Of a stretch of DNA of 64,000 nucleotides, positions 1-64,000 are shown piece by piece. The notes under the pieces are model-generated. The model saw nothing but the letters and a program-made list of their open reading frames with translations. It ran no database searches and was not told the DNA's origin. The stretch is from assembly GCF_000023705.1 (NCBI RefSeq), contig NC_012968.1, positions 2,108,001-2,172,000 of the forward strand. Reading direction: 5' to 3'. The DNA comes from Methylotenera mobilis JLW8 (GTDB lineage: Bacteria > Pseudomonadota > Gammaproteobacteria > Burkholderiales > Methylophilaceae). Position 1 is the first letter of the stretch. The number at the start of each line of letters is the position of its first letter. Made by a program: the position numbers and the translations under genes.

Positions 1-485
1 ACCAAGATTGAACCTTTGACTTGCCAAGGAATATTGAACGAGACCGCCGCCACCCGTGCATGTTCATTCTTCACATCTTCTGCGGTATGCACGATGCCAT
101 AACGCCACAACACGTCCTTAATGCGCTGTGCAATACCAAGCTCGCGTTCAAACTTAAAAACCTGCGGCGCTTTGTAAAAATAGAACAATGAAACATGGCT
201 AATCTCATCCGAGAATGTCTCATTACTCAAGAGTCTATAGCGATATTCAGCAAAAGGCTCGGTCACTCTCAATCCAGATAAATCTCCGATACTAGGTAAT
301 GAAATCACATGAGCAAACTCAGGCTCAATCACCCTGATTAACTCAGAGAACTCACGCCAATAATTGAATACTTCTTTCAGTTTTGCATTGCGTAAAGCGA
401 GCGAATCAGCACTTAGTTTGCTTTGATTACTTTTCTCTTCCTGCGCTTGCTGCGCCTGAAGCTTCATCTGTCCTAACAAACTCAT
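1..485 (-). CDS. Unknown protein, C-terminus cut by window edge
   Basis: An open frame runs from an ATG at 485 down to the left edge without a stop, so only the first ~161 residues are visible. The N-terminus (MSLLGQMKLQAQQAQEEKSN) is rich in Gln, Lys and Glu and could form a short coiled coil. The rest is mixed, with conserved-looking stretches such as NYWREFSELIRVIEPEF and IKDVLWRYGIVHTAEDVKNE. There is no signal peptide or membrane segment. A weak purine-rich site (AGGTAGG) precedes the ATG. I do not recognise the family. It runs in the same direction as leuA, 79 bp beyond the end of leuA, and could be read from the same transcript. Confidence 0.6.
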   Translation of the reverse strand, partial: MSLLGQMKLQAQQAQEEKSNQSKLSADSLALRNAKLKEVFNYWREFSELIRVIEPEFAHVISLPSIGDLSGLRVTEPFAEYRYRLLSNETFSDEISHVSLFYFYKAPQVFKFERELGIAQRIKDVLWRYGIVHTAEDVKNEHARVAAVSFNIPWQVKGSIL

Positions 486-564
486 TGATTCGCCCGACCT
501 ACCTTTGTATTCATCTGGCTTATGTACTCACCAGATTAGTTTCAACAACACATCCCCACAAACA

Positions 565-2103
565 CTACACTTGAGGGTGTGCACGCTCTAATTTGCTGTG
601 CAGTTTATTCAAACCATTTAAATAAGCTTTAGCAGAGGCCACTACGATATCCGTGTCCGCGCCTTGTCCATTCACAATACGGCCACCTTTAGAAAGACGC
701 ACTGTCACTTCGCCTTGCGCATCAGTACCACTGGTAATGTTATTGACTGAGTAAAGTAACAATTCAGCACCACTATTAACAATGCGCTCAATCGCTTTGA
801 ATGAAGCATCTACCGGACCACCGCCATCGGCTTCCGCTTTTTTCTCGCTGCCGTTATCACTCACTGTAATCAAGGCATGCGGCACTTCACCGGTTTGTGA
901 TGCTACTTGCAAATACACCAACTTATAATTTTCGCTGGCCTCAGACACAAACTCATCGCTCACCAAAGCATGCAAGTCTTCATCAAAGATTTCAGATTTC
1001 TTATCAGCCAAGTCTTTAAAGCGCGCAAAAGCGGCGTTTAATAAATCCTCAGTTTCAAGCTCGATACCCAACTCCTTCAAGCGGGTTCTAAATGCATTGC
1101 GGCCGGACAATTTGCCCAAAGTTAATTTATTGGCGTTCCAACCCACATCTTCAGCACGCATAATTTCATAAGTTTCGCGATGCTTCAACACACCATCTTG
1201 GTGTATGCCTGACTCATGCGCGAACGCATTGGCGCCGACAATCGCCTTGTTAGGCTGCACTGGGTAACCGGTAATTGAAGATACCAATTTACTGGTTGGC
1301 ACGATTTGCGTCGCATCAATCGTGGTGGTTAAGTTAAAAATATCACCACGGGTTTTCACCGCCATCACCACCTCTTCCAAGCTGGCATTACCTGCACGTT
1401 CGCCCAAACCATTAATCGTACACTCAACCTGACGCGCGCCACCCATCACTGCAGCTAATGAGTTTGCCACCGCCATGCCAAGGTCATTATGGCAATGTGT
1501 TGACCACACCACCTTATTACTATTAGGCACACGTGCAATCAACTCACGCATACGCTCACCCCATGCCGCTGGGATAGAGTAGCCTACGGTATCCGGCACA
1601 TTAATAGTTTTAGCACCTGCCTGAATCACCGCATCAAAGACTCGAATCAAAAAGTCCATATCTGAGCGCACCGCATCTTCGGCAGAGAACTCAACGTCAT
1701 CGGTATATTCCAATGCCCATTTCACCGCCTGCACTGCGCGCTCCACCACCTGATCTTCTGTCATACGGAGTTTGTTCTCCATATGAATTTTGCTAGTGGC
1801 GATAAATGTGTGAATACGCCCTTTAGCTGCCGGCTTAATTGCCTCACCCGCACGACGCACGTCGTTCTCGCTGGCACGCGCTAACGAGCAAACGGTAGAG
1901 TTTTTAATAATTTTTGCAATTTCATGAATCGCATCAAAATCACCAGGACTCGCTGCCGCAAAACCCGCTTCAATCACGTTCACGCCCAATTTCTCAAGCT
2001 GGCGTGCAATGCGAATTTTTTCTTCTTTTGTCATCGCTGCGCCTGGGCTTTGCTCGCCATCACGCAATGTCGTATCAAAAATAATAATTTGGTCTTGTTT
2101 CAT
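565..2103 (-). CDS. leuA: 2-isopropylmalate synthase
   Basis: Condenses acetyl-CoA with 2-ketoisovalerate, the first committed step of leucine synthesis, in the cytoplasm. The N-terminal TIM-barrel begins with the family signature [12 protein letters not shown] (residues 10-21). The metal-binding HCHNDLGMA motif (His203 and His205) lies where it should. Residues ~390-512 form the LeuA dimer domain that binds leucine for feedback inhibition. The length of 512 aa is normal for the bacterial long form. The ATG is preceded by AAGG at proper spacing. A leucine-rich leader ORF with competing hairpins lies upstream (2154-2341), suggesting attenuation control. pssA lies upstream in the same direction, an order common in betaproteobacteria, where ilvBHC often precedes. 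Confidence 0.97.
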
Positions 2104-2153
2104 GATAATTACCTTAAGTTTTTATTTTGTTTGAGCCCGTCACGATAACGCAA

Positions 2154-2242
2154 CAGACTGCTTGCTGGCATCTCATGCAAACAATGGATGCGCGTATGTA
2201 ATACTTGAATTGGGGGTATGTTTAGTCTGCGCACTAGCGCAG
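2154..2242 (-). promoter_or_regulatory. Competing hairpins in the leuA leader
   Basis: On the leuA strand, CTGCGC (2237-2242) pairs with GCGCAG (2227-2232) around the leader stop codon. The overlapping segment CAGACT (2224-2229) is perfectly complementary to AGTCTG (2154-2159) further downstream. The two pairings share bases 2227-2229 and cannot form together, the layout of an attenuator. There is no U-run after either stem, so control would have to be Rho-dependent or translational. Confidence 0.4.
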
Positions 2243-2341
2243 AAAGCTAAGAAGGCGTAGAGCAGATAATTTGCGTAGCAAATCGGCACTGGCATGTTGA
2301 TGCAGTGCATATTGAGTAAATGTAATATTTAAATTAAACAT
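2234..2341 (-). CDS. Putative leucine-rich leader peptide of leuA (35 aa)
   Basis: A short ATG-to-TAG frame ends 130 bp before leuA. It encodes a 35-residue peptide whose second half is LLRKLSALRLLSFLR. Nine of 35 residues are leucine, seven of them in the last 15. The stop codon lies in the loop of a perfect 6-bp hairpin (CTGCGC, loop, GCGCAG), as expected if ribosome position on the leucine codons controls folding. No strong ribosome binding site precedes the ATG. Leader peptides rich in the end-product amino acid are known for leu operons of enterobacteria; its role here is inferred from composition and position. Confidence 0.5.
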   Translation of the reverse strand: MFNLNITFTQYALHQHASADLLRKLSALRLLSFLR

Positions 2342-2469
2342 AGTACTAGCAATATAATGTTTTTTAATTGGTTTCGCAAGTGCTTAAGTATTTGAATTTA
2401 TTTATCATGATGATGAGTAAATCTTAACCAAGACCACCCATTACTTAAGCACTTGAAGTTGGCTACGAC

Positions 2470-3261
2470 TTATCTGGTAATAAACTTCCCACGCAGCCAC
2501 ATCACATATCCTGACAGCGCATAAATCGTCATAATCAAAAACAATACTTCTGGCGGACTATAAGAGATCAGTACAAAGCCCAACACGATGCCCAGAATAA
2601 CAAAAAACGGCACGCTCGCTTTTAGATTGATATCCTTGCCGCTGTAATAACGTAAGTCGCTTACCATAGAGGCACCAGCAAACACCGTAATGCACCATGC
2701 CATCCATTTCATTTGCAGCACGCCAAAAAATACGTCGCGGCCATTCACTCCGTATTCATAAGACACCCACACAAAACCAGCCAGTAAAGCTGCAGCCGCC
2801 GGGCTAGGCAACCCCTGGAAATAACGCTTATCTTGGTTTACGTCATCCAACTTGGTGTTAAAGCGCGCCAAACGCAATGCCGCACAAGCGCAGTAAATAA
2901 ACGCGGCAATCCAACCCAGCTTACCTAAAGGTTTAAGCGCCCAAACATATAAAATAAGCGCAGGTGCAACACCGAACGACACCATATCGGATAAGCTATC
3001 GTACTCCGCACCAAACGCACTTTGCGTATTGGTCATGCGTGCAACACGGCCATCCAAACCATCCATCACCATTGCAATAAAAATCGCAACGGCAGACTGC
3101 TCAAAGTTGCTGTTCATCGCCTGCACGATTGCGTAAAAACCGGCAAACAAAGCTGCTGAAGTAAATAAATTAGGAAGTAGATAAATGCCACGCTCACGTA
3201 ACGACGGCGCGTCAGAATTACGGCGAAATGTTTTTTGTTTAGATTCAATCATGTTTTGCAT
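2470..3261 (-). CDS. pssA: CDP-diacylglycerol-serine O-phosphatidyltransferase
   Basis: Makes phosphatidylserine from CDP-diacylglycerol and serine in the inner membrane, the precursor of phosphatidylethanolamine. The CDP-alcohol phosphotransferase motif is intact: DGLDGRVAR, then after a short gap G-x3-D-x3-D within FGAEYDSLSD. Several hydrophobic segments follow to the C-terminus. The frame is open up to 3342, but the extra N-terminal residues look unlike the family. AAAGG sits just ahead of a pair of ATG codons (3264 and 3261), with a third at 3252; I chose 3261. It lies upstream of leuA, separated by the 366-bp leader region. Confidence 0.93.
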   Translation of the reverse strand: MQNMIESKQKTFRRNSDAPSLRERGIYLLPNLFTSAALFAGFYAIVQAMNSNFEQSAVAIFIAMVMDGLDGRVARMTNTQSAFGAEYDSLSDMVSFGVAPALILYVWALKPLGKLGWIAAFIYCACAALRLARFNTKLDDVNQDKRYFQGLPSPAAAALLAGFVWVSYEYGVNGRDVFFGVLQMKWMAWCITVFAGASMVSDLRYYSGKDINLKASVPFFVILGIVLGFVLISYSPPEVLFLIMTIYALSGYVMWLRGKFITR

Positions 3262-3409
3262 CATACCTTTATATATGATCATTTTTAAATTTTGCTTAGT
3301 ATAACAAAGCCTGTTGCGATACTCGCAATCAAATTTCAACACAGATAGCTTTAAATTACTTAAAGCACAGCCGTTTAATCTTTACGCTAACACCAAACTA
3401 TCCGACAAA

Positions 3410-3432
3410 ACAAAGCCGGCAAGTAGCCGGCT
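3410..3432 (-). terminator. Terminator after the OmpA-like lipoprotein gene
   Basis: A 7-bp perfect stem (AGCCGGC/GCCGGCT, loop of five) is followed on the minus strand by TTTGTTTTG, giving a plausible intrinsic terminator ~55 bp past the stop at 3486. Confidence 0.65.
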
Positions 3433-3485
3433 CTGCTGTTACTTTCTCGTGCTCACTTCACTAGCAAGCCAACCATAATACTAAG

Positions 3486-4139
3486 CTACTGCCCAGCTGG
3501 CTCTGCGACAAAAATTTCCACACGGCGATTTTTTGCGCGATTTGCAGCGGTATCATTTGCCACCAAAGGCTCACGAGCGCCCCTACCTTCAATCGTGATG
3601 CGGCTATGTTGCACGCCGCGTGCAACTACATAATCACGCACACTCGCAGCACGATTGACAGATAGCGGGTTGTTAACAGCATCGCTACCGGTATTATCCG
3701 TGTGCCCGATGACAGTAACATTACTTGCCGGATTATTGACTAAACTAGTCGCAAAGGTATCGAGCACAGCCCTGAAATTTGCCTTAATGTCAGCACGACC
3801 CACGTCAAAAGAAATATCACTAGGAATATCCAGTTTCAGGCGATTATCTGCAGTCTGCGTCACGCCCACACCCGTACCAGCGGTCGCTTCTTCCATCTGC
3901 CGTTTTTGCTCTTCCTGACGTTTAGTCCAGACGTTACCGGCAACAGCACCGGCTGCTGCACCTACCGCAGCACCAATCGCAGCACCCTTGCCTTTACCTG
4001 CAATCGCACCAACCACTGCACCGGCACCAGCGCCAATCGCAGCACCTTTAGCCGTGCCTTTCTGCGTTTCCGTCATATTGGCGCAACCTCCAAGCACCAA
4101 CGCCAGCACCACCGAGCTTACAACCATTGTATTTTTCAT
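3486..4139 (-). CDS. OmpA-family lipoprotein with glycine-zipper region
   Basis: Predicted outer-membrane lipoprotein that anchors the envelope to peptidoglycan. It has a lipoprotein signal with lipobox LGGC. Next comes a glycine zipper of repeated GAAIGAGAGAVVG-like units (~residues 30-70), which probably inserts in or spans membrane. The C-terminal ~110 residues are an OmpA domain with the peptidoglycan-binding pattern (GHTDNTGSDAVN, then NRAKNRRVEIFV). The architecture resembles YiaD/PAL-like proteins. Two adjacent ATGs exist; AGGAGG is 5 nt before the second (4139), which I prefer. It is a single gene with its own terminator. Confidence 0.9.
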   Translation of the reverse strand: MKNTMVVSSVVLALVLGGCANMTETQKGTAKGAAIGAGAGAVVGAIAGKGKGAAIGAAVGAAAGAVAGNVWTKRQEEQKRQMEEATAGTGVGVTQTADNRLKLDIPSDISFDVGRADIKANFRAVLDTFATSLVNNPASNVTVIGHTDNTGSDAVNNPLSVNRAASVRDYVVARGVQHSRITIEGRGAREPLVANDTAANRAKNRRVEIFVAEPAGQ

Positions 4140-4196
4140 CATATCCTCCTGAGTTCATAATAATGCTTACCATTGGAGTACAGTCGTCCCAAATAG

Positions 4197-5411
<1,215 letters not shown>

Positions 5412-5522
5412 ATCAACTGACCGGCAATTTGTAGCATCTACAATCAGAGATAGTATGTGCTAGAATTAAAGGCTAATTTTTAGATCATTTTGTAAGTTTT
5501 TATTAATAGAGAGTTATATATC

Positions 5523-5837
5523 GTGTTTATTTCAAATGCTTATGCTGCAACAGCGCCAGCAACAGATTTCACTAGCTTCTTACCGCTAATCGTTATCTTT
5601 TTACTGTTCTTCTTTATGATTATTCGTCCACAGATGAAACAAGCTAAAGAGCAACGTAACATGATTGCCGCCCTGCAAAAAGGTGATGAAGTAGTCACTA
5701 CTGGCGGCATTGTGGGCAAAGTAACTAAAGTTACCGATGCATTTGTTACTCTTGAAATTGCAACCAATACTGAAATTAACGTTCAGAAACATGCAATTCA
5801 AAGCGCATTGCCAAAAGGTACGATTAAAAGCATCTAA
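5523..5837 (+). CDS. yajC: Preprotein translocase subunit YajC
   Basis: Small inner-membrane partner of SecD and SecF in the accessory Sec complex. The 104-aa protein starts MFISNAYA, typical of betaproteobacterial YajC, from a GTG codon. One transmembrane helix follows (~residues 18-38, LPLIVIFLLFFFMIIRP) and then the cytosolic domain with GDEVVTTGGIVGKV. Position between tgt and secD supports the call. Confidence 0.96.
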   Translation: MFISNAYAATAPATDFTSFLPLIVIFLLFFFMIIRPQMKQAKEQRNMIAALQKGDEVVTTGGIVGKVTKVTDAFVTLEIATNTEINVQKHAIQSALPKGTIKSI

Positions 5838-5839
5838 TC

Positions 5840-5860
5840 CTTAGGGGCTTAACCCCTAAG
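5840..5860 (+). other. Stem-loop between yajC and secD
   Basis: A perfect 8-bp inverted repeat (CTTAGGGG/CCCCTAAG, loop CTTAA) lies 2 bp after the yajC stop. No T-run follows, so it is more likely an RNA processing or stability element than a full terminator. It may lower secD expression relative to yajC. Confidence 0.4.
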
Positions 5861-5964
5861 TACCGTATTTAAAGTACCCTTTTAACGTACTATCTTAAAA
5901 ATTTAACTAAACATTTTGCACCACGCTGTTTAAATAACTGCAAACTGTTGACTAGAGTCTGACT

Positions 5965-7794
5965 ATGAACCGCTACCCGCTGTGGAAAAACATTTTTGTT
6001 GTCTTCATGATTCTGATGGGGCTGATTTATGCCATCCCCAATCTGTTTGGTGAATCACCTGCAATTCAAGTCACCCCTACCAAAAGCACCAGCAAGATTG
6101 ACCCTGCTTTACTGGCTCAGGTAGAACAGATTCTGCAAAAAGAAAAAATTGCATACGACGGCATTTACTTGGACGCGCGTGGTGTAAAAGCACGCTTCGC
6201 CAATACCGACACCCAAATCAAAGCCAAAGATTTGTTGCAAGCCAACTTAAGCAGCGACTATACCGTTGCCTTGAACTTGCTCTCACGCTCACCAGACTGG
6301 CTACGCAGCATAGGTGCCAAACCTATGTACCTAGGCCTAGACTTACGCGGCGGCGTGCACTTCTTGCTGCAAGTAGACATGAAAGCTGCTTTAGACAAAG
6401 CTGCAGAGCGCTTTGTAGGCGACTTTAGAACAGCCTTACGTAAAGAGCGCGTTTCATACGCTGGTGTAACACGTGAAGGACAAACCGTACAAATCCGCTT
6501 CACTAGTGCAGCAGAACTAGCTAAAGCAAGAAAAATTATCAGCAATCAATACCCAGATTTAACGCTTAAAGACAGCGCAAATGGCGAAGATATCGTACTG
6601 AGCGCTTCATTAAATGCGGTCGAACAAAAGCGTATTCAGGAATTCGCACTAAAACAAAATATTCAAACGCTACACAACCGAATCAACGAGCTAGGCGTTG
6701 CTGAACCGATTATTCAGCAACAAGGCATGGACCGCGTGGTGGTACAACTACCTGGCGTGCAGGATACCGCCAAAGCTAAGGAAATTTTAGGCCGCACCGC
6801 TACGCTTGAAATCCGCTTGGTCGATGAAGAAAAGTCTGACGCAATGACCTTGGAAAAAGCAGCGCAAGGCCAAGCTCCAATTGGCACCGATGCATTTAAA
6901 GACCGTGAAGGCCGCCCGATTCTCGTGAAAAAGAACGTGGTACTGACTGGTGATTACATCACGGATGCTGGCCCTGGCGTGAACGGTCAAACTGGGCAAT
7001 CAGTGGTTAACGTCACACTGGATGCTCGCGGCGCACGCGTATTCCAACAAGTCACACGTGAAAACGTGGGCAAACGCATGGCCATTTTGCTGATTGAAAA
7101 AGGCAACACTGAAGTGGTCACTGCACCAGTTATTAACGAAGAAATCGGTGGCGGCCGCGTACAGATTTCAGGCATGGCCAATACACAAGAAGCAACTGAT
7201 ATTTCCTTACTGTTACGTGCAGGCGCATTAGCTGCCCCTATGGATATTGTCGAAGAACGTACAGTAGGCCCAAGCATGGGTGAAGAAAACATCAAACGCG
7301 GTATGCACTCCACCTTATGGGGTTTTGCGGCAATTGCGGTGTTCATGATTGTTTACTACATGGTATTTGGTGGCATTTCTGTGCTAGCACTAGGTATTAA
7401 CCTGCTGCTGCTGGTCGCTGTATTGTCTATGCTACAGGCAACCTTAACCTTACCTGGTTTAGCAGCGGTAGCGCTGACACTGGGGATGGCGATTGACGCT
7501 AACGTGTTGGTCAATGAGCGTATCCGCGAAGAACTACGTAGCGGCAACACGCCACAAGCTTCTATCCATATCGGTTATGACCGCGCTTGGGATACGATTC
7601 TAGACTCCAACGTGACCACCATGATTGCAGGTATTGCCTTATTCCTCTTCGGCTCCGGCCCGGTTAAAGGCTTTGCGGTGGTGCACGTACTTGGCATCCT
7701 CACCTCTATGTTCAGTGCGGTGGTGGTTTCACGTGCGATTGTTAACTGGGTTTACGGTAGCCGTCGCAAAACAACACACCTTTCAATTGGTTAA
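5965..7794 (+). CDS. secD: Protein translocase subunit SecD
   Basis: Uses the proton-motive force to help draw exported proteins through SecYEG into the periplasm. Residue ~12 starts the first transmembrane helix. The conserved LGLDLRGGVHFLLQVD motif is at ~122-137, followed by the large periplasmic domain. The C-terminal five-helix bundle carries GMAIDANVLVNERIREE. The length of 609 aa is normal. It forms a unit with yajC upstream and secF 49 bp downstream. Confidence 0.98.
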   Translation: MNRYPLWKNIFVVFMILMGLIYAIPNLFGESPAIQVTPTKSTSKIDPALLAQVEQILQKEKIAYDGIYLDARGVKARFANTDTQIKAKDLLQANLSSDYTVALNLLSRSPDWLRSIGAKPMYLGLDLRGGVHFLLQVDMKAALDKAAERFVGDFRTALRKERVSYAGVTREGQTVQIRFTSAAELAKARKIISNQYPDLTLKDSANGEDIVLSASLNAVEQKRIQEFALKQNIQTLHNRINELGVAEPIIQQQGMDRVVVQLPGVQDTAKAKEILGRTATLEIRLVDEEKSDAMTLEKAAQGQAPIGTDAFKDREGRPILVKKNVVLTGDYITDAGPGVNGQTGQSVVNVTLDARGARVFQQVTRENVGKRMAILLIEKGNTEVVTAPVINEEIGGGRVQISGMANTQEATDISLLLRAGALAAPMDIVEERTVGPSMGEENIKRGMHSTLWGFAAIAVFMIVYYMVFGGISVLALGINLLLLVAVLSMLQATLTLPGLAAVALTLGMAIDANVLVNERIREELRSGNTPQASIHIGYDRAWDTILDSNVTTMIAGIALFLFGSGPVKGFAVVHVLGILTSMFSAVVVSRAIVNWVYGSRRKTTHLSIG

Positions 7795-7843
7795 GCGCTC
7801 CAGTTAATTTAGCGCCCACAGATAAAAATATAGAGTAAAAACT

Positions 7844-8809
7844 ATGGAATTTTTTAGAGTAAAACATGACATCCCTTTCATGAGCTATGGCCGTTTAACC
7901 ACCGCCATTTCCATGATTACTTTTGTACTTGCGATCGTGTTTCTTGCGACACGCGGTTTGAACTTCGGCGTCGACTTCACAGGCGGCACCATGATTGAAG
8001 TCAATTATCCGCACGCTGCGGATCTGACCAAGATCCGTACCACCATTGACAGTATCGGTTTAAAAGACGCAACCGTACAAAACTTTGGTACTAGCCGTGA
8101 CGTGTTGATTCGCTTACCAGTTAGAACAGGCCTGACCGGCGCCCAACTCTCAGACAAAGTATTAGGCTCACTGCATGCAGTAGATAGCTCAGTGCGTATG
8201 AGCCGTATTGAATTCGTCGGCCCGCAAGTCGGCACCGAACTGTATGAAAAAGGCTCACTGGCACTGCTATTAGTAATCGCGGGTATCGTGATTTATCTAG
8301 CAATGCGCTTTGAGTGGCGCTTTGCGGTGGCAGCTGTCATTGCGAATATGCATGACGTGATTATTATCTTAGGCTTTTTCGCCTTCTTCCAATGGGAGTT
8401 CAACCTGACCGTACTCGCCGCCGTGCTCGCAGTATTAGGTTACTCAGTGAACGAATCTGTCGTGGTGTTCGACCGAGTACGTGAAAACTTCCGTAAAATG
8501 CGTAAAGCCAGCGTGACTCAAGTGATTGATAATGCAATTACACGCACCATGTCACGTACCATTATCACTCACTTCTCTACACAGTTGATGGTGTTATCTA
8601 TGCTGTTATTTGGCGGCGAAGTGTTACATAACTTCGCACTAGCACTGACTATTGGTATTTTATTTGGTATTTACTCATCAGTACTGGTGGCTTGTCCAAT
8701 CGCCATGTGGTTAGGTGTTAACCGTGCCAACCTAATGAGTGATGTAGAAAAGAAAGACGGCGACAAGAAAGAAACACATCCAGAGCCAGACCCATCCGAG
8801 TTTGCCTAA
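7844..8809 (+). CDS. secF: Protein translocase subunit SecF
   Basis: Partner of SecD in the proton-driven accessory translocase. It has six predicted membrane helices with a periplasmic loop after the first. Signatures are GLNFGVDFTGGTMIEV (~residues 25-45) and the C-terminal VLGYSVNESVVVFDRVREN. The 321 aa include a short charged tail (KKDGDKKETHPEPD). It is the last gene of the tgt-yajC-secDF cluster. Confidence 0.98.
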   Translation: MEFFRVKHDIPFMSYGRLTTAISMITFVLAIVFLATRGLNFGVDFTGGTMIEVNYPHAADLTKIRTTIDSIGLKDATVQNFGTSRDVLIRLPVRTGLTGAQLSDKVLGSLHAVDSSVRMSRIEFVGPQVGTELYEKGSLALLLVIAGIVIYLAMRFEWRFAVAAVIANMHDVIIILGFFAFFQWEFNLTVLAAVLAVLGYSVNESVVVFDRVRENFRKMRKASVTQVIDNAITRTMSRTIITHFSTQLMVLSMLLFGGEVLHNFALALTIGILFGIYSSVLVACPIAMWLGVNRANLMSDVEKKDGDKKETHPEPDPSEFA

Positions 8810-8832
8810 AGCGCTTACTTAAAACCCACTCC

Positions 8833-8876
8833 GCGCTACAGCAACTGATAACCCAGCTTAAAAGTTACTGTAGCGC
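8833..8876 (+). other. Long stem-loop downstream of secF
   Basis: GCGCTACAG (8833-8841) pairs perfectly with CTGTAGCGC (8868-8876). After one mismatch the pairing continues with AACT/AGTT. No T-run follows. It lies 24 bp after secF and may stabilise the 3' end of the transcript or act as a weak terminator. The rest of the gap to 9017 shows nothing clear. Confidence 0.45.
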
Positions 8877-9017
8877 ATTGCGTTACACGCATCCTCCTGT
8901 TAGCAAGCCCCTCTGCAATTCCCTGCAACACGCTACGCCTCACCCAATATCACAGAACTTGCTACACGCCCCCATCGCGTATACACTATCCCTTCGTAGT
9001 AACCATCAAATCATACT

Positions 9018-10289
9018 TTGGACAACATACCCATTTCGTGGCAGCTTGGCGCGCTAGCCATTCTGCTTTTAATTTCAGGCTTTTTCTCCCTGGCTGAAAC
9101 CAGCTTGATGTCGGTTAACCGCTATCGCTTAAAACACTTAGCCAACCAGGGGCATCGCGGCGCACGACTCGCCACATTTCTACTGCTAAAAACAGACAAA
9201 CTGCTGGGCGTCATTTTACTTTGCAATAACTTTGCCAACGCAGCCTCTGCCACGCTGGTTACCATTATCGTCGTTGAGCTGTTTGGTGAAGGTGAATGGA
9301 CACTGATGTTTGGCACCATGACCGTGACCTTTGCGATTTTAGTATTCAGTGAAATCTCACCTAAAGTCATCGCGGCGGCATACCCAGAAAAGCTCGCATT
9401 CTTTGCCAGCTACATTCTGTATCCGCTGCTAAAAGCACTCTATCCAATCGTATGGTTTGTTAACCTGTTCGTCGTGGGCTTGTTGCGTATACTTAGAGTT
9501 AAAGTGAATTTTGATGCACAAGCACAATCACTCACCATGGACGAACTGCGTAGCATTGTGACCGACGCTGGCCACTTTATGCCCAAGAAGCACCGCACCA
9601 TATTGTTAAACCTGTTTGAGCTAGAGAAAATCACCGTAGATGATGTGATGACGGCGCATACCATGATTGAAAGCATCAACTTTGATGCGCCTCTAGAAGA
9701 TATCCTTAACCATATTACCAACACCCATCACACGCGCCTACCGGTGCGTCAGGGTGAGGCTGAAGAAATCATTGGCATTTTGCATGTGCGCAAAGTAATT
9801 AACCAATTACGTGAACACTACCAACGTGATGACTTTACTAAAGAAGACTTACTTGAAGTGATTGATGACTCTTACTTCATCCCATCTGGCACGCCACTAT
9901 TTACACAAATCCAGCAGTTCCAAGAAAACCATGAGCAGATTGCACTAGTGGTGGATGAATATGGCGAGTTAAAAGGTTTGGTCACGTTAGAAGACATTTT
10001 AGAAGAAGTAATCGGTGACTTTAATACGCAGCTACCATCCAGACTGGGCAACTACCTGCAAGATGAAGATGGCAGCTGGTTAGCAGATGGCACTAGCACA
10101 TTACGTGATCTCAATAAAAAACTGAATCTGGACCTACCGCTGGACGGCCCACGCACGCTCAACGGATTGATTCTTGAACACTTTGAAGACATCCCTGAGC
10201 CCAACACCAGTTTCAAAATTGGCCCGCATCGCCTGGAAATATTGCAGACCCAAGATAGAATTGTGAAAAGCGTCAAGATCTTCCCTTAG
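9018..10289 (+). CDS. CNNM/HlyC-CorC family transporter-associated protein
   Basis: Membrane protein of the CNNM family, proposed to take part in Mg2+ or other divalent-cation efflux. Residues 1-~190 form the DUF21 membrane domain with three to four helices (FFSLAETSLMSVNRYRLK is typical). Two CBS domains follow at ~200-320 (VDDVMTAHTMI; ALVVDEYGELKGLVTLEDIL), then a CorC_HlyC domain. The 423-aa length is normal. The start is a TTG giving MDNIPISWQ; no clear ribosome binding site is visible, but no other start keeps the first helix. Confidence 0.9.
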   Translation: MDNIPISWQLGALAILLLISGFFSLAETSLMSVNRYRLKHLANQGHRGARLATFLLLKTDKLLGVILLCNNFANAASATLVTIIVVELFGEGEWTLMFGTMTVTFAILVFSEISPKVIAAAYPEKLAFFASYILYPLLKALYPIVWFVNLFVVGLLRILRVKVNFDAQAQSLTMDELRSIVTDAGHFMPKKHRTILLNLFELEKITVDDVMTAHTMIESINFDAPLEDILNHITNTHHTRLPVRQGEAEEIIGILHVRKVINQLREHYQRDDFTKEDLLEVIDDSYFIPSGTPLFTQIQQFQENHEQIALVVDEYGELKGLVTLEDILEEVIGDFNTQLPSRLGNYLQDEDGSWLADGTSTLRDLNKKLNLDLPLDGPRTLNGLILEHFEDIPEPNTSFKIGPHRLEILQTQDRIVKSVKIFP

Positions 10290-10400
10290 CATTGCCCTAG
10301 CGCTAAGCAATTGAGATTGCCTGCTCACAATAATATCTGCGCAAGATACCCCAAATTACACTTGAATTTTTTTCAGTTTGGCTCAAAATAGACTCATACC

Positions 10401-10712
10401 ATGGCAAATAAACCGCACGAAAATGACATTGCACTTAAGCCTGAGGTTGCAAAACCAAAATTACCCCCCATGTTTAAAGTGCTACTGTTAAATGACGACT
10501 ACACCCCGATGGAGTTCGTTATTGAAGTCATTGAGCGTTTTTTTAATAAAAGCCGTGAACAAGCAACACAAATTATGCTCAAAGTACATACTGAGGGCGC
10601 TGGAATATGTGGTATTTACCCACAAGACATTGCAGAAACAAAGATGAATCAGGTAGTGAGTTACGCAAGGCAATCACAGCATCCATTGCAATGCATCGTT
10701 GAAATGGCATAA
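10401..10712 (+). CDS. clpS: ATP-dependent Clp protease adaptor ClpS
   Basis: Binds N-degron substrates (Leu, Phe, Tyr or Trp at the N-terminus) and hands them to ClpAP. The 103-aa protein carries the core [17 protein letters not shown], whose Asn and Asp contact the substrate amino group, and the second core motif [17 protein letters not shown]. The first ~20 residues are the flexible tail. It is followed by clpA after 37 bp, the usual arrangement. Confidence 0.97.
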
Positions 10713-10749
10713 ATGTAGGCGAGATACATAAAGAAAGTTAGGTACCGAG

Positions 10750-13023
10750 ATGATAGCGCAGGAATTAGAAGTTAGTTTGCACATGGCGTTTATGGACGCA
10801 AGACAAAAACGCCATGAGCTCATCACGGTTGAGCATTTGCTACTCGCAATGATAGATAACCCAACCGCGGCAGAGGTTTTGCGTGCCTGCGGCGCAAAAC
10901 TAGAAACCCTGCGTACCGAGTTAAACCAATACATCGAAGAACATACCCCAACCGTGATTGGGCAAGACGATGTGGACACTCAGCCAACCTTGGGTTTTCA
11001 ACGTGTTATTCAGCGAGCGATGTTGCATGTGCAATCTTCCGGCAAAAAAGAAGTTACTGGTGCCAATGTGCTGGTAGCTATTTTTGGTGAAAAAGATTCG
11101 CACGCTGTATTCTTCTTGCATCAACAAGGCATTACACGCTTGGATATCGTCAACTTTATTTCGCATGGCGTTTCAAAAATTGGCGAGACTGCCAAGCCTG
11201 AGGGTGGCGAGCAAGAAGCTGAGGCCGAAGCAGCGCCCAATGGTGCGCTAGAAAACTACACCCTCAACCTGAACTCGCAAGTGCTAGCCGGCAAAATAGA
11301 CCCGTTGATTGGTCGCGCCTCCGAACTAGAGCGTGTGGTGCAAACCTTGTGCCGTCGCCGCAAAAACAACCCATTACTGGTAGGTGAAGCTGGCGTTGGT
11401 AAAACCGCCATCGCTGAAGGCTTGGCGCGCCGTATCGTAGAAAAAGACATCCCAGATGTATTGGCTAACGCAGTGGTGTACTCACTCGACATGGGAGCAT
11501 TGCTCGCAGGCACCAAATACCGTGGCGACTTTGAACAGCGCTTAAAAGCAGTGATGAAACAATTGGAAGAAAAGCCTGACGCCATTTTGTTTATTGATGA
11601 AATTCATACGCTGATTGGTGCAGGTTCTGCCAGCGGTGGCACTTTGGATGCCAGCAACCTATTAAAACCAGCGTTATCTAATGGCTCGCTCAAATGCATA
11701 GGCGCCACCACTTATCAAGAGTATCGTGGCATCTTTGAAAAAGACCACGCTCTTTCTCGCCGCTTCCAGAAGGTGGATGTGGTAGAACCTAGCGTTGCCG
11801 AAACCATTGAGATTCTCAAAGGCCTTAAATCACGCTTTGAAACACACCATAGCGTGAAATATACGGCCGCGGCACTCACCACAGCAGCCGAACTGTCTGC
11901 CAAATACATCAATGACCGTCACCTGCCGGACAAGGCGATTGACGTGATTGATGAGGCTGGTGCCGCACAACGCATCTTGCCAAAATCTAAACAGAAAAAA
12001 GTGATAGGCAATAAAGAGATTGAAGACATTATTGCCAAAGTGGCGCGTATCCCGCCCAAAAATATTTCTTCTGACGACCGCAATGCGCTGAAAACGCTAG
12101 AACGCGATTTGAAAGCTGTGGTATTTGGTCAAGATAAAGCGATTGAAGCCTTGTCTTCTGCCGTTAAAATGGCGCGCAGCGGCTTGGGCCAAAATAACAA
12201 ACCAATCGGTAGCTTCTTATTCAGCGGCCCGACTGGTGTGGGTAAAACCGAAGTGGCTAAACAGCTAGCCTACATTATGGGCATAGAACTGATTCGCTTT
12301 GATATGAGTGAATATATGGAACGCCATGCGGTTTCACGCTTGATTGGCGCGCCTCCGGGCTATGTGGGTTTTGAACAGGGTGGCCTGATGACAGAAGCAA
12401 TCACCAAACATCCGTACTGCGTATTGCTGTTGGATGAAATTGAAAAAGCACACCCTGATATTTTCAACATTTTGTTGCAAGTGATGGATCACGGTACGCT
12501 CACCGATAATAATGGCCGCAAGGCAGACTTCAGAAACGTCACCATTATCATGACCACCAACGCTGGTGCAGAGAGTTTGTCTAAATCCAACATGGGCTTC
12601 ACCACTGCGAAACAAGCTGGCGATGAGCAAGCTGATATCAAACGCTTATTCTCTCCTGAGTTCCGCAATAGGCTGGATGCGACCGTGTCATTTACTGCAC
12701 TGTCACATGACATCATTATCCGCGTGGTAGATAAATTCTTGATTCAACTTGAAGACCAGTTGCATGAGAAAAAAGTTGAGGCAACATTCAGTGATGCACT
12801 CAAAACTTACCTCGGCAAAAAAGGCTTTGACCCACAAATGGGCGCACGCCCAATGGCAAGGTTGATTCAAGACACCATCCGCAAAGCATTGGCTGATGAG
12901 TTGCTGTTTGGCAAACTAGCTAACGGTGGCAGTGTGCATGTAGATATTGATGACAAAGACGAAGTAAAACTTATCTTTGCAGAAAGCAATCAAGACGAGG
13001 CTAAAGACTTAGCAACCACTTAA
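10750..13023 (+). CDS. clpA: ATP-dependent Clp protease ATP-binding subunit ClpA
   Basis: AAA+ unfoldase that feeds substrates to ClpP, with ClpS as adaptor. It has an N-terminal Clp-N domain (~1-145). The first AAA domain has Walker A GEAGVGKT at ~211-218 and Walker B ILFIDEIHTL. The second has Walker A GPTGVGKT at ~492-499 and Walker B VLLLDEIEKA. A C-terminal D2-small domain closes the protein. The 757-aa length matches ClpA rather than ClpB because there is no long middle coiled coil. It runs directly behind clpS. Confidence 0.98.
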   Translation: MIAQELEVSLHMAFMDARQKRHELITVEHLLLAMIDNPTAAEVLRACGAKLETLRTELNQYIEEHTPTVIGQDDVDTQPTLGFQRVIQRAMLHVQSSGKKEVTGANVLVAIFGEKDSHAVFFLHQQGITRLDIVNFISHGVSKIGETAKPEGGEQEAEAEAAPNGALENYTLNLNSQVLAGKIDPLIGRASELERVVQTLCRRRKNNPLLVGEAGVGKTAIAEGLARRIVEKDIPDVLANAVVYSLDMGALLAGTKYRGDFEQRLKAVMKQLEEKPDAILFIDEIHTLIGAGSASGGTLDASNLLKPALSNGSLKCIGATTYQEYRGIFEKDHALSRRFQKVDVVEPSVAETIEILKGLKSRFETHHSVKYTAAALTTAAELSAKYINDRHLPDKAIDVIDEAGAAQRILPKSKQKKVIGNKEIEDIIAKVARIPPKNISSDDRNALKTLERDLKAVVFGQDKAIEALSSAVKMARSGLGQNNKPIGSFLFSGPTGVGKTEVAKQLAYIMGIELIRFDMSEYMERHAVSRLIGAPPGYVGFEQGGLMTEAITKHPYCVLLLDEIEKAHPDIFNILLQVMDHGTLTDNNGRKADFRNVTIIMTTNAGAESLSKSNMGFTTAKQAGDEQADIKRLFSPEFRNRLDATVSFTALSHDIIIRVVDKFLIQLEDQLHEKKVEATFSDALKTYLGKKGFDPQMGARPMARLIQDTIRKALADELLFGKLANGGSVHVDIDDKDEVKLIFAESNQDEAKDLATT

Positions 13024-13059
13024 ATCTCATTGACTGTAATCTAACAGACTGCGTGTTAA

Positions 13060-13093
13060 CAGCACCACAACACTCAATTTGCTAGTGGTGCTG
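13060..13093 (+). other. Stem-loop downstream of clpA
   Basis: CAGCACCAC (13060-13068) and GTGGTGCTG (13085-13093) form a perfect 9-bp stem with a 16-nt loop, 36 bp after the clpA stop. There is no T-run, so it is not a standard intrinsic terminator. Confidence 0.4.
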
Positions 13094-13135
13094 AGTAAAC
13101 AGACAGTTGTCGCTTGTTATTAAGGGTACGCTGCC

Positions 13136-13792
13136 ATGGTCGATGTCACTGCATCTACGTTACAAGTATCTACACTACAGGTTGCAATTGAGATTTTTGC
13201 CACCTCGGCCTTTGCACTTTCCGGGTTAATCGCTGGCTTCAGAAAACAATTGGATGCATTTGGCGTATTTGTAGTCACAGGCGTGGCTGCATTCGGCGGC
13301 GGCACTTTACGTGACGTACTACTGGATCGACGCCCGTTCTTTTGGGTGGATCACGCTAACTGGATATGGCTAATGCTAGGCGTATGCATGCTGGCCATGT
13401 TATTTATGCGCAATAAACATATCCAGCTCACCGAGCGCGCCATCCTTATCCCGGATGCGCTAGGCTTGGGTCTATACGCAGCCTTGGGCACACAAATCGC
13501 ATTACAGCAGCAACTGCCGGTGATTGTATGTGCGCTCATGGGGGTAATGACTGCGGTCTTCGGCGGCGTGCTAAGGGACATCTTTTGCAATGAAATCCCT
13601 AAAGCTTTTAGTGATTACCAGCCCTATGCCGTGATCGCATTTCTAGGTGGCTTAATGGTGTGGCTACTGAATCAGCTTGGACTCGCATCCTGGCTTTGCA
13701 TCTTTATCCCCGCGACGCTGATGACGATATTGCGCATTTTGGCCATACATTTTGAATGGCGCCTGCCACACTGGAAAATTGAGTCTAACTAA
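13136..13792 (+). CDS. TRIC/UPF0126-type membrane protein
   Basis: Multi-pass inner-membrane protein of the trimeric intracellular cation channel family (bacterial YadS/YicG-type, UPF0126). It contains two glycine-rich repeats: GVAAFGGGTLRDVLLDRRPFF in the first half and GVMTAVFGGVLRDIFCNEIP in the second. This is the duplicated three-helix layout of the family. The 218-aa length is normal. It is probably a potassium-conducting channel by homology; the physiological role is not known. Confidence 0.88.
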   Translation: MVDVTASTLQVSTLQVAIEIFATSAFALSGLIAGFRKQLDAFGVFVVTGVAAFGGGTLRDVLLDRRPFFWVDHANWIWLMLGVCMLAMLFMRNKHIQLTERAILIPDALGLGLYAALGTQIALQQQLPVIVCALMGVMTAVFGGVLRDIFCNEIPKAFSDYQPYAVIAFLGGLMVWLLNQLGLASWLCIFIPATLMTILRILAIHFEWRLPHWKIESN

Positions 13793-13817
13793 ACCCCAAC
13801 TGATAAAGCAAACCAAT

Positions 13818-14432
13818 TTACTGCGATGAGTAAACCGGGTGTTTATCCATAATGCTATTAAATAATACAGACGACAGCATCAAATTTAGCCAAACTTTTA
13901 ACTTGGGATAAGCTGCGGTCTCAAACCACACGGCATCTACCGCAGAAAACTGGCGAATAAACGGAAAGATCGCGATATCGGCCAGCGTCGGCTTAGTACC
14001 CATCAAAAATTCCGTTTGGGCCAACCGCTGTTCCAGCTTGGCTAAAAACACCTCACCCTGGGAGCGATAATCCTCCATCGGCTGTTCAGGAAAGCGTATT
14101 GCGTATTTATAGCGGTCTAACGCTTGTTTGAAACTGGCGTCATTTTCCGTAATAAGCGCCTGTGTTTGTTCTGCATCAGCAACTAGCCAACCATCAGGAT
14201 CACTATGCTGCAACGCCCAATGCATAATATCCAGGCTCTGCTCGAGCACTGCGCCTTGCAAAGTTACCAATACCGGCACCGTGCCTTTCGGCGAGATTTG
14301 GAGCAAATGTGCGGGCTTATCACGCAATGCGATTTCACGTATTTCTACCGTAATACCCGCATACTTCAAGGCCATACGTGCGCGCATGGCGTAAGGACAA
14401 CGGCGATAGGAATATAAAATCGGCAAGGTCAT
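13818..14432 (-). CDS. Glutathione S-transferase family protein
   Basis: A cytosolic thioredoxin-fold protein with helical C-terminal domain. The N-terminus LPILYSYRRCPYAMRARMAL places CPYA at the glutathione-active position, as in glutaredoxin 2/Omega-like transferases with a catalytic Cys. KGTVPVLV (~residues 50-57) carries the cis-proline that contacts glutathione. The C-terminal domain spans ~85-204. The substrate is unknown. It lies 14 bp after pyrD in the same direction and could be co-transcribed. Confidence 0.88.
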   Translation of the reverse strand: MTLPILYSYRRCPYAMRARMALKYAGITVEIREIALRDKPAHLLQISPKGTVPVLVTLQGAVLEQSLDIMHWALQHSDPDGWLVADAEQTQALITENDASFKQALDRYKYAIRFPEQPMEDYRSQGEVFLAKLEQRLAQTEFLMGTKPTLADIAIFPFIRQFSAVDAVWFETAAYPKLKVWLNLMLSSVLFNSIMDKHPVYSSQ

Positions 14433-14446
14433 TAACAGAAAATGGA

Positions 14447-15463
14447 TTAGCCCAAAGCCTGCGCTACGTCACGAATCAACTGTGGGCCTTTATAGATTAA
14501 ACCACTGTACAACTGCACCAAACTTGCACCCGCCGCAATTTTCTCTACCGCATCGGCCCCGCTCAAAATACCACCCACACCGATAATCGGTAATGCGCCT
14601 TGCAAGCGTTGCGATAATTGCTGAATCACCACTGTAGATTTATCTCGTACCGGTGCGCCAGACAGTCCACCAGTTTCTGCGGCATTTTGCATGCCCTGCA
14701 CTGCGTCACGCGAGAGCGTGGTATTGGTTGCAATCACACCGTCAATTTTATGCAGCATCAGTAAATCGGCAATTTCATTCACTTGCTCTAACTCTAAATC
14801 CGGTGCAATTTTTAGAGCGATTGGTACATAACGGCCATGCTGCTCAGCCAAGATTAACTGTTCGGCTTTTAATGTTGCGAGCAAGTCAGACAGTGCTTCT
14901 TTTTCTTGCAATGCACGCAGATTCTTAGTGTTGGGTGAAGAAATGTTCACCGTGATATAACTAGCATACGCATATACTTTACGCATGCAGATCAAATAGT
15001 CACTTACCGCATTTTCATTGGGCGTATCAAAGTTCTTGCCAATATTGATACCAAGCACGCCTTGGTACTTAGCCGCCTTCACGTTTTCTATCAGGTTATC
15101 TACACCTAGGTTATTAAAACCAAAGCGATTCACGATGCCTTGCGCTTCAGCTACGCGGAATAAACGTGGCTTAGGGTTACCAGGCTGCGGTCTAGGGGTA
15201 ACCGTACCCACTTCAATAAAGCCAAAGCCTAAGGCGGCCATGCCATCAATCACCGCCGCATTTTTATCCAAGCCAGCAGCCAAACCAACCGCATTAGGAA
15301 AAGTAATGCCCATGACCTGCCGAGGCTGACAGATAGGTGCCGATGGATACAACTTCAAAGCTCCCAACCGCTCAGCAGTTTTTAAGGTCTTTAAAGTAAA
15401 GTCGTGAACAGATTCAGCATCAAACTGAAACAAAATAGGACGTGCGAGAGAGTATGTATTCAT
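14447..15463 (-). CDS. pyrD: Dihydroorotate dehydrogenase (quinone)
   Basis: Oxidises dihydroorotate to orotate with a membrane quinone as acceptor, the fourth step of pyrimidine synthesis. The N-terminal helix pair ([17 protein letters not shown]) is the membrane-association segment of class 2 enzymes. FMN-binding signatures follow: [31 protein letters not shown] with the catalytic Ser, and [15 protein letters not shown]. The 338-aa length is normal. Confidence 0.97.
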
Positions 15464-15514
15464 AGGCGTAATTTTACTGTATTAGCCTCCATCTCCCAAA
15501 TTCATCAAAGCCAC

Positions 15515-15765
15515 TGAATTCCCGTCTACGCGGGAATGACGGAACTGAAGTATTAATGAATAAGGCTTAACTTCACTGGCTTTGTCCTTAAATCCCCTGC
15601 TACCGCGCCTGTGATGCACAGATTTATGGGAGACTTCGGCAAGCGGATGTTTGAACGAAGTGAGTTTCCGATTGACGCCCATAAAACTATGTAGCGCAGG
15701 AAGCAAGCGGTAGGGGGTGTCGTTTACTTTGGTTACTTTCTTTTGGATAAGCAAAAGAAAGTAAC
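15515..15765. repeat. Structured intergenic repeat element
   Basis: The pyrD-to-orphan gap (15464-15929) holds nested inverted repeats. (a) ATTCCC-N8-GGGAAT at 15518-15537, the same pattern as neisserial dRS3 elements. (b) An imperfect cruciform of ~120 nt: CTACCGC (15600-15606) with GCGGTAG (15707-15713), and TTTATGGG (15623-15630) with CCCATAAA (15678-15685). (c) A perfect 14-bp inverted repeat at 15732-15745/15752-15765 (GTTACTTTCTTTTG, loop of six). A 90-codon frame across it on the minus strand looks like translated repeat rather than protein. It is probably a dispersed non-coding element; copy number cannot be judged from one window. Confidence 0.6.
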
Positions 15766-15929
15766 TCGCCTGTCGCGCGAGAGCGACTATCTACAATTAC
15801 CGAACAGTTAAAATTGAGCATCTACATAAAACTATATTGAAAGGCATGCCTGTGAGACAGGTGGGAATTTATACAATGTTTCTCAGCTAGGCATTTGCAT
15901 AGCAAAATTTTGTTAGAGGAGAAATCAAA

Positions 15930-16169
15930 ATGAAGAAATATAAAGTATTGATTAAACTAATTTTACTAAGACTTAAATTCCCTATAAAGCAATCAGCACG
16001 AATTTATTATTATAATAAGCTCGAATACTCCGGATATAAGTCCGCTTTTGAAGATGAGATAAACTTTATGGCTCATTTAAAAGACGCATGGACAGAACAT
16101 AGCTGGTTAATGAATGCATCAGCTTGTATATTAGGGTTGATTTACTTAATTCAGAAGATATTCTTCTAA
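15930..16169 (+). CDS. Small unknown membrane protein (79 aa)
   Basis: A strong AGAGGAGA site sits 8 nt before the ATG, and a terminator follows, so this is likely expressed. The protein is basic at its N-terminus (MKKYKVLIKLILLRLKFP), has a charged middle (FEDEINFMAHLKDAWTEH) and ends in a hydrophobic helix (WLMNASACILGLIYLIQKIFF). It may be a tail-anchored membrane protein. It is far more AT-rich than its neighbours, with Ile/Lys/Tyr-heavy codons, which suggests recent acquisition. I do not recognise a family. Confidence 0.6.
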   Translation: MKKYKVLIKLILLRLKFPIKQSARIYYYNKLEYSGYKSAFEDEINFMAHLKDAWTEHSWLMNASACILGLIYLIQKIFF

Positions 16170-16177
16170 TTAATTCT

Positions 16178-16203
16178 AAAGAGGCAACATAAGTTGCCTC
16201 TTT
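16178..16203. terminator. Bidirectional terminator
   Basis: A perfect 11-bp stem AAAGAGGCAAC/GTTGCCTCTTT with loop ATAA has A-run and T-run on its two sides. It serves the small gene on the plus strand and the oxidoreductase ending at 16210 on the minus strand. Confidence 0.85.
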
Positions 16204-16209
16204 AAAAAG

Positions 16210-18342
16210 CTACCCTAGCGCCACCTCCACCAAGTTATCACTAAAGGTAGTCGAGTGCCCCATATCCCCAAACTCAGCCGAGCTAATACAATTCACCGTG
16301 CCATTATTCAACTGCCGCCAATAACCAAGCGTTGCCACCACAATCCCTGCATTCACATCTTCTGAAACTTTCGCTACACCCTCAAACGCGCCACGGTCAT
16401 TAAATACCCTCACCACATTGCCTTCTTGAATGTTACGTGCGCGAGCATCGAGCTGATTAATTAGCACAAACTGTTCGCCCTGCCCCTTAATTTTCTCTGC
16501 CACATTGGCATAGCATGAATTCAAAAAGCCATGACTCTTAGGCGAAATGATATTCAGTGGGTACTTGGCTGCGAGCTCTGGATTAGTTGCAGGCGTTTCA
16601 CGGGACGGCACATAATCGGGCAAGCTATCCAAATCTTCTCCCGGCTGGAAGCCGTCATACATTTGCCGGAATGGGCCAGCTACAAAGTTCTTGGCACCTT
16701 CTACTAAAAAGTGACACTTGCCAGTCGGGGTTGGAAATTCGCCTTTCGCATGACGTGCACGCGTATCTTTATCACCAAACGCTTTTAAGCGTGCAAAGCC
16801 GTGCTGACGTAAATAGTTCAAATCAATGCCATCACAGGTCGGTGAGTTCCAGTCCACGTAATTTTCTAGGCACTCGCTATCATTCCACTGAAAATTAGCA
16901 TCGGTATAGCCCATGCGTTTAGCTAATTGCCGGAATATCTCATTATTGGGGATAGCTTCACCTGGTGGGTCTATGCATTTTGCATTGTAGGTCAGATACA
17001 AATGCCCCCACGACAGCACCATATCTTCCATCTCCGCGCCCATGGCTGCCGGCAGGATAATATCAGCATAGGCAGCGGTATCCGACATAAAATGCTCAGC
17101 TACCACTAAGAACAAATCTTCACGCTCTAAGCCTTTAACTATTTTGTCGGTTTCTGGCGCCTGCGTCAGCGGGTTGGTGTTCCAAACCATCATAGACTTA
17201 ATTGGGGTTTTTAGTGGTAACTCCCCTGTCAGTGCGCGACCAAGCTGCAGATTATTCACAACAGGCGTTCCCTCCGGTATCAAATCCGGACGTGAAATCA
17301 CATCAAATTTATAAGGGTGCTCCCATACTGGGAACTGTAAAGCACCTCCGCCTACATGACGCCATGCGCCAATCAATGCAGGCAAACTTGTCACCGCACG
17401 GATGGCCTGACTACCGCCGTAACTTCGCTCTAACGCCACACCCAAACGTATCACTGCTGGTGGCGTAGTGGCGTATTCACGTGCAAATTTTCGAATATCA
17501 TCGGCGGAGATACCGGTAATTTCTGCCGCCCATTCTGGCGTTCTGGTTTTAGCGCGCTCAGCCAGCTCTTGATAGCCAACGGTGTAGTTGTCGATATAAT
17601 CCTGATCAGCCAAACCTTCATTGATGATGACATGCATCATTGCCATTGCTAACGCACCATCAGTACCCGGTTTAGGTGCAATATGCCAATCCGCCTCTTT
17701 AGCGGTTTTAGAGGCATAAGAGTCCACGACAACCACCTTGGCGCCTTTTTTCTGTGCTTCGTGGATAATATGCCAGTGATGTAAGTTAGTGCTTACTGAG
17801 TTGCACGCCCATATCACTATATACTTGGCATGCGAAAAACTTTCAGGATCCACCCCTGCAGTAGGCCCCACCGTTAGTAGCCATGCGGTACAAGAACCCT
17901 CACCGCAAAACGTGCGCTCACACACAGTTGCCCCCATGCGGTTAAAAAAAGCATCGCCGCCATTTAACCCATGCACCAAGCCTTGGTTGCCCAAATAACT
18001 ATTCGGCATGATGGCGTGTGGGCCATCAGCAGCAATAATTGCTTTCCATTTATCGGTAATTTCATCTAGGGCTTCTTGCCAAGAAATGCGCTTGAATTGC
18101 TTACTACCTTTGGGGCCTGTGCGCTTGAGCGGGTATAACAAACGGTCAGGATGATAGTGGCGCTTCTCGTAATCTTTCAACTTCACACAAAGGCCACCAC
18201 GCGTCATGGGATGCTCTTTATTGCCAGTGACGGAAATTAATTTGTTATCTTTAACCGTATACACCATTGAGCATGTGTCAGGGCAATCATGTGGACAGCC
18301 TCCATGAAAGGTTTGGGTAGAGGTATCAGCTGGAGCATTCAT
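16210..18342 (-). CDS. Molybdopterin-dependent oxidoreductase (DMSO reductase family)
   Basis: A 710-aa catalytic subunit of the DMSO-reductase/formate-dehydrogenase superfamily. The N-terminus has a 4Fe-4S site with Cys16, Cys20, Cys24 and Cys52 (CPHDCPDTC, then GGLCVK). Bis-MGD-binding regions follow (VIWACNSVSTNLHH; MMVWNTNPLTQAPE) and a C-terminal dinucleotide-binding domain starts near LNIISPKSHGFLNS. The Mo-ligand region is probably around CERTFCGEGSCTAW. There is no twin-arginine signal, so it is cytoplasmic. No small Fe-S or membrane subunit is adjacent, so electron partner and substrate are unknown. Confidence 0.88.
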   Translation of the reverse strand: MNAPADTSTQTFHGGCPHDCPDTCSMVYTVKDNKLISVTGNKEHPMTRGGLCVKLKDYEKRHYHPDRLLYPLKRTGPKGSKQFKRISWQEALDEITDKWKAIIAADGPHAIMPNSYLGNQGLVHGLNGGDAFFNRMGATVCERTFCGEGSCTAWLLTVGPTAGVDPESFSHAKYIVIWACNSVSTNLHHWHIIHEAQKKGAKVVVVDSYASKTAKEADWHIAPKPGTDGALAMAMMHVIINEGLADQDYIDNYTVGYQELAERAKTRTPEWAAEITGISADDIRKFAREYATTPPAVIRLGVALERSYGGSQAIRAVTSLPALIGAWRHVGGGALQFPVWEHPYKFDVISRPDLIPEGTPVVNNLQLGRALTGELPLKTPIKSMMVWNTNPLTQAPETDKIVKGLEREDLFLVVAEHFMSDTAAYADIILPAAMGAEMEDMVLSWGHLYLTYNAKCIDPPGEAIPNNEIFRQLAKRMGYTDANFQWNDSECLENYVDWNSPTCDGIDLNYLRQHGFARLKAFGDKDTRARHAKGEFPTPTGKCHFLVEGAKNFVAGPFRQMYDGFQPGEDLDSLPDYVPSRETPATNPELAAKYPLNIISPKSHGFLNSCYANVAEKIKGQGEQFVLINQLDARARNIQEGNVVRVFNDRGAFEGVAKVSEDVNAGIVVATLGYWRQLNNGTVNCISSAEFGDMGHSTTFSDNLVEVALG

Positions 18343-18488
18343 ATCAACATCCTTAAATAATATAACGATGGTTCAAAATAGCGGATTGCAGAACATTGCT
18401 TTATTTTTACTAGCTAACATAAATATATGCTCACCTGTAAGCATTGGCAATGGCATAATAATTCACTGAGTTATTAATCAACACGCAC

Positions 18489-19676
18489 ATGAACAATCCT
18501 AACCAACCACTACAGCTACTCGGCGGCATCAGCGCTAGCGAATTCCTGCAACACTACTGGCATAAAAAACCTTTACTGATTAAAAATGCCATCCCTGGAT
18601 TTACCGGTTTATTAAGCCCGGATGAACTGGCGGGCTTGGCTTGCGAAGAAGAAGTGCAGTCACGCATCGTAGAGGAGATCAAAGGCAAATGGTACGCAAG
18701 CCACGGTCCATTTGAAGAGAGTGACTTTGCAAACTTACCAGAGAAGCCAGACCCCAAGCACCGCTGGACTTTGCTAGTACAGAGTGTGAACCATCACTTA
18801 CCTGAGGCGGCTGAACTGCTGAGCCAGTTTAATTTTATTCCACATGCCAGACTAGACGACCTGATGGTGAGTTATGCGCCAGATGGCGGCGGCGTGGGGC
18901 CGCATTTTGATAGCTACGATGTATTCTTGCTGCAAGGTCAAGGCAAACGCTTATGGCGCATTAGCGAGCAAACAGACTTGAGTTTGGTTGAAGGTGCCCC
19001 ACTAAGAATTTTGAAAAACTTTGATACGGCACAAGAGTGGTTAGTAGAGGCTGGCGATTTACTATACCTCCCACCACATTTAGCGCACTGGGGTATTGCC
19101 GTTACCGATGGCGACACAGATTGCATGACCTACTCGATCGGCTTTAGAGCGCCCAAAGTGCATGAACTTGTCACAGAGTTTCTTGGCTTTATGCAAGACA
19201 AACTCAATCAAGATGCCAACGCCTTACCTGGTATCTATCAAGATGCGGACTTAACGCCACAAGAACACCCAGCCCAAATTGGCAGCAGCATGGTTAGCAA
19301 AGTGGCTGAGATTTTAAAAACCATACAATGGTCAGAGCAACATGTGGCGGATTTTTTAGGGTCCTACTTATCAGAGCCTAAACCTGACATTTTTTTCGAG
19401 CCCAATAAAAAAATGTCTTTACGAAAATTTAATGAGAATCTGCTACAGCATGGCATCAGCCTGGATTTAAAAAGCCAAATGCTGTTTACCCAGCAATATT
19501 TTTATTTAAATGGCGAAGCCATCAGCGCAGCTGGCCAAGCTGCAAGCTTGCTTACCGCGCTAGCAGATTACCGCATGCTAACTAGCGATGATATTGCACA
19601 AGCTGGTGAAGTAGATAGCGCATTTATCGAGCAACTGCATGGCTGGTACCTCGCTGGCTATCTTTACTTTAATTAA
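18489..19676 (+). CDS. roxA: Ribosomal protein uL16 3-hydroxylase, RoxA/YcfD type
   Basis: 2-oxoglutarate- and Fe(II)-dependent JmjC-type oxygenase that hydroxylates an arginine of ribosomal protein L16. The iron-binding triad is visible as His139 and Asp141 (GPHFDSYDVF) and His200 (LPPHLAHWG). Spacing matches the E. coli enzyme. The cupin core spans ~100-215, and the C-terminal winged-helix-like dimer domain makes up the rest. The 395-aa length is typical. The following gene starts 11 bp later and is probably co-transcribed. Confidence 0.9.
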   Translation: MNNPNQPLQLLGGISASEFLQHYWHKKPLLIKNAIPGFTGLLSPDELAGLACEEEVQSRIVEEIKGKWYASHGPFEESDFANLPEKPDPKHRWTLLVQSVNHHLPEAAELLSQFNFIPHARLDDLMVSYAPDGGGVGPHFDSYDVFLLQGQGKRLWRISEQTDLSLVEGAPLRILKNFDTAQEWLVEAGDLLYLPPHLAHWGIAVTDGDTDCMTYSIGFRAPKVHELVTEFLGFMQDKLNQDANALPGIYQDADLTPQEHPAQIGSSMVSKVAEILKTIQWSEQHVADFLGSYLSEPKPDIFFEPNKKMSLRKFNENLLQHGISLDLKSQMLFTQQYFYLNGEAISAAGQAASLLTALADYRMLTSDDIAQAGEVDSAFIEQLHGWYLAGYLYFN

Positions 19677-19687
19677 ACTTAACGCGT

Positions 19688-20191
19688 ATGATAAGTATCA
19701 TGGATAACACTTTGATGCCGGATAAAATCATCATTGGTGAGCATTTGTATAATGAGGCAATCCAGCGCATTATACAAAGCGCTGAGCGTGAGCTTTTAAT
19801 CTTTGACCAAGATTTAAAGCTCGGCGGGTTCTCCAGCTTGGCCATCTATGAATTACTGCAGCAATTCTTAAGTCAGAAGATAACTAGTCAAGTATCCATT
19901 ATTTTGCAAGATAGTGCCTATTTTCAAGAAAAATGTCCCAGACTGCTTAATCTGCTTGAAATCTTTGGGCACAAAATGCGGGTATACGTAACCAACCAAT
20001 CAGCAAAGCATGCGAAAGACTGCTTTATTCTCGCCGATGGTAAACACTATATTAAGCGCATCCATATCGACCAAGCGCGCTTTAAATATGCCTATGACGA
20101 TATAGCAACGGTTAAAGCACTCAACAGCAGATTTGATGAGCTCACAGAGGCGATTCAAGACACAGTGAGCACAACACCATTAGGCTTGTAA
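19688..20191 (+). CDS. Unknown protein, possibly phospholipase D-like fold
   Basis: A 167-aa soluble protein without signal peptide. The N-terminal half (IIIGEHLYNEAIQRIIQSAERELLIFDQDLKLGG) resembles the start of phospholipase D-like domains, but no HKD catalytic motif is present. The segment CFILADGKHYIKRIHIDQ may be the second half of such a fold. It sits tightly between roxA and the secretin-like gene (9 bp). A second in-frame ATG at residue 5 is an equally possible start. Function unknown. Confidence 0.75.
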   Translation: MISIMDNTLMPDKIIIGEHLYNEAIQRIIQSAERELLIFDQDLKLGGFSSLAIYELLQQFLSQKITSQVSIILQDSAYFQEKCPRLLNLLEIFGHKMRVYVTNQSAKHAKDCFILADGKHYIKRIHIDQARFKYAYDDIATVKALNSRFDELTEAIQDTVSTTPLGL

Positions 20192-20200
20192 GGCATCGAC

Positions 20201-21049
20201 ATGATACGACTATTGATAAAAATACGACTATTGATAAAAAACCGTGTGCTGTGGCTATTGATGGCGTTAAGCTTCACGCTATCAAGTTACGCGGCCAATG
20301 ATTTCAAGATTTTTACCTTGCAGCATCGCTTTGCCGAAGAGGTCTTGCCAACCATTCAAGCCGTAATTGGCGATCATGGCACTGCCTCTGCCATACAAAA
20401 CCAACTCATTGTACGCACCGATAGCAGAACGATGGCAGAGGTTGAACAAACCATCTCCACACTGGATACCGCACGTGAAAACTTCACCATCAGCGTCAAG
20501 CGCCAGAACATCTCCTCTGGCAGTAACCGTAACAGCACAATCAGAGGCCGCACCCGCATCGGTAATGCCACCATACAAACCGGCAATGATGCAAGAGGTG
20601 GTAGGGATGGCATCCAAATAGGCATAGAAGACAACCAGACCAACGCTCAACAAAGTAGCCAACAATTTATTCGGGTCACGGACGGCGCACCGGCTTACAT
20701 CAGTGTAGGTGAGTCTATTCCCTACACTAATGAATGGGTGGTACTCACGCGCCGTTATGCAGTTAGGCAGGTCAGCACGCAATTTGTAGATATCGGCACA
20801 GGCTTTACCGTGCGCGCCCGCAGCATAGGCAGTCAAATTGAACTTGAAATCACCCCGACTTTTTCCAGGCTGCAGCAAGATGGTCGCATAGAGTTTGAGC
20901 AGCTATCATCTACAGTGCGAGTGCAGCGCGGTGAGTGGGTCAATATTGGTGGTATCATGCAAGACAAAGATGAGGTTAGTCGCGCGATATTAGCCAGCGG
21001 CAGCGGGCAATCTTCTCAGAACAGCCAGCTTTTTATTCGTGTTGAATAA
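20201..21049 (+). CDS. Secretin N-domain-like envelope protein
   Basis: A 282-aa exported protein with a basic N-terminus, a hydrophobic signal segment (VLWLLMALSFTLSSYA) and a likely cleavage near residue 31. The next stretch (IFTLQHRFAEEVLPTIQAVI ... ISTLDTARENF) looks like a NolW/secretin N1 domain. The C-terminal half (GFTVRARSIGSQIELEITP, then VNIGGI) looks like the secretin core rim, but the protein is too short to form a full pore. It may assist pilus or type II secretion. The signal peptide begins with an exact 18-bp tandem duplication, so the residues IRLLIK occur twice. Confidence 0.75.
   Translation: MIRLLIKIRLLIKNRVLWLLMALSFTLSSYAANDFKIFTLQHRFAEEVLPTIQAVIGDHGTASAIQNQLIVRTDSRTMAEVEQTISTLDTARENFTISVKRQNISSGSNRNSTIRGRTRIGNATIQTGNDARGGRDGIQIGIEDNQTNAQQSSQQFIRVTDGAPAYISVGESIPYTNEWVVLTRRYAVRQVSTQFVDIGTGFTVRARSIGSQIELEITPTFSRLQQDGRIEFEQLSSTVRVQRGEWVNIGGIMQDKDEVSRAILASGSGQSSQNSQLFIRVE
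20204..20239 (+). repeat. 18-bp tandem duplication at secretin-like start
   Basis: The unit ATACGACTATTGATAAAA occurs twice without gap or mismatch directly after the start codon. It is in frame and lengthens the positively charged N-region of the signal peptide by six residues. Confidence 0.9.
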
Positions 21050-21121
21050 TCATTTTTTGGCAAGCTGTATGAAAGCGGGAACTTTTTTACTATATTTCAG
21101 CTTAATATTTGAAATGTAGTG

Positions 21122-21146
21122 TTTTTTTTTTAATTCCTGCTAGAAT
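21122..21146 (+). promoter_or_regulatory. Poly-T tract and extended -10 before lipoprotein gene
   Basis: A run of ten T (21122-21131) is followed by TGCTAGAAT (21138-21146), which fits an extended -10 element, ~88 bp before the start at 21234. No good -35 at standard spacing is visible. The homopolymer lies where the spacer would be, so slippage there could change promoter strength. Confidence 0.35.
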
Positions 21147-21233
21147 TTGCGCCACTCGATATAGTTATTAGTCACTTTTTAAGTAGTATCGAAAACAGTT
21201 TTTTAACCAGTTAAACTCATAAGGAAATATAAA

Positions 21234-21461
21234 ATGACACGTTCTGTTTTGTTAGCTGCATTGTTAGCTCTTGCTGTTACTGCTTGTGGTGAAAAAGCTG
21301 CTGAAGCTCCTGCTGTTGAAGCTCCTGCTGTTGAAGCTCCTGCTGCTGAAGCTGCTCCTGCTGCTGAAGCACCAGCTGCTGAAGCTGCTCCTGCTGCTGA
21401 AGCACCAGCTGCTGAAGCTGCTCCTGCTGCTGAAGCTGCTCCTGCTGAAGCTGCAAAATAA
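21234..21461 (+). CDS. Small Ala/Pro/Glu-repeat lipoprotein
   Basis: A 75-aa protein with a lipoprotein signal (lipobox VTAC, Cys18). The mature part is almost entirely repeats of APAAEA and APAVEA. Such low-complexity, acidic, Ala/Pro-rich stretches form extended spacers in the periplasm. AAGGAAAT precedes the ATG and a strong terminator follows, so it is a single-gene unit, probably well expressed. The repeats use nearly the same codons each time (GCTGCTGAAGCTCCTGCT), making the gene prone to slippage and length variation. No enzymatic function is likely. Confidence 0.8.
   Translation: MTRSVLLAALLALAVTACGEKAAEAPAVEAPAVEAPAAEAAPAAEAPAAEAAPAAEAPAAEAAPAAEAAPAEAAK
21306..21452 (+). repeat. In-frame degenerate tandem repeat in lipoprotein gene
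   Basis: The segment consists of short units built from GCT, GAA, CCT and GTT codons, including two near-identical copies of a 33-bp block encoding EAAPAAEAPAA. Changes in copy number would stay in frame. Confidence 0.8.
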
Positions 21462-21485
21462 TTTATTGTTTAATCAATAATTATT

Positions 21486-21514
21486 AAAAAAGCCGACGTA
21501 AGTCGGCTTTTTTT
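21486..21514 (+). terminator. Terminator of the repeat lipoprotein gene
   Basis: A 12-bp stem AAAAAAGCCGAC/GTCGGCTTTTTT with loop GTAA ends in a T-run, 25 bp after the stop codon. Confidence 0.9.
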
Positions 21515-21612
21515 ATTGTTAAACACTCAGCTCAGCGATTAGCACTAACTCAGATGCTCCCGTAACCAATTGAACTAATTTTGGTGAACTGATTCTTGGC
21601 AAATTACTTTGG

Positions 21613-22386
21613 TTAACTAATTTGCCGCCAGTCAAAACCCAAGGCCTGATCCGCAATACCAATCCAATCTAGGGTGCAACCCGCAGTTTGTGCCAACGCA
21701 GTTTTCGCGAGCAATGGCGTATTGTTCTTTGCACTCAGATGCGCAGCGATTAAATGCTGCAATTTAGAACGATCTAACCTGGCAAGTAAATCAGCCGCAG
21801 CTGCATTCTCCAAATGCCCCCACTCACCACCCACACGTTTCTTTAAAGAGGCCGCATAAGGTCCATTACGCAGCATGGCGCTATCATGATTACACTCCAG
21901 CACCAACGCATCACAGCCGCTTAATTGCTGCTCGATATGCACAGTGCTGCGTCCTACATCAGTCAGCACCCCTAGGCGACGCTGACCATCGCCAAATACA
22001 AATTGCACAGGCTCACGCGCATCATGTGGAACTGGGTAAGGGTACACCTCAACATCAGCCACACTAAACGGTGTGTGGCTATCAATGACATTCAGTTGTA
22101 AATCATGCTGACGCGGGAAATATCGCTCAGCCATTTTGAGGGTGCCATAGGTGAGCCAAACCGGTATGTGATGCGCAGCGGCAAACTTAAAAGCACCACC
22201 TGCGTGATCATCATGTTCGTGTGTGATGACGACACCCGCTAAATCTTCAGGGCTTAGGTTTAAACGCGCCAAGCGACTAGTGGTTTCCTTAATGCTAAAC
22301 CCACAGTCCAGCATTAACCTTGTGTTGTTGACCTCCACCACTAGCGCATTGCCAGCGCTGCCACTGCCAAGCGAAGCAAAGCGCAT
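21613..22386 (-). CDS. MBL-fold metallo-hydrolase
   Basis: A cytosolic beta-lactamase-fold hydrolase. The metal motif is THEHDDHAGG (His56, His58, Asp60, His61), followed by further ligands in VPHDAREPVQF and ECNHDSAML. The 257-aa size and the start MRFASLGSGSAGNALVV are typical of the YycJ/WalJ-like group, which probably acts on nucleic acid or a phosphodiester. The exact substrate is unknown. It stands alone between two terminators. Confidence 0.88.
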   Translation of the reverse strand: MRFASLGSGSAGNALVVEVNNTRLMLDCGFSIKETTSRLARLNLSPEDLAGVVITHEHDDHAGGAFKFAAAHHIPVWLTYGTLKMAERYFPRQHDLQLNVIDSHTPFSVADVEVYPYPVPHDAREPVQFVFGDGQRRLGVLTDVGRSTVHIEQQLSGCDALVLECNHDSAMLRNGPYAASLKKRVGGEWGHLENAAAADLLARLDRSKLQHLIAAHLSAKNNTPLLAKTALAQTAGCTLDWIGIADQALGFDWRQIS

Positions 22387-22541
22387 TCTGATCTCTCTTC
22401 TATAAACAATATTAAAGACAAGCTAGTGCTGAGCAAGTAGCAAGCTAAAAACATATAGATGCCTAATCGATAGCAAACCTAGCATATATTGGCCGAAAAC
22501 CGTCCGCGCAGCCTAGCTTGAAGCCTGTAACGACACCTAAT

Positions 22542-22567
22542 AAAAAAGGCGGCCAGAGCCGCCTTTT
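22542..22567 (-). terminator. Terminator of bamC
   Basis: A 10-bp stem AAAAGGCGGC/GCCGCCTTTT with a four-base loop is followed on the minus strand by a T-run, 12 bp past the bamC stop. Confidence 0.88.
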
Positions 22568-22578
22568 CTAACGCTTAG

Positions 22579-23874
22579 TTAGCGCAACTGCTCATACATC
22601 AAGGCAATAATTCTGTTTGCCGTTGTGGTACGAACCCGTGCGCCCTCGCTATCAACCACAGTGACCACGGCACCATTGTCAGCATCACTCACTTTGATAC
22701 GGTATTGACGCTCTTTGTTAGCTTTTTGCTTGTCGTCACTACCCCAGAATTTCAAGCTATCCACGATACTTTTATCTTCTTTTTTGGCGGCTGTTTCAGG
22801 CTTCTTCGCCTCATCATCACCCCAGAATTTAATGCTCTCGATCAAACCTTTCTTTTTCTTAGGCGCATCGTCGATATCCACGTCAGCATAGCGCACAAAG
22901 TAAAGACCATTAGAGCGATCTCTATCGTCAATCACAAAGCCCACACGGTCTAAAGCCAAGCCCACACGGCGCCATGCACGGTCGAACTGATCGGTCAGCA
23001 GCAACCTAGCGCTACCGTCAGACTCTTTCACCACCTCAGCATTTTTAGACACGGCTGCATCAGCCAGTATCGCTTGCGATTTCTTCTCTTCTACGCCCAG
23101 TTTCACCATCAAACGGCGTAATAGCTCAACGTCCAACTCCGCATCAAAAGCATCGTTCTTAGGCGTAGTTGCCGCGTCAGCTCTGTAGCCGGTTTCAATG
23201 TCACCCAATTGTGTTCTAACACGGTTTTTACCATCATCCGGCGCACCCACCACTGAGCGATGCGACATGTAAATCTCGGTGGTGCCCGTGTCGTTACCAT
23301 GCTCCAAACGCGTACGGAATTTTCGCTTATCCGCAAATCCTGATAATTTATCCAGCCATTTATCAAACTTATCTAGCGCATTACCAGACTCATCCTTTTT
23401 AATCGCCTCAGCATCAATCCACTCGGTTTCCATCACGCCAATTTGTGGATTCTCTACACGCACCGCAAAGCCCATATCGGTCCAGAAATCACGAATCAGT
23501 GGCCAAATTTTATCGGCAGGCGCATTCACTACCAGCCAACGCTGCGTGCCGGACTTCTCCATACGCACACCTTCTGGGTTTTGTAGCACTTTCTCAACAC
23601 CTACCTCTTGCCCCTCTTGCGCTTGGCTATAACTAGAGTAACTCGCGCTACCCGGCACTGCGTACGCTTCACTCACTGGGCTCGCCGTCAGGTCTGGCGG
23701 CACTTCCAGCGGACGGGAGCGGCCTGCGCCTTTGTAATCCGACTTATTATCAATAAAAGGTATAGAGTCACAAGCGCTTAAACTTGCCATCAAAAACAAA
23801 GGCAGCATTACAGTCTTTGCTTTACGCAACGCTCCTGAACCATAAGCGCTTGCGTTGAAATTAACTTGTTTCAT
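22579..23874 (-). CDS. bamC: Outer membrane assembly lipoprotein BamC
   Basis: Lipoprotein of the BAM complex that inserts beta-barrel proteins into the outer membrane. The lipobox ends at Cys35 (SLSAC). After it comes the unstructured BamD-binding segment (YKGAGRSRPLEVPPDLTAS). Two helix-grip domains follow, at ~95-200 and ~280-431. At 431 aa it is longer than E. coli BamC (~344). The extra length includes a charged insert in the second domain with two copies of an S-I/L-KFWG motif (~343-356 and ~369-381). It lies downstream of dapA in the same direction, as is usual. Confidence 0.93.
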   Translation of the reverse strand: MKQVNFNASAYGSGALRKAKTVMLPLFLMASLSACDSIPFIDNKSDYKGAGRSRPLEVPPDLTASPVSEAYAVPGSASYSSYSQAQEGQEVGVEKVLQNPEGVRMEKSGTQRWLVVNAPADKIWPLIRDFWTDMGFAVRVENPQIGVMETEWIDAEAIKKDESGNALDKFDKWLDKLSGFADKRKFRTRLEHGNDTGTTEIYMSHRSVVGAPDDGKNRVRTQLGDIETGYRADAATTPKNDAFDAELDVELLRRLMVKLGVEEKKSQAILADAAVSKNAEVVKESDGSARLLLTDQFDRAWRRVGLALDRVGFVIDDRDRSNGLYFVRYADVDIDDAPKKKKGLIESIKFWGDDEAKKPETAAKKEDKSIVDSLKFWGSDDKQKANKERQYRIKVSDADNGAVVTVVDSEGARVRTTTANRIIALMYEQLR

Positions 23875-23904
23875 TCAAACCTCGTGTTAGAACTCTATTG
23901 TTCG

Positions 23905-24780
23905 TTATAAAATTTGTGCAGGCTCACATGCCTTGCGTAAAACTTCATGATACTGCGCAGATAAACTAACCATAGGCAAGCGAATGCCGGTTTTAATCAT
24001 GCCCATCTGCTCCAACACCCATTTGACAGGGATTGGATTTGCCTCAACAAACAGCTTCTGATGCAAGCCAAACAGTTTGGCGTTGATTTCACGCGCAACT
24101 TTGACATCACCCGCCAGCGCTGCCACGCACATGTCGTGCATCAACTTAGGCGCTACGTTGGCTGTTACTGAAATAACGCCATGCCCACCCAACAACATTA
24201 AAGATAATGCAGTTGCATCGTCGCCACTGTAAATTGCGAACTCTTTTGGAGCGCGTAACAGCAAATCAGTTCCACGCTCAATGCCGCCGGTTGCATCTTT
24301 AATGCCCACGATATTGGCATGGGTAGCTAAACGCAGTACGGTGTCGTTACTGATATCACAGCCAGTACGGCCTGGTACGTTGTAGAGAATTTGCGGAATA
24401 GCTACGGCATCGGCCACGGCTTTAAAATGCTGATACAAGCCTTCTTGCGTAGGCTTGTTGTAATAAGGCGCAACCAACAGACAGGCGTCAGCGCCTAGCG
24501 CTTTGGCTTTTTTCGTCAGCACAATGGCTTCTTTGGTTGAGTTAGCGCCAGTGCCGGCAATCACCGGTACACGACCAGCCACTTGCTCGACGGCAGTTTG
24601 AATCAGCAAGCAATGCTCATCAAAATCTACAGTAGGAGACTCCCCTGTAGTGCCAACAATCACAATACCATCCGAACCCTGATCAATATGAAAATCAATC
24701 AATGATTTTAAAGATGGGATATCTAAACGCCCATCTTCAAACATGGGCGAAACAATAGCAACTAAACTGCCTTGCAACAT
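23905..24780 (-). CDS. dapA: 4-hydroxy-tetrahydrodipicolinate synthase
   Basis: Condenses pyruvate with aspartate semialdehyde, the branch step to lysine and diaminopimelate. Catalytic residues match E. coli numbering: Lys161 for the Schiff base (GIKDATGG), Tyr133 (YNVPGRTG) and Thr44-Thr45 (GTTGESPT). The 291-aa length is normal. It is divergent from rsxA across a 339-bp gap and followed by bamC after 30 bp. Confidence 0.98.
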
Positions 24781-25119
24781 AGGAAATCTACCTGATTCAT
24801 AATGTTATATTTTAACCTGAATGTTTCATAATTTTCTGCATTTATTACGCACAATTTCCATTTGGCGATTATTTTATAAGAACATTCGCCCATATCTTTC
24901 TGTAAGTACCGGCAATCAGCAAGCTTGTGACTGCCGTAGCACTTAAATCACACGGCACGAGGTAAATTGCCAACGCCACAGACAACGCAGATGCCTGCCT
25001 GCTAAACTGTAGCTAAAACTTATGGCAGCATTGATATATCAAACACTTACTAAGTACGGTCTTGACGGATTAACGCTGTATAATCTAGGCACTTATTGCT
25101 GAAATCCCATATTTGAAAT
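24781..25119. other. Divergent intergenic region dapA/rsxA
   Basis: This 339-bp gap should hold promoters for both dapA and the rsx operon. A perfect TATAAT lies at 25079-25084, 36 bp before rsxA. The only TTGACG (25062-25067) is 11 bp from it, too close to serve as its -35. I see no ORF, RNA gene or strong palindrome. Confidence 0.4.
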
Positions 25120-25713
25120 ATGACTTTCGACTTTCATCATTACATTATGATTTTAATTGGCACCGTGTTTGTAAATAACATTGTGCTAGTGAAGATTCTG
25201 GGCTTATGCCCATTCATGGGCGTTTCTAAAAAACTAGAAGCCTCTATCGGTATGGCCGGTGCCACCGCGCTAGTATTAAGCGTAGGCTCGATGACCAGTT
25301 GGGGTATTAACCATTACCTGCTAGAGCCGAATGGGCTGTTTTATCTACGGACACTTTCTTTCATAGTGATTATTGCCGGTGTGGTGCAGTTGACCGAAAT
25401 GGTCATGGAAAAGAACTTCCCTACCCTGCACCAAGGTCTTGGCATTTTCTTACCGCTAATCACTACCAACTGCGCGGTGCTTGGCATCCCACTGCTTAAT
25501 GCACAAGCTAGCCATAGCTTTTTGGAGTCACTATTTTTCGGGCTAGGTGGCGCGCTAGGCTTTTCACTAGTATTGATACTGTTTGCATCCATGCGTGAGC
25601 GCTTAGAAGGCGCAGACGTACCTGCGGCATTTAAAGGCTCGGCGATTGCGATGATTACCGCCGCATTGATGAGCTTGGCCTTTATGGGCTTTATGGGTCT
25701 AGACAAATATTAA
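25120..25713 (+). CDS. rsxA: Rnf/Rsx electron transport complex subunit A
   Basis: Integral membrane subunit of the Rnf complex, which couples electron flow between NADH and ferredoxin to ion movement, or in its Rsx role keeps SoxR reduced. Six helices are predicted. The family start region VGTVxVNN appears as [20 protein letters not shown]. The conserved Cys-containing ITTNCAVLG segment lies mid-protein and contributes to the membrane Fe-S site shared with RsxE. It is the first gene of the rsxABCDGE-nth cluster. Confidence 0.97.
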
Positions 25714-25843
25714 AGTTGATTACTGAACCGCTGAGCAGTAATAAAAACTGTTTGAATTAGCGGTGGTAGAGGCACGTTAAACAGCCGCATCAAGAATTAA
25801 AAACAATTAGCCATTTTTTATTTAAAAACAATCAAAAAGCGAT

Positions 25844-26446
25844 ATGTTACTCACTTCCATCTACGTCATGCTTGGGCTAGCCTTGGTGCTAGGTGCGTTG
25901 CTAGGCATTGCAGCACTACTGTTTAAAGTAGAGGGCGACCCACTGGTGGCTCGCATTGATGCCATTTTGCCGCAAACCCAATGCGGCCAATGCGGTTACC
26001 CTGGCTGCAAGCCCTACGCAACGGCTATTGCCAATGGTGAAGCAGACATCAACCAGTGTCCGCCCGGTGGTGATGCTGGCGTACACGCGCTGGCTGATTT
26101 ACTTGGCGTAGAGTATAAGCCTCTCAATGCGGAGCACGGCTTACCCAAGCCCAAAGCGGTTGCTTTTATTGATGAAGCCACGTGCATAGGCTGCACCTTA
26201 TGTATTCAGGCCTGTCCGGTTGATGCCATCTTGGGCGCAGCTAAACACATGCATACGATTATTGCATCTGAATGCACGGGCTGCGAACTATGCTTGGCAC
26301 CATGCCCAGTAGACTGCATCAGCATGCAACCACTGGCCGAAACCCCTGATAACTGGAAATGGAAGTATCCGGTATTTCCTATCAAGGTACTACCTGCAAA
26401 TCCTGACGCAAAACCTGGCACAAATACTGATAGGGTGTCGTCATGA
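25844..26446 (+). CDS. rsxB: Rnf/Rsx complex ferredoxin-like subunit B
   Basis: Membrane-anchored iron-sulfur protein. It has an N-terminal helix (~residues 5-28), then a 4Fe-4S domain with [13 protein letters not shown]. Two ferredoxin-type clusters follow: [14 protein letters not shown] and [15 protein letters not shown]. The 200-aa length is normal. Its stop overlaps the rsxC start (ATGA), indicating translational coupling. Confidence 0.97.
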
Positions 26447-28356
26447 ACACCATTATGCAATTTGCCAGTAAGCTGATGAAAAGCCTCGCTACCAATGCGG
26501 CTAGCGAGGTACATAAGTTTCATGGTGGCGTACACCCAGATGAGCATAAACATGAGTCCACCACGCGCCCGATTGCACAACTGCCGATACCGGAAACCCT
26601 GACCCTGCCATTACGCCAGCACGTGGGTTACATTCCTAAACTCAAGGTGAAAGTAGGCGATTACGTTTTAAAAGGTGAAATGCTGGCCGAGGCCGAAGGC
26701 ACTGTGTCTGCCGCTATCCACGCACCGACTTCAGGCACCATTACTGCGATTGCTGAGGCCGTCATTCCGCACCCCTCCGGCCTGCCCGATATTTGCGTCA
26801 GCCTGCAGCCGGACGGTAAAGACCTATGGAAACCATTAACACCGATAGACTGGAAGCATACCGCGCACAATGAGTTGATTACTAGCCTGCGCACCTCTGG
26901 CATCGTGGGTCTGGGCGGCGCCACCTTCCCCACCCACATCAAGCTGCGTAAAGATGGAGCATCAGCCATCCATACCTTAATCATCAACGCAGCCGAGTGC
27001 GAGCCTTACATCACCTGTGATGACATGTTGATGCGCGAACGTGCTGATGAAATTATACAAGGCATCGCAATCGCCCAGCATTTACTGAGGGCAACAGCAG
27101 TGGTGATTGGTATCGAAGACAACAAGCCTGCGGCCGCCCACGCCATGACAGCCGCCAGCCAAACTTTGGCTAACGTAACCGTCACCACAGTGCCCACCCT
27201 TTACCCTAGTGGCGATGCGCGCCGACTCATCCATTTACTGCTGGGCGTAGAAGTACCGCATCACAAACGCTCAACCGAGGTTGGCATTCAGGTATTTAAC
27301 GTAGCCACCGTACTCGCGCTTTATCGCTATTTTACTTTTGGCGAGCCCAGCGTCAGCCGTATTGTTACCGTCACCGGTAATGTAGCATCGCCACAAAACT
27401 TTGAGGTTTTGTTAGGTACCCCCATGCCATTATTAATCGCAGCAGCAGGTGGAGCCAAAGCAGATACCACGCACTATGTGATGGGCGGGCCGATGATGGG
27501 CTTTGATTTACCCAGTCTCAATGTGCCGGTTACTAAAGCGGCTAATTGCATTATTGCCGCCAGCCCCAACTTATTTGCACCACCGCCGCCAGCCCAGCCG
27601 TGCATACGTTGCACACGCTGTGCAGACGCGTGCCCAGTTAATTTGCAGCCGCAAGAACTGTATTGGTTTGCTAAGTCTGACAATTTTGAGAAAGCAAGAG
27701 ATTACAAGCTATTTGATTGTATCGAATGTGGCTGCTGCACTTATGTGTGTCCTAGCAATATTCCGCTCGTGCAATACTATCGCTACGCGAAAAGCGAGAT
27801 TATTGCGCTGGACAAAGCGCAGGAAGCGGCTGACTTGGCGCGTGAGCGCAATGACTTTAGGTTAGCCCGCATTGAACGCGAGAAAATGGAACGGGCGCAA
27901 AAACACGCAGAGCGGGCAGCTGCAGCCAAAAACAATGCCGCGCAACCCGAGTCAGCAGAAGCCGATAAAGCAGCAAGCAATCCCGACGCAGTAGAGGCGA
28001 AAAAAGCCGCCATTGCTGCAGCGGTAGAACGGGCAAGAGCACTCAAGCTAGCCGCAGCCTCCGGCGATGCGGCTAACGCTGGCAACGAACAGCCACTAGC
28101 GGAGCAAAGCAGTAACGAGACAAAACCAGATAGCACCACAATAGTAGACAGTGACGCCCAAGCAAAAATAGATAAAAAGGCGTTGATTGCTGCCGCGATG
28201 GAGCGCGCCAAAGCGCAAAAACTGGCGGCAGCGCAGATTGGTGCTGCCCCTAAAAACACAGAAAACCTCAGCGCCAAGGTGAAAGCTGAGATTGATGAGA
28301 TAGAAGCCATACGCGCCAAAGCACAGCAAATGGTGCAAGATAAAACACCTGATTAA
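26443..28356 (+). CDS. rsxC: Rnf/Rsx complex subunit C
   Basis: The NADH-dehydrogenase-like peripheral subunit, holding FMN and two 4Fe-4S clusters. Residues ~20-130 form the barrel-sandwich domain. The NAD/FMN-binding part has [13 protein letters not shown] and [13 protein letters not shown]. Fe-S motifs are [14 protein letters not shown] and [14 protein letters not shown]. Residues ~455-637 are a long Ala/Lys/Glu helical tail carrying two copies of an AAxxRAxALKLAAA-like repeat, as in other proteobacterial RsxC. Two start ATGs are possible (26443 and 26455). Confidence 0.96.
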
Positions 28357-28452
28357 ATACAGCACTTAATTTAGTGCGCCTGATTGATGACTAACATACG
28401 CTACGGCTACGACATATTTGCTACACAATAGCTGCTAAATAGGATACGACGA

Positions 28453-29472
28453 TTGAACCGCTCACCATACATTACAGACGCGCCTAGCGTAAGCATGATT
28501 ATGCTCAAAGTACTGCTGGCGCTGGTACCGGGCATCATTGCTTATGCATGGGTTTACGGTGCGGGCATATTGCTTACGCTCACGCTTGCCACCATCACCG
28601 CATTAATCACCGAGGCTGCTATTTTAAAAATCAGACAGAGGCCAATTGCTCCTAGCCTGGCAGACCTTAGCGCTGTGGTTACGGCATGGCTGTTGGCATT
28701 AGCGCTACCGCCACTCGCCCCTTGGTGGATCGTGGTGGTGGGAACGTTATTTGCCATTGCCATTGCCAAACAACTCTATGGCGGCTTAGGCTACAATCCG
28801 TTCAACCCAGCCATGGTAGGTTACGCCGTGCTGTTGATTTCTTTTCCGGTCATCATGACCAAATGGCCAGCCCCGCTTGAGCTGGCGACAACGCCATTAA
28901 GCTGGGCCGAACAATTCAGGTTCATTTTGGGCAATGCATTACCCGCGGGCGTGCAATTAGACGCCGTCACCTCGGCCACGCCGCTAGACTACCTCAAAAC
29001 ACAGCGCATGCTGCAACAAGAAGTCACCACTATTTCACAAGCACCTATTTTTGGTCACTTTGGCGCTAAAGGTGGGGAGATCGTCACGGCAGCGTATTTG
29101 CTAGGTGGCCTGTATTTACTGCAACAACGCATCATCTCCTGGCATTTACCTGCAGCGTTTATTGCCGCACTTGCGTTAATTTCCTTGGTGTTCAGCACGG
29201 TCAACCCTGGCCAATTTGCAGGTCCTGGCCTGCACTTAATGGCTGGCGCTTCCATGTTAGGCGCGTTCTTTATTATTACTGACCCGGTCAGCGGCCCAAC
29301 CACACCTAACGGCAAACTATACTTTGCGGCCGGCGCAGGGGTACTCACCTATTTGATTCGCGTGTATGGCGGCTATCCGGATGGCGTTGCTTTTGCGGTG
29401 TTAATCATGAACATGTGCGTGCCATTGATTGATGCACATACCCAGCCACGTGTATTTGGCCATAAACGTTAA
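28453..29472 (+). CDS. rsxD: Rnf/Rsx complex subunit D
   Basis: Membrane subunit carrying covalent FMN. The flavinylation site is DAVTSATPLDYL with the acceptor threonine. Multiple helices surround it, and GGLGYNPFNPAMVGYAVL is a family signature. The start is TTG, supported by AGGA 8 nt upstream; no ATG fits the conserved N-terminus (RSPYITDAPSVSMIM). The 339-aa length is normal. It is separated from rsxC by 96 bp. Confidence 0.96.
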   Translation: MNRSPYITDAPSVSMIMLKVLLALVPGIIAYAWVYGAGILLTLTLATITALITEAAILKIRQRPIAPSLADLSAVVTAWLLALALPPLAPWWIVVVGTLFAIAIAKQLYGGLGYNPFNPAMVGYAVLLISFPVIMTKWPAPLELATTPLSWAEQFRFILGNALPAGVQLDAVTSATPLDYLKTQRMLQQEVTTISQAPIFGHFGAKGGEIVTAAYLLGGLYLLQQRIISWHLPAAFIAALALISLVFSTVNPGQFAGPGLHLMAGASMLGAFFIITDPVSGPTTPNGKLYFAAGAGVLTYLIRVYGGYPDGVAFAVLIMNMCVPLIDAHTQPRVFGHKR

Positions 29473-29489
29473 CGACGAGTAGCACGACA

Positions 29490-30191
29490 ATGTCAGAAAA
29501 CATTATTAAACACGCAATTAAAACAGCAGGCACGCTCACGGCGTTTGCACTAGTGGGCACGGCCATCCTAGCTTACATCTTTATCATCACGCGCGCGCCG
29601 ATTGAAGCAAGCGAGGCGGAAGCTCGCTTGGCGCTGTTTGCACAAATCTTGCCGCATGACACTTACAACAATGATTTACTTAAATCAGAACTCACTATCC
29701 CACCCAATGCCTTACTGGGCAACCATGTTCCCAGCAAAGCCAACATTGCCAAATTAGGGGATAAAACTGTGGGCGTTATCCTAGAGGCGATTGCGCACGA
29801 CGGCTACGCTGGCGATATCAAGCTGCTGCTTGCCATCCGCGCAGATGGCTCGATTAGCGGTGTGCGTGTGCTCACACACAAAGAAACACCGGGGTTAGGT
29901 GATTACATCGAAATTGAACGTAATGCCTGGATCACACAGTTTAGCAATGAATCTTTGGCTAAAACCGCTGCCAAAGATTGGGCAGTAACTAAAGATGGCG
30001 GCAAGTTTGAATACATGGCTGGTGCTACAATTACCCCACGTGCCATCGTAAAAGCGGCAGCTAAGGCATTACAGTTTTTTAATGAGAACAAGCCGTTGTT
30101 ATTGGAAAACAAGACAACAGATAATATGCCGCCAAGCAAAGATGCAAAGCACGAACACAAAGCTCAATCGCAGAGCAAAGTCGCAAAGTAA
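29490..30191 (+). CDS. rsxG: Rnf/Rsx complex subunit G
   Basis: Periplasm-facing FMN subunit with one N-terminal membrane helix (~residues 14-35). The covalent FMN motif is MAGATITPRAIVKA with the conserved threonine. KETPGLGDYIE is a second signature. The 233 aa include a Lys/His-rich tail after ~205. It sits 17 bp behind rsxD. Confidence 0.96.
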   Translation: MSENIIKHAIKTAGTLTAFALVGTAILAYIFIITRAPIEASEAEARLALFAQILPHDTYNNDLLKSELTIPPNALLGNHVPSKANIAKLGDKTVGVILEAIAHDGYAGDIKLLLAIRADGSISGVRVLTHKETPGLGDYIEIERNAWITQFSNESLAKTAAKDWAVTKDGGKFEYMAGATITPRAIVKAAAKALQFFNENKPLLLENKTTDNMPPSKDAKHEHKAQSQSKVAK

Positions 30192-30200
30192 GGAAGCAAC

Positions 30201-30893
30201 ATGAGCCTCTATAAAGAAATCACCTTGAATGGGATTTGGAAACAAAACCCGGGCGTAGTACAGCTATTGGGCTTGTGTCCAACCTTAGCCGTCACCACCA
30301 GTGTCGTCAACGGGATTAGCCTGGGTCTAGCCACGGTGTTTGTAATGGCGGCAGCCAATGGCACGATTTCTCCCGTACGCAAATACGTACCCAACGAGAT
30401 TCGCGTACCTGTATTTATTCTGGTGATTGCGGCTCTGGTGACCGTGATTGATTTATCCATCAATGCGTTTGCGCACCAGTTGCACAAGGTTTTGGGTATT
30501 TTCATCCCATTAATTGTAGTGAACTGCATCGTGCTGGCGCGCGTAGAATCATTTGCCGCTAAAAATTCGCCTATACCATCTATCTTGGACGGGTTGATGA
30601 TGGGTCTAGGCTTAACCTTGGTACTAGGTTTACTAGGCGGCATGCGTGAGCTTGTGGGTAAGGGCACCCTATTTTCTGGCCTCGATCTGGTCTTTGGGCC
30701 TGCAGCCAAACAGTTTGTGCTCACGGTCGTTCCCGACTATCACGGTTTTCTGTTAGCAGTGTTGCCGCCCGGTGCATTTCTAGGCTTAGGCATGCTGATT
30801 GCGGCACGCAATTGGATGGAGATCAGAAACAAGGCCAATGCGGCCGATGACCACGCAGCCTCACCAGCACTGCAGCCGGCACTGCGCCCTTAA
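30201..30893 (+). CDS. rsxE: Rnf/Rsx complex subunit E
   Basis: Integral membrane subunit homologous to RsxA, with six helices, which together hold an intramembrane Fe-S cluster. Signatures are NPGVVQLLGLCPTLAVTTSV near the N-terminus and IVVNCIVLARVESFA in the centre. The 230 aa end in an Ala/Pro-rich tail. It completes the complex; nth follows after 17 bp. Confidence 0.97.
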   Translation: MSLYKEITLNGIWKQNPGVVQLLGLCPTLAVTTSVVNGISLGLATVFVMAAANGTISPVRKYVPNEIRVPVFILVIAALVTVIDLSINAFAHQLHKVLGIFIPLIVVNCIVLARVESFAAKNSPIPSILDGLMMGLGLTLVLGLLGGMRELVGKGTLFSGLDLVFGPAAKQFVLTVVPDYHGFLLAVLPPGAFLGLGMLIAARNWMEIRNKANAADDHAASPALQPALRP

Positions 30894-30910
30894 TCTATCA
30901 AGCACGTCCT

Positions 30911-31576
30911 ATGAATGCAGAAAAACGCTTAGAAATCTTTAAACGCTTAAAGTTAGCCATTCCTAATCCTGCCACTGAGTTAAATTACAGCAACACTTTT
31001 GAGTTGCTGATTGCGGTAATGCTATCGGCACAGGCCACGGATAAAAGCGTTAATCTAGCTACCGGCAAGCTGTTTCCCGTGGCCAACACGCCCGAAAGCA
31101 TGTTGGCATTAGGGTTGGACCGTTTAGAGCATTACATTAAAACCATAGGCTTGTACCGCTCTAAAGCCAAAAATGTTTTGGCCACCTGTCAAATACTGAT
31201 ACAGCAGCATCAATCACAAGTGCCAAACTCACGCAGTGCATTAGAGGCATTGCCCGGCGTTGGTCGCAAAACCGCCAACGTGGTACTGAACACAGCATTT
31301 GGTGAGCCGACCATTGCCGTAGACACGCACTTATTCAGATTAGGCAACCGCATCAAACTTGCCACAGGTAAAACCGTGCTGGACGTGGAAAAGAAATACG
31401 TCAAAACCATCCCAGCAGAGTTTATGCAGGATGCGCATCATTTGCTCATTTTGCATGGACGCTATGTATGTACCGCGCGCAAACCTAAATGTGCAGAATG
31501 CTGCATAGAGGACCTATGCGAATACCAGGCAAAGGAATACCACTTGCCAGCTAGCGTTAAACCCACCAGTAAATGA
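30911..31576 (+). CDS. nth: Endonuclease III
   Basis: Bifunctional DNA glycosylase/AP lyase for oxidised pyrimidines. The helix-hairpin-helix LPGVGRKTANVVLN carries the catalytic Lys, and VDTHLFRLGNR the catalytic Asp. The C-terminal 4Fe-4S loop has the exact C-x6-C-x2-C-x5-C spacing. The 221-aa length is normal. The association with rsx genes is conserved in proteobacteria. Its stop overlaps the next start (ATGA). Confidence 0.98.
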   Translation: MNAEKRLEIFKRLKLAIPNPATELNYSNTFELLIAVMLSAQATDKSVNLATGKLFPVANTPESMLALGLDRLEHYIKTIGLYRSKAKNVLATCQILIQQHQSQVPNSRSALEALPGVGRKTANVVLNTAFGEPTIAVDTHLFRLGNRIKLATGKTVLDVEKKYVKTIPAEFMQDAHHLLILHGRYVCTARKPKCAECCIEDLCEYQAKEYHLPASVKPTSK

Positions 31577-32652
31577 AAGTTGCTACCAGCATTGTATTAG
31601 GCCGCCAAGCCCTGCCCGCACTAGCTGCGCAGGCTGTTACCAATGCCATGCACAAAGCCGACATCACCAGCGCCAACGCAGTATTGCTGTTATTAACTTC
31701 AGAGTTCGCCAGCAACCCGCAAGCCGCCATCAAAGCGGCGGCTAAGGCGGCAGCTTGCACACAGGTAGCAGGCTGCTCAGCAACCGGTATTTTTACTGAA
31801 GAAGACTGGGTGCTAGATACCCCCGCCGCAGCCGCCATGGTGTTTGGCGGCGACATTAAGCTTGAGCTAGCTCGCCATAACCACGAGCAGCAGCCACTCC
31901 TCACCATCGCCGCACCAAGCGCAATGAACAGCACTTGGTTAGACCATCATACCCGCTACGGCGGCATATCTGGCGATGTGACCGGACAAGGCCCATTCTC
32001 CGTATGGCAAAATGCAAAAGGTGATGTCACCGGCCATATCGAGATGTTTATCTCTGGCGTGAACATGGCAACCAAGGCAGCGCATGGCTTAAGCTTGATC
32101 AGCACCCCGAAATTAGTACAAGCCAGCCAGCAGTTTGATCTGCAGCAGCTGGGCAGACATAAAGCGTCCAGTTCATTACAAAAAGCATGGGATAGCTATC
32201 GGCAAACGCTAGAACCCCTACCCCCGCATTTGATCATGGCCGTATACGCCGACAGTGCAGAAGAAATTCTGCAAGGAAACTACCAGCAAACCACGATTAT
32301 CAGCTGCGACGAAGCTGACGGCAGCATTACGCTCGCTCACTCAGTGCCTGTAGGGCAATATTTAAGCTGGGCACTGCGGGATGCCGACAGCGCCCAGGCC
32401 GACATGATGCTAGCCGCAAACACGCTTGCCACAGAGTTGGGCAATACCCCGGATTTTGGCTTATTATTTTCATGCCTAGGGCGCGGCCCTTATCTATACA
32501 ACGGTGAGGACTTGGACTTAAAAGTCGTGACAAAACGCTTCCCCAATATGCCATTATTAGGCTTTTATGGTAACGGTGAAATTGCCTGTATTAATGGGCA
32601 AAACAAACTGCTGCCGTACTCTACCGTACTTTCATTATTTTCAGCGTTATAG
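31573..32652 (+). CDS. FIST domain protein
   Basis: Predicted cytosolic ligand-binding signal protein with FIST-N (~25-200) and FIST-C (~215-345) domains. Recognisable parts are CTQVAGCSATGIF in the N-domain and FSCLGRGPYLY and LLGFYGNGEIACI in the C-domain. FIST domains occur with sensor kinases and chemotaxis proteins and may bind small ligands such as amino acids. Here it stands alone, translationally coupled to nth and followed by a DUF1841 gene. Confidence 0.87.
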   Translation: MKVATSIVLGRQALPALAAQAVTNAMHKADITSANAVLLLLTSEFASNPQAAIKAAAKAAACTQVAGCSATGIFTEEDWVLDTPAAAAMVFGGDIKLELARHNHEQQPLLTIAAPSAMNSTWLDHHTRYGGISGDVTGQGPFSVWQNAKGDVTGHIEMFISGVNMATKAAHGLSLISTPKLVQASQQFDLQQLGRHKASSSLQKAWDSYRQTLEPLPPHLIMAVYADSAEEILQGNYQQTTIISCDEADGSITLAHSVPVGQYLSWALRDADSAQADMMLAANTLATELGNTPDFGLLFSCLGRGPYLYNGEDLDLKVVTKRFPNMPLLGFYGNGEIACINGQNKLLPYSTVLSLFSAL

Positions 32653-32659
32653 GTATTTT

Positions 32660-33097
32660 ATGAGTTTATATAACCCCAGCCGCGACCAAGCCAGACAATT
32701 CTTATTTGACGCGTGGGCCAAATTTAAACAGCACACCCCGCTCACAGACTTAGAGAAGATTGCAGTCGAAGTGATGCAAATGCATCCTGAATATCACGCA
32801 ATATTAGATGCACCTGAGCGCTACATGCAGCAACAGTACTTTCCTGAAATGGGAGAAACCAATCCATTTCTGCACTTAAGCCTGCATCTATCCGTGATTG
32901 AGCAAATAGCTATCAACCAGCCCATCGGCATCAAAGCTATTTACGAACAGCTCAAGCAAAAGCACAACGACCAGCACCTAGCGCAGCATGATATCTTGGA
33001 TTGCCTCGCCGAAACTATTTGGCAGTCACAGCGCAACAATACACCGTTAGACTCGGCACATTACCTAGGCCTGTTACAGCAAAGAGTGGCGGCCTAA
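32660..33097 (+). CDS. DUF1841 family protein
   Basis: A 145-aa soluble protein common in beta- and gammaproteobacteria, function unknown. The start MSLYNPSRDQARQFLFDAW is typical of the family and lies 7 bp after the FIST stop. Conserved parts include MHPEYH and the His-rich FLHLSLHLSVIEQI. The open frame extends upstream to 32567 inside the FIST gene, but that part is a shadow. It ends 1 bp before the sigma factor gene. Confidence 0.88.
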   Translation: MSLYNPSRDQARQFLFDAWAKFKQHTPLTDLEKIAVEVMQMHPEYHAILDAPERYMQQQYFPEMGETNPFLHLSLHLSVIEQIAINQPIGIKAIYEQLKQKHNDQHLAQHDILDCLAETIWQSQRNNTPLDSAHYLGLLQQRVAA

Positions 33098-33098
33098 T

Positions 33099-33656
33099 AT
33101 GCACAGCAACGTTAACGATTGGCTGCACGAGCATGGGGATTACCTATATCGCTTTGCCTTGGCACGCTTAAAGGATACGCATCAGGCGGAGGACGCCGTG
33201 CAGGAAACCATGCTCGCCGCTATTAAGCACAATAGCTTTGGCGGCGACTCATCGGTGCGCACCTGGCTCACCGGCATACTCAAACATAAAATAGTGGATA
33301 TACAACGTAAACTGATACGCGAGCAGCCAATATCAGACCTTATTGGTTTAGACGCTGGTGATGATGCAATGGACGATTTTTTTGATAAAACCGGCCACTG
33401 GCTAGATAAACCGCAATCGTTTGACATGCCAGACCATGCGCTGGAACAAAGCCAGTTTCTTAGCGTGCTGGATGATTGCATGCAAAAACTACCGAAGAAG
33501 TTGAAAGCCATTTTTATGTTACGCGACGTGCATGAAATGGAAAATGAAAATATTTGTAAGGAACTGGAGATTACGCCGACCAATGCTTGGGTAATGTTAT
33601 ATAGAGCTAGGATGGTGTTAAGAAAATGTTTAGAGTTGAATTGGGTTAAAGGCTAG
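33099..33656 (+). CDS. ECF-type RNA polymerase sigma factor
   Basis: A 185-aa sigma-70 family factor of the extracytoplasmic-function group. Region 2 (~10-75) contains YRFALARLKDTHQAEDAVQ and VRTWLTGILKHKIVD. Region 4 (~120-180) contains LPKKLKAIFMLRDVHEME and a helix-turn-helix ending in VMLYRARMVLRK. It is followed immediately by a zinc-finger anti-sigma gene and then a metal-binding RiPP cassette, so that cassette is its most likely target. The inducer could be copper or another metal or oxidant, by analogy with bufferin/Hvf loci. Confidence 0.92.
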   Translation: MHSNVNDWLHEHGDYLYRFALARLKDTHQAEDAVQETMLAAIKHNSFGGDSSVRTWLTGILKHKIVDIQRKLIREQPISDLIGLDAGDDAMDDFFDKTGHWLDKPQSFDMPDHALEQSQFLSVLDDCMQKLPKKLKAIFMLRDVHEMENENICKELEITPTNAWVMLYRARMVLRKCLELNWVKG

Positions 33657-33665
33657 GTGATTGAT

Positions 33666-33923
33666 ATGATGACCTGTAAACAAGCCAGCAAACTCATCTC
33701 GCAATCTCTAGACCGTCCTTTATCTTGGTCTGAACTTATGCGGTTAAAACTGCATCTGATGATTTGCAACGCATGTAGCCGATTTAAAAAACAATTGAAT
33801 CTACTGCGTGTAGCATTGCACAATATCAGAACCAATATAGAAAACGATAGCGCTATTACGCTCCCATTAGCAGCAAAGGCGAGAATTATTGATCAGATAG
33901 AAGCTGATCAGCAATCTCAGTAA
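33666..33923 (+). CDS. Zinc-finger anti-sigma factor
   Basis: An 85-aa cytosolic protein with the zf-HC2 pattern: Cys near the N-terminus (MTCKQASKLIS), then H-x3-C-x2-C in HLMICNAC. The rest (FKKQLNLLRVALHNIR) is helical. There is no membrane segment, so it is probably a soluble redox- or metal-sensitive anti-sigma. I chose the ATG at 33666 because AGGTGA lies at good spacing. The frame also opens with a GTG directly at the sigma stop. It is tightly coupled to the sigma gene. Confidence 0.82.
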   Translation: MMTCKQASKLISQSLDRPLSWSELMRLKLHLMICNACSRFKKQLNLLRVALHNIRTNIENDSAITLPLAAKARIIDQIEADQQSQ

Positions 33924-33970
33924 CTTTCATTAATTGCAATCAATAGTAACTTCTTTAATTAAAGGAAACG

Positions 33971-34294
33971 ATGATGAACAAAACACAAAAAACCATTTCT
34001 CTTGCAATCGGTGGCGCACTGGCACTTTCTGTTGCGGTAGCAAATGCAGCAGAAAACCCATTTGCATTAAAAACCCTAGCCACGGGCTACCAAGTAGCAG
34101 ATGCGCACGACACCAAGGCGGCCGATGGCAAATGTGGCACGGGTAAATGTGGTACCGCAGAAAAAGCCAAAGAAATGAAAATGAAAGATGCAAAATGCGG
34201 CACCAGCAAAACTGGCAGCGCAGAAAAAGCTAAAGAAGGCTCCTGTGGCGGTGAAAAAGCCAAAGAAGGCTCATGCAGTGGTGAGAAAAAATAA
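33971..34294 (+). CDS. HvfA-type RiPP precursor (oxazolone/thioamide metallophore)
   Basis: A 107-aa secreted peptide precursor. The signal peptide (residues 1-26) ends in VANA. The conserved start of the mature part is ENPFALKTLATGYQVADAH. Five Cys follow at 55, 60, 76, 92 and 102, in DGKCG, TGKCG, DAKCG, EGSCG and EGSCS. These are variants of the EGKCG units that HvfB/HvfC-type enzymes convert to oxazolone-thioamide, giving copper-binding products. The repeats here are degenerate and Lys-rich. AAAGGA sits well before the ATG. The modification genes follow directly. Which cysteines are modified cannot be told from sequence. Confidence 0.82.
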   Translation: MMNKTQKTISLAIGGALALSVAVANAAENPFALKTLATGYQVADAHDTKAADGKCGTGKCGTAEKAKEMKMKDAKCGTSKTGSAEKAKEGSCGGEKAKEGSCSGEKK

Positions 34295-34314
34295 TCATCA
34301 CCAACCTATAGTGC

Positions 34315-35217
34315 ATGATGAATCGCAGTCATATTCATGGCGCAGGTCTGGGGTTGAAGCGTGAGCTGATACCCCAGATTCAGTCACACCATAACCAAAC
34401 ACTAATTTCCAACATCCAATTTGTTGAGATTGCGCCAGAAAACTGGATAGACGCCGGGAGCAAAGCAAGCAAACAGCTAGATTGGTTTGCCGCACGCTAC
34501 CCCATCGTGTGTCATGGCCTATGCTTATCCCTAGGGGGTATCAGCCCGCTTAATACTGATTTTCTACAGCTCGTTAAGCAGTTCTTAAATCGTTACAACA
34601 TTGATATCTACACCGAGCATCTAAGCTATTGCACCGATGCCTACCAAGGCAAGCAGGGCTATTTATATGACTTGTTGCCTATCCCCTTTACCGAGGAAGC
34701 AGTGCACTATGTGGCGCAGCGCATCCGCCAGACCCAAGACCTACTGGGGCGGCGTATAGGCATAGAAAACGCCTCATATTATGCGGCAGCCCCCATCTCG
34801 GAAATGAGCGAACTGACCTTTCTTAATGCAGTTCTCAGCGAAGCTGATTGCATGCTGCACTTGGATATCAATAATATATACGTTAACAGCATCAACTTTA
34901 ACTTTGACCCGCTCGCATTTTTGCGTGGCATACCGCAAGAGCGCATTATTTATAGTCATATCGCTGGGCATTACCAACAATCACCAGATTTATTAATTGA
35001 TACGCACGGTGAAGACGTCATCGACCCGGTCTGGGCACTACTGAAGGATGCTTACGACTTGTTTGGCGTGTTCCCGACCTTACTGGAGCGTGATAACAAT
35101 ATCCCAGCGTTAGATACGCTCATGCAGGAAGTAGACAAAATCGCCGACTTGCAACGTCAGGCGATTCCACGTAGCAGCAAGCCGAATACAACAACACTCA
35201 CATCGCTGATAGTTTGA
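34315..35217 (+). CDS. DUF692 multinuclear iron enzyme (HvfB/BufB type)
   Basis: A 300-aa TIM-barrel MNIO-family enzyme that uses a di/tri-iron centre to modify cysteines of a RiPP precursor. Probable metal ligands lie in HGLCLSLGG (His67), TEHLSYC (Glu101), IGIENASYY, LDINNIYVNS, YSHIAGHY, IDTHGEDVIDPVW and LLERDNNIP. These segments follow the usual family order. The start has no clear ribosome binding site and lies 20 bp after the precursor stop, so translation may be coupled. HvfC follows after 15 bp. Confidence 0.9.
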   Translation: MMNRSHIHGAGLGLKRELIPQIQSHHNQTLISNIQFVEIAPENWIDAGSKASKQLDWFAARYPIVCHGLCLSLGGISPLNTDFLQLVKQFLNRYNIDIYTEHLSYCTDAYQGKQGYLYDLLPIPFTEEAVHYVAQRIRQTQDLLGRRIGIENASYYAAAPISEMSELTFLNAVLSEADCMLHLDINNIYVNSINFNFDPLAFLRGIPQERIIYSHIAGHYQQSPDLLIDTHGEDVIDPVWALLKDAYDLFGVFPTLLERDNNIPALDTLMQEVDKIADLQRQAIPRSSKPNTTTLTSLIV

Positions 35218-35232
35218 ATTAATCTTATCGCC

Positions 35233-35979
35233 ATGACCGATACCCTGCCCAGCTTCCAACAATACCAGCTAGCGTTTACCGCTCGCATACGCGACCCACG
35301 CAATCAGCCGCTGCCAAAGGATGTTGTGCCTGAGCGCATGGCGGTTTATGACGAAATTGTATTTAACAATCTGCTAGAGTCTGTATCAGCATGTTTTCCG
35401 GTTGCACGTAAAACCATAGGCAAAGCAGCCTGGCTAAGGCTGGTACAAGCCTTCTTAAAAGAGCACTCAGCCAACACTCCGCTTTTTCGTAAAGTTCCAG
35501 AAGAATTTCTGACCTTCTTACAACACAGCAAGCTGGCATTAGCTCCATATCTACAGGCACTATGCCACTATGAGTGGATAGAACTTTACCTCAGCTCCTT
35601 ACCAGCGCTCGACAGCACATCAGCAAACACGCACGGTGACTTGGCGCAGCAACCACTAGTTTTTACGCCGGCAATGCAACTACTCAGTTACGACTATGCC
35701 GTGCATAGAATCTCCCCTAGGCACAAACCCAAGAGCCAAGAACCCACCTACTTGCTGGTACATCGTGATGCAAACGATAAGGTTAAATTTATCGAGCTTA
35801 ACCCGATGACATTCAAACTGCTTACTTTATTAAAATCTGGGGAAGTGACTGCGGAACAAGCACTGATTATGCTTGCGGATGAATTAAAACACCCCCAACC
35901 ACAAATCATTATGCAATTTGGATTGGGAGTTTTACTAGACTTACAAAACCAGGGAATTATCCTAGGCACTACTTACTAA
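35233..35979 (+). CDS. DUF2063 RiPP-modification partner (HvfC/BufC type)
   Basis: A 248-aa partner of the DUF692 enzyme, needed for recognition of the precursor leader. The N-terminal DUF2063 domain (~5-100) shows RMAVYDEIVFNNLLESVSACFPV and the invariant FLKEHSANTPLFRKVPEEFL region, typical of the family. The C-terminal half (~150-248) resembles the peptide-binding domain in these proteins. It ends the sigma/anti-sigma/hvfABC run. No DoxX-like hvfD gene is seen downstream. Confidence 0.88.
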   Translation: MTDTLPSFQQYQLAFTARIRDPRNQPLPKDVVPERMAVYDEIVFNNLLESVSACFPVARKTIGKAAWLRLVQAFLKEHSANTPLFRKVPEEFLTFLQHSKLALAPYLQALCHYEWIELYLSSLPALDSTSANTHGDLAQQPLVFTPAMQLLSYDYAVHRISPRHKPKSQEPTYLLVHRDANDKVKFIELNPMTFKLLTLLKSGEVTAEQALIMLADELKHPQPQIIMQFGLGVLLDLQNQGIILGTTY

Positions 35980-36062
35980 TTACATCAAGTATTAGCCACA
36001 CAAACTATTGGCTAGCTCAAAGCTGGCATCCACGTTGGCAGAGAGCTAATGCTAAATCTTAG

Positions 36063-36257
36063 TTAATCAAAATTAACCGTCTCGCTTTGACGTGTTTCCA
36101 ATACAGATAGCAGATCCTTCTGCTCAGTTGGCTGCATATCCCACCAGCCTCTGATTTCCGCTATGGTACGGTAACAACCATTGCAAAAGCCGCTTGTTTC
36201 GTCAATGCTGCAAACCCCGATACAAGGGGATTGCACTTCTACTGTATTGTCTGACAT
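36063..36257 (-). CDS. DUF1289 family small cysteine protein
   Basis: A 64-aa protein with the DUF1289 motif PCIGVCSIDETSGFCNGCYRT: four cysteines likely to bind zinc or an Fe-S cluster. It continues with the typical EIRGWWDM. The family is widespread in proteobacteria and of unknown function. It lies after secA in the same direction (71 bp). Confidence 0.88.
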   Translation of the reverse strand: MSDNTVEVQSPCIGVCSIDETSGFCNGCYRTIAEIRGWWDMQPTEQKDLLSVLETRQSETVNFD

Positions 36258-36328
36258 TACTAACTCTATTCTTTATTTATACGCTATTGATTAACTAGGT
36301 ACGCTTTACGCTTTAACTCAGCACATTA

Positions 36329-39058
36329 TTAACTAAGTACACCGTGGCACTGCTTGTATTTCTTGCCAGAACCACATGGGCATAAGTCATTACGGCCAAC
36401 CTTCACACCGTCACGTACTATCGGCTGCGATGCGGCTACATTCACCTCACCGTCATCAGCAGCATCACCTGCCAAAGCTTCCGCGTAGTCAGCGTGCTGG
36501 TATTGCACATTTTCCACTTCAACCGGACGCTCCACCGCTTCCACATCAGCCTCAGTTTTTACTTGTACCAGCATAGTAACTTTAGTCACTTCTGTTTTAA
36601 TGGTATCGAGCAAGCCTGCAAACAGCTCAAATGCCTCACGTTTATATTCCTGCTTAGGATTTTTTTGCGCATAAGAACGTAAGTGAATACCTTGACGCAG
36701 ATGGTCTAACGCAGCCAAATGCTCACGCCAGTGGTTATCTAGGCTTTGCAGCATGACTGAACGCTCGAACTGACGCAAGATATCTGGGCTAGCCAACTCT
36801 TCTTTTGCCTGATAAGCCGCATTGGCCGCAGCAAGGATACGCTCACGCAAGGTCTCTTCGTGCAGGTCTGGATTTTCTTCCAGCATTTTTTGCAGTCCGA
36901 TTTCCAAACCAAGGTCAGCTTTCAACTCACGCTCCAGCGCCGGCACATCCCACAACTCTTCCACGCTGTCTGGCGGGATATGGGTAGCCACCATATTCAT
37001 GATGACATCTTCACGCATGGCTTTCACCGTATCACCTACGTCAACTGCTTCCAACAACTCATTACGTTGCTCGTAGATCACCTTACGCTGGTCATTAGAT
37101 ACATCATCAAACTCTAATAACTGTTTACGGATATCAAAGTTACGGCCTTCTACCTTACGCTGTGCGTTTTCAATCGCACGCGTGACCCAAGGGTGCTCAA
37201 TCGCTTCACCATCCGGCATATTCAGCTTACCCATAATCGCTGACACGCGATCAGAAGCAAAAATTCTTAATAGCTGGTCTTCTAAAGACAGATAGAAGCG
37301 GCTAGAACCCACGTCACCTTGGCGGCCTGAACGTCCACGCAGCTGATTATCTACGCGGCGTGATTCATGGCGCTCGGTACCCACAATATGTAAACCGCCA
37401 GCAGCCAGTACCGCAGCATGCACTTGCTGCCAATCCGCTTTAATTTCAGCGATGCGGCTTTCTTTCTGCGCATCGGTCAATGAGGCATCGTCATGCACTG
37501 CAGCGATTTCCGGCTCAGGGTTACCGCCCAATACGATGTCGGTACCACGACCCGCCATGTTGGTAGCGATAGTAATCACACCAGGACGACCAGCCTGCAC
37601 AATAATGTGCGCCTCGCGCTCGTGCTGTTTTGCATTCAATACTTGATGCTCCAGCTTAGCTTCCGTCAGCAATTTCGAAATCAACTCAGAGTTCTCAATC
37701 GAAGTAGTACCTACCAACACTGGCTGGCCGCGGCTTTGGCAATCCTTGATATCTAAGATCACAGCCTCGTATTTCTCACGAGAGGTTCTATACACTTTAT
37801 CCATCGCGTCTTTACGCTGCATAGCGCGATGCGTAGGGATAACCACGGTTTCTAAACCATAAATCTGGTTAAATTCGTAAGCTTCGGTATCGGCAGTACC
37901 GGTCATGCCAGAAAGCTTGCTGTACATACGGAAGTAGTTTTGGAAAGTAATCGAGGCCAGTGTTTGGTTCTCTTTTTGAATTTCCACGCCTTCTTTTGCC
38001 TCAACTGCCTGATGCAAACCATCAGACCAGCGGCGACCTGCCATCATACGACCAGTGAATTCATCCACAATCACAATCTCGCCATCACGCACGACATAGT
38101 GCTGATCGCGATGGTAAAGGTTACGTGCACGTAACGAAGCGTACAAGTGATGCACTAAGGTAATATTAGAGGCCTCGTATAAGCTTGAGCCCTCAGCCAG
38201 CAAGCCAGCCTCTGCCAATATCGCTTCAGCGTGCTCATGCCCTTGTTCAGACATCACAACATTCTGTGCTTTTTCATCCACCCAGAAGTCGCCTTCGCCC
38301 TCTTCTTCTTTTTGTGGGACCAGCTTAGCGGCGACTTCATTGATTTGTGTATAAAGTGCAACGCTATCATCCGCTTGACCTGAAATAATCAGCGGGGTGC
38401 GAGCCTCGTCAATCAGAATCGAGTCCACCTCATCAATTAAGGCATAACTCAACCCGCGCTGCACACGCTCCTCACGGCTGTAAACCATGTTGTCGCGCAG
38501 GTAGTCGAAACCAAATTCGTTGTTGGTACCATAAGTAATATCCGCTGCATAAGCTGCACGTTTCGCTTCATTCGGCATTTGCGATAAGTTGATACCTATC
38601 GATAAACCTAAAAAGTTGTAAAGCTTACCCATCCACTCCGCGTCGCGCTTTGCTAGGTAATCGTTCACGGTAATCACGTGTACGCCCCTACCGGTAATCG
38701 CGTTTAGGTAAGTAGGCAATGTTGCCACCAGAGTTTTACCCTCACCGGTACGCATCTCGGAAATCTTACCCGCGTTCAGTACCATACCGCCGATCAACTG
38801 CACATCAAAGTGGCGCATGCCTAGGGCACGGCGGCCACCTTCGCGCACTACGGCAAACGCTTCCGGCAGTAAACTATCCAAAGATTCGCCATTGGCAAAA
38901 CGCTGCTTAAATTCCTCTGTTTTCGCGCGTAGGCCATCATCACTCAAGGCCTGCATTGCAGGCTCTAATGCATTAATTTGTTCTACTTTCTGTGCATATT
39001 GCTTAACCAGCCTGTCGTTACGGCTACCGAATAATTTTTTGAACAACGTAGATATCAT
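36329..39058 (-). CDS. secA: Preprotein translocase ATPase SecA
   Basis: Motor that pushes unfolded preproteins through SecYEG. Walker A is in [14 protein letters not shown] (~residues 102-115) and the DEAD-like box in [15 protein letters not shown]. The preprotein-binding domain, helical wing and second helicase domain ([32 protein letters not shown]) are complete. The C-terminal zinc-binding SEC-C motif [14 protein letters not shown] contacts SecB and lipids. The 909-aa length is normal. Confidence 0.98.
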
Positions 39059-39201
39059 GAAATGAAATACTTTCCGCTAGAGGATAAACAACTTTAAATT
39101 GAGTAAAGATTGAAATTAAGTGTGAGATTGTAAACTCGAAATGCCTGACAGGTAATAAATCATTAGGAATTAAATGGGGTTTATTTTGATTATTTCAAGT
39201 G

Positions 39202-40176
39202 TTAGCGCGATGCACTCAGGTATTTTCTTGGATCTAGGGGGTTACCGTTCAGCCTGATCTCATAATGCAGATGCGGCCCGGTCGAGCGCCCAGTGCTCCC
39301 CACCTCGGCAATCACCTGCCCTTTTGCCACGCGCTGGCCTACGCTCACTAGTAGCTTGGAGGCATGGGCGTAGCGTGTCTCTAAGCCAGAGCCATGGTCA
39401 ATCTTGACGATTTTACCATAGTCGGGCGTCTGCTCAGCCGTAGACACAATGCCGCCAGCTGCCGCATAAATCGCAGTGCCAGTTGCGGCGGTAAAGTCTA
39501 AACCCTCATGAAAAGCTTTGCTGCCGTTAAACGGGTCTAAACGCCAGCCAAAACTAGACGAATTAAACGCGGCATTTACCGGGCTGCTGTTGGGCAAGGT
39601 GTTTTTTAACACGCTTTGCTGCAGCAGTTTAGCTTCTATATCACTTAAATATTCGGTTTTGAGCTCGATTTTCGTCATCAACTCGGCAATCTTGCTTTGC
39701 AACTCCACCTCGGATAACGGTGCACTTTGCACTAACGGTCCGCCCTGGTTGGCACCAAGTGCTGTGTTGGCCACAGGGTTGGCAAGTGCAGGCTCAAGGC
39801 TGGAGGTTGGTGAATAGTTTGGCTTAGGGGCAAGGTTAGGTTCTGCTTTACTATTCTGCGTCTGTGCCGCCTTTTTATCGCCCGCCAACCTGGCCAAACG
39901 CTCGCTCTGCGCATCTAAGCGCATCATACGTGCCTGCATTTCACCCAACTGTACCGCGTAGGCATCTAAATGTTTTTGTGGGTTGTTGAAAGAAAAGCGT
40001 AAATGATGTGGAATCAGTGACTTTACACCCTTCTGTGCAGAAGGCTCCTGTGGCACAATGAACATAAGCATAAACAGGATAGGCAACGTTACCAGTGCAA
40101 ACACGATCATACCGATTTGCAGTATAGAAAGCGTTTTGGCTTTCGCCATATTATTTGAGACCAAAATGATATTCAT
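39202..40176 (-). CDS. M23 family peptidase, membrane-anchored
   Basis: Periplasmic LytM-type protein anchored by an N-terminal helix (ILQIGMIVFALVTLPILFML). A Pro/Asn/Ala-rich linker follows, with a coiled-coil segment (LGEMQARMMRLDAQSERLAR). The C-terminal M23 domain (~210-320) retains the zinc motifs FHEGLDF and HLHYEIRLNG, so it is probably an active endopeptidase on peptidoglycan. The start at 40176 (MNIILVSNN) has GAGGGG upstream; eight further in-frame residues upstream are less likely. It lies between secA and dciA, a conserved neighbourhood in betaproteobacteria. Confidence 0.9.
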   Translation of the reverse strand: MNIILVSNNMAKAKTLSILQIGMIVFALVTLPILFMLMFIVPQEPSAQKGVKSLIPHHLRFSFNNPQKHLDAYAVQLGEMQARMMRLDAQSERLARLAGDKKAAQTQNSKAEPNLAPKPNYSPTSSLEPALANPVANTALGANQGGPLVQSAPLSEVELQSKIAELMTKIELKTEYLSDIEAKLLQQSVLKNTLPNSSPVNAAFNSSSFGWRLDPFNGSKAFHEGLDFTAATGTAIYAAAGGIVSTAEQTPDYGKIVKIDHGSGLETRYAHASKLLVSVGQRVAKGQVIAEVGSTGRSTGPHLHYEIRLNGNPLDPRKYLSASR

Positions 40177-40252
40177 ACTACCCCTCATCCTTGCCAGCAA
40201 ACCATAACAGTACTATCAATATAGAACTACCGAGACGGCACCATCAAGCACT

Positions 40253-40672
40253 ATGCAAAGACTTAATACATTATTTAAGCAGCCCGAGTTAAACGAGCTC
40301 AATCAGCGCACCCTAGAAGCACAGGCATCGCAAAAAATTTGGACGGAAATTGCGCCTGATGGCTTGGCTAATCATAGCCATGTCAGCAGCATCAAAAACA
40401 ATCAATTTACCGTATATGCAAACAACAACGCGGTGGCTGCAAAAATTAAGCTTTTAATTCCTAGCTTATTGATTCAGTTAGAAAAGCAAGGGTACGAAGT
40501 TACTGCAATTCGTATAAAAGTGCAAGCAAAATCTCAGCCGAAAGTCACGCCAAAATCCACAAAGTCATTGAGTTCAGAAGCAGTGAGTCAACTACAAAAA
40601 CTAGAGTTGCAGCTGTCTGGCACCACGCTGGGTGACTCACTCAGCAAACTGCTAAAAAACGCCAGAAAATAA
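40253..40672 (+). CDS. dciA: DciA family helicase-loading protein (DUF721)
   Basis: A 139-aa protein of the DUF721/DciA family, the ancestral loader of replicative helicase DnaB in bacteria without DnaC. The N-terminal KH-like domain contains KIWTEIAPDGLANHSHVSSI and the strand QFTVYANNNAVAAKIKLLIP. The basic Ser/Pro linker (KSQPKVTPKSTKS) and short C-terminal helix fit the family. It is divergent from the M23 gene. Confidence 0.85.
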   Translation: MQRLNTLFKQPELNELNQRTLEAQASQKIWTEIAPDGLANHSHVSSIKNNQFTVYANNNAVAAKIKLLIPSLLIQLEKQGYEVTAIRIKVQAKSQPKVTPKSTKSLSSEAVSQLQKLELQLSGTTLGDSLSKLLKNARK

Positions 40673-40936
40673 TCAGGCAAGCGTTGTGATTGTAAGGCAC
40701 AGTCATGAAGTTACCAGCACCTCTGCTGTTCACCTAGCCTGCTATTGTTCACCCAGCACAATAGTGCAATAATGAAGCTATGTTACATTTTATTTACAAA
40801 TTTTAAGGAGCATTAAACCTCAACTTAAGCTTTATCTGCAACAGATGTTTTGCACCTGATTTTATTTAGTACCTAGTTTCGTTTTCACGCTAGTTTTATT
40901 TTGCAGTTTTAATAAAAATTTAGATAGGGAGAAGTC
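40673..40936 (+). promoter_or_regulatory. Upstream region of hppA
   Basis: A 264-bp AT-rich gap. It holds two near-identical GTTCACC-AGC words (around 40726 and 40747) and a GGGAGAAG ribosome binding site just before hppA. No ORF or strong hairpin is visible; the hppA promoter is presumably here. Confidence 0.35.
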
Positions 40937-42964
40937 ATGTCAGTCGAACTAATGATTGCCATAGGCGCCGCGATATTAGCGGTACTCTACGGCGCAGTAA
41001 TGAGTAAGTGGATTACAGGTTTACCAGCTGGCAATGCTCGCATGCAAGAAATTGCCGGTGCCATTCAACAAGGGGCAGCCGCATACCTTGCCCGTCAATA
41101 CAAAACCATCACCATCGTTGGCATCGTTCTTGCCGTTTTAATCGGGGTATTCCTCAACGCCTCCACCGCTATTGGCTTTGTGTTAGGCGCGGTGCTATCC
41201 GGTGCCTGTGGCTTTATTGGCATGAACGTCTCAGTCAAAGCCAATGTACGCACGGCACAAGCCGCTACCAACGGTATTGCACCGGCGCTTAATGTAGCCT
41301 TTAACGGTGGCGCTATCACTGGCATGCTGGTGGTTGGCTTAGGCCTACTAGGCGTGACTGGTTTTTATGCGTATTTAGGCGGAGAATCCGCCGCCAACCT
41401 GAATCCACTTATCGGCTTGGCATTTGGTTCATCACTCATCTCAATTTTTGCACGGTTAGGTGGCGGCATCTTTACTAAAGGCGCGGATGTTGGCGCTGAC
41501 TTAGTAGGCAAAGTGGAAGCTGGCATCCCTGAGGATGACCCGCGCAACCCTGCGGTGATTGCCGACAATGTGGGCGACAACGTGGGCGACTGTGCCGGCA
41601 TGGCGGCAGACTTGTTTGAGACCTATGCGGTCACCTTGATTGCAACGATGGTACTAGGCAGCTTACTGCTCACTAACGCTGGCGCACATGGCGTGATATA
41701 CCCGCTGATGTTAGGTGCTGTTTCTATAGTGGCATCCATTATTGGCTGTTTCTTTGTTAAGGCTACCCCTGGCATGAAAAACGTGATGCCAGCGCTTTAT
41801 AAAGGCTTGGCGGTAGCAGGCTTACTATCACTAGTTGCCTTTTATTTTGTCACCACCAAAATGTTCCCCAATGGCGTGACTGCTGGCGAGCTAGCCATTT
41901 CTGCCAATCAATTATTTGGTGCTTGTGCCGTTGGCTTAGTATTAACCGCCGCCTTAGTGTGGATTACCGAGTACTATACCGGCACGGACTACGCTCCAGT
42001 TAGGCACGTAGCGCAAGCCTCTACTACCGGCCACGCCACCAACATCATTGCTGGCATTGGCATTTCCATGAAGTCTACCGCTTTGCCTGTTATTTCAGTG
42101 TGTATCGCCATCTACACCTCCTACCATTTAGCTGGCTTATACGGTGTTGCTATTGCAGCCACCGCCATGCTGAGCATGGCAGGCATTGTGGTGGCGCTAG
42201 ATGCCTATGGCCCAATTACCGATAATGCTGGCGGCATTGCGGAAATGGCAGAATTACCTAGCAGCGTGCGTGATGTTACCGACCCATTGGACGCGGTAGG
42301 CAACACCACCAAGGCCGTGACCAAAGGCTATGCCATTGGCTCTGCTGGTTTAGCGGCGTTAGTGCTATTTGCAGACTACACCCATAAACTAGAAGGCGCC
42401 GGCATTGCGGTCAAATTTGACTTAAGTGACCCTATGGTGATTATCGGTTTATTTATTGGTGGCTTGATTCCGTTCCTGTTTGCAGCCATGGCGATGGAAG
42501 CGGTAGGACGTGCCGCAGGTGCAGTGGTAGAAGAAGTGCGCCGTCAATTCCGTGATATCAAAGGTATTATGGAAGGCACGGCAAAACCAGAGTACGGCAA
42601 AGCTGTTGATATGCTGACCACGGCTGCTATCAAGGAAATGATGGTACCTTCACTCTTACCGGTTGCCGTGCCAGTGGTGGTTGGCCTAACACTTGGCCCT
42701 GTCGCGCTTGGCGGCTTGCTAATGGGAACTATTGTGACCGGTTTATTTGTTGCAATCTCGATGTGTACCGGTGGCGGCGCTTGGGACAATGCCAAGAAAT
42801 ATATTGAAGATGGCAATCATGGCGGCAAAGGCTCCGATGCTCACAAAGCCGCTGTGACTGGCGACACCGTGGGTGACCCGTACAAAGATACCGCAGGACC
42901 TGCCGTCAACCCATTGATTAAAATCATCAATATCGTGGCCTTACTGATAGTGCCTTTACTATAA
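40937..42964 (+). CDS. hppA: Proton-pumping membrane pyrophosphatase
   Basis: Hydrolyses pyrophosphate to pump H+ across the inner membrane, recovering energy from biosynthesis. About sixteen helices. Catalytic signatures are [20 protein letters not shown] and [19 protein letters not shown], and [15 protein letters not shown] near the C-terminus. The GNTTKA motif (~residues 454-459) has Lys at the position that marks K+-independent H+-PPases; K+-dependent ones have Ala there. The 675-aa length is normal. A strong ribosome binding site precedes it and a terminator follows. Confidence 0.96.
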
Positions 42965-42988
42965 AGTAGCGTTACGCAACCTACACTA

Positions 42989-43012
42989 GGCGGCTTAGGC
43001 CGCCCTTTTGTT
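42989..43012 (+). terminator. Terminator of hppA
   Basis: A 6-bp GC-only stem GGCGGC/GCCGCC with loop TTAG is followed by CTTTTGTT, 25 bp after the stop. Confidence 0.82.
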
Positions 43013-43136
43013 AGCTCAGCACCAAGTGTAGTTACTTGCGCACCACTAGCCAGAGGGCAATAACCACCGCCACTTAAAAATCAGCATACTTACGTTATAC
43101 AATCACATTACGTTTAACTTTTAGCAAAGAGTCTAC

Positions 43137-43829
43137 ATGCGACACTCTGAATTTCACCGCTCACATCGTATCGGATGGCTACGTGCTGCAGTACTGGGTG
43201 CGAATGACGGCATTATTTCAACCGCCAGCCTAATTATAGGCGTTGCCTCCGCTGGTGTTTCCAACGGCAGCATCCTGATTACAGGTATTGCTTGCTTGGT
43301 TTCTGGCTCCATGTCGATGGCAGCCGGTGAATATGTTTCTGTGAGCTCACAAGCCGACACCGAGGCCGCAGACCTGGCACGTGAGCGCTTAGAACTGGCG
43401 AGTGATCATGAAAGCGAACTGAAAGAGCTTACCGGCATTTATATCAACCGCGGCTTAACTCCGGAGTTGGCTCATCAGGTTGCCGTGCAACTTACCCACC
43501 ACGATGCACTAGGCGCACACGCTAGAGACGAATTGGGCATTACCGACACGATGAACGCACGCCCACTGCAGGCGGCACTCGCCTCTGCCGCAACCTTCGC
43601 CGTCGGCGCGGTGTTACCACTCTTAGTCACCTATCTGGCACCTGCCGCTGACACTGCAATTTATGTAGGGGCATCATCGCTTGCCTTTCTGGCAATATTG
43701 GGCGGACTGGCCGCGCAGGCTGGCGGCGCTAATATTACGGCAGGGGTAGCACGTGTTGCATTTTGGGGTGTGGTGGCGATGGCGGCTACAGCTATTGTAG
43801 GTAAACTTTTTGGTGTGGTAACAGCTTAA
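43137..43829 (+). CDS. VIT/CCC1 family iron or manganese transporter
   Basis: Membrane protein of the vacuolar-iron-transporter family, exporting Fe2+ or Mn2+ in bacteria. The N-terminus has the family signature GWLRAAVLGANDGIISTASL. SMSMAAGEYVSVSSQADTE leads into the cytosolic helical metal-binding domain (~80-145, rich in Glu, His and Asp). Three further helices follow. The 230-aa length is normal. It is a single gene ending at a shared terminator. Confidence 0.92.
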   Translation: MRHSEFHRSHRIGWLRAAVLGANDGIISTASLIIGVASAGVSNGSILITGIACLVSGSMSMAAGEYVSVSSQADTEAADLARERLELASDHESELKELTGIYINRGLTPELAHQVAVQLTHHDALGAHARDELGITDTMNARPLQAALASAATFAVGAVLPLLVTYLAPAADTAIYVGASSLAFLAILGGLAAQAGGANITAGVARVAFWGVVAMAATAIVGKLFGVVTA

Positions 43830-43868
43830 GTTTTCATCTCAACAAGATTTAAACCATACCCTGAATGC

Positions 43869-43895
43869 AAAAAAGGCAGCCTAAGCTGCCTTTTT
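43869..43895. terminator. Bidirectional terminator between VIT gene and ppa
   Basis: Stem GGCAGC/GCTGCC with loop CTAA, flanked by six A on the left and five T on the right, works for both converging genes. Confidence 0.88.
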
Positions 43896-43948
43896 CATTT
43901 ACGCACAAACTGCTATTAACAAATCCGTACTAACCAACCAAGTGTTAA

Positions 43949-44497
43949 TTAGAACGCTGGTTTAACTTGTGCGTTATTGTAGTTCTCTACACTTTGTAAG
44001 ATTTCTTTTTTAGCTGCTTCGATATCGCCCCAGCCGTTAATCTTCACCCATTTGCCTTTATCTAGATCTTTGTAATGCTCAAAGAAGTGGGCAATCATGT
44101 TTAAGCGCCACTCTGAAACATCAGTATGTGATTTCAAATGACCATATAAACCACAAACTTTGTCTACTGGCACTGCTAACACTTTTGCATCCAAACCAGC
44201 TTCATCTTCCATCAATAGCACGCCCAATGGACGGCAGCGCACTACCACACCAGGAATCAACGGCACTGGTGTCATTACTAATACGTCAACTGGATCGCCA
44301 TCATCAGACAAGGTGTGCGGCACATAACCATAGTTGGTTGGGTATTGCATCGCTGTACCCATGAAGCGATCAACAAAAATTGCGCCGCTTTCTTTATCTA
44401 CTTCATATTTTACTGGATCACCCTGCATAGGAATCTCAATAATCACATTGAAATCGTTAGGGACATCTTTACCGGTCGGCACTTGGTTTAATGACAT
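43949..44497 (-). CDS. ppa: Inorganic pyrophosphatase (soluble, family I)
   Basis: Cytosolic Mg2+-dependent enzyme that hydrolyses pyrophosphate. Family I signatures: [18 protein letters not shown] near the N-terminus and the metal-binding [10 protein letters not shown] (~residues 65-75). A further motif is [20 protein letters not shown]. The 182-aa length is normal. Having both this and the proton-pumping enzyme ~1 kb away means pyrophosphate can be either conserved as proton gradient or dissipated. Confidence 0.97.
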
Positions 44498-44600
44498 GGT
44501 CTATTCCTAAATATAAATACTACTAATGAATTTTGTAGGCGCAATTATAGCAAGCCCGCAATAAAGTCACAGAAAAAAGTCGTAACAAAGTGTATTGCGC

Positions 44601-44933
44601 TTAAATCTCACTTGCAACCGCCTGCTGCACTTGCTCTCGGCAACTTTGCAGCACGCTGTGCGGAATTAACAACAGGGCAAGGTATAGTAAAGCGGGAATG
44701 ATCACCAGTTCGTCAAGCTGGCCCAAGATGGGAATAAAGTCAGGGATTAAATCAAATGGCAGTAATAAATAACCCACAGCCAGCCATAGCAGGCATTTAG
44801 CCAGCCAAGGCGTCTGTGGGTGTTTTAATACTAAGCGGTAAACAGCTAGCTCCTGCTTGAGTTGCTTAGCCAGTGATTTAAGTTTTTTTAGCACGTTAAA
44901 AAGTAACTCATATTGGCTGTACTTGTTAGCCAA
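44601..44933 (-). CDS. YkvA/DUF1232 family membrane protein
   Basis: A 110-aa protein with the DUF1232 core: PWLAKCLLWLAVGYLLLPFDLIPDFIPILGQLDELVII, two membrane helices around the conserved Pro-Phe-Asp-Leu-Ile-Pro-Asp turn. An amphipathic basic N-terminus precedes it. The only reasonable start is TTG at 44933, 24 bp after the purC stop. Function unknown. Confidence 0.82.
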   Translation of the reverse strand: MANKYSQYELLFNVLKKLKSLAKQLKQELAVYRLVLKHPQTPWLAKCLLWLAVGYLLLPFDLIPDFIPILGQLDELVIIPALLYLALLLIPHSVLQSCREQVQQAVASEI

Positions 44934-44957
44934 GGGCGCGTTTATTTAAGACCCCGC

Positions 44958-45860
44958 TTATTTAATGCTTAATGGCTGACCAGTTAAGCGCTCAAACGCT
45001 TCCATGTATTTTTCGCTAGTCTTGCTGGCAACATCGGTTGGCAATGCTGGTGCTGGCGGTGTTTTATCCCAGCCGCTAGCTTCCAACCAGTCACGCACAT
45101 ATTGTTTATCGTAACTTGGCGGGTTTTTACCCACTATATAACTCTCTGCAGGCCAGAAGCGTGAAGAGTCTGGGGTTAGCACTTCATCCATCACATGCAA
45201 TACACCGTTCTCATCTAAACCAAATTCAAATTTGGTATCGGCGATGATAATACCGCGTGTCAACGCATATTCGGCAGCCTGTGTGTACAAGGCGATAGCA
45301 GCTTTTGCCACCTGTGCGGCCATGTCTTCACCAATCAGCGCTGCACATTGCGCCAAGCTGATATTTTCATCATGCTCGCCCACCGCCGCTTTGCTGGATG
45401 GTGTAAATAATGGCGCAGGCAACTTAGAGGCCTCTTGCAAACCCGCAGGCAGTGGAATATCACATACTGTGCCTTTGGCTTTATATTCTTTCCAGCCACT
45501 ACCAACCAAATAGCCACGTACGATTGCCTCTATCGGCAATGCCTTGAGTTTTTTCACCACCACAGAGCGGTTCGCCAGCTGTGCTTTCTCTGCCTGGTCA
45601 GTCACCACACTGGTAGGCTCTATACCAGTCAAATGATTAGGCACGACATCTTTTAATTTTTCAAACCAGAAATTAGCCATTTGCGTCAGCATTGCGCCTT
45701 TATTTGCAATGCCGGTGGGCAGAATCACATCAAATGCAGACAACCTATCGGTGCTCACCAGCAACATCGTGTTAGCGTCGATATCATAAATATCACGCAC
45801 CTTACCTTGATGGATACGTTTTAAACTGTGAATGCTGGTTTCTAATAAAGGATTGTTCAT
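44958..45860 (-). CDS. purC: SAICAR synthase
   Basis: ATP-dependent step of purine synthesis joining CAIR and aspartate. N-terminal signature HQGKVRDIYDIDANTMLLVS with the ATP-binding Lys. Later motifs are IVRGYLVGSGWKEY and LIIADTKFEFGLD. At 300 aa it is the longer type found in betaproteobacteria and fungi. It lies downstream of pyk in the usual order. Confidence 0.97.
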   Translation of the reverse strand: MNNPLLETSIHSLKRIHQGKVRDIYDIDANTMLLVSTDRLSAFDVILPTGIANKGAMLTQMANFWFEKLKDVVPNHLTGIEPTSVVTDQAEKAQLANRSVVVKKLKALPIEAIVRGYLVGSGWKEYKAKGTVCDIPLPAGLQEASKLPAPLFTPSSKAAVGEHDENISLAQCAALIGEDMAAQVAKAAIALYTQAAEYALTRGIIIADTKFEFGLDENGVLHVMDEVLTPDSSRFWPAESYIVGKNPPSYDKQYVRDWLEASGWDKTPPAPALPTDVASKTSEKYMEAFERLTGQPLSIK

Positions 45861-46053
45861 GAGTGATGATGACTATATTAATGGGTAAATTAACCTAAGC
45901 GTACATTATAAACGCAGTGTTTAATTCTGATAAATTTAAAATGCTGGATCCAACACAAAAACATGGCGGGAATAATTCATCCTACCACATCAACCGACAC
46001 CAATAATGCCAGGTATGTCATGCAAGTAATTGGCGCGAGATGTATTGCTAGCC

Positions 46054-47490
46054 TTAGTCTTTGCTGTGCTCACCGATTTTTATAATTTTAAGCGTATTAG
46101 TGCCGCCTGGATGACCAATCGGCTCACCAAAAGTGAGCAACACTAGATCACCCACGCTGACCACACGCTGCCGTAACAGCACCTGTTCCATCTCCATGAG
46201 AATTTCATCTCGGTTCTTGCTAGCTTGCTCAATCGGATACGGGTACACACCGCGGTGTAATGTAAGCTTCCTACGCGCATACTTGTCTGGCGACAAGGCG
46301 TAAATCGGCACCTCGGCGTCAGCACGTGACAGCCATTGCGCTGCATTGCCGGATTGCGTCAGCGCAGCAATGGCTTTGACCTTCAAATGGTGTGCGGTAT
46401 AAATCGCCGCAGCGGCCAATGCCTCATCGGTTTTAACAAACACCTGATCCAGCTTTTCCGCATGGTGGTAGCTTAAGTACTCTTTCTCGGCCTCAAGCGC
46501 CACACGGTGCACTGCTTGTACCGTTTCTAACGGATATTGGCCTGAGGCTGTTTCTGCGGATAACATTACCGCATCGGTACCATCTAGCACCGCATTCGCC
46601 ACATCAGATACTTCGGCCCGGGTTGGGATGGGGCTGGTAATCATAGACTCCATCATCTGCGTCGCTGTGATTACCAATTTATTTTGGGCGCGCGCCATGC
46701 GGATCATGCGCTTTTGCAGACCAGGCACAGCTGCATCGCCTACCTCTACACCCAAATCACCACGCGCTACCATAATGGCATCAGAGGCATCAATAATGGC
46801 TTCTAAGTCAGCAATCGCCTCTGCACGCTCAATCTTGGCGATAATGCTTGCGGTGCCGCCAGCCTTGCGCACCAGCGTTCTTGCCAGCTCAACATCCAGC
46901 GCAGATTTTGGAAATGAAATTGCAATATAGTCAGCATCTAGTGCAACCGCAGTTTTGATGTCTTCCCGGTCTTTTTTGGTTAAAGCGTCCGCCGACAAGC
47001 CACCGCCTTGCAGGTTAATCCCTTTATTGTTAGACAGCACGCCGCCGCTCAGTACCACGCAATGAATCTGGTTACCCTTTACACGGTTAATTTGCATGGT
47101 GATACGACCATCATCCAGCAGCAAGATGGCATTCTCCACCACCTCTTGCGGTAGCGCTTTGTAGTCTAAGCCAACGTGATATTGGTCGCCTAACTCGCAG
47201 TCAGCATCCAGGATAAAGATATCGCCGGTCTTGAGCGTGATTTTACCGAGTTCAAATCTACCAATGCGGATTTTAGGGCCTTGCAAATCACACAGTACAC
47301 CAACCGGCCGCCCCAACTTAACAGCAATATTACGAACAATTTCAGCACGCTTAATGTGCTCTTCCGCGTTACCGTGCGAAAAATTCAAACGCACAACATT
47401 AACCCCTGCGGTGATCAGGCGTGCCAGCATCTCTTCGCTGGTAGAAGATGGGCCTAATGTCGCGACTATCTTTGTTTTACGTAGTGTCAA
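46054..47490 (-). CDS. pyk: Pyruvate kinase
   Basis: Final ATP-forming step of lower glycolysis. It starts TKIVATLGPSS. The catalytic segment around the active-site Lys is AIMVARGDLGVEVG and SIIAKIERAEAI. Other signatures are TQMMESMITSPIPTRAEVSD and SAETASGQYP. The C-terminal allosteric domain is ~345-478. The 478-aa length is normal. It is downstream of gap-pgk; a terminator after pgk separates it to some degree. Confidence 0.97.
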   Translation of the reverse strand: MTLRKTKIVATLGPSSTSEEMLARLITAGVNVVRLNFSHGNAEEHIKRAEIVRNIAVKLGRPVGVLCDLQGPKIRIGRFELGKITLKTGDIFILDADCELGDQYHVGLDYKALPQEVVENAILLLDDGRITMQINRVKGNQIHCVVLSGGVLSNNKGINLQGGGLSADALTKKDREDIKTAVALDADYIAISFPKSALDVELARTLVRKAGGTASIIAKIERAEAIADLEAIIDASDAIMVARGDLGVEVGDAAVPGLQKRMIRMARAQNKLVITATQMMESMITSPIPTRAEVSDVANAVLDGTDAVMLSAETASGQYPLETVQAVHRVALEAEKEYLSYHHAEKLDQVFVKTDEALAAAAIYTAHHLKVKAIAALTQSGNAAQWLSRADAEVPIYALSPDKYARRKLTLHRGVYPYPIEQASKNRDEILMEMEQVLLRQRVVSVGDLVLLTFGEPIGHPGGTNTLKIIKIGEHSKD

Positions 47491-47531
47491 ACTGTTACCT
47501 TATTTTCTCGAAAAATAACAATCGCAAAATA

Positions 47532-47556
47532 AAAATGGGGCATATAGCCCCATTTT
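47532..47556 (-). terminator. Terminator after pgk
   Basis: A perfect 10-bp stem AAAATGGGGC/GCCCCATTTT with loop ATATA and flanking A/T runs lies 38 bp past the pgk stop and ahead of pyk. Confidence 0.88.
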
Positions 47557-47593
47557 AAAAGTATTACCGTATAGCACTAAAGGTTAGGGCTAG

Positions 47594-48775
47594 TTAACTT
47601 TTAGCACGCAACTCCAAAATCTCAACTGCAGGCAATTTCTTGCCTTCTAAAAACTCTAGGAATGCACCACCCGCGGTCGAAATATAATCCACTTTGCTTT
47701 CAATACCATATTTCTGAATAGCGGCAATCGTGTCGCCACCACCAGCCAAGGTAAACGCTTTTGTATTGGCAATCGCATCTGCAATGGTTTTAGTACCTTC
47801 GCCGAACTGGTCAAACTCAAACACGCCAACAGGACCATTCCATACCACAGTGCCTGCGTTTTTAATGATCTCAGCTAATTCATTAGCAGATTTCGCGCCA
47901 ATATCGAAAATCATATCATCTGTAGCCACGTCAGCTACGTCTTTCTTGACTGCTGGCTCGTTTGCATCAAACTTTTTGGCACAGACTACATCTACTGCAA
48001 CTGGTACATCTGCGCCTCTTTGGGACATTTTGTCCATTAAGGTGCGTGCTACTGGTGCTAAATCATCTTCACACAATGATTTACCTACCTCTAAACCAGA
48101 GGCTTTTAAGAAAGTATTGGCAATGCCACCGCCCACGACCAACTGGTCTACTTTTTCAGACAAGCTCTCCAGCACAGTTAGCTTGGTTGAAACTTTACTG
48201 CCACCAACAATTGCCACCATCGGGCGTGCCGGGCTTAACAATGCCTTAGTCAGAGCTTCGAGCTCATTCACTAATAATATGCCAGCTGCTGCCACCGGTG
48301 CAAATTTTGCCACACCATGCGTACTCGCTTCAGCACGATGTGCCGTGCCAAAAGCGTCCATCACGAAAATATCGCATAGCTTGGCATATTTTTGTGACAA
48401 TTCATCACTGCTTTTCTTTTCGCCTTTGTTAAAGCGACAGTTTTCCAGCACTACCAGCTCACCCGCCGCCACCTCAAAGCCACCGTCTACCCAATCTTTA
48501 ATCAGGCGTACAGGTTTTGCCAACTTGGCGGAAATCACATCCACCACTGGCTGCAATGAGTTTTCTGCGGAGTAAACGCCCTCTTCCGGGCGACCCAAAT
48601 GTGAAGTAACCATCACTTTAGCACCCGCATTCATGGCAAACTCAATGGTTGCCATGGACGCTGTAATACGCGCATCTGAAGTCACTTTACCGTCAGCCAC
48701 AGGTACGTTCAGGTCGGCACGGATTAATACACGTTTGCCGTTTAAATCCAGATCTGTCATTTTGATCACGTTCAT
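47594..48775 (-). CDS. pgk: Phosphoglycerate kinase
   Basis: Interconverts 1,3-bisphosphoglycerate and 3-phosphoglycerate with ADP/ATP. Signatures: [20 protein letters not shown], the substrate-binding [24 protein letters not shown] and the nucleotide loop [13 protein letters not shown] at the C-terminus. The 393-aa length is normal. It is 11 bp behind gap, so co-transcribed. Confidence 0.98.
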
Positions 48776-48786
48776 GACAAATCTCC

Positions 48787-49806
48787 TTATTTAGCAGCCA
48801 TCATAGCAGCAACGTTATCTAACATACGGCAGCTAAAGCCCCACTCGTTGTCATACCATGCGCACACTTTAACCAGCATGCCGTCTTTGGTCACTTTGGT
48901 TAAAGTTGCATCAAAGTTAGATGAGAAATCAGTGTGGTTGTAATCCACAGAAACCAATGGTGCCTCGTTATAAGACAAAATGCCTTTCAGCGCGCTGCTA
49001 TTAGCCGCTTCGTGCATGATGTGGTTTACTTCTTCTTTGGTGGTTGGACGTGATGGGGTAAATGTTAAATCTACCAGCGACACGTTGATGGTTGGTACGC
49101 GAATCGCGAAACCATCTAATTTGCCGTTCAGCTCTGGTAATACCAAACCTACCGCTGCTGCGGCACCTGTTTTAGTTGGAATCAATGAAGTCGTTGCAGA
49201 ACGTGCGCGACGCATATCTTTATGGTGTGCATCAGTCAGCACTTGGTCATTGGTAAAAGAGTGAATAGTATTCATCAAACCATTCTCGATACCGATTTTC
49301 TGATGCAATGGCAACACCATCGGTGCTAGGCCGTTAGTCGTGCAAGAAGCATTCGAGATCACAGTGTGCTCAGCTTTGATGACGTGATGGTTCACGCCAT
49401 AAACAACGGTTGCGTCGATATCTTTTTCGCCAGGCGCTGATAACAATACTTTTTTCGCACCTGCATCAATATGTGCTTGCGCTTTGGCTTTGCTATTGAA
49501 GGCGCCGGTACACTCCAGTACCACATCAATACCTAAATCACGCCATGGCAGCTCAGCTGGGTTACGCGTTGAAAATGTTCTAATTTTATGGCTATTGATA
49601 ATCATGGCATCGCCATCAACACCAACATCAAATGGGAATCTGCCGTGTGCACTGTCATAACGTGTCAGATGGGCATTCTCTTCCGCATCCCCGCCTGAAC
49701 TGTTGATCGCGATAATTTCAATATCCTTGCGACCTGACTCATATAAAGCACGCAATACCATGCGTCCAATACGACCATAACCATTAATTGCCACTCGAAT
49801 TGCCAT
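48787..49806 (-). CDS. gap: Glyceraldehyde-3-phosphate dehydrogenase
   Basis: Oxidises glyceraldehyde 3-phosphate with phosphate and NAD(P). Rossmann motif [10 protein letters not shown], the catalytic [12 protein letters not shown] and the phosphate-binding region [15 protein letters not shown] are complete. At the end of the second beta strand the sequence is AINSSGG: Ser36 replaces the Asp that normally favours NAD by binding its ribose, so NADP use is possible. The 339-aa length is normal. Confidence 0.96.
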
Positions 49807-49910
49807 GATAATTCCTAAATATTTTCAATTAACTGTAAGCCAGTTTAAAGCATACACAGCTTAAATTCATCTACTACTTAAAGCTAGGCATCCGCTACCA
49901 AACACCAGCT

Positions 49911-49952
49911 CTATAAAAAAAATTAAGGCACCCCAAACTTGAGGTGCCTTTT
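49911..49952 (-). terminator. Terminator of tkt
   Basis: Stem AAGGCACC/GGTGCCTT (49925-49932/49943-49950) precedes, on the minus strand, AATTTTTTTTATAG, an ideal intrinsic terminator ~55 bp past the tkt stop. Confidence 0.9.
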
Positions 49953-50006
49953 AAAAACTAACTGACCAAACTTAAAAACTGATTGGGCTTGGTCAGTAGT
50001 AGTGTA

Positions 50007-51992
50007 TTAAAGCACCGATTTAACAGTTGCAACTACGTTTTCAACTGTGAAGCCGAAGTGCTTCATCAATACACCACCAGGTGCTGATTCGCCGAATGTA
50101 GCGATACCAACTACAGCACCTTCTAAACCTACATATTTACGCCAGAAGTCTGGGTGAGCAGCTTCCACCGCAACACGTTTAACGCCAGCAGTTAATACGC
50201 TGTCTTTGTATGCTTGATCTTGACGATCGAACACGTTAGTTGATGGCATTGAAACTACACGTACTTTAGTACCAGCAGCGTTCAACTCAGCAGCAGCTTT
50301 AATCGCCAAATCTAACTCTGAACCGTTAGCGATGATGATTACGTCAGCTTTACCAGCAACGTCTGAGAACACATAACCACCCTTACGGATTAGGTCAAAG
50401 TCTTTAGCATCATGTTTGATACCAGGCACGTTTTGACGGCTTAATACCAAGCTTGATGGACCATCTTTACGCTCAACAGCAGCAACCCAAGAGATTGCAG
50501 TTTCTACTGAGTCAGCAGGACGCCATACATCCATGTTAGGAATGTAACGTAAACCTGATGTGTTTTCGATTGGTTGGTGAGTAGGACCATCTTCACCTTG
50601 ACCGATAGAGTCATGTGATAAAACAGCGATAGTGCGTTGTTTCATCAATGCAGCCATACGTAATGCGCTCTTCGCATAGTCAGAGAACATGTGGAATGTA
50701 CCGCCGAATGGAATCAAACCACCATGCAATGCCATACCGTTCATGATTGCGTACATACCGAACTCACGTACACCGTAAGAGATGTAGTTACCTGGCTCTT
50801 TACCAGATACGTGTTTGAAGCTAGCAGCTGCCGTCAGGTTAGAACCTGTCAAGTCAGCAGAACCGCCCAAGAACTCTGGCAATAATGGAGCTAGTGCAGT
50901 AATTGCATTTTGTGAAGCTTTACGTGTTGCAACGCCTTCTGCTTTTTCGTTAGTAGCAGCGATGAATGCATCAGTTGCTTCTTTCCAGTTAGCTGGCAAG
51001 TCACCCGCCATACGACGTTTGAACTCTGCAGCTTCTGCTGGGAATGCAGCTGCGTATGCAGCAAATTTTTCGTTCCAAGCAGCTTCTGTTGATGCGCCTT
51101 TAGCTTTTTGATCCCAGCCAGCGTAAACGTCAGCAGGAATAACAAACGGCTCATGTGGCCAGCCGATGTTAGCGCGAGTAGCAGCAACTTCTTCTAAACC
51201 TAATGCAGAACCGTGGCAGTCATGTGAACCAGATTTGTTTGGTGAACCCATGCCGATGATAGTTTTACAGCAGATCAATGATGGTTTATCTGTAACAGCT
51301 TTAGCTGCTTTAACAGCTGCGTCGATTGCAGCAGAATCGTGACCATCAACTGATTGAACGTGCCAGCCGTAAGCTTCAAAGCGTTTAGCTGTGTCGTCTG
51401 TGTACCAGCCTTCGATGTGACCGTCGATAGAAATACCGTTGTCATCCCAGAAAGCAACCAATTTACCCAAGCCCCATGTGCCAGCTAAAGCACAAGCTTC
51501 GTGTGATACACCTTCCATCATACAGCCGTCACCTAGGAAGCAGTATGTGTAGTGGTCAACGATGTCGTGACCTGGTTTGTTGAATTGGTCAGCCAATAGT
51601 TTTTCCGCCATTGCGAAACCAACTGCGTTGGTGATACCTTGACCTAATGGACCTGTGGTTGTTTCAATGCCTGGTGCATAGCTGTACTCTGGGTGACCAG
51701 CACATTTTGAGTGCAATTGACGGAATGTTTTGATTTCATCCATCGGTAGGTCGTAACCTGTTAGATGTAACAAGGAGTAGATCAACATTGAACCGTGGCC
51801 GTTAGAGAGCACAAAGCGGTCACGATCAGCCCAGTTTGGATTTGTTGGATTGTGACGCAAGTGGTGATTCCACAATACTTCTGCGATTTCAGCCATGCCC
51901 ATAGGCGCACCTGGGTGGCCTGAGTTAGCTTTTTGCACTGCATCCATAGATAACGCACGAATTGCATTAGCTAGGTCTTTACGTGTTGCCAT
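50007..51992 (-). CDS. tkt: Transketolase
   Basis: Thiamine-diphosphate enzyme moving two-carbon units between sugar phosphates; in a methylotroph it serves the rearrangement part of the RuMP cycle. N-terminal signature [23 protein letters not shown]. The cofactor-binding [13 protein letters not shown] is at ~155-167, and the pyrimidine domain has [14 protein letters not shown]. The 661-aa length is normal. The codon choice is strikingly uniform (many GCA/GCT, AAC, GGT), as in a highly expressed gene. It is followed by gap, pgk and pyk. Confidence 0.98.
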
Positions 51993-52158
51993 TGTTTTCT
52001 CCCTAATGATTAGTACTTGAGGACTTATAAAGATAGCGTTTTGCGCGAAACCTCATAAACCTTAATTGAAGTTTTCAAAAAAACAGCAAAATCCACTGCT
52101 TTTCCGTGAAAGCTAAATTATTGCTTAGATAGCTTTTTTCGGCAAGTAGAACGTAAGA

Positions 52159-52189
52159 AAAGTGGCGAGTTTCAACAACGCGCCACTTT
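52159..52189 (-). terminator. Candidate terminator of the Gfo/Idh gene
   Basis: A perfect 9-bp stem AAAGTGGCG/CGCCACTTT with a 13-nt loop lies 28 bp past the stop at 52217; on the minus strand TTTTCTT follows, a weak T-run. Confidence 0.55.
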
Positions 52190-52216
52190 CAAAATATCGC
52201 CTAAATGCCTCCGAAT

Positions 52217-53284
52217 TTAATCGACCTTAACCAGACGCTGAGATGCAACTGACGCCAACACCGCCTCGATGGCTTTGCAGTTCGCTTTAGCATCGGCAAA
52301 CGTTAAGTGCGTAGGCTTATTATTGAGTACACAGTCATTGAAATGCTCAATTTCCAAATTAAAGTGGTTACTAGGCGCAAAGCGCTCTTCGGCATACTTA
52401 CCATCTTCAGTTGCCCACGACACAACTGGCACGTCATTCTGAAACACCCATGCTGCATGGCATTTCACCCAGCCTTTAGTGCCAATAATTTCATACTCTG
52501 ACTTACGTGAACGCTCAAAACTCACGTCAAAATGACCAAATAACGCACGACCTTCTGCATCGCGGCCAAAATCCAGCACACCACTGGTCACAATGTCTGC
52601 ACCTGCTGCGTTTAATTTAGCGTGCGCAATCACTGACTGCGGTTCTAGCGGCTGTACCTGATTCACACCAACGCCCAAGCCCATCACCCAGCGTAATGAG
52701 TGAATCGCATAAGGACCGATATCCCACATCGCGCCGCCACCTTGCGCCACGCTACCGGCTACCCGATACATTCGCGCCTCACGCATTAAGAATGAATAAC
52801 TGGCGCGCGCCGACAGCACATCGCCAATCAAGCCAGATGCCACAATCTCCTGAATACGCGCATGTTGCGGATGGAAGCGATACATAAACCCCTCCATCAC
52901 TTTCACGCCATGCTTAAGTGCCGCTTGTTCAATAGCCTCTATGTCTGCAACAGTCAGCGCCATCGGCTTTTCTATCAACACATGCTTACCGGCATTGATT
53001 GCCTTGAGCGCCCATTCGGCATGCTCATTATTAGCCATCGGGCAGTAAACAGCCTCAACATTAGCATCGTTAATCAGTGCATCCATGTCGTCATAACATT
53101 GTACTTGGCTCATATGACACGGCGCATACTTCTGCAAGGTAGCATTGGCCGCGCCAGCACGGCGACTAGCAATAGCAACCAACTGGGCGTTAGGTGCCTC
53201 CACAATCGCCGGCAGCAAACGCTCGTTCACACGCGCAGCACCCAGTATGCCCCAGCGTAATTTTTTATGTTCGGTCTGCGTCAC
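52217..53284 (-). CDS. Gfo/Idh/MocA family oxidoreductase
   Basis: NAD(P)-dependent dehydrogenase of the glucose-fructose oxidoreductase family, 355 aa. The N-terminal Rossmann motif is GILGAARVNERLLP. The catalytic Lys is in VLIEKPMAL, and GGGAMWDIGPYAIHSLRWV leads the C-terminal domain. The start is GTG with AAAGGAT 6 nt upstream. The substrate is probably a sugar or cyclitol but not predictable. Single gene. Confidence 0.88.
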   Translation of the reverse strand: MTQTEHKKLRWGILGAARVNERLLPAIVEAPNAQLVAIASRRAGAANATLQKYAPCHMSQVQCYDDMDALINDANVEAVYCPMANNEHAEWALKAINAGKHVLIEKPMALTVADIEAIEQAALKHGVKVMEGFMYRFHPQHARIQEIVASGLIGDVLSARASYSFLMREARMYRVAGSVAQGGGAMWDIGPYAIHSLRWVMGLGVGVNQVQPLEPQSVIAHAKLNAAGADIVTSGVLDFGRDAEGRALFGHFDVSFERSRKSEYEIIGTKGWVKCHAAWVFQNDVPVVSWATEDGKYAEERFAPSNHFNLEIEHFNDCVLNNKPTHLTFADAKANCKAIEAVLASVASQRLVKVD

Positions 53285-53378
53285 AATTTATCCTTTATTC
53301 TCGTAATATCAACTTAAAATTTCCACCCAAAATATAGCGACACACCATACACCAAGCATGCCTCCAGCAGGCTACAGC

Positions 53379-55128
53379 TTAAAAGCCTTCATAGAGCTTT
53401 TGGTAATGCGCAGCATATTGCTGCAAAATAAGGTGGCGTTTAATTTTTAAAGTAGGTGTCAGCAGGCCATTCTCTACAGTCCACGGCAACGGCAACAACG
53501 CGACCCGCCTCACTTTTGCATAGCCAGGAAAAGACTTCATCTGCGCCGCTATACGCACAAGGGCAAAAGCACGCGCCTCACGGCACTCCAACACCACCGG
53601 CCAATCACTAGGCAAACCATGCTTTTGCGCCAGCTCCAGCCACCCATCCTGATTCACCACCGCTAACAACCCTAAATACGGCTTACCCTCACCTACCAAC
53701 ATCACCTGCTCAAACAAAGGGTCTGTCAGTATTGCGGCCAGTATAATCAATGCTGGCGACATCCCCGGTTTTTAGCCAGCCATCAGCGGTAAATATGGCT
53801 TCGTTTGCATCTACATTATTCCAGTAACCCTGCATCACACTAGGGCCCCGCACTTCTAAGCCGCCGGATACATCCAAACGCACCTGTACGCGGGGCAAAG
53901 CATGCCCTACGCTGCTAGGTACATTATCTTCCGCCTTATTGACGCTAATCACCGGGCTAGTTTCCGTTAGGCCATAACCCTGCACAATGGGCACACCCAA
54001 GCCGATAAAAGTACGCGCACTATCGGCTGACAATGCCGCACCACCTGCCACCGCCAAACGCAAACGGCCGCCTAAACGTGCCTGCAATTTATTAGCCACC
54101 AGGCACTTTAAGATGGGCCAACACAAATGCAGCCATTGCCACTTTGCCCGCCCTTGCGCGTAGTCAAAACGGCTATATCCAATTTTCACTGCCAGCGCAA
54201 ACAGGCGCGACGCATAGGCCGGCCCAGCCTCCAACTTATTACGTAACGCCAACTGAATCCGTTCAAAGATACGCGGCACGGTGACGATAATAGTGGGGCG
54301 CACTTTAAGCAAATCGTCCTGCAACTGCTGCACCGAGCGCGCAAACGCGACGCTGGCGCCAGACATCATGGGCAAACAGTAACCAGCCATCCGCTCCAGC
54401 GCATGCGACAACGGCAGGAAAGAGAGAAACACGTCATGTGGGTAAACGGCAAAGTAGCTTAACGAATCCCAAGCATTACACATCAAGTTACGATGTGTGA
54501 GCATCACCCCCTTGGGTTTGCCAGTAGTGCCTGACGTGTAAATAATGGTCGCCAGTGCATCGGCGTCTGCCACGCGATGCTGCAACTCACCCTGCACATC
54601 AGCAGGCGGCAGCCATGCATCCAGCCCGCGCATACAAGCATCATCTTCACCCGCAGGCAATGGCTGACAACTCACCACACGCTGTAAATGCTTAAAATCT
54701 ACACCCAGCGCATGAACCGCCTGCCAATCGCCGACACTATTCACCAGTAATAATTTTGCGCCTGAATCCTGCAGCACATGCGCAATATTTTCAGCACGGT
54801 CTGACACATAAAGCGGCACGGTGACCAAACCCAACCCCAAGGCAGCCTGGTCAAACGCGACCCAACTGGGGCAGTTCTTGAGCATAATGGCAACGCGGTC
54901 ACCAACTGCCAAATGCTCAGCCAGCAAAGCCTGTTGCCAGCGCACTACCTGCTGCATGATGGACAACCATGTCATCTCGCGCCACTCACCCAACCCCTCA
55001 TCAAAGTAGCGATAAGCGACACACTGCGACGAGCGCCTGACACGCTCATGAAACAACCCATCTAGCGTGACGACAGCCTCAGGCGAGATGTAATCAACAA
55101 CATTTTGTCTTAACACTTTGGTTAGCAC
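53379..55128 (-). pseudogene. Broken long-chain acyl-CoA synthetase
   Basis: Two overlapping frames give one AMP-binding enzyme. The first (55128 to 53710, 472 aa) has the ATP loop IIYTSGTTGKPKGVMLTHRN and GYGLTETSPVIS, then GWLKTGDVASIDYTGR, after which it runs out of frame and stops. The second (from ~53740 to 53379) resumes with AILTDPLFEQVMLVGEGKPY and the C-terminal domain. Roughly 25 residues that should lie between, holding the GR-K-E hinge motif, are missing and the frame is shifted. GGCCGC at the junction (53734-53739) suggests a deletion between short repeats. Start is GTG, without a clear ribosome binding site. The product is unlikely to be active. Confidence 0.82.
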
Positions 55129-55172
55129 TTTGGTGAGTATTTAGGCTTAACACGCTGACTCATCACCAATGG

Positions 55173-55739
55173 TTAAATAGACTCCTGCGGAAACCACTTA
55201 ATGCTACAGCCGATACTGGCGATTTGCTCTTTAGGCCCCTCACCGGTTTCTGCAATCAGTTTCATTGCGTTAAATAAATCCCTAGGATGATTCTCCTCCG
55301 ACTGACGGCGGCCAGCGGCATCAAAGCGCCCACGATATTGCAGCTCCAAATCTGCATTAAAACCAAAGAAATCCGGAGTACATACCGCACCATAGGCTTT
55401 AGCCACTTCCTGCGTTTCATCCAGCACATAAGGGAATGGAAAGTTAAATAATTTAGCCTCTTCCATCATGCGTTCAAATGAGTCCTCAGGATAGTTCTCC
55501 GTATCATTACTCTGAATCGCAATCGTGTTGATGCCATATTGCAAAAGCTCGCGGCAATCATCAACCAGACGAGTCTTAATTGCCTTTACATAAGGACAGT
55601 GGTTACAGATAAACATCACTAGCAAGCCGTTTTTACCTGCGCTATTTGCTAACGTGTATCGCTTGCCATCCACCCCTAATAAATCGAAATCTACCGCTGG
55701 CTGACCAAAATTACAGACTGGGGGGTTTAAGCTAACCAT
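55173..55739 (-). CDS. Thioredoxin-fold redoxin family protein
   Basis: A 188-aa cytosolic AhpC/TSA-like protein. The active site reads CNHCPYV near residue 50, a CxxC pair typical of this thioredoxin-like subgroup. Further conserved parts are NDTENYPEDSFERM, PYVLDETQEVAKAYGAVCTPDFFGF and YRGRFD. There is no signal peptide. Probable thiol peroxidase or reductase; substrate unknown. AAGGAG precedes the ATG. It lies 45 bp upstream of the broken acyl-CoA synthetase. Confidence 0.87.
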   Translation of the reverse strand: MVSLNPPVCNFGQPAVDFDLLGVDGKRYTLANSAGKNGLLVMFICNHCPYVKAIKTRLVDDCRELLQYGINTIAIQSNDTENYPEDSFERMMEEAKLFNFPFPYVLDETQEVAKAYGAVCTPDFFGFNADLELQYRGRFDAAGRRQSEENHPRDLFNAMKLIAETGEGPKEQIASIGCSIKWFPQESI

Positions 55740-55842
55740 TTTATTCTCCTTATTTCGTTATACTTATTACTGTGACAACGTTAACGTTTATATTATCACT
55801 TTTGTTTTACCGTTTGCTTTACTTTTGGAGTCGCCCGCGTCT

Positions 55843-56577
55843 ATGGCTAATTTGCGCTTTTACACCCACTCACCTCTAGCACTTGGTGCATCGGTTTTAC
55901 TCTCCGAAAGTGCGGCCGCGCATGCAACCCGCGCACTACGCCTAAGCGTGGGTGATGATGCGATTTTGTTCAACGGTGATGGTGTCAATTACAACTGCAC
56001 ATTAACCGAGATCAAGAAAAATAGCGTGACGGCAATGGTAAATGGCGCCACCGCAGTGCATAACGAATCCCCGCTCAACATCACCTTGGTGCAAGCAATT
56101 TCCAGTGGCGATAGGATGGACTTTACCATTCAAAAAGCGGTAGAGCTGGGCGTAAAAAGCATCCAGCCCATTTCCAGCAAACGTAGTGTAGTCAAACTAT
56201 CTGGTGAACGCGCAGAAAAACGCACTGAACACTGGCAAAATATTGCCATCTCGGCGTGCGAGCAATCCGGCCGCGCCTATGTACCCAAGGTACTTACCCC
56301 TATATCACTTGAACAGTGGCTAGGTAATAATCCTGCAGCTAATAACACACGCATTTTACTCAACCCAATTGGTGCTGTGCGCTTGAACGAAATTGCCAAA
56401 CCTACGGGTGAAATTCAGCTATTGATCGGGGCGGAAGGCGGGTTAAGTCAGGAAGAAATTGACTTAGCTACTGCACATAATTTCCAATCGATTGTATTGG
56501 GGCCACGCATTTTACGTACAGAAACCGCCGCCTTAACTGCAATTGCAGCCATGCAACTAGCATGGGGGGATTTTTAA
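55843..56577 (+). CDS. rsmE: 16S rRNA m3U1498 methyltransferase
   Basis: SPOUT-class enzyme that methylates N3 of U1498 in 16S rRNA. The N-terminal PUA-like domain (~1-75) is followed by the knotted catalytic domain with LLIGAEGGLSQEE and LGPRILRTETAALTAI, the SAM-binding signature. The start at 55843 (MANLRFYTHSPL) gives 244 aa. A TTG six codons upstream is in frame but less likely. Confidence 0.95.
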   Translation: MANLRFYTHSPLALGASVLLSESAAAHATRALRLSVGDDAILFNGDGVNYNCTLTEIKKNSVTAMVNGATAVHNESPLNITLVQAISSGDRMDFTIQKAVELGVKSIQPISSKRSVVKLSGERAEKRTEHWQNIAISACEQSGRAYVPKVLTPISLEQWLGNNPAANNTRILLNPIGAVRLNEIAKPTGEIQLLIGAEGGLSQEEIDLATAHNFQSIVLGPRILRTETAALTAIAAMQLAWGDF

Positions 56578-56617
56578 TTAGCTGTGCGCAAGCACTCGGA
56601 TGGAAAATAGATGAACG

Positions 56618-56998
56618 CTAACGACTACATATTACGTTAGCTTTAAGCTCCCCTATGCTATAAGGCACCACATCTGACCAGCCAGTCTCTGCCTCTGGCA
56701 GACGGTAAGTTGTTAACACAGCACCTTTTGCCATATTGTCCGCATAGTATTGAATTGAGAGCGCTTTAAATTTCTTATTTTTGCAGTCATGCAGCTCCAG
56801 CCACTGCGACGATAGCTCACCTTTCGCCTGCTGCACATAATAGTCGCTCAAGGTGGACACCGTGACCAAACCGGCGGTCCGCTGTACCGAACCAAAATCA
56901 ATATACATATTGCCATTATCGTTAGTTTGTATCATGGTCCACTCAGCTTGCGCCAGACTAGACCACACTGCCAACACTATCATTATAAATTTACGCAT
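56618..56998 (-). CDS. Surface-adhesin-E-like secreted protein
   Basis: A 126-aa exported protein: signal peptide MRKFIMIVLAVWSSLAQA with cleavage before EWTMI. The mature domain (EWTMIQTNDNGNMYIDFGSV ... WLELHDCKNKKFKALSIQYY) matches the small surface-adhesin protein E-like family, with two cysteines (DCKN and VICS) that can form a disulfide. These occur singly in many betaproteobacteria, and actual adhesion is not shown for most. Confidence 0.75.
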   Translation of the reverse strand: MRKFIMIVLAVWSSLAQAEWTMIQTNDNGNMYIDFGSVQRTAGLVTVSTLSDYYVQQAKGELSSQWLELHDCKNKKFKALSIQYYADNMAKGAVLTTYRLPEAETGWSDVVPYSIGELKANVICSR

Positions 56999-57156
56999 GC
57001 TTTACCTTGGCACCTTATACAGACTGTTTAATCTACGAGTTGCTTGATTCTATCGGATTAAATCCCCAACAAGACTAAATAACGCATTAAATATCACATG
57101 CACGATACACCTCTATAAAATAGCAATCTGATAACCTCACCCAAAAAAGGCTCAAC

Positions 57157-57669
57157 ATGCTAGAACCTGCTTCATCATGGATAGTGAAATTTGCACCGCT
57201 TATCAAAAGCCAAGGGCTAGTATTAGACTTGGCATGCGGCAGTGGGCGGCATGCCAAATGGCTGGCACAGCAAGGCTACCAGGTACATGCGCTAGACCGC
57301 GACCCGACTGTCACTTCCAGCATGCAAGGCATTGATGGCATACGCATCACGACAATAGACTTGGAAACTGCTGAGCCGCCAACATTTGAGTACAGCTATG
57401 ACGGCATTATCGTTAGCCGCTACTTACATAGACCACTACTTTCCACACTTGCTAGCTTGCTCAAACCGGGCGGTATACTGATTTATGAAACCTTTATGCA
57501 AGGCAACGAGCGCTTTGGCAAACCTAGCAACCCCGACTTTCTGTTAATGCCGGATGAACTACTCAACATCTACTCACCACTGCTTAAGGTGCTTGCTTTT
57601 GAACAAGGTGAAGTACTAGAGCCTAGGCCAGCTATGCTACAGCGCATTTGTGCGCAAAAGGTTGCATAA
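57157..57669 (+). CDS. Class I SAM-dependent methyltransferase
   Basis: A 170-aa protein with motif I LVLDLACGSGRHAKWLA (~residues 24-40) and motif II HALDRDP. The post-motif region KPGGILIYETFMQGNERFG follows. It resembles the TehB-like group acting on small molecules, but the substrate is unknown. AAGG precedes the ATG. It lies upstream of argA, separated by the palindromic operator. Confidence 0.82.
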   Translation: MLEPASSWIVKFAPLIKSQGLVLDLACGSGRHAKWLAQQGYQVHALDRDPTVTSSMQGIDGIRITTIDLETAEPPTFEYSYDGIIVSRYLHRPLLSTLASLLKPGGILIYETFMQGNERFGKPSNPDFLLMPDELLNIYSPLLKVLAFEQGEVLEPRPAMLQRICAQKVA

Positions 57670-57703
57670 GACAGCGCATTCCAAACGTTCAATCACACTA
57701 TAT

Positions 57704-57758
57704 TTAATTTGTATTATTTACAATTTTAATTTACATTAATGTAAATAATACAAATTAA
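57704..57758 (+). promoter_or_regulatory. Large palindromic operator upstream of HTH-argA
   Basis: Two perfect 18-bp arms (57704-57721 and 57741-57758, TTAATTTGTATTATTTAC and its complement) flank a 19-bp spacer. Inside, ATTTACATTAATGTAAAT (57729-57746) is itself an 18-bp perfect palindrome. The result is three ATTTAC half-sites at 57716, 57729 and, inverted, 57741. It lies 39-93 bp before the argA start, where a promoter should be. It is a likely binding site for the XRE domain encoded by the next gene. Confidence 0.75.
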
Positions 57759-57796
57759 CACTACCAAGCAACCAACCAGAAAACTAAGGCTAAATC

Positions 57797-59398
57797 ATGT
57801 CTCTTGGTCACAGCATACGGACTCAACGCAAATCACTGCACTTAACACTGCAGCAACTCGCCTCTAAAATTGATGCAGATGCAGGCAATTTGTCACGTAT
57901 TGAGCGCGGTGAATTAGGCGTTTCCGAGTCGCTACTACGCAAAATTGCATCTGCATTGGAGACAACACCGGCCAACCTTTATGCTGATAGCGATGACGCA
58001 ACACCAAACAATAAATCGGGTGAGCAAGCGCACACTTACACCAAAAGCCAATCAGAGCAAACCAACAGCACCAATGCCAAAGATTTTGTGCAGTGGTTCC
58101 GTTCTGCCACACCTTATATCCACGCTTTTGGTGGGCGCACGTTTGTGATTGCATTTGGCGGCGAAGTAGTAAGCGAGCAGCAATTCATCGCACTCTCGCA
58201 CGACTTAAATCTGCTAGCTAGCTTAGAAGTACGCTTGGTATTAGTACACGGCTCGCGGCCACAAATTGAGCAACGCTTAAAGCGCGATAACATCTCTCCA
58301 CTGTTCCATAACGGCTTGCGAGTCACCGATGATGCCGCGATGGAGGCAGTAAAGGAAGCCAATGGTGCCATCCGCGTAGAAATTGAAGCCTTGCTTTCAA
58401 TGGGGATTGCCAACTCCCCCATGGCCGGCGCCGACATCCGCGTAGCTAGTGGTAACTTTGTCACCGCCAAGCCGCTAGGCGTGCACGATGGTGTAGATTT
58501 GCAACACACCGGCGAAGTGCGCAAAGTCGATGCGATCAGCATCCAAAAACGGCTAGATGACAATGAGATGGTATTACTGTCTCCACTAGGCTATTCGCCA
58601 ACCGGCGAGGCTTTCAACCTAAGCTTAGAAGATGTTGCTGTGAGCACTGCAGTGGCATTAGATGCAGACAAGCTTATTTTCCTGATGGACTCAGAAGGCG
58701 TACACAACCTGCGCGGCGAGCTATTGCGTGAGATGACCGCAGAAAAAGCCAAGAATCTACTCAAAAATGTGAGAGAAACCGAACAAGCCATCAATATTTC
58801 GGAAGACGTCACTTACTACCTACCAGCAGCCGTGCGCGCCTGTGAGCATGGCGTGGCTAGGACGCACTTAATTAGCCGGCATATCGACGGCGCCATCATT
58901 CAAGAACTGTTCACACTGGACGGCATTGGCACCATGGTGACAGAACTGAGCCTGGAAAGCATGCGCCAAGCTAACATTGATGATGTGGGCGGCATTTTAA
59001 AGCTGATAGAACCATTGGAAAACGATGGCATTTTGGTCAGGCGTGGTCGTGAACGGTTAGAAATGGAAATTAATCATTTTCATGTGATGGAGCATGACAA
59101 CCGCATCATCGGCTGCGCAGCACTCTACCCGTTTGAATCAGAACAGACCGCTGAGTTTGCATGCCTAGCCATCGACCCGGCATACCGTGGCGGCGGGCGT
59201 GGTGATAAGTTATTCTATTACTGCGCCAACGTAGCCAAACAGCGTGGCCTTAAAAGCTTGTTCTGCCTCACAACGCGTACCGAGCATTGGTTTTTAGAGC
59301 GTGGCTTTACCGAACAAGGGGTAGAAAAACTGCCGGCAGAGAAACAAAAACTTTACAATTATCAGCGTAAATCTAAGGTGTTTAGGAAAACATTGTAA
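57797..59398 (+). CDS. argA: N-acetylglutamate synthase fused to XRE-type HTH domain
   Basis: 533 aa, ~90 longer than usual ArgA. Residues ~5-62 are an XRE helix-turn-helix (LTLQQLASKIDADAGNLSRI is the recognition unit). A Gln/Asn/Ser linker follows at ~65-92. Residues ~93-385 match the ArgA amino-acid-kinase domain, which binds arginine for feedback inhibition (GGRTFVIAFGGEVV; LVHGSRPQIEQRL). Residues ~390-533 are the GNAT acetyltransferase domain (AIDPAYRGGGRGDKLF). No internal start lies between HTH and enzyme, so the fusion is real in this sequence. A large palindrome upstream suggests autoregulation, perhaps arginine-responsive. AAGG precedes the ATG. The 3' end is duplicated at 60548. 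Confidence 0.92.
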   Translation: MSLGHSIRTQRKSLHLTLQQLASKIDADAGNLSRIERGELGVSESLLRKIASALETTPANLYADSDDATPNNKSGEQAHTYTKSQSEQTNSTNAKDFVQWFRSATPYIHAFGGRTFVIAFGGEVVSEQQFIALSHDLNLLASLEVRLVLVHGSRPQIEQRLKRDNISPLFHNGLRVTDDAAMEAVKEANGAIRVEIEALLSMGIANSPMAGADIRVASGNFVTAKPLGVHDGVDLQHTGEVRKVDAISIQKRLDDNEMVLLSPLGYSPTGEAFNLSLEDVAVSTAVALDADKLIFLMDSEGVHNLRGELLREMTAEKAKNLLKNVRETEQAINISEDVTYYLPAAVRACEHGVARTHLISRHIDGAIIQELFTLDGIGTMVTELSLESMRQANIDDVGGILKLIEPLENDGILVRRGRERLEMEINHFHVMEHDNRIIGCAALYPFESEQTAEFACLAIDPAYRGGGRGDKLFYYCANVAKQRGLKSLFCLTTRTEHWFLERGFTEQGVEKLPAEKQKLYNYQRKSKVFRKTL

Positions 59399-59403
59399 AT
59401 AAA
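59336..59403 (+). repeat. Direct repeat copy 1: argA 3' end
   Basis: The last 63 nt of argA plus 5 nt beyond match 60548-60615 at 61 of 68 positions. Most differences are third-position changes (TAT/TAC, CAG/CAA, CGT/CGC), so both copies evolved as coding sequence. Confidence 0.88.
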
Positions 59404-59425
59404 GCTCGGAATCAAGTATGCGAGA

Positions 59426-59442
59426 GCAACTTTATAAGTTGC
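59426..59442 (+). other. Small hairpin after argA
   Basis: GCAACTT/AAGTTGC with loop TAT forms a perfect 7-bp stem 27 bp after the argA stop. No T-run follows; it may be a weak terminator or a processing site. Confidence 0.4.
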
Positions 59443-59455
59443 AAAATTAATAGAG

Positions 59456-59494
59456 TCACTGAATCAATATACTCAGACGCTGTTGATTCAGTGA
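59456..59494 (+). promoter_or_regulatory. 11-bp inverted repeat upstream of unknown gene
   Basis: TCACTGAATCA (59456-59466) and TGATTCAGTGA (59484-59494) are perfect complements separated by 17 nt, ending 23 bp before the ATG at 59518. It could be an operator or an mRNA hairpin. Confidence 0.5.
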
Positions 59495-59517
59495 ATATTA
59501 TTTTCAGGGGTAAACAT

Positions 59518-60474
59518 ATGAAAATGACTTTTTTGCTTAAAGGCATTATAGCCATCAGCATACTGGCAGTTGGCCTCTTATTCATTGATTTGGAAAAGTT
59601 AAAGCAAAAAAGAGAACTGATGACCAAGTCTGTTGTTACAGCACCACCAGCCAAAACAGATATTAATAAACCTGTAGAAGAAGAAAAGGCATTTGCATCA
59701 ATAGAGATTAATTGCCCAGCGCAACTTCCGGATTTAGAGAAGCTATACAAAAGCACCCCGCGGACAAAGATACGATGGGATGCAAAAACCATAGACATAG
59801 TACAAGGCTATACCTATTGGTTAGACAAAGGCGTTTTAGAAGAAAAGTCAGGCAAACCTATAGGTAGCCACACACCCATCAACGCACTTAACACCACCTT
59901 GTACGCAGCCTTCAACTTTCCCAGCTTGCGTGGTGAAGAAGATAAAAACTTTATAACCGACCGAAGAGAGTATAGGCGTGAGCACAAGGTTGACAAAAAG
60001 GTGATGCATTTAATTCCAGAAACAAGAATTGGCATCTCGATTAACTACGTGCCTGATTGGAGTAGATTGCCAATGACGCAGGAAATTAAATTTTGGAAGA
60101 GAAGCTATAGAGCCAATTTAACAGCACAACAAAAAGCTCAAGCACGTAAGGAACATGAAATTTGGCTTGATAAAAACCAGCCAATTAATTATGTCGGTGA
60201 TTCTGAGAAATTTGGTTTACGTGAAATTATTGCTAGGAGAACAGGCATGTTCTATTACGAACCAATTAATAACTCCAATCCAAGTCCTTACGGGCTGTCA
60301 CGCTTTGCGTGTGCTGGTGCCACTAACCCAGTAAGCGCTTGCATAGGGCATATTAAATTGGATAACGAATATCTGGTCACTTATTCGCTTCCACAGCAAT
60401 GGATGCCTTGTTGGAAACAAGTAGAAGAAGGCGTGAAGCGCGTAGTTCGCTTAAATACACAAGTCGCAAAATAG
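59518..60474 (+). CDS. Unknown membrane-anchored periplasmic protein
   Basis: A 318-aa protein with one N-terminal helix (FLLKGIIAISILAVGLLFID), a Pro/Lys/Glu-rich spacer, and a periplasmic domain of ~250 residues. The domain has an Arg/Lys-rich middle (RREYRREHKVDKK; WKRSYRANLTAQQKAQARK). Three or four Cys in the C-terminal part (FACAGATNPVSACIGH; WMPCW) could form disulfides. I do not recognise it. I prefer the ATG at 59518 because AGGGG precedes it; a GTG at 59491 is also in frame. It sits between argA and argB, flanked by copies of the argA 3' end, and is lower in GC than its neighbours, consistent with insertion. An immunity or surface role is possible but unsupported. Confidence 0.75.
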   Translation: MKMTFLLKGIIAISILAVGLLFIDLEKLKQKRELMTKSVVTAPPAKTDINKPVEEEKAFASIEINCPAQLPDLEKLYKSTPRTKIRWDAKTIDIVQGYTYWLDKGVLEEKSGKPIGSHTPINALNTTLYAAFNFPSLRGEEDKNFITDRREYRREHKVDKKVMHLIPETRIGISINYVPDWSRLPMTQEIKFWKRSYRANLTAQQKAQARKEHEIWLDKNQPINYVGDSEKFGLREIIARRTGMFYYEPINNSNPSPYGLSRFACAGATNPVSACIGHIKLDNEYLVTYSLPQQWMPCWKQVEEGVKRVVRLNTQVAK

Positions 60475-60547
60475 CATAAATCTAATTTTGAATTGAAAGA
60501 TAAATATGGATATCAGTTCAACACTAGAGTTGATAAGTTAGCCAACA

Positions 60548-60615
60548 GCAGAGAAACAAAGACTTTACAATTACCAACGCAAATCTAAGGCGTTTAGCAA
60601 AACATTGTAAACAAA
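60548..60615 (+). pseudogene. Direct repeat copy 2: argA C-terminus remnant
   Basis: In frame this codes for AEKQRLYNYQRKSKAFSKTL and a stop, against AEKQKLYNYQRKSKVFRKTL in intact argA. Directly upstream, faint similarity (VDKL against VEKL) continues before an in-frame stop. It appears to be the leftover end of another argA copy, 57 bp before argB. Confidence 0.85.
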
Positions 60616-60656
60616 ATTTAGTTACAATGACGGAAACCAAATTGACCAAAATTTAA

Positions 60657-61556
<900 letters not shown>

Positions 61557-61620
61557 GCGCTAAAACCAAATCAGGGCACGGTTAAACTAACTGTGTCCGA
61601 CCAACACTCCCATACCACGC

Positions 61621-62250
61621 ATGAGCAGAATCTGGATTTTTGACCTGGACGACACACTGCATAATGCCAGTGCACATATCTTCCCGGTGATGAACCGCAG
61701 CATGACGCAATACATCATGAACGAGCTTGCAATGAATGAGCCCGACGCCCACGCATTACGTCAGCACTACTGGCGAATTTATGGCGCCACGCTCAAAGGA
61801 CTCATGCGCCACCACGGGACAGACCCACATCATTTTCTGCATGAAACCCATCGCCTTGCCAACTTGCCAGACATGGTGATTCAAACCAGACGCCTGAAAC
61901 ACATGCTGAAATCACTCTCAGGACGTAAGTTAGTATTCACCAACGCCCCGCGTAGCTACGCCATGCGAGTGCTGGAATTACTGGGTATCGCAGATCTATT
62001 TGAACTGGTTTTCAGTGTGGAATCTACACAATTTCATGCCAAACCGTCGGCGCGTGGCTTTCAGCGCTTACTCCAAACCATTAACGCCCAAGCCAGCGAC
62101 TGCATTATGCTGGAAGACAGCTTACCCGCACTGATGACAGCTAAGCGCCTAGGCATGAGGACGATTTGGGTATCCAAGCAGTTAAATAAACCAAATTTTG
62201 TTGATTATCGCCTAACCTCAGTGTTAGCACTTACTCACATTAAGCTATAA
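61621..62250 (+). CDS. HAD-family pyrimidine 5'-nucleotidase
   Basis: A 209-aa haloacid-dehalogenase phosphatase. Motif I is FDLDDTLHNAS (Asp8 and Asp10), motif II VFTNAPRSYAM, motif III a Lys in FHAKPSARGF, motif IV CIMLEDSLPAL. The order matches the SDT1/YjjG-like pyrimidine nucleotidases. It sits between argB and slmA, a conserved betaproteobacterial arrangement. Confidence 0.88.
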   Translation: MSRIWIFDLDDTLHNASAHIFPVMNRSMTQYIMNELAMNEPDAHALRQHYWRIYGATLKGLMRHHGTDPHHFLHETHRLANLPDMVIQTRRLKHMLKSLSGRKLVFTNAPRSYAMRVLELLGIADLFELVFSVESTQFHAKPSARGFQRLLQTINAQASDCIMLEDSLPALMTAKRLGMRTIWVSKQLNKPNFVDYRLTSVLALTHIKL

Positions 62251-62279
62251 TAAAATCAATTATCTGTTAAGGAAATAAA

Positions 62280-62837
62280 ATGGCCGGCGAACGTAAACAG
62301 CAAATTTTAGAAACTTTGGCAAAAATGCTGGAATCTCCAAAAAGAGAGAAAATCACAACCGCATCATTAGCCGCAAAATTAGAAGTGAGTGAAGCTGCGC
62401 TTTACCGCCATTTTGCAAACAAAGCACAAATGTTTGAAGGTTTGATTTTGTTTATTGAAGAAACCATTTTTGGCCTGATTAACAAAATTAGCAGCGAAGA
62501 GCCAGAAGGCCTCAGACAAGTACAGCGCATTGTCACCATGCTCATGGTGTTTGCAGAAAAAAACTCTGGCATGACGCGCGTACTAATTGGCGATGCGCTG
62601 GTGAATGAAGATGACAAATTGCAATTACGTATTAACCAACTATATGACCGCATTGAAGTCACACTGAAACAATGTTTGCGTATTGCAGAAACGCAAACCG
62701 GTCAGAAGCAAGATGCTGAAGCACAGGCAAACTTAATCGTTTGCTACATTATCGGCCGCTGGAACCAATACGCAAAAAGCGGATTCAAACGCAAACCTAC
62801 AGAGTTTATTGAGCAACAACTACCTAATTTACTCTAA
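62280..62837 (+). CDS. slmA: Nucleoid occlusion factor SlmA
   Basis: TetR-type DNA-binding protein that blocks FtsZ assembly over the nucleoid. The N-terminal helix-turn-helix is ITTASLAAKLEVSEAALYRH (~residues 20-39), followed by the family-typical FANKAQMFEGLILFIEETIF. The C-terminal dimer domain ends with FIEQQLPNLL. The 185-aa length is normal. AAGGAA precedes the ATG. Confidence 0.95.
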   Translation: MAGERKQQILETLAKMLESPKREKITTASLAAKLEVSEAALYRHFANKAQMFEGLILFIEETIFGLINKISSEEPEGLRQVQRIVTMLMVFAEKNSGMTRVLIGDALVNEDDKLQLRINQLYDRIEVTLKQCLRIAETQTGQKQDAEAQANLIVCYIIGRWNQYAKSGFKRKPTEFIEQQLPNLL

Positions 62838-62872
62838 TTAAAAACGAGCCCAACCCTACTTAGGAGATTACG

Positions 62873-63094
62873 TTGGAAGGCACAATTTTTGGCTTCACTG
62901 AAGCACAAATCACTGAATTTGGTATGACATTTGGCGTTGGCGGCTTGATGCTATTAATGTTGTTTATTGTGGGTCATCTGGCTTGGGAGTCAAAAGCCGG
63001 CAAATTTGGGGCATTTGTACTGTTTCTGGGGCTGACCTTTGGGCTGGTGGGCTATATTGCTAAGTACTTTATTCAGAACTCGCTGGGCATTTAA
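62873..63094 (+). CDS. DUF2788 family membrane protein
   Basis: A 73-aa protein with two hydrophobic helices (GVGGLMLLMLFIVGHLAW; FGAFVLFLGLTFGLVGYIAK), found in beta- and gammaproteobacteria, function unknown. The start is TTG with AGGAGA 5 nt upstream, which decides it. It lies 35 bp behind slmA. Confidence 0.85.
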   Translation: MEGTIFGFTEAQITEFGMTFGVGGLMLLMLFIVGHLAWESKAGKFGAFVLFLGLTFGLVGYIAKYFIQNSLGI

Positions 63095-63193
63095 ACCCAA
63101 CCCTGTAGCAATCGGCGCAGTTACAGCGCTACTGTTAAAAATTAGCGCTATATCAAGTATTCAAGGCTCGAGAGGCGCTTGATCACTCCGGTG

Positions 63194-64000
63194 CTAAAGC
63201 ACGCCTTTAATGGCATTAACTCTGGCATCAAAAATCGCTGCCTTGATTTTTTCCACCTCAGTGTAAGCGCTAGCAATAGCACCCGCATCAATACTCAATG
63301 CCGCATCTAATACTTTTAGCATTAAATCCGCAGCAGGTGTAGGGCACTGCTCAAACCCCGTCCTGCCACGGGAATCGGCCTCGCAAGCCTGTAAAAACTC
63401 TTTTAGCCTAGATGGCTGGCGGATGGCATCCAGTTGAATCAAGAATTGCAGCAGCGTATCAGGACGCATGGCTAATGACTGATAAAGCTTGCCGTGAAAT
63501 TTAGTCACCATCAGCGCCAATTCTCTACAGTCATTGGGCACCCGCAAGCGCTTGCATAGGTCTTTTACCAGATGCACTCCACGCTCTTCATGACCGATAT
63601 GCCTAGGTAAAATATCTTGTGGCGTAGTGCCTTTGCCTAAGTCATGCATTAATGCGGCAAAACGCACCGGCAGCGTAAAATTTTGCTGAGCAGCATAATC
63701 CACTACCAACATCACATGCACACCGGTATCCACCTCCGGGTGATATTGAGGAGGCTGCGGCACACCCCACAACTTATCTAACTCTGGCATGATTCTTTGC
63801 AATGCGCCGCATGCACGTAATACATTGAACATGCGTGACGGCTGCGATTCCATTAAGCCCTTGGCAATCTCCTGCCATACGCGCTCGACAACCAAGGCAT
63901 CCACCTCGCCTGCATCAACCATTATCTGCATCAGGCTTAGCGTTTCTGGCGCCACATGAAAATCAGTAAAGCGTGCAGCAAAACGCGCAATACGCAAAAT
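63194..64000 (-). CDS. cca: CCA tRNA nucleotidyltransferase, C-terminal part
   Basis: The C-terminal ~269 residues of the enzyme that adds or repairs CCA at tRNA 3' ends; the N-terminus lies beyond the right edge. The visible part starts in the neck/body region (ILRIARFAARF). It includes the HD phosphohydrolase domain with MHDLGKGTTP and GHEERG, present in the multifunctional form of gamma- and betaproteobacteria. Frame is open to the edge. Confidence 0.95.
   Translation of the reverse strand: MLRIARFAARFTDFHVAPETLSLMQIMVDAGEVDALVVERVWQEIAKGLMESQPSRMFNVLRACGALQRIMPELDKLWGVPQPPQYHPEVDTGVHVMLVVDYAAQQNFTLPVRFAALMHDLGKGTTPQDILPRHIGHEERGVHLVKDLCKRLRVPNDCRELALMVTKFHGKLYQSLAMRPDTLLQFLIQLDAIRQPSRLKEFLQACEADSRGRTGFEQCPTPAADLMLKVLDAALSIDAGAIASAYTEVEKIKAAIFDARVNAIKGVL

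Follow-up and report, generated by a model that had tools for sequence, protein, structure and literature searches.

NadR, which combines an NMN adenylyltransferase with a repressor, is a biosynthetic enzyme with an N-terminal helix-turn-helix (HTH) that represses its own pathway, and PutA and BirA are bifunctional enzyme-repressors in which a ligand sets the DNA-binding state. The available text of PMC3602430 describes BzdR as an XRE domain, a linker and an enzyme-derived domain with its enzyme activity lost, and a man-made chimera, Q1, joining an XRE domain to shikimate kinase and showing both enzyme and repressor activities. ArgA, or N-acetylglutamate synthase (NAGS), is the first enzyme of arginine synthesis. 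In NAGS, arginine binds where the kinase domain ends, next to the N-terminal helix, and it moves this helix and reshapes the hexamer of the Neisseria gonorrhoeae enzyme (available text of PMC4490483); mutations in the arginine site abolish the arginine effect (available text of PMC2566978). Fusions of NAGS to ArgC in Haliangium and of H-NAGS with ArgH are also described in the available text of PMC4490483, the words “fusion” and “DNA” being absent from its main text. According to the available text of PMC5343134, many gammaproteobacterial groups have kept the repressor ArgR, which is absent in other classes. No description of an HTH-ArgA fusion was found in the literature searched, which covered few subscription papers.

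The window analysed here, a DNA stretch of 64,000 nt, carries such a fusion, and its features (window coordinates) are as follows.
57797-59398, + strand: xre-argA fusion gene, 533 aa, with Pfam and NCBIfam matches.
57803-57994, + strand: XRE helix-turn-helix domain, residues 3-66, five helices, with the nearly invariant recognition helix GNLSRIERG.
57995-58075, + strand: linker, disordered and variable, residues 67-93; residues 63-96 are free of in-frame ATG, GTG or TTG in the window gene.
58076-58129, + strand: ArgA N-helix, residues 94-111, from the structure model; its counterpart moves with arginine in N. gonorrhoeae NAGS (available text of PMC4490483).
58139-58876, + strand: amino-acid-kinase domain, residues 115-360, with the predicted arginine-binding site and with K292 at the aligned position of the key lysine in N. 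gonorrhoeae NAGS.
58904-58933, + strand: arginine-site motif ELFTLDGIGT, residues 370-379, with E370 as the key glutamate; motif from the available text of PMC4490483.
59066-59314, + strand: GNAT acetyltransferase domain, residues 424-506; its CoA motif, RGGGRG, lies at 464-469.

The initial annotation had described an unbroken frame running from an XRE domain through a linker into a complete ArgA, and had proposed a domain-architecture search; the observation is now confirmed, since the translated frame is open from ATG to stop without a break and all domains score above cut-off within its 533 aa. Pfam analysis of this single protein gave HTH_31 at residues 3-59 (31.6 bits, cut-off 27), HTH_3 at residues 7-59 (30.1 bits, cut-off 23), AA_kinase at 115-360 and Acetyltransf_1/7 within 424-506. 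The NCBIfam model PRK05279 (ArgA) spans residues 91-533 with 703.1 bits against a cut-off of 344, and the ArgA equivalog TIGR01890 scored 586.9 bits against 202.85. The protein also carries the arginine-site pattern E-(L/I)-(F/M)-(T/S)-x-x-G-x-G-T together with the key lysine and glutamate, and the CoA motif (R/Q)-x-x-G-x-(G/A), both as defined in the available text of PMC4490483. From the equivalog models and these two motifs, the window protein is assigned as a classical ArgA and predicted NAGS; it is the sole ArgA found in its genome (a single contig of 2,547,570 bases), the other match being ArgB at 60672-61556.

In the structure model of the fusion protein, the HTH is folded, with helices at residues 3-13, 18-24, 29-36, 44-53 and 58-66, and the linker is loose. 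By this five-helix fold and the Pfam cut-offs, the N-terminal part is an XRE (Cro/CI-type) HTH. The model lies at 3.2 Å from the arginine-bound structure 3d2p and at 12.0 Å from the native structure 2r8v, values that hold little functional information.

Conservation was examined over 78 aligned rows, in which the mean frequency of the top residue was 26% for the linker, 69% for the HTH and 81% for the kinase domain, which places the HTH below the kinase in conservation. Within the HTH, the longest stretch that hardly varies is the recognition helix (N31 98%, L32 100%, S33 100%, R34 93%, I35 98%, E36 100%), and the linker varies in both sequence and length. The arginine-site residues K292, E370, F372, T373, G376, G378 and T379 are invariant in 26 rows. 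We computed dN/dS over 12 pairs, several of whose dS values are saturated; finite values came from 10 pairs for the HTH (0.02-0.11), from 11 for the linker (0-0.80) and from 11 for ArgA (0.007-0.042). In-frame ATG, GTG or TTG codons occur in the linker in 32 of the 78 rows and are absent from 46, the window included; because of these codons and of shifted frames in two relatives (G181, G056), a separate ArgA product is possible in some relatives.

Upstream of the gene, the DNA at 57704-57758, named in the initial annotation as a candidate binding region, proved to be a perfect inverted repeat, its 19-nt arms separated by 17 nt. A search for perfect repeats with arms of at least 15 nt and spacers of 3-40 nt returned five nested counts in the 64-kb window, the number that this one repeat yields, and 0 in each of five base shuffles. 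The perfect repeat itself is not conserved, the best inverted repeat in many relatives being no better than in shuffles. Conserved instead, ahead of fused argA, is a pair of 17-bp near-palindromes (TTTGY-N7-RCAAA) at a distance of about 30 bp, which defines the following promoter features in the window.
57708-57724, + strand: operator 1, TTTGTATTATTTACAAT, predicted, over the likely -35.
57738-57754, + strand: operator 2, AATGTAAATAATACAAA, predicted, over the expected transcription start.
57709-57714, + strand: likely -35, TTGTAT, three of six positions to consensus, from column counts of relatives.
57732-57737, + strand: likely -10, TACATT, 17 bp from the -35, in a column block TATAWT across relatives.
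57786-57789, + strand: likely ribosome-binding AAGG, from the sequence.

A double site scoring at least 15 of 20 was present at 61 of the 67 fused loci outside the streamlined genus g2, compared with 7.0% of dinucleotide shuffles, the fused counts being partly by construction because the motif was derived from the same promoters, which is not so for the controls; the remaining six loci fell below threshold, and L091 was left out of the promoter scoring. None of 13 unfused argA promoters reached 15. Similarly, among promoters of other genes at the same loci (target set of 68 loci, including the fragment L083), 6/324 reached 15 and 2/324 reached 17, both of which belong to genes other than argA; in the AT-rich subset, 1/58 reached 15, the argA promoters themselves being 71% AT. 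The double site also reached at least 15 in 79 of the 80 loci of an HTH-alignment scan (described below), a set that is not independent of the 67.

The spacing between the two sites shows a clear peak at 30. Between them lies a -10-like block (T 41, A 41 and T 38 of 45 aligned pairs, three of which are g2 pairs resembling chance), and since this conserved block stands 17 bp behind TTGYAT, operator 1 is placed over the -35 and operator 2 over the start. The proposed argA promoter was absent from a consensus promoter scan, and its -35 is weak. In g2, the 30-bp pair is unsupported, with 4 of 12 loci at 15 or above versus 5.3% of shuffles; of the pairs seen in g2, two look like chance. Two variant arrangements were also observed: at four of 11 g2 loci (L078, L079, L080, L082) the sites lie 42 bp apart, or about four helical turns, and at L048 and L070 argA is preceded by three operator-like sites, spaced at about 30 bp.

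We favour, at a probability of roughly 65%, the reading that the predicted NAGS is its own transcriptional repressor, acting as one hexamer on two operators, with arginine probably as co-repressor. Self-repression of argA is probable given a double site conserved, of the genes examined, at fused ones only, together with the conserved recognition helix and arginine site. Computation thus supports the earlier proposal that the enzyme represses its own gene: the double site lies over fused argA promoters and is absent from the unfused ones examined.

We infer from sequence the DNA binding, the repression, the spanning of both operators by one hexamer and the sign of the arginine effect, in the following manner. 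The ArgA part would probably be hexameric, like N. gonorrhoeae NAGS, and such a hexamer would carry six HTH heads on flexible linkers just before the N-helix. Heads of one hexamer would bind both palindromic operators, about three helical turns apart, and their occupancy over the -35 and the transcription start would block RNA polymerase. Arginine, bound between the N-helix and the kinase domain, would shift the helix and probably reposition the heads so as to favour DNA binding. Control of DNA binding by arginine is plausible, and arginine most likely tunes binding because the HTH linker precedes the N-helix and the arginine-site features are present; the loose linker may also transmit nothing. 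For the fullest form of the proposal, in which catalysis, allosteric arginine inhibition and arginine-dependent self-repression reside in one polypeptide and one hexamer bridges two operators spaced by whole helical turns, we see even odds.

The alternative that survives best retains autorepression and makes DNA binding independent of arginine, the HTH holding the ArgA level steady and arginine acting on the enzyme alone. A disordered linker, variable in sequence and length, would be a poor relay for a conformational change, and a strong double site at argA only is what a homeostatic loop would have; however, the HTH sits directly before the N-helix, which arginine moves in N. gonorrhoeae NAGS (available text of PMC4490483), and a search for PF01316 ArgR, the only repressor model used, gave 0 matches in the genome of the window and none in 100 genomes of the order. 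We judge this alternative unlikely, though deserving of serious attention.

The reach of the predicted arginine-responsive repressor looks narrow, covering argA and, in many relatives, the adjoining argB, and not the whole pathway. A double-site profile run against 15 genomes gave its best and only strong match at argA in 15/15, most of these matches being at argA by construction because 12 of the genomes had supplied profile sequences, the exceptions being G172, G173 and G067. Away from argA, the best match was partial, at the start of metW (E 0.006), and weak matches spanning both sites began at E 0.17, with L262 and L263 outside called frames; weak targets may be missed because in each genome 150 of the 889-1760 candidates were scored. 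Scanned for single sites, the window's own genome yielded 19 places, two of which are the argA pair, against 10 in the reversed control; of the 17 non-argA places, 15 were read, with 13 inside called frames and two intergenic. With most non-argA places inside called frames and 19 places against 10, a wider regulon was rejected. The two intergenic places, L110 and L116 (1501-1517), each show a single operator-like site in an intergenic stretch that precedes a frame.

Besides the argA pair, this genome has just one close pair of sites, which falls at the metX/metW junction (L104, 2429032-2429090) and is taken as a coding coincidence because the site encodes a conserved stretch at the MetW start. 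Operator-like palindromes recur at this junction in several Methylotenera (L249-L256, L260), inside the metW start. Downstream of the fusion gene lies the following.
60672-61556, + strand: argB; an orphan ORF separates it from argA, which it follows closely in many relatives.

We observed argB within the DNA covered at 62 of 79 loci, always downstream on the same strand, and within 240 nt in 52 of the 62, so that argA-argB is a likely target unit there. The orphan frame between argA and argB in the window (59491-60474, 327 aa) has no Pfam match, and the argA-argB gap is too short for it in 52/62 relatives' loci. ArgJ is present, and ArgA may on that account have a topping-up role. Elsewhere in the window, on the - strand, the coding sequence of an AMP-binding enzyme is divided between two overlapping frames (53379-55128).

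XRE-like folds can serve other roles. With HTH-operator binding being a prediction, the operators might belong to another regulator, the HTH serving as a dimerisation or contact domain. This is quite improbable: the double site marks 61/67 fused argA promoters and 0/13 unfused ones, its strong form stands at the very gene that encodes the HTH, and the longest nearly invariant run of that HTH is the recognition helix.

It is also conceivable that the inverted repeat acts as RNA, in a leader attenuator or riboswitch, because a perfect 19-nt repeat could fold into a hairpin in a transcript that holds both arms. The conserved -10-like block lies between the arms, however, so that the first arm should not be transcribed, and the two arms, at their fixed spacing, are near-palindromes themselves. 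The sole Rfam match in the region scored 14.1 bits where the gathering score is 120, a chance match; with no match at the gathering score, an RNA leader was rejected as a candidate, and we regard this explanation as very improbable.

Whether the fusion is common in the family was left unanswered by the initial annotation, and the comparison with related genomes that it suggested now answers this: the same domain order recurs across the family and is not a one-genome error. A match to the fusion protein was present in 180 of 187 family genomes, the seven without one being incomplete genomes. Among the matches listed (150 rows from 149 family genomes), 147/149 genomes match from residues 1-3, with partial or two-piece rows in G153, G162, G140, G048 and G092; in the remaining two (G181, G056), the HTH is present and the frame shifted. 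G181 (L265) has the HTH and the ArgA part in different frames and G056 (L266) a frame change near residue 183, for both of which assembly error and real loss are possible. In g2, the alignment begins at residues 1-7 in all 12 re-searched genomes, one of which has a fragment.

An HTH-alignment scan of a collection of 84,980 species found ArgA in the same frame in 80/80 loci (the best 80 of 136 relatives), which overlap with the family genomes counted separately. The records were named Methylotenera, Methylovorus, Methylobacillus, Candidatus Methylopumilus or Methylophilaceae, some bearing only “proteobacterium” or the like; one labelled Sulfuritalea (L188) has a protein start resembling that of L022 of the genus Methylotenera. 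A joining of two genes by assembly or gene calling, for which the shifted frames in two relatives are the only indication, has a negligible probability given the fusion in 147/149 listed family genomes and in all 80 scan loci.

The search for the fusion beyond the family covered samples of the order and the class. In the order sample of 200 genomes (195 matched), 144 non-family rows were among the 150 matches listed, none starting before residue 29, and the six family rows all started at 1. The five earliest-starting non-family rows of the 144 began at 29 (with an internal stop), 54, 66, 66 and 70; four of these loci showed no HTH by profile, the fifth being G295. In the class sample of 274 genomes (214 matched), a start at 1 was seen among the matches listed only in the window's own genome, the lowest starts outside the family being 56, 59 and 60, with internal stops in two. 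Furthermore, an HTH profile detected no separate HTH gene beside unfused argA within about 1.5-3 kb on each side at 22 loci of 21 genomes. In a quick ArgA tree with some long branches, including the g2 rows, and with 15 further unfused loci dropped by a motif filter, 35 fused and 16 unfused rows were split by one branch (SH-aLRT 99), which needs one change. The fusion is a family trait, of Methylophilaceae by most of the named records, a family of bacteria that use methanol and methylamine.

Compared with known systems, the fusion protein shares with classical ArgA (PRK05279/TIGR01890; 2r8v, 3d2p) the kinase and GNAT domains and the arginine-site and CoA motifs, and differs in having an N-terminal XRE domain and linker, which the unfused relatives listed from the order and class lack. 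Combining a predicted enzyme with a predicted DNA-binding domain, it belongs by sequence with bifunctional enzyme-repressors of the NadR, PutA and BirA kind. NadR has the same design of enzyme and N-terminal HTH with another enzyme, pathway and effector, and its repression extends to several genes, in contrast to the strong double site seen here, which stands at argA only. PutA and BirA also unite catalysis and DNA binding in one protein, but are other enzymes and do not concern arginine, and the DNA-binding domain of PutA has a different fold from XRE. The conserved double site over the predicted argA promoter is new here. If the favoured reading is true, a feedback site that also drives repression of its own gene would constitute a compact new enzyme-repressor design.

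ArgR would act alike, as an arginine-responsive, probably hexameric arg repressor; PF01316, however, is not among the Pfam matches of the fusion protein. If the favoured reading is true, it would offer a lineage lacking PF01316 ArgR a way to regulate its arginine synthesis. In the NAGS-ArgC and H-NAGS/ArgH fusions, the partners are enzymes and not DNA-binding domains (available text of PMC4490483). The window protein scored 29.1 bits on the anaerobic benzoate regulator model PRK08154, below its cut-off of 204. The XRE-linker-enzyme layout resembles that of BzdR and Q1 as described in the available text of PMC3602430, with the difference that the fusion protein is natural and has intact enzyme motifs. 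It would thus be a natural case of an enzyme between catalysis and regulation, the step rebuilt in the laboratory in that work, and, if the favoured reading is true, the counterpart in nature, across a whole family, of the enzyme-regulator chimera made in the laboratory.
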